The notes under the pieces are model-generated. The model was not told the origin of the DNA. It was given only the letters and a program-made list of their open reading frames with translations, and made no database searches. The position numbers and the translations under genes were made by a program. From Oscillospiraceae bacterium (GTDB lineage Bacteria > Bacillota > Clostridia > Oscillospirales > CAG-272), in the NCBI GenBank assembly GCA_015063585.1, contig SVTW01000014.1:1-41024 (forward strand): a DNA stretch of 41,024 nucleotides. Reading direction: 5' to 3'. Of the stretch, positions 1 through 41,024 are shown one piece after another; within the stretch, counting starts at the first letter, position 1, and every line of letters begins with the position of its first letter.

Positions 1-38
1 GGAGAGGGAGAACTTTTTTCAAAAAGTTCTCCCTCTCC
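1..38 (-). terminator. Hairpin downstream of glnN
   Basis: Positions 1-18 and 21-38 are a perfect 18-bp inverted repeat with T/A-rich inner arms. It starts 23 nt beyond the glnN stop codon in the direction of glnN transcription and probably ends that transcript. The window edge hides any following U-run. The stem also resembles the AACTT/AAGTT hairpins of the repeat array at 8533-9395, so it could instead be a dispersed palindromic element. Confidence 0.55.
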
Positions 39-60
39 CCCTGCAAAACCTAAAAACCAA

Positions 61-2151
<2,091 letters not shown>

Positions 2152-2196
2152 AAGCGTAAAACCGTAATATCCTTTCCGGTACTTTTGATACCCTAT

Positions 2197-2225
2197 ATTA
2201 TATAACATTTTCGCTGTTTTGTCAA
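2197..2225 (-). promoter_or_regulatory. Sigma-A promoter of glnN
   Basis: Read on the minus strand, TTGACA (2225-2220) is followed by a 17-nt spacer and TATAAT (2202-2197). Both hexamers match the consensus exactly. Transcription should begin near 2190, about 40 nt before the glnN ATG. Confidence 0.88.
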
Positions 2226-2436
2226 CGGTGATGGCGAAATTTCCTTCATACGGCACGAAAAAGACGCACACGGGGTCAAAAAAATAAGAGAATTTGCAAA
2301 ACGTATGTGTTTTTGGGGAGACGGAAGAAGTTGGCAGGAGAGGACTTTTTATGCAAAAACACGCGAAAAACACATGCATGTACGCAAAAAACACGAAATA
2401 ATTTTTAAAATATGGATAAAAAAGAGGAAAATTGTG
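2226..2436. other. Intergenic core between divergent promoters
   Basis: No gene is supported between the glnN promoter and the promoter of the next gene. The stretch is A-rich and contains three near-repeats of an AAAAACAC motif around 2353-2395, which could be binding sites for a regulator shared by the two divergent genes. That function is a guess; only the motif repetition is seen. Confidence 0.35.
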
Positions 2437-2465
2437 TTGACAATGTATTTTTATTGTGTTATAAT
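2437..2465 (+). promoter_or_regulatory. Sigma-A promoter of the beta-repeat membrane protein
   Basis: TTGACA at 2437-2442, a 17-nt spacer and TATAAT at 2460-2465 are an exact consensus match. The implied 5' untranslated leader is about 80 nt, ending in GGAAGGG at 2538-2544 before the ATG at 2555. Confidence 0.88.
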
Positions 2466-2554
2466 AAAGCAGGTTGTAAATTCACGCGGTCTTTCTCTTT
2501 TAGAAGAGAAAACCGTACATCTGCGACAAATCTAAACGGAAGGGTTGATGTGGA

Positions 2555-5500
2555 ATGAAAAATCAACGCACGAAAAACGAAGCGAGAAACTTCAGATTTT
2601 TGTCGGTTGCGGCTGTTCTTATGATGCTCGCAATGCTGATCTGCTGTTTCACGGTTATGACGGCGGCTGCGGATACACAGCTCTCGATCGGTCGTGAAGA
2701 CCTTGATCTGAGCGGTCTGAAGCAGGACGCGGCAACCGGACTCTATTACAAGGTGTACGACGGCAAGACCGATGCTGCCGTTGCGCTGAGCGCTACCAAA
2801 GCCGAACTCGGAATCGCAGCAGGCGATGACGTAACGGTAAAGGTAAACGCGGCGTTCAACAGCAAAAACGTCAAGGACGCATCGTACATCACGGTTTCGT
2901 TCGAGCTGACCGGCGCGGATAAGGACAAATACGTTGCCCCCGCATCCTTCACGATCGACGCAACCATTCGCCCCGTAACACTTGAGTGGGCGGCAGACGG
3001 AACTGCCTCCACCACTTATGAGCCGGGCAAAACCACCTACTCGAATCTGGCTGTTACGCTTCCCGGTCTGAAGGCGGGCGGTGTTGTGAGCGGAGATACC
3101 GTTTCGGTATCGACCTCGGCTGTCACCGCAACGGTTGGCGGCGTAGATAAGGCAGGCGATTATACCGCAAACGTTGCCGTTGCACTCACGGGTGCCGACA
3201 AGGACAACTACACGATCGGTGCGCTCAACGTAAAGGTAACCGTTGGCAAGATCCTGATCACCGAGGTCAAGTGGGACAACGAGTACTCCTTCGTATGGGG
3301 TGACGCTGCCGCAAACAAGATTGAGGTTTACGGATACGACGCAAACGACAAGGCTTATAAGCTTGTTGTGGTCTACCCCGACAATTACGGCTCGGTTGGC
3401 GAGCATACCCTCAAGGTTGCGCTTCCCGATGCCGATAACATGGACTGGGCACAGAACAACACCTCCTTCACCGAGAAGAAGGCTGTGATCGCCAAGAAGC
3501 AGTTCACGGTCAGCATGAACGATGCGACCTATGTTGACGACAGCGAAACGCAGGACGTTCCCACGCTGTTCAACATCGCGGTTGAGGGAGACATTCCCGC
3601 GGATATCCGTGCGCTGATCTCCTACACCTCCGCAGGCAACGCGTTCCTTGGCGCAACCGGCTACGGCAAGTACACCGTGGTCGCAACCCTCCCCACGAGC
3701 GAAAACTATGAGTTCGTTACGGCGGCAGGCACGGTTGTTACCTCGCTGAGCGCAGAGCTCACCATCAACAAGAAATTCATTCCCGCAGGCACGACGGATG
3801 CTCCCTACCAGATGATCCTGATCGGTGAGAACGGCTTTGCAGGCGACGTAACCGCTTCGGTTTCGATCCCCGAGAAGATCGCGAAGAAGGCGATCCGCGG
3901 TTTTGCTGTTCACACGGCATACACCCTCAAGGTCACCGGCGCGGATGCGCAGACCTTCACGGTTTTGGTTCCGATCTCCGATACCCTCTACCATAAGAAC
4001 TGCTCGGCTCTCACCGTAAACGACATTTACGTTTACGAGGAAGCTACCGGCTCGATGGTAAAGGCAAATGAGAAGAGCGGCTACACGGTAACCCTTGGAG
4101 ACGGCTACTACATGATCGAGGGCGTTTCGGGCAGCGCAGAGATCACCTTCGTGATCGCTCCCGTTTACAATACGCCGTTTGCACTGACCCCCACCGGAAT
4201 CGCAATCTGGATCGCGATCGTACTTCTCGTTCTTGTACTGCTCGTAGTGATCGGTATGTACATTCGTAGCGTACGTGAGCCCGCAGGCGAAACCATTCTC
4301 ATCATCGACACCGGTGACGCTGCCGAGGTTGTTCCCGCAGAGGTTGCGGATAAGGTGGACGAGGACGCATACCTTACCGAGACTGCCGATAACCTTGCCG
4401 ACACGCTTGAGGATCAGGTCGATGCCGATGCTGAGGCTGCTGAGGACGTAAATGCAGACGAGGCAGTTGCCGAGGTGATGGACGAAGTTACCGATATCGA
4501 AGATACCGAGGAGGCTCCCGCAGAGGAAGCTGCCGAGGAAACCGACGTTGCCGAGGATATGGCAGACGAAAAGGCAGAAGAGCTGGAAGACAGCGTGGAT
4601 GCCGACTCCGAGGCAGAGGCAGAAGCAGACGAGGATGCACTCCGCGATGCTGTTGCCGCCGCTATGGAAGACAACTTCAACGATTCCGCAGACGCAACCG
4701 ACGCGGTTGTTATCGTTGCGGAGGAGGAAGAAGAATCCGACGAAATCACTCCCGAGGACTTCAAGGCTGTGGTCGATGCGATCGTCAGCGACGCAATGTG
4801 CCGCACCATGGATCTTCCCGAGGAAATGTTCGCAGAGGAAGAGGCTGCCGAGGAGGCAACCGAAGAGGCTGTTGAGGAAACGGCTGAAGCTGCAACCGAG
4901 GAAGCTGCTGAGGAAGCAGTTGAGGAGACCGTTGAGGCTGCAACCGAAGAGGCTGTTGAGGAAACGGCTGAGGCTGCAACCGAAGAAGTTGCTGAGGAAG
5001 CAGTTGAGGAGACCGCTGAGGCTGCAACCGAAGAGGCTGTTGAGGAAACGGCTGAGGCTGCAACCGAGGAAGCTGCTGAGGAAGCAGTTGAGGAGACCGC
5101 TGAGACTGCAACCGAGGAGATCGAGGTTGTGGTTGAAGAAATGAGCGGCGAGGATATCTGCGCGATCGTTGCGGATTCCGTTGCCGAGGCATTCGAGCTT
5201 GTAACGGTTGACGGCGTTGTTCCGAAGGCTGTGGAAGGCACGACCGCTGAAACCATCGAGGCTGCCGTTAAGGATGCCGCAGATGAAAACGTTCCCGAAA
5301 TCTGGACCGAGGCAATGGCTGCCGCCGTGATCGAGGCTGTTACCGAAGAGCTCGCAGCTCGCCTGCTCGTTGAGGAAACGCCCGTTGAGGAGCCCGCCGT
5401 TGAAACCTTCGTTGAAGTGGACGAGGACGATAACGACAATGACAACGATGACGACAACGACGATGACGATTCCTTCTTCGGATTCGGCTCGATGCCGCTT

Positions 5501-6271
5501 GACTTCATCGACGCAGTTGCCGAGGCAGATCGCTATGCTGAGATGCTTGAGCAGGAGGGCCGTGGAGAGGTTCGCCTCGTAACCCGTTACCGCCGCAGCT
5601 ACACGTCTCGCCTGATCCAGTCGCAGGGCAACGTTCAGGACTACTACACGATCCTGAAGAACGCACTCCTTTCGCACAAGGGTGTCAAGAACCGCATCAG
5701 CTGGAACTACGAGGCATTCAACCGCGGAAGAACGCACGTTGCGAAGATCAACGCAAAGACCAAGACCCTGTATCTCTACCTGGCTCTCGATCCCGAGGAG
5801 CTCAAGGATACCAAGTACGGTATTGTGGACGTATCCTCCAAGAAGAAGTATGCTTCCGTACCCGTACTGATGAAGATCAAGGGCGAGCGCAAGTTCAAGT
5901 ATGCGCTTGAGCTGATCGCAAAGCTTTGCGAAGAGAAGCTTGAGCTGCCGAAGCTCGATGTGGAAGAGGTTGACTACCGCATGCCTTACCAGACCACCGA
6001 GGAATTGGTTGAGAGCGGTGTTGTCAAGAAGCTCGTTGCAAGCGTTCCCGTGTCGGCGTACGGCGCGGAGAGCACCGAGGAGGCACCCGTGGAAGCCGCA
6101 AGCGCAACCGCGGAGGCACAGGAAGTATCCTTTGTAGAACCCACCACGGCACCCGCAGTTGAGGCTGCTGCCGAGGAGGTTGCGGCAGAGGAAGCTGTTG
6201 CCGATGAAACTCCCGCACAGGACACTCCCGCAGATGCAGGCGCATCTGAGGATGAGCCCAAGGAAGTTTAA
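2555..6271 (+). CDS. YDG/MBG-like repeat, acidic-repeat membrane protein
   Basis: A 1238-residue protein of unknown function with clear modular architecture. Residues 1-39 are an N-terminal membrane/signal segment ending in TAAA. Residues about 45-535 are beta-rich and include two stretches of YDG/MBG type (VYDGKT; LTGADKDKY and LTGADKDNY). Residues about 545-572 are one strong TM helix. Residues about 585-955 are extremely acidic and rich in Glu, Ala, Thr and Asp, with three tandem 28-residue repeats and then an Asp/Asn run. Residues about 975-1165 form a basic globular domain (RYRRSYTSRLIQSQG, NRISWNYE, LYLALDPEE, DVSSKKKY). I recall similar C-terminal domains in uncharacterised clostridial proteins but know no function for them. 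The tail is again acidic. The likely topology is beta domain outside, acidic and basic regions inside. It is monocistronic, with a promoter and terminator of its own. Confidence 0.9.
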   Translation: MKNQRTKNEARNFRFLSVAAVLMMLAMLICCFTVMTAAADTQLSIGREDLDLSGLKQDAATGLYYKVYDGKTDAAVALSATKAELGIAAGDDVTVKVNAAFNSKNVKDASYITVSFELTGADKDKYVAPASFTIDATIRPVTLEWAADGTASTTYEPGKTTYSNLAVTLPGLKAGGVVSGDTVSVSTSAVTATVGGVDKAGDYTANVAVALTGADKDNYTIGALNVKVTVGKILITEVKWDNEYSFVWGDAAANKIEVYGYDANDKAYKLVVVYPDNYGSVGEHTLKVALPDADNMDWAQNNTSFTEKKAVIAKKQFTVSMNDATYVDDSETQDVPTLFNIAVEGDIPADIRALISYTSAGNAFLGATGYGKYTVVATLPTSENYEFVTAAGTVVTSLSAELTINKKFIPAGTTDAPYQMILIGENGFAGDVTASVSIPEKIAKKAIRGFAVHTAYTLKVTGADAQTFTVLVPISDTLYHKNCSALTVNDIYVYEEATGSMVKANEKSGYTVTLGDGYYMIEGVSGSAEITFVIAPVYNTPFALTPTGIAIWIAIVLLVLVLLVVIGMYIRSVREPAGETILIIDTGDAAEVVPAEVADKVDEDAYLTETADNLADTLEDQVDADAEAAEDVNADEAVAEVMDEVTDIEDTEEAPAEEAAEETDVAEDMADEKAEELEDSVDADSEAEAEADEDALRDAVAAAMEDNFNDSADATDAVVIVAEEEEESDEITPEDFKAVVDAIVSDAMCRTMDLPEEMFAEEEAAEEATEEAVEETAEAATEEAAEEAVEETVEAATEEAVEETAEAATEEVAEEAVEETAEAATEEAVEETAEAATEEAAEEAVEETAETATEEIEVVVEEMSGEDICAIVADSVAEAFELVTVDGVVPKAVEGTTAETIEAAVKDAADENVPEIWTEAMAAAVIEAVTEELAARLLVEETPVEEPAVETFVEVDEDDNDNDNDDDNDDDDSFFGFGSMPLDFIDAVAEADRYAEMLEQEGRGEVRLVTRYRRSYTSRLIQSQGNVQDYYTILKNALLSHKGVKNRISWNYEAFNRGRTHVAKINAKTKTLYLYLALDPEELKDTKYGIVDVSSKKKYASVPVLMKIKGERKFKYALELIAKLCEEKLELPKLDVEEVDYRMPYQTTEELVESGVVKKLVASVPVSAYGAESTEEAPVEAASATAEAQEVSFVEPTTAPAVEAAAEEVAAEEAVADETPAQDTPADAGASEDEPKEV
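4865..5116 (+). repeat. Three tandem 84-bp coding repeats
   Basis: Units at 4865-4948, 4949-5032 and 5033-5116 are nearly identical. Each encodes a 28-residue Glu/Ala/Val/Thr block made of a 16-residue and a 12-residue half that share the AEAATEE motif. The period is a multiple of three, so copy-number change would keep the reading frame. The translated segment should be helical and highly negative. Confidence 0.9.
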
Positions 6272-6286
6272 TTCCAAATAAAACAA

Positions 6287-6321
6287 GGGGATCGGTTCGC
6301 ATGAGCCGATCCCCTCTATTT
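6287..6321 (+). terminator. Terminator after the beta-repeat membrane protein
   Basis: A 12-bp GC-rich stem (6287-6298 with 6303-6314, one G-U pair) closes a 4-nt loop and is followed by a T-rich stretch. It starts 15 nt after the stop codon. Confidence 0.85.
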
Positions 6322-6400
6322 AAAAAAACCCAATTTGGCGGCTTTATGTTCAAAAAATGTGAAAATGGCAGAATCTTATAGGAATTGTCAAAAATAGATA

Positions 6401-6429
6401 TTGATTTTCAAGTAAAAAATTGATATAAT
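6401..6429 (+). promoter_or_regulatory. Promoter of the DUF4965-type gene
   Basis: TTGATT at 6401-6406, a 17-nt spacer and a perfect TATAAT at 6424-6429. The -35 matches four of six consensus bases. It lies about 70 nt before the gene start. Confidence 0.7.
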
Positions 6430-6496
6430 AGAAAAGATAAGATACGGTGCGGAGAAACGCGACCGCTCCCCGTACAGAAAGAAAGGAAATATCGCT

Positions 6497-8443
6497 ATGA
6501 GCAAGAATTTCAGACCTACCGCGATCCCGCTGATCACCTGTGATCCCTTTTTCAGCGTGTGGAGCTTTACCGACAAATTGAACGAGGACCATACCCGCCA
6601 TTGGACGGGGCATCGGCAGTCGCTGAGCGGAATTCTTACGGTTGACGGAACCCCCTACCGCTTTATGGGGCTTTCCAGTCCGGATTCCGCCTACGTTCCC
6701 GAGGGCAAAGCGCTCAAACAGACCTCGGTCACCGTAAATGCTACCACAACGGTCTATACCTTTACCCATAAAGCCTGCGATTTCAAAGTTACCTTCTGCA
6801 CCCCCCTTCTGCTCGACCGCCCCGAGGTTTTCTCGCGTCCGGTTTCGTATCTCTTTTATGAGATCACGCCGAAGGAGGAAGGCCATGCGTTTGAGGTTTA
6901 CGTAGACGCGTCTGCAGAGCTTTCGGGCGATCTTGTTGGACAAAACTTTGTCGGCAAGCAGGAGCCCGGTCACGCAAGTGTGGGTCCCGAAACGCAGAAC
7001 GTGCTTTGCCGTTCGGGTGACAACGTGCGCATTGAGTGGGGATACATGCACCTGGTGCATGAGAATGCCGCTGTTACGACCCGTTCGGGACGCACACGCT
7101 TTTTCAAGCCGCATACCTCGGAAAAGAGCATTTGCCCCGATCTGACCAAGCCGATTCTCGCGCGCCGCACGCCTTTGCTCGGCACGCATTCCAATAAGCT
7201 TTCGGATACGGTGGTATTTGCATACGATGATATTCATTCGATCCTTTATTACGGCAAGCGTCCCGTAGATGCTTATTATAAAACCGTTTACGGTGACTTT
7301 GAAACCATGCTGGCGGTTGCCGTAAAGGAGGCAGACACTCTGCGCGCCGCATGTGAGGAATTTGACGCAAAGATCAATGCCGACATGGAGGCTGTTTCGC
7401 CCGAATACGCAAAGATCGGTGCGCTGGCATACCGTCAAGCGATCTCCGCGCACAAGCTGGTGGACGTGGACGGCAAACAGATCTTCCTTTCCAAGGAGAA
7501 TTTCAGCAACGGTTGTATCGGAACGCTCGACGTTACCTATCCGTCCATTCCTTTGTTCCTGCTCTACAATCCCGAGATGGTGCGCGGCATGATGCGTCCG
7601 CTCTTTGCGTTTGCGCGCATGGACGCATGGAAGTTTGACTTCGCGCCGCACGATTGCGGACAGTATCCGTTCTGCACGGGTCAGGTTTACGGACTCAAAA
7701 ACGGCGAGCTGCTTCTCGAAAAGCAGATGCCCGTTGAGGAATGCGGAAACGCGATCCTCACGATAGCTGCGGCTGTCCGTGCGGACGGAGACCGCTCGCT
7801 TGCCGAGGAGAACGCCGATCTTTTGAAGAAATGGGCGGATTACCTCGTGGAATACGGCTACAATCCCGAAAACCAGCTTTGCACCGACGACTTTGCGGGA
7901 CATCTTGCGCACAACTGCAATCTGAGCTTGAAGGCGATCGTTGCACTCGGCGCATACGCTCAGCTCTTTGACGCGCCCAAGTACGGCGAGGTCGCAAAGG
8001 AAATGGCTGACCGTTGGGTGAAGGACGCGAAGAAGCAGAACGGCAAGGGCTGGAGACTCACCTTTGACCGCGACGATACCTGGAGCATGAAGTATAACAT
8101 CATTTGGGACCGTTTGCTCGGGCTCGGACTCTTTGATGCGGCGGTGAGCGAGGAGGAGATCGCGGTTTACACCAAAAAGATGAATCGCTACGGTGTTCCG
8201 CTTGACAGCCGTTCGGACTACACCAAGCTCGATTGGCTGGCATGGACGACGGTTATGACCGACAACGAGAAATATACCAAGAAGGTCTACGAAGCGATCG
8301 CGCGTATGATCTGCGAGAGCGCGGACCGTGTTCCGGTTACCGACTGGTATTATTCCTCTGATGCGGCGCAGGCAGGCTTCCAGGCACGCTCGGTTCTCGG
8401 CGGCTTCTATATCAATCTGCTCGCTAAAAAGTTTTTGAACTGA
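6497..8443 (+). CDS. Glutaminase A-like DUF4965/DUF1793 family protein
   Basis: A 648-residue protein of the family related to fungal glutaminase GtaA, annotated in bacteria through the successive domains DUF4964/DUF5127, DUF4965 and DUF1793. The N-terminus begins directly with RPTAIPLITCDPFFSVWS and then HWTGHRQSLSGI, the usual opening of this family. The later part contains NPEMVRGMMRPLFAFA, APHDCGQYP, MPVEECGNAIL and NLSLKAIVALGAYA, typical of its helical (alpha/alpha) barrel. I see no signal peptide, so unlike the secreted fungal enzyme this one is probably cytoplasmic. An AAAGGA lies about 8 nt before the ATG. The gene has its own promoter and terminator. Fold and family are well supported; the substrate (glutamine or a glycoside) is not determined by the sequence. 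Confidence 0.85.
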   Translation: MSKNFRPTAIPLITCDPFFSVWSFTDKLNEDHTRHWTGHRQSLSGILTVDGTPYRFMGLSSPDSAYVPEGKALKQTSVTVNATTTVYTFTHKACDFKVTFCTPLLLDRPEVFSRPVSYLFYEITPKEEGHAFEVYVDASAELSGDLVGQNFVGKQEPGHASVGPETQNVLCRSGDNVRIEWGYMHLVHENAAVTTRSGRTRFFKPHTSEKSICPDLTKPILARRTPLLGTHSNKLSDTVVFAYDDIHSILYYGKRPVDAYYKTVYGDFETMLAVAVKEADTLRAACEEFDAKINADMEAVSPEYAKIGALAYRQAISAHKLVDVDGKQIFLSKENFSNGCIGTLDVTYPSIPLFLLYNPEMVRGMMRPLFAFARMDAWKFDFAPHDCGQYPFCTGQVYGLKNGELLLEKQMPVEECGNAILTIAAAVRADGDRSLAEENADLLKKWADYLVEYGYNPENQLCTDDFAGHLAHNCNLSLKAIVALGAYAQLFDAPKYGEVAKEMADRWVKDAKKQNGKGWRLTFDRDDTWSMKYNIIWDRLLGLGLFDAAVSEEEIAVYTKKMNRYGVPLDSRSDYTKLDWLAWTTVMTDNEKYTKKVYEAIARMICESADRVPVTDWYYSSDAAQAGFQARSVLGGFYINLLAKKFLN

Positions 8444-8460
8444 TCTTATTTCAAAACGAA

Positions 8461-8507
8461 AAAAAGCGCGTAGGGGACTTTTGAAAAAGTCCCCTACGCG
8501 CTTTTTT
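8461..8507 (+). terminator. Terminator after the DUF4965-type gene
   Basis: Arms at 8466-8482 and 8485-8501 form a near-perfect GC-rich stem with a tiny loop. It has A6 before it and T6 after it, so it could work in both directions. Confidence 0.9.
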
Positions 8508-8532
8508 GTTTTATGCGAGGGGCGCGTTTTTT

Positions 8533-9395
8533 GTCAGAAAACTTCTTGAAAGAAGTTTTCCGACACCTTTCAAGAACTTTCCCGAACCAATTTTTATGGT
8601 GTGATGGGGTGTCCATCGTCTCAGGACATAGATATTGCCAATTGCCGTCAGACACCTCCAAGACCCTGCCGGCACTCGCGAAAAAACGAAAGACCCATCG
8701 GAAAAGTTTTGGTCAAGCTTTTTCAAAAGCTTGCGAGGTCAAGGGCGAGCAGCCATTGGCGCGCTCCGCAGAGCGCGAAATCCCCTTATCGGCGTTTCTT
8801 TTTGATAGATTTTTCTTTGCGCCTCCTTCCTGCAAAGAAAAATCGGCTGTGGAGTGCCGAGAGCAAAATGAGAGCGCGGTTTTGTGGGGACGCGATTTTT
8901 GTCAGAAAACTTCTTGAAAGAAGTTTTCCGACACCTTTCAAGAACTTTCCCGAACGATTTTTATAGTGTGGTGGGGTGCGCGTCGGCTCAGGACTTAGGT
9001 ATTCCCAATTGCCGTCAGGCGCCACCAAGACCCTGCCGGCACTCGCGAAAAAAACGAAAGCCCCATTGGAAAAGTTTTGGTCAAGCTTTTTCAAAAGCTT
9101 GCGAGGTCAAGGGCGAGTAGCCTTTGGCGCGCTCCGCAGAGCGCGAAATTCTCTTATCGGCGTTTCTTTTTGATAGATTTTTCTTTGCGCCTCCTTCTTG
9201 CAAAGAAAAATCGGCTGTGGAGTGCCGAGAGCAACACGGGGGCGCGGTTTTCGTCAGAAAACTTCTTGAAAGAAGTTTTCCGACACCTTTCAAGAACTTT
9301 CCCGAACGATTTTTATAGTGTGATGGGGTGAGCGTCGGCTTAAGACTTAGGTACTGCCGATTGCCGTCAGGCGCCACCAAGACCCTGCCGGCACT
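8533..9395. repeat. Tandem array of ~350-bp multi-hairpin repeats
   Basis: Two full units (8533-8900, 368 bp; 8901-9252, 352 bp) and a partial third (9253-9395) all begin with the same hairpin. By eye the copies are about 85-90 percent identical. Each full unit has four inverted repeats. In unit 1 these are 8533-8564 (GTCAGAAAAC arms), 8714-8733 (CAAGCTTTT arms), 8760-8777 (CGCGCTC arms) and 8808-8844 (13-bp arms around an 11-nt loop). Short open frames on both strands are not supported: they have no consistent start site or ribosome binding site and their boundaries shift between copies. I read this as a non-coding dispersed repeat family that has duplicated in tandem. Confidence 0.8.
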
Positions 9396-9493
9396 GCCAA
9401 TGTTGGCGAGGTGCTTTTGAAAAAGGCATGACTGAGATAAAGAGAAAGAATCGTTGACAATTGGCGGGAGGATATAAAAAGGAAGCAAAGTTC

Positions 9494-9522
9494 TTGACTT
9501 GTGAGCAGATGCGTGATAAAAT
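9494..9522 (+). promoter_or_regulatory. Promoter of aroK-maf
   Basis: TTGACT at 9494-9499, a 17-nt spacer and TAAAAT at 9517-9522, each five of six to consensus. It lies about 30 nt upstream of the chosen aroK start. The ~100 bases between this promoter and the repeat array hold nothing else I can identify. Confidence 0.7.
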
Positions 9523-9554
9523 AATAGTAATGTATGAAATTATGCGGAGGGCAT

Positions 9555-10076
9555 ATGAAAAACGGGCAAAACGTAATTCTGATCGGTATGTCGGGGGCAG
9601 GCAAAAGCACGCTTGGCGTACTGCTTGCAAAGGCGCTTGGAAAGTCCTTTCTTGACACCGATCTACTCATTCAGCAGCGCGAGGGACGGCTTTTGCAGGA
9701 GATTCTGGACACTGACGGGAGCGATCGCTTTTTGGAGATCGAGGAGGCAACGGTCTGCGCGATGCAAGCCGAAAATACCGTGATCGCAACCGGAGGCAGT
9801 GTTGTCTATTCCGAGCCCGCCATGCGTGTGCTGAAGGACGGCGGAATTGCGGTTTATCTGGAGGTTTCCTACGAGGAATTGGCGGCACGTCTTTCGGATA
9901 TCACCACGCGCGGCATTGTGTTCAAAAGTGCGCATGATCTGCGCGGCGTTTACGAGGAACGCTTGCCGCTATACGACCGATATGCCGATATTCGCGTGCC
10001 TTGCACGGGACGCGCGATCGAGCAGAGTGTGCGCGAGGTTTTGCGCGCGATCGAGGAAAGAGAGGGGAGAGCATGA
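9555..10076 (+). CDS. aroK: Shikimate kinase
   Basis: This 173-residue cytoplasmic enzyme phosphorylates shikimate at the 3-hydroxyl using ATP in the chorismate pathway. The P-loop GMSGAGKST is at residues 11-19, the shikimate- and Mg-binding DTD at 34-36, Arg58 in the SDRFLEIEE block and the GGS motif at 80-82. These positions match those of well-studied AroK enzymes. An in-frame ATG at 9534 would add seven residues, but 9555 has a GGAGGG just upstream and gives the normal N-terminus. Its stop codon overlaps the maf start as ATGA, so the two are translationally coupled. No other shikimate pathway gene is nearby. Confidence 0.93.
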   Translation: MKNGQNVILIGMSGAGKSTLGVLLAKALGKSFLDTDLLIQQREGRLLQEILDTDGSDRFLEIEEATVCAMQAENTVIATGGSVVYSEPAMRVLKDGGIAVYLEVSYEELAARLSDITTRGIVFKSAHDLRGVYEERLPLYDRYADIRVPCTGRAIEQSVREVLRAIEEREGRA

Positions 10077-10663
10077 TGCAATTGATTCTGGCATCCAAGT
10101 CTCCGCGCCGACGTGAGATCTTGGAGAATCTCGGTGTGCGCTTTGAGATCGTGACCGCCGACACCGACGAGAGCACTGCCGAGCGCGATCCCTGCCGTTT
10201 GGTGGAGATCCTCGCGGCGCGAAAGGGCGAGGCGGTACGCGAAAAAATGCGCGCGGAGGGGCGTTCTCTCTCGGATTGCGTGATTCTTGCATCCGATACC
10301 GTGGTGGCGGCGGAGAGCGAAATTCTCGGCAAGCCCCGCGACAGAGCCGACGCGCGCCGTATGCTCAAAATGCTGTCGGGCGCGACGCACCGCGTGGTAA
10401 GCGGCATTTGCCTGATCCGCGGAGAGCGCATTTACACGGCGCATGAGGTTACTGAGGTCACGTTTGATCCCATGAGCGAGGACGAGATCGAGGCTTATAT
10501 CAATGCCGAAAATCCCTTCGATAAGGCAGGGGCATATGCCATTCAAGGGAGAGCCTCGGCGTATATCCGTGGGATCCGCGGCTGTTATTTCAACGTGGTC
10601 GGGTTGCCCATTCATCGGCTCGCATGCCTGTGGCGGGAGAGCTTCGGTGAAAATTTTCTGTAA
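10073..10663 (+). CDS. maf: Maf-family nucleoside triphosphate pyrophosphatase
   Basis: Maf proteins hydrolyse non-canonical or modified nucleoside triphosphates (house-cleaning) and are often encoded beside mreB. The 196-residue product shows the defining ASKSPRRREIL motif at the N-terminus, DTDES, SDTVV, GKPRD and KAGAYAIQG. The start is either ATG 10073 or the adjacent ATG 10076; both overlap the aroK stop. The GAGGGGAG at about 10062-10069 serves either. It is the second gene of the aroK-maf pair and lies about 100 nt before mreB, which has its own candidate promoter. Confidence 0.93.
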   Translation: MMQLILASKSPRRREILENLGVRFEIVTADTDESTAERDPCRLVEILAARKGEAVREKMRAEGRSLSDCVILASDTVVAAESEILGKPRDRADARRMLKMLSGATHRVVSGICLIRGERIYTAHEVTEVTFDPMSEDEIEAYINAENPFDKAGAYAIQGRASAYIRGIRGCYFNVVGLPIHRLACLWRESFGENFL

Positions 10664-10690
10664 ATTTGGCGAAAAATATTGCGCAAGGTG

Positions 10691-10719
10691 TAGCCAAAGC
10701 CACATCTTTATGATATAAT
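10691..10719 (+). promoter_or_regulatory. Candidate promoter of mreB
   Basis: A perfect TATAAT at 10714-10719 sits 17 nt after TAGCCA (10691-10696), a four-of-six -35 match. It lies in the 103-nt gap before mreB. Confidence 0.55.
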
Positions 10720-10766
10720 ATATTTAATAATATTTGTTTGAGGTTTTTTGAAAGGGGGCGGCGCAA

Positions 10767-11777
10767 ATGGCAAAACAGATCGGCATTGATCTGGGTACAT
10801 CCAATACGATGATCTTTGTCAAGGATAAGGGCATTGTTCTGCGTGCGCCTTCGGTTGTCAGCATCGACCGCGCGACGCATGAGGTGATCGCGTCGGGCTT
10901 GACCGCAAAGCGTATGATCGGGAAAACGCCGGGAAATATCCGTGCGCTCCGTCCGCTCAAGGACGGTGTGATCACCGACCTGGAGGTCACCTCCCTGATG
11001 CTGCACGATTTCTTTGAACGTCTTGATCTGACGTCCTTTTTCAACCGTCCGTCGGCACTCGTCTGCATTCCCTATGGGGTTACCGAGGTCGAGCGGCGCG
11101 CGGTGGAGGACGCGACCTTTGAGGCGGGCGCGCGAAACGTGGGTCTGATCGACGAGCCGATCGCGGCGGCGGTTGGCGCGGGGATCCAGGTCTCCAAGGC
11201 GCGCGGAGCGATGCTGATCGACCTTGGCGGCGGTGTATCCGAAACGGCTGTTATCAGTCTCGGCGGCGTGGTGCAATCCAACTCCCTGCGTACGGCGGGC
11301 GACGAGATCGACCTTGCCATTATCAACCACCTCAAGCAATATCGCAACGTGCTGATCGGTGAGATCTCGGCTGAGATGCTCAAAAAGAAGATTGGGACCG
11401 CCGTGGCGGGGATCGATCGAGGCAGCGCGCAGGTGTGCGGACGCGATCTGCGCACGGGGCTTGCCACTACGATCGAGGTTACGACCGACGAGGTGCGCGC
11501 TGCGATTTCCGACCCGCTTTCCGAGATCGTTTCAATGGTAAAAATGACGCTGGAGAGCACGCCCCCCGAGCTTTCTGCCGACATCTTTGATTTCGGCATT
11601 GTGATGGTGGGCGGCGGCGCACTTCTGCCCGGGATCGATCAGGCGATCCATGACCGCACGGGAATCCGCGTGATCGTGCCGAAGCGCCCGAAGGACTGCG
11701 TATGCGTGGGTCTGGGACGCATGATCCAGAGCACGGGCGGCGACTTTTCGGAATTCATTCGCTATAAGGTCAAATAA
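10767..11777 (+). CDS. mreB: MreB/Mbl actin-like cell-shape protein
   Basis: A 336-residue bacterial actin that polymerises under the membrane and directs lateral wall synthesis. Nucleotide-binding blocks are present: phosphate-1 IGIDLGTSNT at the N-terminus, phosphate-2 LIDLGGGVSET near residue 150 and the adenosine motif GGGALLPGI near 287. The MreB-type segment KDGVITDLEVT is also seen. Length is typical. AAGGGGGCGG provides the ribosome binding site. It cannot be assigned to MreB rather than Mbl or MreBH from sequence alone. The usual downstream partners mreC and mreD are not in this window. A terminator follows, so it may be transcribed separately from the CPBP gene. Confidence 0.93.
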   Translation: MAKQIGIDLGTSNTMIFVKDKGIVLRAPSVVSIDRATHEVIASGLTAKRMIGKTPGNIRALRPLKDGVITDLEVTSLMLHDFFERLDLTSFFNRPSALVCIPYGVTEVERRAVEDATFEAGARNVGLIDEPIAAAVGAGIQVSKARGAMLIDLGGGVSETAVISLGGVVQSNSLRTAGDEIDLAIINHLKQYRNVLIGEISAEMLKKKIGTAVAGIDRGSAQVCGRDLRTGLATTIEVTTDEVRAAISDPLSEIVSMVKMTLESTPPELSADIFDFGIVMVGGGALLPGIDQAIHDRTGIRVIVPKRPKDCVCVGLGRMIQSTGGDFSEFIRYKVK

Positions 11778-11793
11778 CGGTTTGACAATCCAG

Positions 11794-11830
11794 AAAGGCA
11801 GTCGGTCTTGCGTGACTGTCTTTCCTTTTT
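11794..11830 (+). terminator. Terminator after mreB
   Basis: A 10-bp stem (11794-11803 with 11814-11823, one G-U pair) with a 10-nt loop is followed by CC and T5. It lies 16 nt after the mreB stop. Confidence 0.75.
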
Positions 11831-11875
11831 CAGAAACGGGGCGAAGCGATTTGTCCCCGCACAGGAGGATCCACT

Positions 11876-12892
11876 ATGCACGAAAACAAATTTGGTATGT
11901 CGCCCCTTTGGGGAACCCCCACCGAGGAGCCGACCGCGGTATTGACCACCTCACAGGCGCGTCGACGTCTCGCGATCCCCGCATTGGCGGTGCTTGGTAT
12001 CTATCTTTTTACAATTTTAGCGCAAGAGGTGCTTTTGCTTTTGGTGGCCCGTTTTGCGCCCGCGCTCCGCGATGCTGACTGGTTTATGCTCGTGGCGGGA
12101 AATACCCCCATGTATTTGGTGGGTATGCCGCTCTCACTGATCGTGTTCGGCTTTTCCTTTCCCGAGCCGCCCAAGCCGAAGCGCATCGCATTTCCGGTCT
12201 TTCTTGGCTTGATCGCGATCTGCTTCTCGCTCACGATCGTTGGAAACATTGTCAGCAACGTGATCAACACGCTTCTTGAGGCGATCACCGGCAAGCCTCC
12301 TGTCAACGACCTTGCCGAGCTTACGCTGAACACGCCGCTGTGGGCAAACCTGCTTTTTGTCGGTATTCTTGCTCCCGTGCTGGAGGAGATCTTTTTCCGC
12401 AAGCTTGTGATTGACCGTTGGCGTCAATTTGGGGAACTCCCCGCGATCCTGCTCTCGGGTCTTCTGTTCGGTCTGATCCACGGAAACGTCAGTCAGGTCT
12501 TTTACGCCGCCATGATCGGCATGGTGTTCGGTTATATCTATCTGCGCACGGGCCGCCTGCGGTATACCATCGCGCTACACATGATCATCAACATGATCGG
12601 CGGTGTTTACTCCTCCGAGATGCTCAAGCTTTTCGATATGGAGGCGCTGGAGAGCGGCTCTGTGGCGGCTCTGCTTCAGAACATGACGCCGATGCTGATG
12701 ATGATGGCATATCTGTTCTTCCTTGTTCTCTGCTTTATCGGTGCGCCGATCGCGCTCGTGCTTCTGTGGAGGCGCATTCGCTTTGAAAAAGCACCGTATC
12801 GGCTCACGGCGGAGCAATGGCTCCGCGCGTTGCTGCTCAATCCCGCAATCTGGCTCTTGCTTGCGTTCATCGGATTTATGTTCGCGGTTTGA
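11876..12892 (+). CDS. CPBP-family intramembrane metalloprotease
   Basis: A 338-residue polytopic membrane protein with about eight hydrophobic segments. The CPBP/CAAX-protease (Abi) signature is complete: EEIFFR at residues 170-175 (motif 1, EExxxR), His202 in the LIHGNVSQ block (motif 2) and His235 in the LHMIINM block (motif 3). These residues are expected to form an intramembrane metal-dependent protease site. An AGGAGG with a 7-nt spacer precedes the ATG. It lies between mreB and a PBP2-type gene, in the place where mreC and mreD are usually found, and is 40 nt upstream of the PBP gene. Bacterial CPBP proteases act in bacteriocin self-immunity, peptide maturation or membrane-protein processing; the substrate here is unknown. 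Confidence 0.9.
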   Translation: MHENKFGMSPLWGTPTEEPTAVLTTSQARRRLAIPALAVLGIYLFTILAQEVLLLLVARFAPALRDADWFMLVAGNTPMYLVGMPLSLIVFGFSFPEPPKPKRIAFPVFLGLIAICFSLTIVGNIVSNVINTLLEAITGKPPVNDLAELTLNTPLWANLLFVGILAPVLEEIFFRKLVIDRWRQFGELPAILLSGLLFGLIHGNVSQVFYAAMIGMVFGYIYLRTGRLRYTIALHMIINMIGGVYSSEMLKLFDMEALESGSVAALLQNMTPMLMMMAYLFFLVLCFIGAPIALVLLWRRIRFEKAPYRLTAEQWLRALLLNPAIWLLLAFIGFMFAV

Positions 12893-12932
12893 GCTTCGTA
12901 TTACAAAATTCTGTTGAAAGGAGGGAACCGCA

Positions 12933-14999
12933 TTGACCGTTCGACGTTCCAATCTGTGGCGCTACGCGATCATTGTTGCGATCTTTTTTCTGATCAGCGT
13001 GATTTATCTGGGCAGACTGTTTTATTTGCAGATCATTGTCGGCGTGCCGACGGATGACGGCTCGGAGGACACCCGCCGTGTCACGGTCCAGGCGGTGCGC
13101 GGCGAGATCTATGACCGCAACGGCAAGGCACTTGTGAGCAACCGCTACACCTACGATCTTGTTCTCTCCTATTCGGGCTTGGCGGGCGGCGGCTTGCGGC
13201 GCGCCAATGATGCCTGCCTCTCTCTGGCGGACGCCCTGCAAAGCACAGGGGCGGGGGACCGACACAAGGAAGCTTATTTTCCGTATGACGGCACCTATCC
13301 CTATTACGTTTTGCGCGATTCCTCCGATCTTTCCTCCACCGTTTCCTACCGACTGCAAAAGGTGCTTCGCACGATCGGGCTGGAGGAGGACGCGTCGATC
13401 GCCGACGTTGTGAAATATTATGTTTCCACCTTTGATCTGCTCGCAACCGACGCGGGCGGAAAGCGGCTGTACGATGACGACGAGATTGACCGTCTGATCC
13501 GCTTGCGCTATGACATGGACGCGCGGAGCTTTAAAGAAAACGGCGAGTATTTGTATGCCGAGGACATCGGCATAGAGCTGATGACCTACGTCAAGGAGCT
13601 CTCTCTTAGCGGCGTTTCCTTTACGGTCAACGTCGAACGCGTCTACAATTACCCCGGATATGCCTCCCATATTCTCGGAACGGTGGGGCCGATCTACTCC
13701 GAGGAATGGGAATACTATAACGAGCAGGGATACCAAATGAACGCGATCGTGGGGAAATCGGGGTGCGAATATGCCTTTGAATCCTACCTGCGCGGCAGTG
13801 ACGGCATTCTGGAGATCACGGTGGACGCCGATGGGCGCGTGACCTCGAAAACGCTGGTGGAGCCGATTGCGGGAAATGACGTTTATCTGACCATTGATAT
13901 TGATCTGCAAATTGCCGCAGAGGACGGTTTGCGCGACAACGTGGCGGAGGTCGTGCGGCGCGCGCAGGGCGACGTTTCACACGGGGCAAACTGCACGGCG
14001 GGTGCCGCCGTTGCGCTCGATCCCGACACCTTTGACGTGCTCGCCATCGCGTCCTTTCCCACCTACGATCTCACCACCTACAATCTTCAATACGACGAGC
14101 TGATCTCCGACGCGCGCAATCCGCTGTTCAACCGCGCGCTCAACGGGCTCTATGCCCCCGGCTCGACCTACAAGCTCGGTGTTTCGGTGGTTGGGCTTTT
14201 GCAGGACCGCATTTCCACAACCTCGCGGATCGCCTGTAACGGAAAATATACGCGCTATCACGATTATCAGCCCAAATGCTCCACCTGGCCGCATGCCTAT
14301 GGCTCCACGCTCAACGTCACACAGGCAATTGCCGATTCCTGCAACTGCTTTTTCTATGAGCTGGGATATCGGCTGGGCATCGACACGCTGAGCGGATATA
14401 TGGGGAGATTTGGCTTTGGAAAGGATACGGGCATTGAGCTTGGCGGTCAGGTCGGCAATCAGGCAAATGCCGACGATTGGCTTGCGGCGGAGATCCCCGG
14501 ACTGACACTGCAAACCGCCATCGGGCAATCCGATACCGCCGCCTCACCCCTTCAGCTTGCTTGCTATCTCGGCACGCTTACAAACGGCGGCACACGCTAC
14601 AGCGCGCATCTGCTCAACGCGGTCCATGCGTTTGGAGGCGGAGAGCCGGTCTACACCTTCCGTCAGACCGAGCAGACGGTGCTGGACCGGATCGAGATTG
14701 CCGAATCCGACCTCGCCGCCGTATTACGCGGTATGCGTGACGTCGTCACCGAAAATGAGGTGGTGGACCGATACATTCCAAACGATCTTACCGACGCAAA
14801 CGGAAATGCGGTTGCGGTAGGCGGAAAAACCGGTACCGCCCAGAACAGCTCCGGCTGTGACAACGCGCTCTTTGTATGCGCCGCGCCCTATAACGACCCC
14901 GAGGTCGTGATCTCGGTTGTGATCGAACAGGGATATACGGGCGGTTACGCCTCCATGACGGCGGGAAAGATTCTGGAGGCATTTTACGGTCGCTCCTGA
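12933..14999 (+). CDS. Penicillin-binding protein 2-type transpeptidase
   Basis: A class B penicillin-binding protein of 688 residues that cross-links peptidoglycan outside the membrane, probably with the MreB elongation machinery. There is one N-terminal TM helix (about residues 11-32), then the PBP dimer domain beginning with VRGEIYDRNGKALVSN. The transpeptidase motifs are complete: STYK with catalytic Ser411, SCN at 469-471 and KTG at 632-634. The start is a TTG at 12933: it follows AAAGGAGGG at a spacing of 8, and no ATG exists until well past the TM helix. Compared with E. coli PBP2 the protein is slightly longer and carries an insert around residues 80-200. The mrdA/PBP2 role is inferred from the domain and mreB proximity; a SpoVD/PBP3-like role is less likely because the C-terminus has no PASTA domain. 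Confidence 0.92.
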   Translation: MTVRRSNLWRYAIIVAIFFLISVIYLGRLFYLQIIVGVPTDDGSEDTRRVTVQAVRGEIYDRNGKALVSNRYTYDLVLSYSGLAGGGLRRANDACLSLADALQSTGAGDRHKEAYFPYDGTYPYYVLRDSSDLSSTVSYRLQKVLRTIGLEEDASIADVVKYYVSTFDLLATDAGGKRLYDDDEIDRLIRLRYDMDARSFKENGEYLYAEDIGIELMTYVKELSLSGVSFTVNVERVYNYPGYASHILGTVGPIYSEEWEYYNEQGYQMNAIVGKSGCEYAFESYLRGSDGILEITVDADGRVTSKTLVEPIAGNDVYLTIDIDLQIAAEDGLRDNVAEVVRRAQGDVSHGANCTAGAAVALDPDTFDVLAIASFPTYDLTTYNLQYDELISDARNPLFNRALNGLYAPGSTYKLGVSVVGLLQDRISTTSRIACNGKYTRYHDYQPKCSTWPHAYGSTLNVTQAIADSCNCFFYELGYRLGIDTLSGYMGRFGFGKDTGIELGGQVGNQANADDWLAAEIPGLTLQTAIGQSDTAASPLQLACYLGTLTNGGTRYSAHLLNAVHAFGGGEPVYTFRQTEQTVLDRIEIAESDLAAVLRGMRDVVTENEVVDRYIPNDLTDANGNAVAVGGKTGTAQNSSGCDNALFVCAAPYNDPEVVISVVIEQGYTGGYASMTAGKILEAFYGRS

Positions 15000-15016
15000 C
15001 AGGAAAGGATTTTTAC

Positions 15017-15568
15017 ATGAAGGATTTTTTTACACCCGATTACATGTTTGGGCACTATTATGAGGTCACCCCCGCGTTTTTGCGCTCGATCGGGGTGCGC
15101 GCCCTGCTTTGTGACATCGACAACACCTTAGCTCCCTATGAACAGCCCGACCCCGATGACCGTATCCGTGCGTGGGTGGCGGCATTGGCGGAGCAGGGCA
15201 TTCGCGTAGCGCTTGTATCCAACAATCATGCGCCGCGTGTGGAACGCTTCAACCGCACGCTGGGCCTGCCCGCTTATCCCGACAGCGGAAAGCCGAAAAA
15301 AAGGACGCTGATCCGCGCGATGCGGGAGATGGGTGTGGACCCGGACGAGACCGCCATGCTCGGCGATCAGCTTCTCACCGATTCCTACGCGGGCAAGCAT
15401 ATCGGACTTCCCGCGTTGATCGTGCCGCCCATCAAGGACAAGACCAATCTCTTTTTCCGATTCAAGCGTTGGTGCGAGCGGCCCTTTATCCGCAAATACG
15501 CCAAAGCGCACGGGTACGCCGAATGGATGGCGTTCTGGAAGATCGGCAACGGAAGGGGCGGCAAATGA
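15017..15568 (+). CDS. yqeG: YqeG-family HAD IIIA phosphatase
   Basis: A 183-residue HAD-superfamily protein. The nucleophile motif is DIDNTL (Asp33, Asp35), motif II is SNN near residue 70, the motif III lysine lies in SGKPKKR and motif IV is GDQLLTD. The opening MKDFFTPDYM and the whole length match the YqeG group, conserved in Firmicutes and distantly similar to yeast mitochondrial PGP phosphatase GEP4. The substrate in bacteria is not settled. AGGAAAGGA precedes the start by 7-8 nt. Its stop overlaps the next start as ATGA. Confidence 0.92.
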   Translation: MKDFFTPDYMFGHYYEVTPAFLRSIGVRALLCDIDNTLAPYEQPDPDDRIRAWVAALAEQGIRVALVSNNHAPRVERFNRTLGLPAYPDSGKPKKRTLIRAMREMGVDPDETAMLGDQLLTDSYAGKHIGLPALIVPPIKDKTNLFFRFKRWCERPFIRKYAKAHGYAEWMAFWKIGNGRGGK

Positions 15569-16422
15569 GCGGCCCCACCTTTGGCCCCGGCGGCAACAGC
15601 GATCTTTTTTATGCCGAGGGGAATAAGTCCTCCCTGCAAAGCCCGGGCTGGATCAAACGCTTCGGACTGGATGCCTATGAATACGAGGCGGGAAATGGGC
15701 TGACCGCGGGGGAAGCCTCGCTTCGCGCGGTAGGAGCCAAGGCACGCGAGCACGGGGTGCGAATGTCCTTGCATGCGCCGTATTTTATCTCCCTTTCGGG
15801 GATCGATCCCGAAAAGCGGCTGAAGAGCATCGACTACATTCAAAAATCGCTTTGGGCGGCGGAGCTGCTCGGAGCCGATACCATTGTGATCCACAGCGGA
15901 AGCGCGGCTAAGATCCCGCGCGAGGAGGCGATGGCACTCTCGTGCGACACGCTCGCGCGCGTTGCCGAGGCGGTTGGCGAGACCCCGATCCGCTTGGGGA
16001 TCGAAACGATGGGCAAGATCCATCAGCTCGGCACGCTGGATGAGGTGATCGAGCAATGCCGCGTGGCACCGATCTATGCACCCGTAGTGGATTTCGGTCA
16101 CCTGAACGCGCGCGCGCTCGGCGGCGCGTTTCCCGACGCAGATGCCTACCGCCGCGTGTTTGACCGCATTGCCACCGCGCTCGGCGATCGCTTTGCGCAG
16201 AATTTGCATTGCCATTTTTCCAAGATCGCTTATACCTCGGCGGGGGAAAAAAAGCATCTGACCTTTGCCGACACCGCGTTTGGTCCGCTCTTTGAGCCGC
16301 TTGCCGAGGCGATCGTGCGTGAGAACGTGTCCCCACGCATCATTTGTGAGTCCGACGGCACGCAGGCAGAGGACGCGCTCTTTATGAAGCGTGCCTACGA
16401 GGCGGCGGCGTGCCGCGCGTGA
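15565..16422 (+). CDS. Endonuclease IV-like TIM-barrel metalloprotein
   Basis: A 285-residue TIM barrel of the AP endonuclease family 2. Most zinc-ligand motifs of Nfo are recognisable at nearly the same numbers: LHAPY (His70), VIHSGS (His110), GIETMGK (Glu147), VDFGHLN (Asp176, His179), LHCHFSK (His215/217), His231 and CESDG (Glu262). The aspartate that normally precedes His231 in an Asp-x-His motif appears to be replaced by lysine in the GEKKHL stretch. The protein is therefore either a divergent deoxyribonuclease IV or a relative with another substrate, such as a sugar isomerase. The ATG is chosen by ATGA overlap with yqeG; the open frame upstream is a shadow of yqeG. Confidence 0.8.
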   Translation: MSGPTFGPGGNSDLFYAEGNKSSLQSPGWIKRFGLDAYEYEAGNGLTAGEASLRAVGAKAREHGVRMSLHAPYFISLSGIDPEKRLKSIDYIQKSLWAAELLGADTIVIHSGSAAKIPREEAMALSCDTLARVAEAVGETPIRLGIETMGKIHQLGTLDEVIEQCRVAPIYAPVVDFGHLNARALGGAFPDADAYRRVFDRIATALGDRFAQNLHCHFSKIAYTSAGEKKHLTFADTAFGPLFEPLAEAIVRENVSPRIICESDGTQAEDALFMKRAYEAAACRA

Positions 16423-16463
16423 CCGCGTGCGAACCCAATTTCCGAGAAAGGATTTTCAAAACT

Positions 16464-16964
16464 ATGAAACCGATTCGTTTGATCTGCCTGTGGCTTGTAC
16501 TTTGTCTGGCGGCAATGCTGTGCGCATGTACCGATTCGACACTGCCGAACGATAAGACCGATCCAACCGACACAACCGACTCGATCGGCTCCACCGAGGG
16601 GCTTTCCACACCCGAACGGTATGCCGAGGCAGCCCTGCCCGCGCTCCCGGATCTGAGTGCTTGGTATGAGCGTGCCGTCGAACGCGAGCAGCTTACCAAC
16701 GCGTTGATCTATTCGCAGGAGGGCGATCTCTGGCATTGCTGGCTCTACGTTGGCAGCTATGCCGACGGGGACCGTGTGGAGGTCTTTTCCGATGCGGGAC
16801 GCCTGATCTTTCGCGCCACCGTGGCAGATGCCAACGCGTCGGGGAGCCGTTCGGTCCTTTATTTCACGTTTTCGTGTGAGACCGAGCCCGATGCCGTGAT
16901 CGAGGTCAACGGGGAGGATGAGGGCATTCTTCTCACGCTTGCCGACACCTCGCTCAAGCCCTGA
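16464..16964 (+). CDS. Small predicted lipoprotein of unknown function
   Basis: A 166-residue protein with a short lipoprotein signal peptide (MKPIRLICLWLVLC) and a lipobox L-C-A-C ending at Cys22, so it is probably anchored on the outer face of the membrane. A Thr/Asp-rich linker (DKTDPTDTTDS) follows, then a small domain with alternating beta-like segments. I do not recognise the domain. The start at 16464 is preferred to the in-frame ATG at 16410 because it is preceded by GAGAAAGGA and gives a canonical signal peptide. It lies 41 nt after the endonuclease-IV-like gene and 46 nt before pcrA. Confidence 0.75.
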   Translation: MKPIRLICLWLVLCLAAMLCACTDSTLPNDKTDPTDTTDSIGSTEGLSTPERYAEAALPALPDLSAWYERAVEREQLTNALIYSQEGDLWHCWLYVGSYADGDRVEVFSDAGRLIFRATVADANASGSRSVLYFTFSCETEPDAVIEVNGEDEGILLTLADTSLKP

Positions 16965-17010
16965 AATCCAACCGAACCCAAACCAAGAAGTTTTTGAGGT
17001 ATTTACCGTG

Positions 17011-19524
17011 ATGATAGAAGAACGTTACCTTGCCGCCAAGCGTGCGCTGTTTGACAAGGTTTATTCCTCGCTCAACGAGCGCCAGCGTGAGGCAGTTTTC
17101 ACCGTCAACAACCCCCTTTTGATCTTAGCAGGTGCAGGGAGCGGCAAAACCACCGTGTTGGTGCGCCGCATCGCCTTTATCATTCGCTACGGCAACGCTT
17201 ATTTCAGCACCTACGTTCCTTACGGAACCGATGAGGCGCGTGTGCGCGAGCTGGAGCAGGCGCTGTCGCTTCCCATCTCCGACATCGAATCGGGGATCCT
17301 GCCCGAATTTGCCAACAACGCCTGCCCACCCTACCGCATTCTCGCCATCACCTTTACCAACAAGGCGGCAAAGGAGATCAAGGAGCGTCTTTCGAAAATG
17401 TTTCCCGAGGACGCCGAAACGGCATCCGAGATCCACACAGGTACCTTTCATTCCACCTGTGTGCGCATTCTGCGCCGTCATTGTGAGCGAATGGGGTATC
17501 GGCAGGGCTTTACGATCTACGATACCGACGACACGAAGAAAACCGTGCTGGAAGCCATGAAGCGCTGCGGCATTGATGAAAAGCTTCTGCCCGTCAAGGG
17601 CGTGATGAATCAGATCAGCCGCGCCAAGGATAAGTTGATGACGCCCGATGCCTTCGCGATGGAGGCGGGAGTGGATTTCCGTCTCAAGCAGGTCGCGCGG
17701 GTCTATGAGGCATACCAGCAGCTTTTGCGCGAGTCGAACGCGCTTGACTTTGACGATCTGATCATGCAGACCGTGCTGCTGCTGAAAAATCATGCCGACG
17801 TGCGCGAGGATTACCAGCAACGCTACAAATACGTTTGTGTCGACGAGTTTCAGGATACCAACATCGCGCAGCTCCAGCTCACCATTTTGCTCTCGGGCTT
17901 CCATCAGAATCTGATGGTGGTGGGTGACGACGACCAGAGCATTTATAAATTCCGAGGCGCGACGATTGAAAATATTCTCACGTTTGATAAGACCTTTCCC
18001 GAGGCGAAAGTGATCAAGCTGGAGCAGAATTATCGCTCCACGCAAACCATTCTCGACGCGGCAAACGCCGTGATCGCAAACAACCGCGGCAGAAAGGGCA
18101 AAACGCTCTGGACGGCGGCGGGCGAGGGCGAGAAGATCCATCTGCGCCAATGCGACGATCAGAACGCCGAGGCGCGCATGATCGTGGACACCGTCAACCG
18201 CAAGGTGGCGGCGGGCGAGGCGACCTACCGTGATTTTGCCGTTCTGTACCGTACCAACGCGCAGGCGCAGAGCATCGAGAAGGCATTCGCGCGCTCGGCG
18301 GTTCCGTACCGTGTGCTCGGCGGCACGCGCTTTACCGACCGCAAGGAGATCCGTGACGCTGTGGCATACCTGCAGCTGATCAATAATCATGACGACAACG
18401 TCCGCCTCAACCGCATCATCAACGAGCCGCGCCGTAAGATCGGTGCCAAAACGCTCGAAACGATCGCGCTGATCGCCGAGGAACAGAGGTGCAGTCAGTT
18501 TGCCGTCATCGAGCGTGCCGCGTCCTATCCCGCGCTGGAGCGGAGCCGCGCCACGCTGGAGCAGTTTGCCGCGCTCATTGTGTCGCTTACCGAGGCATCG
18601 AAGGTGCTGTCTCTTGACGTTCTGTTCGACGCGGTTCTTGACCGCTCGGGCTACCGTCAAATGCTGGTCGATGCCGGCGCGGAGGAGGCAGAGCGTCTGG
18701 AAAACCTCGACGAGTTCAAGTCGGGTATTATAGAGTACATGAAGGAAAACGACGAGCCCACCCTCACGGGCTTTTTGGAGGAGACTGCGCTGGTTGCCGA
18801 CGTTGACCGCTACGACGAGAGCGCCGACGCCGTGGTGATGATGACGATTCACAGCGCAAAGGGCTTGGAGTTTCCGATCGTCTTTCTGCCGGGTATGGAG
18901 GACGGGCTTTTCCCCGGCAGCCAGACCATCACGGCAGGCGAGAGTGAAATGGAGGAGGAGCGGCGGCTCGCATACGTTGCCATTACGCGCGCGAAAAAGG
19001 AGCTTTACGCCATTCACACGCGCAACCGCCTGCTCTACGGACAAACCATGTATAATCCCGTGTCGCGTTTTGTCAGTGAGATCCCGTCGGCACTTGTAGA
19101 GAAGCCCGAGGAGGATTCGCACGCAAGCCGATTCGGCGGTTATGGGAGCGGATATTCCAATTTCGGCGGCTACGGCTCGCCGCGCGGCTCGGTTTGGGGC
19201 TCCCGCGGCGCCGAGGCACCCGCATCGCAAAAGCGGACCTATTATTCCGAAGCCGCAAAGCCGCAGCGCACCCCGATCGCAAAGCCCGCCGCACCGTCGG
19301 CATCCGCCGAGCGCATCACGGTGGGCAAGCCCTTGGCGGGGGCACGTCCGATGGGGCAAAAGGAGCAATTTGCCCCCGGAGACCGTGTGCGCCACATGAC
19401 CTTTGGCGAGGGCGAGATCCTTTCGGTACGTCCGATGGGAGCCGACGTGCTCTACGAGGTCGTATTTGAAAAGGTTGGCACCAAAAAGCTGATGGCAACC
19501 TATGCAAAGCTGAAAAAGATCTGA
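17011..19524 (+). CDS. pcrA: UvrD/PcrA-type DNA helicase
   Basis: A superfamily 1A 3'-5' helicase of 837 residues, acting in DNA repair and replication restart. Helicase motifs appear in order: Walker A AGAGSGKT at about 40-47, Ia ITFTNKAAKEI, motif II DEFQDTN at about 278, motif III GDDDQSIYKFRGA, motif IV QNYRST, motif V TIHSAKGLEFP and motif VI AITRAKKEL. Residues about 700-765 are a Gly/Ser/Tyr-rich low-complexity linker. The last ~55 residues (PGDRVRHMTFGEGEI...) match the C-terminal Tudor-like domain of PcrA, which binds RNA polymerase in Bacillus. The protein is longer than typical PcrA because of the linker and a segment after motif I. The start is ATG 17011 or the adjacent GTG 17008, with GAGGT upstream; the longer open frame is not supported. 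Confidence 0.95.
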   Translation: MIEERYLAAKRALFDKVYSSLNERQREAVFTVNNPLLILAGAGSGKTTVLVRRIAFIIRYGNAYFSTYVPYGTDEARVRELEQALSLPISDIESGILPEFANNACPPYRILAITFTNKAAKEIKERLSKMFPEDAETASEIHTGTFHSTCVRILRRHCERMGYRQGFTIYDTDDTKKTVLEAMKRCGIDEKLLPVKGVMNQISRAKDKLMTPDAFAMEAGVDFRLKQVARVYEAYQQLLRESNALDFDDLIMQTVLLLKNHADVREDYQQRYKYVCVDEFQDTNIAQLQLTILLSGFHQNLMVVGDDDQSIYKFRGATIENILTFDKTFPEAKVIKLEQNYRSTQTILDAANAVIANNRGRKGKTLWTAAGEGEKIHLRQCDDQNAEARMIVDTVNRKVAAGEATYRDFAVLYRTNAQAQSIEKAFARSAVPYRVLGGTRFTDRKEIRDAVAYLQLINNHDDNVRLNRIINEPRRKIGAKTLETIALIAEEQRCSQFAVIERAASYPALERSRATLEQFAALIVSLTEASKVLSLDVLFDAVLDRSGYRQMLVDAGAEEAERLENLDEFKSGIIEYMKENDEPTLTGFLEETALVADVDRYDESADAVVMMTIHSAKGLEFPIVFLPGMEDGLFPGSQTITAGESEMEEERRLAYVAITRAKKELYAIHTRNRLLYGQTMYNPVSRFVSEIPSALVEKPEEDSHASRFGGYGSGYSNFGGYGSPRGSVWGSRGAEAPASQKRTYYSEAAKPQRTPIAKPAAPSASAERITVGKPLAGARPMGQKEQFAPGDRVRHMTFGEGEILSVRPMGADVLYEVVFEKVGTKKLMATYAKLKKI

Positions 19525-19552
19525 AACCGCGCGATGGAGGGGAGGGGCGGAG

Positions 19553-20314
19553 ATGACCGAATACCAAGAGGCTCGATTCAACCGCCTCTGCCGCGAGATC
19601 ATCGTTACGGGGCATACCGCGGGCGAGGCGGGCATCGGCACGCTTGCCGAAAAGCGCCTGCATGCTGTGATCAAGCGCTATCTGTGCGAGGACCGCAACT
19701 GTCACGAGGTGGGGCTTGACGGCACGCGCTACGTTTCCGACGTGCGCATCGGAAAGGAGATCTATGAGGTACAAACCGGATCCTTTTACCCGATGAAGCG
19801 CAAGATCGCGCATTATCTGGAGCACACCGATTGCAGCGTCACGGTGGTGCACCCGATCCCCACGGTCAAGGGCGTATCCTGGATCGACCCCGCAACGGGC
19901 GACATTTCCCAACGCACGCGCTCGACCAAACGCGGGCGCACGCTGGATCTCTTGCCCGAGCTGTATCATCTGTTGCCCCATCTGCAAAACGAACGCTTGA
20001 AATTCCGTGTCCTGCTCTTTGAGGCGGAGGACTTCCGCTTGCTCAACGGGTGGTCGCGGGACAAAAAACGCGGGTCGGCGCGCTATGAGCGTGTTCCGCT
20101 GCGCTTGCTCGACGATCTTGAATTTGACGGAGCGGAGGGCTTTCGCGCACTGCTTCCGTCCGCGATCCCACCGCATTTTACCGTAAAGGACTTTTCCAAG
20201 CATACCAAAATTCGCGGGCGCAACGCCTATTCGGCGGTCCGCGCTCTTGCGGCACTCGGCGTTGTTCGCGCCGCCGATCCCATCGGAGCGAGCATGGGGT
20301 GGGCATTGACATGA
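19553..20314 (+). CDS. Conserved hypothetical, possible PD-(D/E)XK nuclease
   Basis: A 253-residue protein I cannot assign to a named family. The N-terminal half reads like a restriction-endonuclease-like core: a helix with a glutamate (LAEKRLHAVIKRYL), then YVSDVRIG and then IYEVQTGSFYPMKRK, which resembles Glu ... Asp ... Glu-x-Gln with nearby lysines. The C-terminal 60 residues (FTVKDFSKHTKIRGRNAYSA...) look like a winged helix for DNA binding. The gene starts 28 nt after pcrA behind a very strong GGAGGGGAGGGG ribosome binding site, so a joint role with the helicase is plausible. The nuclease reading is inference and the catalytic lysine is uncertain. No signal peptide or TM segment is seen. 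Confidence 0.65.
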   Translation: MTEYQEARFNRLCREIIVTGHTAGEAGIGTLAEKRLHAVIKRYLCEDRNCHEVGLDGTRYVSDVRIGKEIYEVQTGSFYPMKRKIAHYLEHTDCSVTVVHPIPTVKGVSWIDPATGDISQRTRSTKRGRTLDLLPELYHLLPHLQNERLKFRVLLFEAEDFRLLNGWSRDKKRGSARYERVPLRLLDDLEFDGAEGFRALLPSAIPPHFTVKDFSKHTKIRGRNAYSAVRALAALGVVRAADPIGASMGWALT

Positions 20315-20360
20315 CGTTTCTAAAAATGAATTTGTTTTTTAAGAGAAAGGAGGCGCGGGA

Positions 20361-21470
20361 ATGAGCTTTGATCGGGTCATTTTGTTCATTATGGCACTCT
20401 TTTCCTGCCTTGGCGGATTGGATCGGATTTTCGGCAACCGCCTCGGCCTCGGAAAATCCTTTGAAAAGGGGCTTTTAACGGTTGGGGAGTTGGCGCTTTC
20501 CATGATCGGCATTATGGTGCTCGCGCCGGTTATCGCCAAACTGCTCTCTCCCGTGATCCTGCCCGTATATTCCTTTTTCGGACTTGACCCCGCCGTGTTT
20601 GCCGGCTCGATCTTAGCCTGCGATATGGGCGGTGCCCAGCTTGCCGGACAATTGACCGCCGACCCCGACATGGCACGCTTTGGCGGTATTCTTGTGTCCT
20701 CCATGCTTGGTGTCACGGTTTCCTTCACCATTCCCGTTGCAATGGGAAGCCTTTCCGCCGCGGATCGCGCCGATGCCTCCAAGGGAATTTTGTGCGGTGT
20801 GATCACCATTCCGCTCGGAGCGGTGGCAGGCGGCTTGATCGCGGGCTTTTCTCCGCGTGACGTATTGGTCAACTCCATTCCGATCGCGGTGATGTCCCTT
20901 TTGATCGCGCTCGGACTTTGGAAGGCGGAAAAATATCTGATCCTCGGATTTCAGATCTTCGGAAAATTTTTAATGGCGGTTGCAACCGTTGGACTTGTGG
21001 CGGCGGGCTTTGAATGGACCACCGACATTGTGCTGATCCCGGGGCTGGGATCGATCGAGGCGTCGTTTGCGGTGGTTGGGGAGATCGCCATTGTGCTCAC
21101 CGGCGCGTTTCCGCTGATGCGTCTGATCACAAAGTTGCTGCAAAAGCCGCTTTCCCGAATCGGCAGGCTCTGCGGGATCAACGCGGCGTCGGTTTCGGGA
21201 CTGATCTCCACGCTTGCGAATTCCATTGCCACCTTCGGAACGCTGGGGGAGATGGACCCCAAGGGCAAAATCGTAAACATGGCGTTTGCGGTTTCGGCCG
21301 CGTTTGTGTTTGGCGACCACCTTGCCTTTACAGCGGGCTATGCCTCCGAGATGCTGCCCTCGATGCTGGCGTCAAAGCTGATCGCGGGCATTTGCGCGGT
21401 GGGCGTTGCGTTTTTCATTTGCCGTAAGAAAAAAGATCCCCAAGAGAAAGGACAGGAACAAGATGTTTGA
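20361..21470 (+). CDS. eutH: EutH-family ethanolamine permease-like protein
   Basis: A 369-residue integral membrane protein with about ten hydrophobic segments. It matches EutH, the ethanolamine uptake protein, along its length, including FGLDPAVFAGSILACDMGGAQLAGQL and the later ANSIATFGTLGEMDPKGKIVNMAFAVSAAFVFGDHLAFTAGY. A good AAAGGAGG lies 8 nt before the start. No ethanolamine ammonia-lyase, microcompartment shell or eut regulator gene is in the window, so ethanolamine use is not demonstrated. Its end overlaps the PHP phosphoesterase start by 8 nt, so the two are probably cotranslated. Confidence 0.88.
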   Translation: MSFDRVILFIMALFSCLGGLDRIFGNRLGLGKSFEKGLLTVGELALSMIGIMVLAPVIAKLLSPVILPVYSFFGLDPAVFAGSILACDMGGAQLAGQLTADPDMARFGGILVSSMLGVTVSFTIPVAMGSLSAADRADASKGILCGVITIPLGAVAGGLIAGFSPRDVLVNSIPIAVMSLLIALGLWKAEKYLILGFQIFGKFLMAVATVGLVAAGFEWTTDIVLIPGLGSIEASFAVVGEIAIVLTGAFPLMRLITKLLQKPLSRIGRLCGINAASVSGLISTLANSIATFGTLGEMDPKGKIVNMAFAVSAAFVFGDHLAFTAGYASEMLPSMLASKLIAGICAVGVAFFICRKKKDPQEKGQEQDV

Positions 21471-22248
21471 TTTTCATATGCACAGCCGTGTGTCGTTTGA
21501 TTCGGAGGGAGACGCGCGCCGAATGGCAGAAACCGCGCGTGCGCGCGGGCTTCGTGAGATCTGCTTTACCGATCACTACGACTATCACGATATCCGAGAG
21601 GAGACCCCCGACCTTTTCACTCTCGCGCGCTATGCCGAGGCATACGACGGGCTCGCGGTGGAGGGACTGACGGTCCGCCGCGGGGTGGAATACGGCTTGA
21701 CGCTTTGGAACGCGCCCGAGCTGAAGGAGCTGCTTGCTGCCCGCCGCTTTGATTTTGTCATCGGTTCGGTGCATTTTGTGGACGGCTTTGACCCCTACTA
21801 TCCCAACTTCTGGCAGGGAAAGACCGTGGAGCAGGCGTTTGAACGCTATTTGGAGCATACGCTCGATTGCGTGCGGATCCATGCGGATTACGACGTGTTG
21901 GGGCATTTGAATTACGTTTGCAAATCCGAGCACAATCCCTCGCATGCGCCGCTTCGGTATGCGGATCACCGTGAGATTTGCGACGAGATCCTGCGTGAGC
22001 TGGTCCGCCGCGGAAAGGGCATGGAGATCAACACGAGCGGTGTGGACCGCGCCGGAGCTTTTCTGCCCGATGCCGCGTTTCTGCGCCGGTTCCGAGAGCT
22101 GGGCGGCGAGATCGTAACGGTCGGGTCGGACGCGCACGATGAGGCACGTGTGGGGCAGTACGTTTCGCAGGCGCTGGATATCCTGCGCGAGATCTTCGGC
22201 TACGTTTGCACCTTTGAGGATCGCCGACCGATCTTCCATCGCCTTTGA
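21463..22248 (+). CDS. PHP-domain phosphoesterase, HisJ-like
   Basis: A 261-residue cytoplasmic PHP-superfamily hydrolase. Metal-binding motifs are seen in order: FHMHS (His5, His7), FTDHYDY, GVEYGL, GSVHFVDG, LGHLNY and GSDAH. The layout fits the histidinol-phosphatase HisJ/HisK family, which dephosphorylates histidinol phosphate, but no other his gene is nearby, so a different phosphoester may be the substrate. The ATG at 21463 overlaps the end of eutH and follows GAGAAAGGA. An in-frame start at 21406 lies inside eutH and is rejected. The next gene begins 45 nt downstream. Confidence 0.87.
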   Translation: MFDFHMHSRVSFDSEGDARRMAETARARGLREICFTDHYDYHDIREETPDLFTLARYAEAYDGLAVEGLTVRRGVEYGLTLWNAPELKELLAARRFDFVIGSVHFVDGFDPYYPNFWQGKTVEQAFERYLEHTLDCVRIHADYDVLGHLNYVCKSEHNPSHAPLRYADHREICDEILRELVRRGKGMEINTSGVDRAGAFLPDAAFLRRFRELGGEIVTVGSDAHDEARVGQYVSQALDILREIFGYVCTFEDRRPIFHRL

Positions 22249-22293
22249 TTTTTTGGTTTGTCCGAGCTTGAACATATAAAGGAGAATGACTCT

Positions 22294-23991
22294 ATGAAAA
22301 TTTTTGAACCGAAGCTGTTTACCACCCTCAAGGGATATCGCAAAAAACAGCTGATCGACGACCTGATCGCGGGTCTGATCGTTGCCATCATCGCGTTGCC
22401 TCTTTCGATCGCGCTTGCCATCGCGTCGGGCGTGGGACCCGAAAAGGGACTTTACACCGCCATTGTCGCGGGCTTTGTGATCGCGCTCTTTGGCGGCTCG
22501 CGTGTCAATATCTCGGGACCCACCGCGGCATTTGCCACCATTGTTGCCGGCATTGTTGCCACCGAGGGGCTCGACGGGCTTGTGATCGCCACGATCCTGG
22601 CAGGTATTTTGCTGGTTTTGTTCGGTATCTGCCGTCTTGGCTCGCTCATTAAATATATTCCTTTTACCATTACAACGGGCTTTACCGCGGGTATCGCCGT
22701 TACCATTATCATCGGTCAGCTCAAGGATTTCTTCGGGCTCACACCCGCGCCGGGAACCAACGCGGTGGAAACGATCGAGAAGATCGAAATGCTTGCCGAG
22801 AGCTTTTCCACCTTCAATTGGCAGAGCTTTCTGGTGGGCGCGCTCTCGCTTGCCATTCTGATCGTTTGGCCGCGCATCAGCAAAAAGATTCCCGGCTCGC
22901 TCGTGGTGGTTCTGCTCGGCTCCCTCGCGGTCAATCTGCTTGGCATGAAGGTCAATACCATCGGCGATCTGTATCAGATCTCCTCCGCGCTTCCCACGCC
23001 CGCGTTCCCCGCATTCACACTCGATCGGGTCCTGCACCTGCTTCCCAACGCGCTCACCATCGCACTGCTTGCCGCCATTGAATCGCTTCTTTCCTGCGTG
23101 GTTTCGGACGGCATGATCGATGACAGGCACAATTCCAACACCGAGCTGATCGCGCAGGGACTTGGCAATATCTGTTCGGGTCTTTTTGGCGGGATCCCCG
23201 CAACGGGTGCCATCGCGCGGACTGCCGCGAACGTGAAAAACGGCGGACGCTCCCCGATCGCGGGAATGGTGCATGCCGTGGTGCTGTTGCTGATCCTTGT
23301 GGTTTTGATGCCCTTCGCGGCATGGATCCCCATGCCCGTGATCGCTGCGATCCTTTTGATGGTGGCATACAACATGTCGGAGTGGCGCCGCTTCGTGCGC
23401 ATCTGCAAGACGGCATCTGCCGCCGACATTTTGGTGCTGGTTGTCACGTTTGTCCTCACCGTGGTCTTTGACCTTGTGGTTGCGATCGCGGCGGGACTGA
23501 TTCTTGCCGCCTTCCTGTTTTTGAAAAAATCCGCCGACCTTGCCGAGGTGCGCGAATGGAAAGCCGACCGTCGGGACGGAAAGCAGGTCCCATACGGAAC
23601 CGTGGTGTACGAGATTCACGGCCCGATGTTTTTTGCCGCGTCGGATAAATTTTTGCAGTTCCCGATCCACGAGGACACCCGCGTGATGATCGTGCGTATG
23701 TCCGACGTTTCCATGCTCGACAGCACAGCCGAGCAGAACGTGGAGCGCGTTTGTGAGGTTTGCAAGCGCAACGGGGTCAAGCTTCTGTTGGCACACGTCA
23801 ATCCGCAGCCGATGGAAACGCTCCGCCGTTGCGGCATTGTGGAACGCCTGGGCGAGGATGCTTTTTGCGCACATATCGATGATGCCATTGCGCGCGCCGA
23901 GCGGATATTGAAGGCGGGCGAGAACGCGGCCGATGCAAATGCACAAAAAGCAGAGTCCGAAACAGAAACCGAGGGGAGATGCTTGAAATGA
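22294..23991 (+). CDS. SulP-family anion transporter with STAS domain
   Basis: A 565-residue SulP permease. The membrane domain (about residues 20-410) begins with [28 protein letters not shown]-type sequence and carries the family motif [11 protein letters not shown]. The C-terminal STAS domain (about 435-540) includes [11 protein letters not shown]. SulP members carry sulfate, bicarbonate or C4-dicarboxylates such as succinate. The start at 22294 follows AAAGGAG at good spacing; an upstream TTG frame is rejected. Its stop codon overlaps the fumC start as ATGA. That coupling suggests, without proving, a dicarboxylate substrate. Confidence 0.9.
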
Positions 23992-25364
23992 AATACAGGA
24001 TCGAGCACGATTCAATGGGGGAGGTTTCTGTTCCCGCCGATCGCTATTGGGGGGCGCAGACCGAGCGTAGCCGTAACAACTTCCGGATCGGAGAGGGGCA
24101 CGAGCCGATGCCCGAGGAGATCGTGCGCGCGTTCGGCATTCTGAAAAAAGCCGCCGCGCTTGCCAACCGCGCTCTGCTGCCCGATCGCATGACAGCCGAA
24201 AAATGCGACGCGATCGGTGCCGCGTGTGACGAGGTGATCAATGGGGCACTTGCCGCGCATTTTCCGCTTGTGGTATGGCAGACGGGGTCGGGAACGCAAT
24301 CCAATATGAATGCGAACGAGGTCATCGCAAACCGCGGCAACGCGCTTGCGGGCAAACGTCTGCTGCATCCGAATGACGACGTGAACATGTCGCAATCCTC
24401 AAATGACACCTTTCCCACCGCCATGCACATTGCCGCGGCAACGGCGGTCTCCGCGCGCGTCATTCCCGCGTTGGACGGACTGATCGCCACCTTCCGAGCA
24501 CTGGAGGACGCAAACCGTGACGTGATCAAGTGTGGCCGCACCCATTTGCAGGACGCCACACCGATCACCTTCTCGCAAGAGATCTCGGGCTGGCGGGCCT
24601 CGCTCGAAAAGGATCGGAGCATGCTCCTGTTGGCATTGGACCCGCTTTTGGAGCTTGCGCTCGGCGGAACCGCGGTCGGAACGGGGCTCAACGCGCCGAA
24701 GGGCTTTGACGTCCGTGCGGCGGAGGAGATCGCGGCACTCACGGGCTTGGGGTTCCGAACCGCCGAAAACAAATTCCACGCGCTGACGTCAAAAGATGAG
24801 CTCGTTTTTGCGCACGGTGCGCTCAAGGCACTCGCGGCGGATCTTTGGAAGATCGCAAACGACGTGCGATGGCTGGCATCGGGACCGCGCCTCGGACTGG
24901 GGGAGATTTCGATTCCCGAAAATGAGCCGGGCTCCTCGATCATGCCGGGAAAGGTCAACCCCACGCAGTGCGAGGCGGTGACCATGGTTGCCGCGCAGGT
25001 GATGGGGAACGATGCCGCGATCGGAATTGCCGCATCGCAGGGAAATTTTGAGCTGAACGTGTTTATGCCGCTTTGCGCTTACAATTTCTTGCAATCGGCG
25101 CGCCTGCTTGCCGACGTCATGGACTCCTTTGACCGGCATTGCGCGGCGGGCATCGTTGCAAACCGTGAGCGAATGCGCCGCAATCTGAACGAGTCTCTTA
25201 TGCTCGTTACCTGCCTCAATCCCTATATCGGATACGAAAACGCCGCCGAAACGGCAAAGCTTGCCCATCGCGAAAACCTGACGCTCCGCGAGGCATGCGT
25301 CCGTCTCGGATTCCTCACGCCCGAGCGCTTCGACGAGGTGTTTCACCCCGAGAAGATGGTCTGA
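23988..25364 (+). CDS. fumC: Class II fumarate hydratase
   Basis: A 458-residue cytosolic enzyme that interconverts fumarate and malate without an iron-sulfur cluster. The fumarase/aspartase signature [11 protein letters not shown] lies at about 315-325. The substrate-binding [14 protein letters not shown] and the [10 protein letters not shown] block (about 183-192, with the catalytic-region His) are intact, and length is typical of FumC. The ATG at 23988 overlaps the SulP stop. The ATG at 23979 is less likely because the GAGGGG site would sit only 2 nt away. Adenylosuccinate lyase and aspartase relatives are excluded by the close match through the [10 protein letters not shown] region. Confidence 0.94.
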
Positions 25365-25381
25365 ACCGAGCGTTTACAGAC

Positions 25382-25419
25382 GCCGTCTCCCCCTGAACCG
25401 TGGGGGAGACGCTTTTTTT
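25382..25419 (+). terminator. Terminator after fumC
   Basis: A 9-bp GC-rich stem (25385-25393 with 25402-25410), extended by two pairs across a bulge, and followed by T7. It closes the long co-directional block. Confidence 0.92.
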
Positions 25420-25530
25420 GTGCGAAAACAGGCGCAATATTACCAAATGTGACCCATAAAAAAATATTTTTTCCGTATTATATGGTCGCCGCATTGTGTT
25501 TCAAAGGATACAAGGTGCTTTATTTTGTGC

Positions 25531-25598
25531 GTTTTTTGTGTAAAAAACACACAAGATTTGCCGTTTGGCTTGTTTGGTTTTGTTTGATATGAAACAAA
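25531..25598 (+). promoter_or_regulatory. Inverted repeats upstream of the opp promoter
   Basis: Two short dyads lie just before the promoter: 25531-25537 with 25542-25548 (GTTTTTT/AAAAAAC, loop GTGT), and 25579-25585 with 25592-25598 (TTTGTTT/AAACAAA, 6-nt spacer). The second ends 25 nt before the -35 box. They are candidate operator sites; the rest of 25420-25623 is A/T-rich and shows no gene. Confidence 0.4.
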
Positions 25599-25623
25599 AA
25601 AGTTTTTTTAATTAAAAAATTTG

Positions 25624-25652
25624 TTGACAAAATACGCAAATATGGCTATAAT
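25624..25652 (+). promoter_or_regulatory. Sigma-A promoter of the opp operon
   Basis: TTGACA at 25624-25629, a 17-nt spacer and TATAAT at 25647-25652, an exact consensus match. The implied leader before oppA is about 235 nt, long enough for structured RNA regulation. Confidence 0.9.
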
Positions 25653-25659
25653 ATATGTA

Positions 25660-25803
25660 AGTTGATAGGTTTTGGGTTGCCCGAAGTGTTTCTTTTGGCA
25701 ATTTCAGCATGGTCTCGGGCATGTGCGCGGTCCGTGTGCAAATCGGACAAGGAAGGCATGAGCTCGAAGGCTGACCAAGAGGAGGCGACACGGATCCTTT
25801 TTT
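25660..25803 (+). promoter_or_regulatory. Structured leader with attenuator-like hairpin
   Basis: The leader between the promoter and oppA can form a stem from 25679-25684 with 25715-25720. It can also form a 9-bp stem from 25729-25737 with 25788-25796, followed almost at once by T6 (25798-25803), which has the form of an intrinsic terminator with a large internal region. A competing stem, GTCCG (25730-25734) with CGGAC (25744-25748), would use the same left arm. This arrangement is typical of a riboswitch or attenuator. I do not recognise a known riboswitch core. An open frame from TTG 25662 is not supported. Confidence 0.45.
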
Positions 25804-25893
25804 GTGTCTTTGCCCCCGGATACAAAACCTTATTTCTTTTTGGTTATACGCGGTGACGTATAATAATAAAAAATTTTTCATGGAGGAAAAAAC

Positions 25894-28083
25894 ATGAAGA
25901 CCACAAGAATCCTGACCCTTGTTCTCGCATTGATTCTTGCTCTTTCTGCTTTCGTTGGCTGTAACAAGAAAGTTACCTACGAAGAGATTGACGACAATGA
26001 TGCAGTAGAACACACTGACTTTACCTCGGTCTATGAAACGATCGGCGGTGAAGTGACCATCGATATGGTTGAGGAAGATGAAGCAACCGGCTTGGCTTAC
26101 GTTACCGTTGACGGTACGAAGTATGAGCTTGGTATGGACTTCCTTTCCATGGCAATGGTTTACAACTGCTCCGTTCCTGCAAACAGCACCAAGTACACCA
26201 CTGAAGAGGCTGTTTTCAACGAATGGTGGAAGCTGTACATCCAGAGATGGAACTACCTCGCACCTGAAGTTCCGCTGTACTCCAACCAGTACTTCGATCT
26301 TTACAATGCAAAGATCCAGAACTTCGTAACCACTCCTTACTGGGCAGCAGCAGACGCAATCGTTGCAGCTACCATCAAGGAAGGCGCTGACAACTCGGTA
26401 ATTCTGGGTAGCGCAACCGAGCTCTCCGGTCTGTTCCGTAACTCCAGCTGGGGCAAATCCTCTCCCGGATCCTCTGACCTGGATATCGAGAACCTGACCT
26501 CCGGTCACGCAACCGTTCAGACCGACAAGACCGGTGCGTACATCTGGAACATGAGCGCTCTCGCAGAAGAGCCCGTGAAGACTGTTAACGCTGACGGCAC
26601 TCTGACCTACACCATTAAGGTAAAGGACAGCCTGAAGTTCTCCGACGGCTCCGCAATCAACGCAAAGAACTACATTGCTTCCCTCCTCGCAAACAGCACC
26701 GCTGTTTCTAAGGAAGCAGGCGGATCGGGTCAGTCCGGTCTGCAGCTCGTTGGCTTCGAAGCATTCAACGCATACACCGGTGAGGGCGAAACCGTTTACT
26801 TCTCCGGCGTGAAGCTCATCGACGACTACACCTTCTCCGTAACCTACCTCGCAGATTACGCAAACTACTACTATGCAATGGGCATGGCTTCCTTCTCTCC
26901 CGTTCCGCTTCAGCTCTACCTTGGTTCCAAGGGTGACATCGTTGTGAACGCAAACAAGGAATGCGGCCTGAACGCTGACTTCTACGCAACCGAGAAGAAG
27001 GACGGCAAGGACGTTTACGTTGTTGCAGGCGAGATCGTTGAGAACCTGAAGTGGAACTCCGCTCTGCCTTACTCCGGTCCTTACGTAGTTAAGAACTGGG
27101 ATGCATCCGCTCTGATCGCAACCCTCGAGCTCAACCCCAACTACTCGGGTGACGACGCAAGAGGCAAGGCTACCATTAAGACCATCACCTACATCAAGAC
27201 CGAGACCGAGACCCAGATGGATAAGTTCAAGAAGGGTGAAGTTGACGTTGTTGCCGGCATCACCGGCGGTAAGGAGACCAAGGACGCTCTCGCAGTTGTT
27301 GCCGGTGCTCCCGACAAGTACGCTGAGACCCACTACGACCGTGCAGGCTACGGTAAGCTCGGCTTCCGCGCTGACTTCGGCCCCACAGGCTTCATTGCAG
27401 TTCGTCAGGCTGTTATGTACTCCATCAACCGTCCTCTGTTCGCTCAGAACTTCACCGGCGGTTACGGCTCTGTTGTTGACGGTCCTTACTACGAGGGCTA
27501 CAGCGCATTCCAGGCTGTTAAGAATGACATCAACCTCAACTCCTACACCTACAGTGTAGACAACGCAATCGACGCTCTCGTTGACGGCGGCTGGATCTAC
27601 AACGTTGAGGGTAAGGAATTCAACGCTGAGAAGGATGCTGTTCGTTACAAGAAGCTCGAAGGCTACGAGAAGACCAAGGAAAACCTCCACTTCCAGTCTG
27701 TTGACGGCAAGTACAAGACCGTTAAGATCAACGGCGAGTACTACATGCCTCTCGCAATCAACTGGTACGGAACGCAGCCCAACGACGTTACTGACCAGCT
27801 CAAGATCGAGTGGGCAGACACCGCTGAGGCTACCACGAAGATCGGTATGTACATCACCTACACCGAGACCGACTTTACCACCGGTCTGTACGGTGAGTAC
27901 CTCCGTGATCCCGGCTCGGGCTACAACGGCACTCCTAAGCTGAACGCAATCAACTTTGCAACCGGATTCACCTCCGCTGCATACGATTACAGCTGGAACT
28001 GGACCATCGATCCCGATCTGTACGACGTATACTCTGCTTGCTACGTTAAGGACGCTGCAGACTATATGGAGAACTACAAATAA
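25894..28083 (+). CDS. oppA: Oligopeptide ABC transporter substrate-binding lipoprotein
   Basis: A 729-residue SBP family 5 (OppA/DppA) lipoprotein that captures peptides outside the membrane and delivers them to OppB/OppC. The signal peptide ends in a lipobox F-V-G-C with Cys23. Typical family features follow: the YTIKVKDSLKFSDG strand, KNYIASLL, LPYSGPYVVKNWD and KFKKGEVDVVAGI. It is longer than the usual 540-600 residues, with an acidic N-terminal extension to about residue 110 and extra loops near 600-650. GGAGG with a 7-nt spacer gives a strong start. A terminator hairpin follows it, which should make this the most abundant product of the operon. The actual ligand cannot be read from the sequence. 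Confidence 0.92.
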   Translation: MKTTRILTLVLALILALSAFVGCNKKVTYEEIDDNDAVEHTDFTSVYETIGGEVTIDMVEEDEATGLAYVTVDGTKYELGMDFLSMAMVYNCSVPANSTKYTTEEAVFNEWWKLYIQRWNYLAPEVPLYSNQYFDLYNAKIQNFVTTPYWAAADAIVAATIKEGADNSVILGSATELSGLFRNSSWGKSSPGSSDLDIENLTSGHATVQTDKTGAYIWNMSALAEEPVKTVNADGTLTYTIKVKDSLKFSDGSAINAKNYIASLLANSTAVSKEAGGSGQSGLQLVGFEAFNAYTGEGETVYFSGVKLIDDYTFSVTYLADYANYYYAMGMASFSPVPLQLYLGSKGDIVVNANKECGLNADFYATEKKDGKDVYVVAGEIVENLKWNSALPYSGPYVVKNWDASALIATLELNPNYSGDDARGKATIKTITYIKTETETQMDKFKKGEVDVVAGITGGKETKDALAVVAGAPDKYAETHYDRAGYGKLGFRADFGPTGFIAVRQAVMYSINRPLFAQNFTGGYGSVVDGPYYEGYSAFQAVKNDINLNSYTYSVDNAIDALVDGGWIYNVEGKEFNAEKDAVRYKKLEGYEKTKENLHFQSVDGKYKTVKINGEYYMPLAINWYGTQPNDVTDQLKIEWADTAEATTKIGMYITYTETDFTTGLYGEYLRDPGSGYNGTPKLNAINFATGFTSAAYDYSWNWTIDPDLYDVYSACYVKDAADYMENYK

Positions 28084-28121
28084 TCGGTAACGGTTATTTT
28101 GTCAACTGAATACAGCTGACA

Positions 28122-28177
28122 GACTATGAATGTAGGAACGCTGTTGAAAAACGGCGTTCCTACTATAGTCGTTTTTT
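28122..28177 (+). terminator. Intra-operon terminator between oppA and oppB
   Basis: A 14-bp stem (28132-28145 with 28150-28163, one G-U pair, loop GAAA) is extended by an outer 6-bp stem (28122-28127 with 28165-28170) and followed by T6 at 28172-28177. Partial read-through would set oppA above the membrane components. Confidence 0.9.
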
Positions 28178-28209
28178 GGCATGGTTGCAACAAACCTGCC
28201 AAAAAGGAC

Positions 28210-28320
28210 TCAAACTGCTTGTAGGGGTGATCCCTTGCGGTCGCCCGTTATTTCTGCAACGGTGCCGTTCGCACTTTTTATGCGCGGACGGTCGCAAGGG
28301 GGCATCTCTGCCGAAAGCGG
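28210..28320. repeat. Candidate palindromic intergenic element
   Basis: The segment beginning TTGTAGGGGTGATCCC contains inverted CCCTTGCG and CGCAAGGG blocks about 60 nt apart. From memory, GTAGGGG...CTTGCGGTCGCCCG-type stretches recur between genes in gut Clostridia. I cannot confirm copy number here. No gene is supported. Confidence 0.4.
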
Positions 28321-28330
28321 CTTTTTATTT

Positions 28331-28364
28331 TACGCGCGCGCATGCGTATATATATACGCGTGTG
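28331..28364. other. 34-bp alternating pyrimidine-purine tract
   Basis: Every base from 28331 to 28364 alternates pyrimidine and purine, with a CG-rich left part, a TA-rich middle and a CG-rich right end. It includes a 16-bp perfect palindrome at 28344-28359. Such tracts can adopt Z-DNA or a cruciform under negative supercoiling. It lies 60 nt before oppB. Confidence 0.7.
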
Positions 28365-28390
28365 AGACACGGCAAATCAGGAGCTGCAAA

Positions 28391-28420
28391 ATGAGAACGA
28401 AAAAGAAAAAGGAGGAATGA
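28391..28420 (+). CDS. Possible 9-residue leader minicistron
   Basis: An ATG at 28391, preceded by AGGAG with a 7-nt spacer, opens a frame for MRTKKKKEE that ends 4 nt before the oppB ATG and runs through the oppB ribosome binding site. If translated it could couple or modulate oppB expression. It may also be chance, since the purine-rich ribosome binding site itself encodes Lys and Glu. Confidence 0.25.
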   Translation: MRTKKKKEE

Positions 28421-28424
28421 CTCG

Positions 28425-29459
28425 ATGTTAAAATATATCCTCAAACGTCTGCTCTATATCGCGGTTGTGTTTTTTATCCTGTCTTTTCTGATCTTTATGA
28501 TCTACAACATGCTGCCGGTTGATAAAGCGGCTGCAAAGGCAAGAGAAGAAGCGCAGGCAAACAAAAACCACCCCGACCCCGCCGCATACTATCAGGAGCG
28601 GTATGAGTATTGGCGCGACGAGTACGGACTCAACGGTACAAAATTTGAGCGCTATCTGCGCTGGCTCGGACTTTATCCTTATGCCGACGGCGATTTCAAC
28701 GGCCTCCTGCAGGGCAACCTCGGCATGTCGGTGGAGGAGAACAAGCCGGTTACCGAGGTGCTGGTTGAGCCGATGAAGAACACGATCTTTATCAACATCT
28801 TCGCAACCATTCTCGGTTTGGGCATCACGATCCCATTGGGTATTTTCTGTGCGGTGAAGCGAGGCAGTAAACGCGACCTCGGCGTGCAGGTGGGAACGAT
28901 CATCGGATACAGCTTGCCCACGTTTATTATCGCCATCGTGTTTATCTGGGTCTTTGCCGTCATGCTCGACTGGTTCCCCGTGTCGGGTATGGCTACGGCG
29001 GGAAGCCTGAACTGGTCGCCGATCAACCAATTCTGGGATAGAATGTATCACCTGGCTCTGCCGTTGATCGTTATGACCTTCTGCTCGCTCGGCGGTATGA
29101 CGCGCTACGTCCGCGCTTCCATGATTGAGGCTCTCTCGATGGACTGCGTACGCACGGCACGCGCAAAGGGTCTGCGCGAAAAGGCTGTTATCTACTCGCA
29201 CGCGTGGAGAAACGCCCTGATTCCGATCGTCACGCTTGTGATCGGTTGGTTCCTCGGTATCTTCGGCGGCTCGCTCATGATCGAGAATATCTTCTCGCTC
29301 AACGGTATCGGTAAGGTCTACTACGACGCGCTGACCGCAAACGACAACGAGGTCGTGCTCGCGCTCCAGATGTTCTATATCCTCATCTCGCTCGCGGGCA
29401 ACCTGATCATTGATATTGCATACGGATTTGTCGATCCTCGCGTCCGTGTCAATAAGTAA
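28425..29459 (+). CDS. oppB: Oligopeptide ABC transporter permease OppB
   Basis: A 344-residue inner membrane permease of the DppB/OppB type with six TM helices. The N-terminal helix (LYIAVVFFILSFLIFMIYNML) is followed by an extracellular loop of about 85 residues and the conserved GNLGMSVEENKPV segment. The cytoplasmic EAA loop is present as DCVRTARAKGLREKAVIYSHAWRNALIP and contacts the ATPases. The C-terminus DIAYGFVDPRVR is typical. AAAGGAGG precedes the ATG by about 9 nt. It is separated from oppA by 341 nt containing a terminator, a palindromic element and a possible minicistron, and lies 14 nt before oppC. Confidence 0.95.
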   Translation: MLKYILKRLLYIAVVFFILSFLIFMIYNMLPVDKAAAKAREEAQANKNHPDPAAYYQERYEYWRDEYGLNGTKFERYLRWLGLYPYADGDFNGLLQGNLGMSVEENKPVTEVLVEPMKNTIFINIFATILGLGITIPLGIFCAVKRGSKRDLGVQVGTIIGYSLPTFIIAIVFIWVFAVMLDWFPVSGMATAGSLNWSPINQFWDRMYHLALPLIVMTFCSLGGMTRYVRASMIEALSMDCVRTARAKGLREKAVIYSHAWRNALIPIVTLVIGWFLGIFGGSLMIENIFSLNGIGKVYYDALTANDNEVVLALQMFYILISLAGNLIIDIAYGFVDPRVRVNK

Positions 29460-29473
29460 AGGAGGCAGAAAAA

Positions 29474-31450
29474 ATGGCTGAAAAGAAAGATCATAAGCAA
29501 AATAACACTGCCTCGGAGAAGAAGTCTCTCGGATACGTGCTGGCAACCCCTTTCCGTTGGCTGTTCCGCATGTTCTTCGGAGCAAGCAAAACGATGGCAA
29601 ACGATATCTTTGCCGTGGAGAAGCTCGAAAGCCCTACCAAGCAGGCTGTCAAGTCCTTCTTCCGTCGTAAGATCGCCGTTACCGCGCTGGTGGTTTTGGT
29701 GGCACTCTTCCTGTTCGTCTTTATAGGCCCGCTCTTCATTCCGATGGATTTGACCTATTCCGACGCATTGCAGGCAAACATCGCGCCGAACTACGAGATG
29801 CTTTCCGTGCCCTCCGGACTGAAAGACGACGTCCGCGATATCAACGGTTACGCAAACTTCACGGTTGGTGTCAGCAATGACAACACCCTGTATATGTGGG
29901 GCTACACCAAGGACGCCCTGACAAAGGTCGACTACAAGAATTTCCCGGAAGAGATTCAGCCCGGTAAGGTATTCATGGCCGCTGCCGGAACCGACCACAT
30001 TATCGCCATTACCACCGACGGTAAGGTCGTTGGTTGGGGTGACAGAACCCGCGGTCAGTACGGCGAGGCAAACGCGGCAGACGCGCTGCTGCAGATGCCC
30101 GATTTCGTGATGAACGGCACGCTCGATACCTCCAAGGTTCAGCAGCTTGTTTGCGGATACCAGTCCACCGCGTTGGTTTATGACGGACAGCTCTATATGT
30201 GGGGTAACACCCGTGCGGTTCTGAATATGAATGAGCTGCTTGAGCTGACACGTACCTACACGGCGGAGAACAATACCCGCGTGGCAAAGATCGCGCTTTC
30301 CAACTATTATGCGATCGTTCTCTACGAGGACGGAACCATGACAGGCGGTAACACGCTCTTTAACCGCGACTCGGCATATTCCTCCAACGGCGGTAAGGTA
30401 CAAAACTTTGCGTCTTATCTGTCGAACAAAAAGATCACCGATATCGCCGCAACCGACGTTTGCTACGCATTCCTGACCGAGAGCGGTGAGGTTCTGGTAG
30501 CCGGCGCGTTCAAGTACGGCGAGGAGCTGATCCCTGCGCTGGAGGGCGAAAAGTTTGTTGAATTGAAGGCAGGCACACGTCATTTTCTCGGCTTGACCGA
30601 CCAGAATAAGGCGTATGCGTGGGGCCATAACGATAAGGGTCAGGCAAGCATTTACGGCAAGAGCGCAGATGCGATCTTTGCCGGCGCAAAGCAGAGCTAT
30701 TTGACCGACGAGGAGGACGATCTCACCCATAAGTGCGGTATGAAGGGCTATATCTTCGGAACCGACGGCAAGGGACGCGACGTCTTTACCCGTATCGTTC
30801 ACGGCGGTAAGATGACCATGACGGTTGGTGCCGTTGCGGTTATCGTATCTTCGATCATCGCAATCATCATCGGCTGTCTCTCGGGCTATTTCGGTGGCTG
30901 GGTGGACCTGCTTCTGATGCGTATTACCGAGATCTTCTCGGCAATCCCGTTCCTGCCGTTTGCGATGATGCTGTCCTTTGTAATACGAAATTACCCAATC
31001 AGTGAGAACACCCGAATCTTTATCATCATGATTATTTTGGGACTTTTGAGCTGGACGGGTCTTGCGCGTATGATCCGCGGACAGGTGCTGGCAGAGCGCG
31101 AAAAGGAATTCGTTATCGCGGCACAGTCGATGGGCGTTAAGGAAAACCGCATTGCCTTCAAGCACATTCTTCCCAACGTAATTTCGGTTATTCTCGTAAG
31201 CATGACGCTCGACTTCGCGGGCTGCTTGCTTACCGAGTCCTCGCTGTCCTACCTCGGATTTGGCGTGCAGCAGCCTCGCCCGACTTGGGGTAACATGCTG
31301 GACGGTGCAAACAACAGTATCGTAATTCAGAACTACTGGTGGCAGTGGGTATTCCCCGCGATCTTCCTTTCGATCGCAACCATCAGCATCAACATCATCG
31401 GCGATACGCTCCGCGACGTTCTTGACCCCAAGAGCAGCCGCGAGAAATAA
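29474..31450 (+). CDS. oppC: OppC-type permease with inserted RCC1-like propeller
   Basis: A 658-residue permease, about twice the usual ~300-340. Residues 1-90 are the OppC N-terminal region with TM1 at about 67-88. Residues about 104-415 are an insertion not found in ordinary OppC. It consists of repeating RCC1-like blades: NFTVGVSNDNTLYMWGY, MAAAGTDHIIAITTDGKVVGWG, LVCGYQSTALVYDGQLYMWGN, IALSNYYAIVLYEDGTMTGGN, IAATDVCYAFLTESGEVLVAG and LKAGTRHFLGLTDQNKAYAWG. The sequence then rejoins OppC at YIFGTDGKGRDVFTRIVHGG, followed by five TM helices and the EAA loop EFVIAAQSMGVKENRIAFKHILPN (about 545-568). The insertion lies in the first extracellular loop, beside the OppA docking side. AAAGGAGG lies upstream. 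The frame is uninterrupted, so this is a genuine fusion. Confidence 0.93.
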   Translation: MAEKKDHKQNNTASEKKSLGYVLATPFRWLFRMFFGASKTMANDIFAVEKLESPTKQAVKSFFRRKIAVTALVVLVALFLFVFIGPLFIPMDLTYSDALQANIAPNYEMLSVPSGLKDDVRDINGYANFTVGVSNDNTLYMWGYTKDALTKVDYKNFPEEIQPGKVFMAAAGTDHIIAITTDGKVVGWGDRTRGQYGEANAADALLQMPDFVMNGTLDTSKVQQLVCGYQSTALVYDGQLYMWGNTRAVLNMNELLELTRTYTAENNTRVAKIALSNYYAIVLYEDGTMTGGNTLFNRDSAYSSNGGKVQNFASYLSNKKITDIAATDVCYAFLTESGEVLVAGAFKYGEELIPALEGEKFVELKAGTRHFLGLTDQNKAYAWGHNDKGQASIYGKSADAIFAGAKQSYLTDEEDDLTHKCGMKGYIFGTDGKGRDVFTRIVHGGKMTMTVGAVAVIVSSIIAIIIGCLSGYFGGWVDLLLMRITEIFSAIPFLPFAMMLSFVIRNYPISENTRIFIIMIILGLLSWTGLARMIRGQVLAEREKEFVIAAQSMGVKENRIAFKHILPNVISVILVSMTLDFAGCLLTESSLSYLGFGVQQPRPTWGNMLDGANNSIVIQNYWWQWVFPAIFLSIATISINIIGDTLRDVLDPKSSREK

Positions 31451-31470
31451 TAGGTGGAGGGAGATTTATT

Positions 31471-32490
31471 ATGGCATTATTGGAAGTAAAGAACCTTCAC
31501 ACCTATTTCAAAACGAGAAAAGGTATTGTGAAGGCGGTAAACGATGTTTCCTACGAGCTGGAGCCGAAGAAAACATTGGGTATCGTTGGAGAGTCGGGAT
31601 CGGGTAAGTCGGTTTCGGCAATGAGTATTTTGCAGCTTCTGGACGGAAATGGCTATATTGCTGAGGGTGAGATCCTGTTTGACGGCATTGACCTGACCAA
31701 GCTCTCCCAGCAGCAGATGTACGATATCCGCGGCAACAAGATCTCGGTTATCTTCCAGGAACCGATGACCAGCCTGAACCCCGTGTTCACCGTGAAGCGT
31801 CAGCTCAGCGAGCCTTTTATGATCCATCAGAAGCTTTCGAAAAAGGAAGCGGAGAAGAAGGCTCTGGAGATCCTGTACGCCGTACAGATCCCCAACCCCG
31901 AGGCTGTTTTGCGTCAGTATCCGCACCAGCTTTCGGGCGGTATGCGTCAGCGCGTGATGATCGCGATGGCGTTGGCTTGTAAGCCGAAGATCCTGATTGC
32001 GGATGAGCCCACCACGGCGCTTGACGTTACCATTCAGGCACAGATCCTGCGCCTGATGAACGACCTGCAACGCGAGAACGGCACGTCGATCATCTTTATC
32101 ACCCACGACCTGGGCGTTATCAACGAGATGGCGGACGACGTTGTTGTTATGTATTGCGGACAGGTTGTGGAGCAGACCTCGGCAAGAACGATCTTTACCG
32201 ATTGCGAGCAGAGTCACCCCTACACCGAGGGCTTGATGTACAGTATCCCGCGTATGGATAACGTAACGCACAAGCTGGAGCCGATTCCCGGCGTGGTTCC
32301 GCACCCGCTGGCTCTGCCGAAGGGATGCAAATTTGCGCCTCGTTGCAAGTACGCAACGCAGAAGTGTATGGACGAGGAACCCACGCTGCGTGAGGTAGCG
32401 CCGGGTCAGAAGATCCGTTGCTTCTATCCTGAAAAGGAGGTAAGAAAGAGTGCCGAACACCAAAAAGCTCTTGTCAATCACGAATCTTAA
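31471..32490 (+). CDS. oppD: Oligopeptide ABC transporter ATPase OppD
   Basis: A 339-residue cytoplasmic ATPase that powers peptide import with OppF. Walker A GESGSGKS is at 40-47, the Q-loop lies in VIFQEPMTSLNP, the signature is LSGGMRQRV, Walker B is ILIADEPTTALD and the H-loop is FITHDLG. The C-terminal oligopeptide-transporter extension has four cysteines (GCKFAPRCKYATQKC and the later RCFYP), a pattern conserved in OppD/DppD proteins and suited to binding a metal or Fe-S cluster. Length is normal, in contrast to OppF. GGAGGGAG precedes the ATG. It overlaps oppF by 41 nt. Confidence 0.95.
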   Translation: MALLEVKNLHTYFKTRKGIVKAVNDVSYELEPKKTLGIVGESGSGKSVSAMSILQLLDGNGYIAEGEILFDGIDLTKLSQQQMYDIRGNKISVIFQEPMTSLNPVFTVKRQLSEPFMIHQKLSKKEAEKKALEILYAVQIPNPEAVLRQYPHQLSGGMRQRVMIAMALACKPKILIADEPTTALDVTIQAQILRLMNDLQRENGTSIIFITHDLGVINEMADDVVVMYCGQVVEQTSARTIFTDCEQSHPYTEGLMYSIPRMDNVTHKLEPIPGVVPHPLALPKGCKFAPRCKYATQKCMDEEPTLREVAPGQKIRCFYPEKEVRKSAEHQKALVNHES

Positions 32491-34081
32491 AAAATATTTT
32501 CCGGTTGCAAAGTCCCACCTGTTCCAGCGCGAGCAGCTTTACGTGCGCGCCAATGAGGAGATCACCATTGATATTTACAGCGGTGAGACCTTTGGACTCG
32601 TAGGTGAGTCGGGATGCGGAAAATCCACTCTGGGAAGAACCGTTCTCCAGCTCTATGATCAGACCGCGGGAAGCACGATCTATTACGGCATGACCATTGC
32701 CGAGCTTGCTCCGCAGTACGTTGCAAAGACCCTGAAGAACGCGCCCAAAATGATTGCTGAATATAAGAAGAAGCAGCAAAAGGCAGCACAGCTTGAAAAG
32801 GAATGTGAGGCAGCGGGGGAGGCGGCAACCTTCTTCCAGCACCAAAACAAGAACCTAGCTGTTGCAGAGGCTGAAACCGCGTTCCAGAACGTGGTGAAGA
32901 TCCTGGGCGGATTTGCCGCTCTGGATGATCCGCGTGAGGGTGCGGCGGCACTGCTGAAAAAGTATGATACCGACGTTAAGATCGCCGCGTTGAAGGCAAA
33001 GATCCGCGAGCTCGATGCTGAGATCGCGTTCTGCGAATCGCACATTGCGGAGCTCAAGGACGATACAAGTAAAAAGGCAGAGAAGAAGATCGCGAAGAAT
33101 CGCCGCGCAGAGGAGTCCTTCCGCACAACGCAGGCACACCATCGCGAAGCTCTTGCAAAGCTGGAGGAGACCTTGGCAGCAGACGTTGCCGCGATCGACG
33201 CTCTCAAAGCGCGTTACACCGAGCATGAGCTGTTTCAGGAATATGAAAAGCTTCTCGACAACGGTATCGACGTCAGCCGCCTGAAGTATTCCGAGATGCG
33301 TCTGCTCCGCAAGGACTTGCAGATCATCTTCCAGGACCCCTATTCCTCGCTTAACCCCCGTATGACGGTTGGTCAGATCATCGAGGAGGGCTTGGTAACC
33401 CATGGATATTTCAAGCACGGCTCGCCGCAGATGAAGGAGTATATCCTTGAGGTTATGCGTCAGTGTGGCTTGCAGGACTACATGCTCCACCGTTATCCGC
33501 ACCAATTCTCGGGCGGACAGCGTCAGAGAATCTGTATCGCGCGCGCGCTTGCCGTAAAGCCGCAGTTTATCGTTTGTGACGAGTGTGTTTCGGCGCTTGA
33601 CGTGTCGATTCAATCCCAGATCATCAACCTGCTGGAGGAATTGAAGGAGAAGGAAAAGCTGACCTACCTCTTCATTTCCCATGACCTTTCGGTCGTTCGT
33701 TATATTTCCGACCGCATCGGCGTTATGTATCTCGGAAATCTGGTTGAACTCGGAACCGCGGAGACCGTGTTCTCGGATCCCCGCCATCCCTACACCGTAG
33801 CACTTCTTTCCTCGATTCCCACAACCGACGTGGACAGCGCCAACAAGGAGCGTATCATTCTGGAGGGTAATATCCCCAGCCCGATCCGTCCGCCCGAAGG
33901 CTGTAAGTTCCACACGCGTTGCTACATGGCGTGCGAGAAGTGTAAGCGTGTGCCGCCTCCTTACGTTGAGGTGGAGAAGGGTCACTTTGTTGCTTGTCAT
34001 TTCCTGGATCGCAAGATCGACGAAAACGGCAACTATCTGTTTGATATTCCTACGCAAAAGCACGTACAGAAAGGAGAATGA
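32450..34081 (+). CDS. oppF: OppF-type ATPase with coiled-coil insertion
   Basis: The second transporter ATPase, 543 residues against the usual 310-340. Walker A GESGCGKST is at 52-60. Residues about 82-280 are an insertion of Lys, Glu, Ala and Gln-rich sequence with heptad-like spacing (AEYKKKQQKAAQLEKECE, ALKAKIRELDAEIAF, HREALAKLEETLAADVAA), predicted to fold as antiparallel coiled coil. The ATPase then resumes at LRKDLQIIFQDPYSSLNPRM (Q-loop Gln295), signature FSGGQRQR, Walker B FIVCDECVSALD, where Pro is replaced by Cys as in many OppF proteins, and H-loop FISHDLS. Four C-terminal cysteines (EGCKFHTRCYMACEKC) follow. The start is GTG at 32450, inside oppD, behind AAGGAGG at 9 nt. The frame is intact and catalytic motifs are complete. 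Confidence 0.93.
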   Translation: MPNTKKLLSITNLKKYFPVAKSHLFQREQLYVRANEEITIDIYSGETFGLVGESGCGKSTLGRTVLQLYDQTAGSTIYYGMTIAELAPQYVAKTLKNAPKMIAEYKKKQQKAAQLEKECEAAGEAATFFQHQNKNLAVAEAETAFQNVVKILGGFAALDDPREGAAALLKKYDTDVKIAALKAKIRELDAEIAFCESHIAELKDDTSKKAEKKIAKNRRAEESFRTTQAHHREALAKLEETLAADVAAIDALKARYTEHELFQEYEKLLDNGIDVSRLKYSEMRLLRKDLQIIFQDPYSSLNPRMTVGQIIEEGLVTHGYFKHGSPQMKEYILEVMRQCGLQDYMLHRYPHQFSGGQRQRICIARALAVKPQFIVCDECVSALDVSIQSQIINLLEELKEKEKLTYLFISHDLSVVRYISDRIGVMYLGNLVELGTAETVFSDPRHPYTVALLSSIPTTDVDSANKERIILEGNIPSPIRPPEGCKFHTRCYMACEKCKRVPPPYVEVEKGHFVACHFLDRKIDENGNYLFDIPTQKHVQKGE

Positions 34082-34296
34082 TGCAGATGGCATTTGGTAT
34101 GTTTGGAAGAAAGCGCCCCAAATTTGATCCCGAAAAAGAGCAGAATTTGCGCGACGAGATCGAAAAAAACGGCGGACTTGAAAAAAAGGATATGCTGGCG
34201 ATGATTTTTTCCGCGTACCTTGTGTTTCTGCCTCTTGCGATCGGCGTGTTGCTTGTGATCGCACTCCTTGCGTTCCTCTTCCTCGGATTCCATTGA
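34081..34296 (+). CDS. Small membrane protein ending the opp operon
   Basis: A protein of about 71 residues with a charged N-terminal half (RKRPKFDPEKEQNLRDEIEKNGG) and one or two C-terminal hydrophobic segments (MIFSAYLVFLPLAIGVLLVIALLAFLFL). I know no family for it. It starts by TGATG overlap with the oppF stop; ATG 34087, 10 nt after AGGAG, is an alternative start. Its position inside the operon and before the shared terminator suggests a link to the transporter, perhaps as an accessory subunit, which is inference. Confidence 0.7.
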   Translation: MQMAFGMFGRKRPKFDPEKEQNLRDEIEKNGGLEKKDMLAMIFSAYLVFLPLAIGVLLVIALLAFLFLGFH

Positions 34297-34311
34297 TCCG
34301 ATTTGGGAGCA

Positions 34312-34366
34312 AAATCAAAAAAGGGCTGCCTCAAATTTGCAATTTGAGGCAGTCCTTTTTTGATTT
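34312..34366. terminator. Bidirectional terminator between opp operon and araC-type gene
   Basis: Arms 34312-34337 and 34341-34366 form a 26-bp stem with one G-U pair and a 3-nt loop. A-rich and T-rich outer arms give a U-tract in both directions. It should end both the opp transcript and the convergent regulator transcript. Confidence 0.92.
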
Positions 34367-34477
34367 CAAAAAGATGACGGTAGGTTTTTTTGAAGCTTTT
34401 TTGTGAAGCAAAACACACTGCTCGGCAGGGGGGCATGATTTCAGGGCTTTTCGATTCGAAAGGCACTTCTGTATTTT

Positions 34478-35320
34478 TTATAGATATTTATTCATGTGAG
34501 CAATGTCAAAGAAGCCGCAGAAATGCGCGATTTCGGTTTTGGAAAGCTCCCCCTGTGACAGAAGTGCTTTTGCTTTTTCAAGACGGCATTTCATTACGTA
34601 TTGCATGGGCGAGACGTGCAGAGTCTCAACAAAGCGGCGGTTCAGCGTCGATTTCGACAGGCTCACCTTTGAGGCAAGCAGTTCCAACGTCAGCTTTTGG
34701 TCGAGATTTTCGCGAATGTATTCCATCACCTCCAAAAGCCCTCTGTCGCGGGTACGGATCGTCTCGTTTTGCATGCTTTGACGCAAAAGCTCACCCAATT
34801 TTCCGATAAAACCCAGCGTCAAAACGTTTTGATAGGTATATTCCTTTGCTTTCTCCAGGCTGATCAGGCGGTAGATCTCCTCCTGGAGGGCGGGAAAGCA
34901 GTGGGAGGGAATTCGCAGGTTGTATTCGCCTCCCGATGATAGACGGATCTGCGGCTCAATATCAAAAAGCAGGGAATAGGAGGGAAGCCGGCAAAGCTCC
35001 TCGCGGTAGCGGTGCATGAAATCGGCACGCAGAAGGATATGTAGAATGTCCAACCTGCCATGAGAGAAATACCCGTGCGCTACGGTTGGCGGTATCACAA
35101 AAACGTCACCAATGCTCGCGGGAATCGAGAAATCACCGATATAATGCTGCCCCTCTCCCGAAACGATGATGTTCATTTCACAAAATTGGTGTACGTGCAT
35201 TTTGTGTGTATAGTTTTCGTGAAGATAGGCATGCACCAGATTCTGCGGGTCCTGCGTGAAGCAGTCACTTTCCCGATAGTACGCGAGCCCTTTCTGCATT
35301 TCTAAGTTCCTGGGGTACAT
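34478..35320 (-). CDS. AraC-family transcriptional regulator
   Basis: A 280-residue regulator. Residues about 15-150 form a cupin-like sensing domain (HKMHVHQFCEMNIIVSGEGQHYIGD, IPPTVAHGYF). Residues about 190-280 are the AraC/XylS double helix-turn-helix (LTLELLASKVSLSKSTLNRRF, SPMQYVMKCRLEKAKALL, KTEIAHFCGF). The protein stops at HMNKYL, in the middle of the second recognition helix region, about 12-15 residues earlier than usual. Removing one base at 34483 would continue as NKYYKKYRSAF and end at 34441, so a recent frameshift or a sequencing error is possible. AAGGAGG with a 7-nt spacer gives a clear start. It is divergent from the ADP-ribosylglycohydrolase gene and probably controls it. 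Confidence 0.9.
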   Translation of the reverse strand: MYPRNLEMQKGLAYYRESDCFTQDPQNLVHAYLHENYTHKMHVHQFCEMNIIVSGEGQHYIGDFSIPASIGDVFVIPPTVAHGYFSHGRLDILHILLRADFMHRYREELCRLPSYSLLFDIEPQIRLSSGGEYNLRIPSHCFPALQEEIYRLISLEKAKEYTYQNVLTLGFIGKLGELLRQSMQNETIRTRDRGLLEVMEYIRENLDQKLTLELLASKVSLSKSTLNRRFVETLHVSPMQYVMKCRLEKAKALLSQGELSKTEIAHFCGFFDIAHMNKYL

Positions 35321-35367
35321 TTTCCGCCTCCTTGAATTGATTTTACTAAAAAAAGGAGATAAATTAC

Positions 35368-35400
35368 TATTATTATAGCACGAAAAGTGGTATAATGCAA
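35368..35400. promoter_or_regulatory. Overlapping divergent promoters
   Basis: On the plus strand a perfect TATAAT lies at 35391-35396 with only a poor -35 (TATTAT, 35368-35373), as expected of an activator-dependent promoter. On the minus strand TATAAT lies at 35377-35372 with TTGCAT (35400-35395) 17 nt before it. The two promoters overlap, so occupancy of one should hinder the other. Confidence 0.5.
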
Positions 35401-35429
35401 CCGTAAAATAAAATTATGTGGGGTGTATC

Positions 35430-36890
35430 ATGCTGAAACTGAACAAAGAAGCCTATTTGGATAAACTACATGCTTGTTGGATCGGTAAGAACATCGGAGG
35501 AACCTTGGGAGGGCCCTACGAGGGCAGTCATGCATTTTTGGATGTTCAGGGGTTTGCCACCGAGAGCGGTGTGCCGCTTCCCAACGATGATCTTGATCTT
35601 CAGCTCATCTGGCTTGCCGCAATGGAGCGGGTGGGTCCCGAACGTGTCAATACAAACGTGCTGGCCGATTATTGGCTGGAGTGGATGCCGCTTTATTGTA
35701 ACGAATACGGCACCTGCAAGACCAATCTGCGCCTCGGTCTCCTGCCGCCGATGAGCGGAGAGGTCGATAACGAGCGTTGGAAGACCTCTAACGGCGCGTG
35801 GATCCGCAGTGAAGTATGGGCGGCATTTGCCCCGGGTGTGAGTGATGTGGCGGTCAAATATGCCATCGCTGACGCTATGGTGGATCACGGACTTGCCGAG
35901 GGAACGCATGCCGAGGTGTTTACCGCAACCTTGCAAAGCCTTGCCTACGTGGAGAGCGATATTCGCGTGCTCCTGAATACGGCACTTTCCAAAATTCCCG
36001 AGAGCAGTGCCGTAGCCCGGACTGTGCGTCTTGTCATGGAGGCGTACGACAATGGCGTTGATTACAAAGAGACCCGTGAGCGTGTGCTCCGCTTCAACGC
36101 AGAGCTGGGATGGTTTCAGGCACCGAGCAACCTCGGATTCGTTACCATCGGTCTGCTTTACGGCGAGGGAGATTTCAAAAAATCTATGATTTATGCCGTA
36201 AATTGCGGTGACGATACCGATTGTACCGCCGCAACGGTTGGTGCAACGCTGGGTATCATCGGAGGAATGGCAGCCATTCCCGCCGATTGGAGCGCACACA
36301 TCGGTGACCGCATCGTCACGACCTCAATTTCCGGTATGCACAGCCAAAGCAAGCGTGTACCCAAAACCTGCACGGAGCTCACCGAGCGTATCGCGGCACT
36401 TCTGCCCCGCGTGATGCAGGCAAATCAGGTGGCGTTCCAATTCACCAATGAACAAACCGATTACCCGTCAGAGGATCTTGAAAAGTACAATCAGGTTTCT
36501 CCCGAGAAGTATTTTGCACGCTCGCCCTATTCCTACGAGATTACGCATTATGATTCCTTCCGTGTACGTGTAGAGCTAAGCGATACACCGCGTGTGGTGC
36601 CGGGCGATACGCGTCACGTCAAGCTCAGCGTTCAGGCAAACCCCATGATGCGCGAAACACACAAGCTTCAATTCCGATTGCTTCTTCCGGACGGATGGAG
36701 CGCGGGGCACCACCCCAAAACACTGTCGGTCCTCTACCCGCAACCGTTGCACGGTCTTTTCGGAGAGGCGTCCCTCGAGTTTGACCTCGTGGCAGGGGAG
36801 CGGGTGGAGGCTATCAACCGTGTCTATATGGAGATCACCGCCGCCAACCTGTGCTATCCCATGATGATCCCGATTACCCTGATCGGCTAA
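35430..36890 (+). CDS. ADP-ribosylglycohydrolase family protein
   Basis: A 486-residue protein with an N-terminal ADP-ribosylglycohydrolase (ADPRH/DraG-like) fold and a C-terminal beta domain. Metal-binding signatures are NDDLDLQ at about 52-58 and NCGDDTDCTAATVGATLG at about 258-275. Family members remove ADP-ribose from proteins or small molecules using two Mg ions. The C-terminal ~120 residues (VRVELSDTPRVVPGDTRHVKLSV...) look like an immunoglobulin-like beta sandwich. There is no signal peptide, so it is probably cytoplasmic. The start is ATG 35430 behind GGGG at 6 nt; GTG 35418 would add four residues. No target ADP-ribosyltransferase is seen nearby, and a role in sugar or nucleoside metabolism under the AraC regulator is equally possible. 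Confidence 0.88.
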   Translation: MLKLNKEAYLDKLHACWIGKNIGGTLGGPYEGSHAFLDVQGFATESGVPLPNDDLDLQLIWLAAMERVGPERVNTNVLADYWLEWMPLYCNEYGTCKTNLRLGLLPPMSGEVDNERWKTSNGAWIRSEVWAAFAPGVSDVAVKYAIADAMVDHGLAEGTHAEVFTATLQSLAYVESDIRVLLNTALSKIPESSAVARTVRLVMEAYDNGVDYKETRERVLRFNAELGWFQAPSNLGFVTIGLLYGEGDFKKSMIYAVNCGDDTDCTAATVGATLGIIGGMAAIPADWSAHIGDRIVTTSISGMHSQSKRVPKTCTELTERIAALLPRVMQANQVAFQFTNEQTDYPSEDLEKYNQVSPEKYFARSPYSYEITHYDSFRVRVELSDTPRVVPGDTRHVKLSVQANPMMRETHKLQFRLLLPDGWSAGHHPKTLSVLYPQPLHGLFGEASLEFDLVAGERVEAINRVYMEITAANLCYPMMIPITLIG

Positions 36891-36998
36891 AGCGAAAGCG
36901 GACCTTCCCCGTTTTCTTGTCGGTCGGCTGCCTCTCAAATCAAAATGCACCAAAGGGACGCGTCGTTGACTTGGCATAGGGCAGATTCTACAATTCAC

Positions 36999-37046
36999 AA
37001 AAACAGACATATCACCGTGGAAAACGGTATGATGTGTCTGTTTTTT
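36999..37046 (+). terminator. Terminator after the ADP-ribosylglycohydrolase gene
   Basis: An AAAACAGACA...TGTCTGTTTT stem with an inner ACCGT/ACGGT part, a two-base bulge and a U-tract (T6 at 37041-37046). The ~105 bases between the stop codon and this stem show no feature I can support. Confidence 0.8.
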
Positions 37047-37129
37047 GTCTTTTTCCACAAATAAATTTCAAAAAAAGTCGGTTTTACGGCATTTTGAACG
37101 ATAGGCTAATTTTTACGAACGATTCGCCA

Positions 37130-37158
37130 TTGACTTATAAAAAGAAATATGATATAAA
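37130..37158 (+). promoter_or_regulatory. Promoter of the secreted phosphoesterase
   Basis: TTGACT at 37130-37135, a 17-nt spacer and TATAAA at 37153-37158, each five of six to consensus, about 40 nt before the start codon. Confidence 0.75.
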
Positions 37159-37201
37159 AAGAATGTGCCCCTAGGCAAAAAATAAAAAGAGGAGAAGCAT
37201 G

Positions 37202-40200
37202 ATGAAAAAAGTATTATCGGCATTTTTAGCAATCATTATGGTGCTTTCTTTGATCCCCCTGACCGTTTTTGCGTTGCCTGCAGAAGCGGACGCATCAAAT
37301 GGCGGAATCAAATTTAGCGCCGATGAAAGTACCTTTGGCGGTGCAAGCGAGGAGTATTACCACGACGGCACGTTGTCGGAAATTCCGCACACCATTTCGG
37401 CGTGGGTCTATTTGGACGACGACGCGTATGCGGCAGGGGTCCGCAACACGGTGTTCAGTAATTTCCCCAACAACTACAACTACACGGGATACATGCATTT
37501 GGAGATCGACGCAGACAATCATCCGTATTTTGTATGGAAGAGAGCCGACGGTTCGGCTGCAAAATTTGTGTTTTCAGACGCAACGATTTCCAAGAATACC
37601 TGGACGATGATGACCATTGTGGTTGACGACGCGGCAGATCAGGTATGTTGTTATCTGGACGGAGCGCTGAAGCAGTCCATCAAGTGTATCACACCCATCG
37701 ATCCTACCGTAATTAATTTTGCCTTTAAGCTGGGCGGCAATTACTACCGTGAAGGATCGGCATTCAATCCCCGTTATTTTAAAGGAGAGTTGAAGGACTT
37801 TTTTGTATATGCCGATGCCCGTACGGCAGAGGAGATCGCTTCCGACTACGCAAACGGTCCTGCTTTGAATAACGTTGACCTTATCTGTGCATATGATATT
37901 GATGCAAACGATCAAGGGAAGAATCTGATCGACCTCAGTGGAAATGGCAACCATCTGTATTATAATAAGGTATGGCTTACCGAAGCAGAGATGGAAGTGT
38001 TGCGAGGGGATACCTCCAACAGAGAGTATGCCTTTGCCGTTGTTCCCGATCCTCAGTATATCACCGAATCCAGCCCCGAAAAGCTGAATGCTATGTATAA
38101 GTATATTGCGGACAACGTTCAGTCCAAAAATATTCAATACGTAATGGGAGTGGGTGACATTACCGATAACGACACCGATAGCGAGTGGCAGGTCGCTTAT
38201 AATGCGATTCGGCAGTTAGACGGTATCGTACCCTACACTTTGGTACGCGGAAATCACGATGTGCTTGAAACGAACAAAGGAAAGGGCTTTATCGATTACT
38301 TTGGCGGAGAAACTTTCTACGCAAAGCAATTTACCGATCCCGATGGCTACGAGGCAGGCTACTATGAAGGCACTCTTGTAAACTACCGCGGCGCTGAAGA
38401 GACCAACACCGTTGTAAACGCTTGGAGAACCCTGGAGGTTGGCGGCGATAAGTGGCTGATTATGGGATTGGATTGGGCTCCTCACAACGATCTTCTGAAG
38501 TGGGCGGCAGGCGTGATAGAAGCGCATCCCAACCATCGCGTTATCATTCTTACGCATAGCTACATCGGTGTCAGCGGACAGCATAATGACTTCCGTTTGG
38601 CGGAAGGTGTTGTAACGGCAGGAAAGCTGAAGAGCGGCTTTAACAATGGCGACGGAATTTGGGATAAGCTGGTTTCGCGCTACAGCAATATCGAAATGGT
38701 TCTTAGCGGACATATCCCCTCCAACACCATCGTGGTAGAGCAAAACAAAGGGGTATACGGAAACACCGTAACGCAGATGCTCATCGATTCCCAATATCAC
38801 GACCGTGATTGGGAGGGCGGAGTTGGTTTGGTTGCTTTGCTCTATGTTTCGAAGGACGGAAAAAGTGTTGATATTGAGTACTATTCCACCGTTACGGGAA
38901 AATATTTTGGCAGCATGAATCAACGCACCGTTGATCTTGAGGAAAAGGGAACCGAACCTTACACGAAATGGGACGGATACTCTGTTTTTGCACCTGCGGG
39001 AAGCGGCACGGAGGAGGATCCTTATCGGATTACCTGTGCGGAAAATCTTGCATGGATGTCGGCAATGTGCGCCTTTAAGTCGGGAACAAAGGTCAATCCC
39101 TTTGCGAAAAAATACTTCAAACAGATGTGTGACATTGACCTGAACGGTCAAACGCTGGAGCCGATCGGCAGCAATTACACTTCTTCTTCGGAATATGCGA
39201 TCTTTGGCGGAATATACGACGGACAGGGCTACCGCATTTACAACGGCTATATAAAGGACAACAGCAATGCGCAACAAAGCAAAGCGTGGGGTGTTGGTAT
39301 TTTTGGATTTGCGTATGATCCATCCACCAGCGGTACCTGCCTTATTAAAAACGTTGTCGCCGACAACATCACCGTCAGCGGTATGAGCCAGGCGGGTATC
39401 ATTGCAGGAAAAACCGTACACGTTCAGATTCAGAACTGTGTTGTAACCGACACCTGTACGCTGATCGGAACCGGAACCAAAACCGCTGCAGCTACCTCTG
39501 AGAGCATAATCGCCAACAAAACGCCTCAATGGAACGATACCACGCAAAACCGCTTGGGTGGAATCGTTGGTCATGCCGGTAAATCGGCGCACATCTATTA
39601 TTGCGTCAGCGCGGCAACCATTCAAACCAACGGAAACAACGCGATTGCAGGCGGAATTGTTGGTTCACTTGCCGATTCCCCCAACGTTGATTACAATGTA
39701 TTTAAGGGTAAGATTATCAATGACTTTACCGATACCGCATACTACCGCGAAATTGAAGGTGAAAACGTCAATGGCGGTATCATCGGATATATCGGCGGCA
39801 CCGGTACTTACAAAGTCACGGGAACCCGTTATTATCGGTATAACGTTAATGAGGGCAGCTTTGCAATCAAAGGAACAGCAACCACCGATGTGGTATATGG
39901 CGGCATTCTGGGCGCGGCGATCGATTGTGGCAACACAGCCAACCATCTGCAGCGCAACTTCCATATCAGCAACGAGATTGATTTGGGAGGAATACCGACA
40001 AGTGACGTATCGATCTATGTAGGCGGATTGGTTGGCAGAGTGACCAACAAGGACGGCGCAGCTATCACGCTTTCGCTCAAGGACTGTTATTCCATCGAAA
40101 CCGGCATCCAAAACGGCGGTGTGAACGTTGATACGGGTGTTTATACGGTAGAAAAAACTTATATTTATAACACAATTACCGAGAGCAGTGCCGGTACGAC

Positions 40201-40753
40201 AAAGCCGATTACAACCTCCGGCACCGTTGGAATATACGCAAAGAGCACCATTCTGAAATCAGAAAAATACACCGCACCGATCGCGACCGGCGAAGAAAAT
40301 CGCGCCGCGGGTAAGGATTCTGACGTTTTGAAGGTGGTTGGATATCAGAAGGCGGTTGACGAAAATGACTACCGTGTACGCGTGGTTTACGGGGTACAAA
40401 ATTTGGATCTCGTGCATTACGGATATGAAATGACCCTCACCTACACAAAGGACGGTCAGACCTATCATAAGACCGCTTCACTTACGAACAGCGTGGTTTA
40501 TACCGATATTTACGTTTATGATAACAACGAAAAAACGCCGTATAATGCCCAAGAGAACTGCGGAGTCCCCTATTTTGCTACGTTGGTTATCAATCCTTTG
40601 CTCAACGGCGAGATCATAGAGGGCGAGGCTGTATGTACCATCACCGCTTATACGGTCAGTGTGGACGGCTACCGTCATTCCTACGGCGCAGAGGCTGTAA
40701 CACTCGTCTTTACGGATGGCGTTCTTACAAAGCCTGAGGCAAATGTCAATTGA
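37202..40753 (+). CDS. Secreted LamG-metallophosphoesterase-GLUG-like protein
   Basis: A secreted 1183-residue protein. Residues 1-26 are a signal peptide (MKKVLSAFLAIIMVLSLIPL) with probable cleavage after VFA. Residues about 30-230 are a LamG/concanavalin-type domain (HTISAWVYLDD, YLDGALKQS, GELKDFFVYADARTAEEI). Residues about 275-590 are a calcineurin-like metallophosphoesterase with D-x-Q (VVPDPQY), GDITDND, RGNHD (about 347-351), THSY and SGH. From about 600 to 1020 come GLUG-like beta-helix repeats, introduced by GSGTEEDPYRI and containing repeated GGIVG / GGIIGYIGG motifs. The last ~140 residues form a beta domain (VRVVYGVQNLDLVHYGYEM...). No LPXTG, SLH or dockerin anchor is seen. ATG 37202 is preferred to 37199 by spacing from AGGAG. 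It probably acts on extracellular phosphoesters. Confidence 0.9.
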   Translation: MKKVLSAFLAIIMVLSLIPLTVFALPAEADASNGGIKFSADESTFGGASEEYYHDGTLSEIPHTISAWVYLDDDAYAAGVRNTVFSNFPNNYNYTGYMHLEIDADNHPYFVWKRADGSAAKFVFSDATISKNTWTMMTIVVDDAADQVCCYLDGALKQSIKCITPIDPTVINFAFKLGGNYYREGSAFNPRYFKGELKDFFVYADARTAEEIASDYANGPALNNVDLICAYDIDANDQGKNLIDLSGNGNHLYYNKVWLTEAEMEVLRGDTSNREYAFAVVPDPQYITESSPEKLNAMYKYIADNVQSKNIQYVMGVGDITDNDTDSEWQVAYNAIRQLDGIVPYTLVRGNHDVLETNKGKGFIDYFGGETFYAKQFTDPDGYEAGYYEGTLVNYRGAEETNTVVNAWRTLEVGGDKWLIMGLDWAPHNDLLKWAAGVIEAHPNHRVIILTHSYIGVSGQHNDFRLAEGVVTAGKLKSGFNNGDGIWDKLVSRYSNIEMVLSGHIPSNTIVVEQNKGVYGNTVTQMLIDSQYHDRDWEGGVGLVALLYVSKDGKSVDIEYYSTVTGKYFGSMNQRTVDLEEKGTEPYTKWDGYSVFAPAGSGTEEDPYRITCAENLAWMSAMCAFKSGTKVNPFAKKYFKQMCDIDLNGQTLEPIGSNYTSSSEYAIFGGIYDGQGYRIYNGYIKDNSNAQQSKAWGVGIFGFAYDPSTSGTCLIKNVVADNITVSGMSQAGIIAGKTVHVQIQNCVVTDTCTLIGTGTKTAAATSESIIANKTPQWNDTTQNRLGGIVGHAGKSAHIYYCVSAATIQTNGNNAIAGGIVGSLADSPNVDYNVFKGKIINDFTDTAYYREIEGENVNGGIIGYIGGTGTYKVTGTRYYRYNVNEGSFAIKGTATTDVVYGGILGAAIDCGNTANHLQRNFHISNEIDLGGIPTSDVSIYVGGLVGRVTNKDGAAITLSLKDCYSIETGIQNGGVNVDTGVYTVEKTYIYNTITESSAGTTKPITTSGTVGIYAKSTILKSEKYTAPIATGEENRAAGKDSDVLKVVGYQKAVDENDYRVRVVYGVQNLDLVHYGYEMTLTYTKDGQTYHKTASLTNSVVYTDIYVYDNNEKTPYNAQENCGVPYFATLVINPLLNGEIIEGEAVCTITAYTVSVDGYRHSYGAEAVTLVFTDGVLTKPEANVN

Positions 40754-40766
40754 GGAGGAAATATTT

Positions 40767-40904
40767 ATGAAATGTAAATATGTAACACCCGAAATGGAAG
40801 CTCTGTATTTTGGAGATGATGAGATCCACGGCCTGTTCACAAGCGCTTCTATGCCGGCAGACTTTAAGGACGGTCCAAGTTTGGATTTTAATGATTTCAA
40901 TTAA
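40767..40904 (+). CDS. 45-residue peptide downstream of the phosphoesterase
   Basis: A short, acidic peptide opening MKCKYVTPEMEALYF and ending SLDFNDFN. A strong GAGGAGG lies 8 nt before the ATG, the gene is 13 nt after the phosphoesterase stop and a terminator follows, so it is likely a real cotranscribed gene. The opening resembles the 'MKKYxKPExE' short peptides common in gut bacteria, from memory and with no function attached. It has no signal peptide or TM helix. An upstream in-frame start at 40716 lies inside the previous gene and is rejected. Confidence 0.72.
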   Translation: MKCKYVTPEMEALYFGDDEIHGLFTSASMPADFKDGPSLDFNDFN

Positions 40905-40921
40905 TCCCGAAACGATGAAAA

Positions 40922-40972
40922 GGGGGTGAGTCAAATGCAAAAATGCATTTGGTACTCACCCCCGACGTTTTT
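40922..40972 (+). terminator. Terminator after the 45-residue peptide
   Basis: A GGGGGTGAGT/ACTCACCCCC stem continues, across a two-base bulge, into CAAATGCA/TGCATTTG and is followed by T5 (40968-40972). Confidence 0.9.
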
Positions 40973-40994
40973 GCTTTGCGGCTAAACACCGCAA

Positions 40995-41019
40995 TTTTCG
41001 ACTGCTTTGCAGTCGAAAA
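40995..41019. repeat. Short perfect inverted repeat near the window end
   Basis: An 11-bp perfect inverted repeat (TTTTCGACTGC / GCAGTCGAAAA) with a 3-nt TTT loop. Its partner sequences are cut off by the window end, so its role is open. Confidence 0.6.
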
Positions 41020-41024
41020 CCGCA

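Follow-up and report, generated by a model that had tools for sequence, protein, structure and literature searches.

The window, that is, the whole stretch of 41,024 nucleotides that we analysed, encodes a complete peptide-type importer (OppA-B-C-D-F) whose OppC, judging from profile matches and a structural model, is an Opp/Dpp-type permease with one RCC1-type propeller in the loop between TM1 and TM2. From the comparison of its relatives, the propeller looks like one old insertion. It is found together with a particular lineage of OppA, and the OppA of the window's subclade is itself, on alignment and modelling evidence, a natural circular permutant. Together, the propeller and the permuted OppA suggest a rebuilt way of handing substrate to the pump. 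The importer is a known kind varied, not a new kind of system. Its genes and their main parts are the following (positions in the window).

25894..28083, plus strand: OppA, substrate-binding lipoprotein, circularly permuted, 729 aa, with an SBP_bac_5 match and an invariant Cys23
26131..26385, plus strand: transposed segment of OppA, residues ~80-164, homologous to the C-terminal tail of ordinary OppAs
28425..29459, plus strand: OppB, permease without a propeller; the DppB scoop, as described in excerpts of PMC12136057, corresponds in topology to its TM1-TM2 region
29474..31450, plus strand: OppC-type permease with RCC1 propeller insert, 658 aa, a single open frame
29654..29737, plus strand: TM1 of OppC, residues ~61-88 (hydrophobic 61-96, DSSP helix 66-88, Pfam OppC_N 53-105)
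29804..30739, plus strand: predicted seven-bladed RCC1-type beta-propeller, residues ~111-422
30740..30763, plus strand: point at which blade 7 passes, without a linker, into the conserved GTDxxGRD segment ahead of TM2 (residues 423-430)
30743..31435, plus strand: ordinary permease core, TM2-TM6, residues 424-654
31471..32490, plus strand: OppD, ATPase
32450..34081, plus strand: OppF, ATPase carrying ~190 additional residues; the GTG start as listed lies inside OppD and is possibly not the real one

The permease part of the window's OppC has the fold of the solved OppC and DppC chains, and residues 424-654 match E. coli OppC at 5.7e-52 in a sequence search of the PDB. Both permease domains pass the curated Pfam cut-offs (OppC_N, 39.7 versus 23.9 bits; BPD_transp_1, 117.5 versus 26.4 bits), with the second covering residues 463-654 of the core. 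Among curated groups, the NCBIfam equivalog Opp4C comes closest, but the protein is not a member, since its 309.7 bits fall below the cut-off of 350. RCC1-type repeats lie between residues 120 and 392 and also exceed their cut-offs (RCC1_2, 98.3 versus 22; RCC1, 26.5 versus 21.7); WD40_RLD scores 132.5, under its cut-off of 150. In the PDB sequence search, this insert matches UVR8 (4.8e-27), HERC2, RPGR, RCC1, and BLIP-II. The GC content along the gene is 0.51-0.55.

A reading made from the sequence alone had proposed that TM1 and the FGTDGKGRD segment are separated by an RCC1-like propeller that lies outside the membrane. Hydropathy and homology to solved OppC bear this out, and the predicted structure, in which a missing propeller would have told against the idea, does contain one. 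The same reading had counted six blades, a number that the model and the relatives rule out: both give seven, at residues 120-143, 166-189, 222-245, 270-309, 321-344, 361-384, and 400-422 of the window's OppC, the one propeller-OppC whose fold was modelled. The extracellular location is inferred from the parity of the transmembrane helices, as given by hydropathy and the solved homologue. The last strand of the propeller enters the conserved GTD segment before TM2 without a linker, and the spacing there is fixed: the glycine of the last blade stands exactly 7 residues ahead of G[TS]D in 107 of 107 other propeller-OppCs (106 found by pattern, L100 by eye).

A scan of genome contigs resulted in the identification of 64 loci, 63 of them with the insert (L051 is partial, L063 is a second copy like L029, and L062 has no insert). 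Propeller-OppCs occur in two of the 25 genomes searched in the genus sample (G000 and G004), in 22 of 295 genomes of the order sample (plus G069, where the gene adjoins OppA and is cut by the contig end), in 17 of 391 of the class sample (22 matches, five being OppCs without a propeller match), and in 14 of 398 of the phylum sample; the order, class, and phylum samples overlap, and their counts cannot be added. The distribution is thus widespread but patchy, which implies loss or transfer. We inferred a phylogeny from the permease core only, leaving out L063, L065, L066, and L114. The 108 propeller-bearing rows form one side of a branch with 100/99 support that is present in all 200 bootstrap trees, against a contrast set of 30 rows without propeller that is small and includes some long branches (L130, labelled short, is a cut frame). 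The RCC1 propeller profile matches every member of the propeller clade in this tree. A search with the core alone in the 295 genomes of the order gave a consistent picture: all 21 matches at E <= 1e-84 are propeller-OppCs, and after a gap come 11 further matches at 3e-67 to 3e-65 with identity of at most 46%, four of which were checked and have no RCC1 match (G027, G037, G137, and G276). Hence, no propeller-free member of the clade was seen among these genomes. The tree of the propeller itself, in which 59 propeller rows were joined by just 3 RCC1 proteins of other kinds, says little about its origin. We found no description of the architecture in the literature searched, which covered few subscription papers, and to our knowledge the clade is annotated only as 'ABC transporter permease'.

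The genes of the importer lie in the order OppA-B-C-D-F on one strand in 53 of 63 relative loci. Nine of the remaining loci are cut by contig ends, and L061 escapes the rule through an OppA frame that begins far upstream. The OppA lineage of the window was detected (1e-25) in 25 of the 295 genomes of the order, including all 22 with a propeller-OppC. The two genes share a contig in 18 of these 22 and are on separate contigs in G105, G159, G229, and G247. Of the other three genomes, G069 has the cut propeller-OppC mentioned above, the contig of G258 ends just behind OppA, and G136 has a lone OppA of this lineage (L187, G136:C90) with no OppB or OppC match within the 14 kb read. Around propeller-less sister and other OppCs, the window's OppA matches only two of 16 stretches, and these weakly (L166, 39 bits; L179, 49 bits), by blastp at 1e-4, L174 being too short to contain an OppA. 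The searches of the flanks of the propeller loci took in Opp proteins only. Overall, the genomic association fits an OppA-facing role of the propeller. Mirror-tree analysis of 51 operons gave partial correlations of 0.22 for propeller and OppA (a value that 3 of 500 label permutations, a loose control, also attained), 0.37 for propeller and OppB, and 0.34 for core and OppA. The first is below the other two, so OppA is not singled out.

The OppA of the window has an SBP_bac_5 match and a binding-protein fold (AF2 model from 50 sequences, pLDDT 93), and the sequence-only reading had missed that its chain order is unusual. Solved binding proteins align to residues ~158-725 of the model only and stop short of their own C-termini; the alignment to 1b52_A, for instance, ends at residue 448 of its 515-residue OppA chain. 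The missing part appears to be at the other end. Residues 81-163 match the very C-termini of the OppAs of L188 and L186 by blastp, and by eye the window's LGMDFLSMAMVYN...WNYLAPEVPLYSNQYFDLYNAKIQNF resembles the C-terminus of L182, LGMDYLSMAMVYD...WNELMPDIPLYSNYYFDVYNAKIQNF. A profile of nine segments (that of the window and eight ordinary tails) has a single convincing hit, to residues 503-558 of the 562-residue solved OppA 9p48 (E 6e-13). This chain is the best sequence match to the window's OppA among solved structures, and it carries the tail segment C-terminally. The window's protein has its tail homologue at residues 80-164 and none at the C-terminus, and so departs from the ordinary chain order with a PLYSN-type tail. 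From these alignments and the model, we conclude that the OppA of the window's subclade is a natural circular permutant whose N-terminal segment of ~85 residues corresponds to the C-terminal tail of ordinary OppAs.

We ran a profile of residues 80-164 over all OppA frames to label their order. The OppA partners of 83 of the 108 propeller rows in the tree could be labelled (25 could not): 51 carry the segment at the N-terminus and 32 at the C-terminus, numbers that are not all independent because they include near-copies (L021/L022 and L048/L049) and a pair with identical cores that may be one record (L015/L115). The profile assigned no order to six OppA frames or fragments, which include L062 and the orphan L187. 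In the C-terminal type, the segment ends at most 12 residues from the stop in 37 of 38 frames, duplicates included. In the N-terminal type, we found no credible second copy of the segment (two hits of 2 bits only), and a lipobox-like pattern precedes it by 53-108 residues in 48 of 50 frames, the exceptions being L029, without the pattern, and L209, cut by the end of the stretch. On the core tree, the chain order requires 2 changes, or 1 without L043; since L043 sits on an open fork, the permutation corresponds to one or two events. Within the propeller clade, the permuted form occupies a nested position, which places the propeller first and the permutation later. Both permuted and ordinary OppAs accompany propeller-OppCs, and the permutation is thus not needed for the propeller.

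The sequence-only reading suggested that the propeller could gate, select, or recruit substrate. The function that we consider most likely, although we hold it tentatively, is that of a platform on which OppA docks and is oriented. The propeller would face the cell wall and contribute to the surface on which the lipid-anchored OppA docks, topologically opposite the scoop of OppB. There it could keep OppA in place or in the right orientation over the pore and assist in sealing the outward-facing cavity, and the rigid junction of blade 7 might let TM2 feel the docking. The permutation shifts the point at which the lipid-anchored N-terminus enters the OppA fold, perhaps a further modification of this one interface. 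Two known systems make this the preferred reading. In E. coli Dpp, according to excerpts of PMC12136057, the periplasmic TM1-TM2 region of DppB forms a scoop; it reaches into the cleft of DppA and closes off the outward cavity, and growth on dipeptide suffers when it is removed. The same excerpts describe DppB and DppC as similar in overall fold and strikingly different in TM1 and the TM1-TM2 region, so that equivalence of the loops refers to topology, and their shapes need not correspond. The second system is MalF-P2, a large (180 aa), clade-restricted extracytoplasmic domain in one permease subunit of enteric maltose permeases (excerpts of PMC2246101), which contacts the binding protein in a simulation study (excerpts of PMC3150292). 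The propeller resembles it in being large, clade-restricted, extracytoplasmic, and confined to one permease subunit. However, MalF-P2 lies between TM3 and TM4 of a permease of another family, and the propeller between TM1 and TM2 of OppC. Hence, any likeness to MalF-P2 would at most be one of working, achieved with another fold and in another loop. The position in the loop, the fixed junction, the restriction to one clade with no loss seen, the company of OppA, the selection described below, and the permuted OppA all argue for docking. On the other side, the company of genes in one operon could be plain operon inheritance, and the fast evolution of the propeller also fits the binding of something outside the transporter.

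This last point brings in the main rival, to which we give a smaller though still appreciable chance: the propeller would be a built-in second receptor beside the pore that binds substrate, or a partner that makes substrate (e.g., a surface protease, or a cell-wall or host polymer), and OppA would deliver in the ordinary way. Mean identity to the window over 60 relatives is 46% for the propeller versus 81% for the core. The core has a median dN/dS of 0.07 (Nei-Gojobori, 27 usable pairs), compared with 0.30 for the propeller. Among the informative pairs, the three least affected by saturation yield propeller values of 0.10, 0.12, and 0.14; in one near-identical pair, dN is 0. Most of the remaining pairs have dS near 1 or above, and the highest value, 0.69, comes from a saturated pair. 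The propeller, as far as codon comparisons can tell, is thus kept under purifying selection yet evolves faster than the core around the pore. This faster evolution fits a receptor and a docking surface equally well. Extracellular RCC1-type propellers do bind proteins, e.g., BLIP-II and beta-lactamase, as titles of structure entries state, and the RCC1-like ectodomain of CRINKLY4 kinases is presumed to bind a peptide or protein ligand (excerpts of PMC4617170). Against the receptor, no ligand is known or predicted for the propeller of OppC.

The same OppC loop carries other inserts elsewhere, and these bear on two weaker readings. A second type, of 214-395 aa, is found in sister OppCs (L164, L166, L167, L172, and L173), and its members are related to each other beyond every shuffle in 7 of 10 comparisons. 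Some show repeat-like 'F.YDG..Y' motifs, with a self-repeat signal that exceeds every one of 100 shuffles only in L164 and L167. A third type, of ~215 aa, is found in a more distant OppC clade (L177, the same gene as that of L085), and L082-L084 and L086 have inserts of like length. Neither type has an RCC1 or other convincing Pfam match, and neither resembles the propeller or the other type beyond shuffles. The loop therefore seems to accept whole domains repeatedly. One could take from this that bulk as such is tolerated or useful there, and that the propeller, outside by transmembrane parity, holds the transporter in place or at a set distance in the cell wall, or brings several transporters together, without acting in transport directly. 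We consider this unlikely: a linker-free junction of invariant length exceeds what a tether needs. The unrelated inserts, which span 209 to 395 residues in other clades, would equally suit a nearly neutral passenger at a permissive loop. Purifying selection, a propeller profile matched in every member of the tree, and the lack of any propeller-free core seen in the clade make a passenger very improbable. An artefact of assembly or annotation, which might be suspected since nearly all named relatives are metagenome-assembled genomes, is ruled out by the single-frame architecture shared by 62 loci (L051 partial) and further genomes across the samples, two of them single-contig (G342 and G359).

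The inserts also allow a broader and rather speculative reading, in which the TM1-TM2 loop of OppC is an evolutionary socket that has received unrelated extracellular domains at least three times. The propeller with the permuted OppA would then be one redesigned docking geometry, or OppC would itself be a receptor, and delivery would differ in kind from that of Opp/Dpp.

We compared the system with the Opp/Dpp importers OppBCDF and DppABCDF of E. coli and OppABCD and DppABCD of M. tuberculosis. The solved OppC and DppC chains among the matches listed have 273-289 residues and no propeller, whereas the window's OppC has one; likewise, the permuted OppA sets the window's system apart from the importers compared. 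Seven-bladed RCC1-type propellers outside cells are found in BLIP-II and in the ectodomains of CRINKLY4/ACR4, as in OppC. The likeness to BLIP-II, a free secreted inhibitor, is one of fold only, and the propeller of CRINKLY4 is the ectodomain of a kinase, whereas that of OppC is inserted inside a transporter subunit. The docking of binding proteins on type I importers has been worked out for the small-loop Dpp scoop and for MalF-P2 (in the excerpts cited above). A conserved propeller at the presumed docking face, with a permuted OppA in one subclade, would be a natural experiment on the parts of this interface. Many of the named relatives are metagenome assemblies from animal guts, an environment in which peptide uptake probably matters, and the architecture provides a sequence mark for this clade of transporters.

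OppF of the window is longer by ~190 residues, which lie between Walker A and about residue 267, are rich in lysine and glutamate, and are probably helical, judging by eye. A tie between this insert and the propeller is ruled out, as 61 propeller loci comprise 36 OppF frames of at least 520 aa and 25 of at most 496 (lengths from stop-to-stop frames, one of them split). Downstream of the operon, the window encodes an ADP-ribosylglycohydrolase-family protein (35418-36890) and a 1184-aa protein with laminin-G and metallophosphoesterase domains (37199-40753). OppC, OppA, and two downstream proteins have no match to defence systems at E 0.001. The genome of the window also encodes a separate RCC1-repeat protein in a 573-aa frame (G000:C39:29094-30104, minus strand). 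Congeners have proteins like it (L092-L094), two of which (L092 and L094) start with signal-peptide-like stretches.
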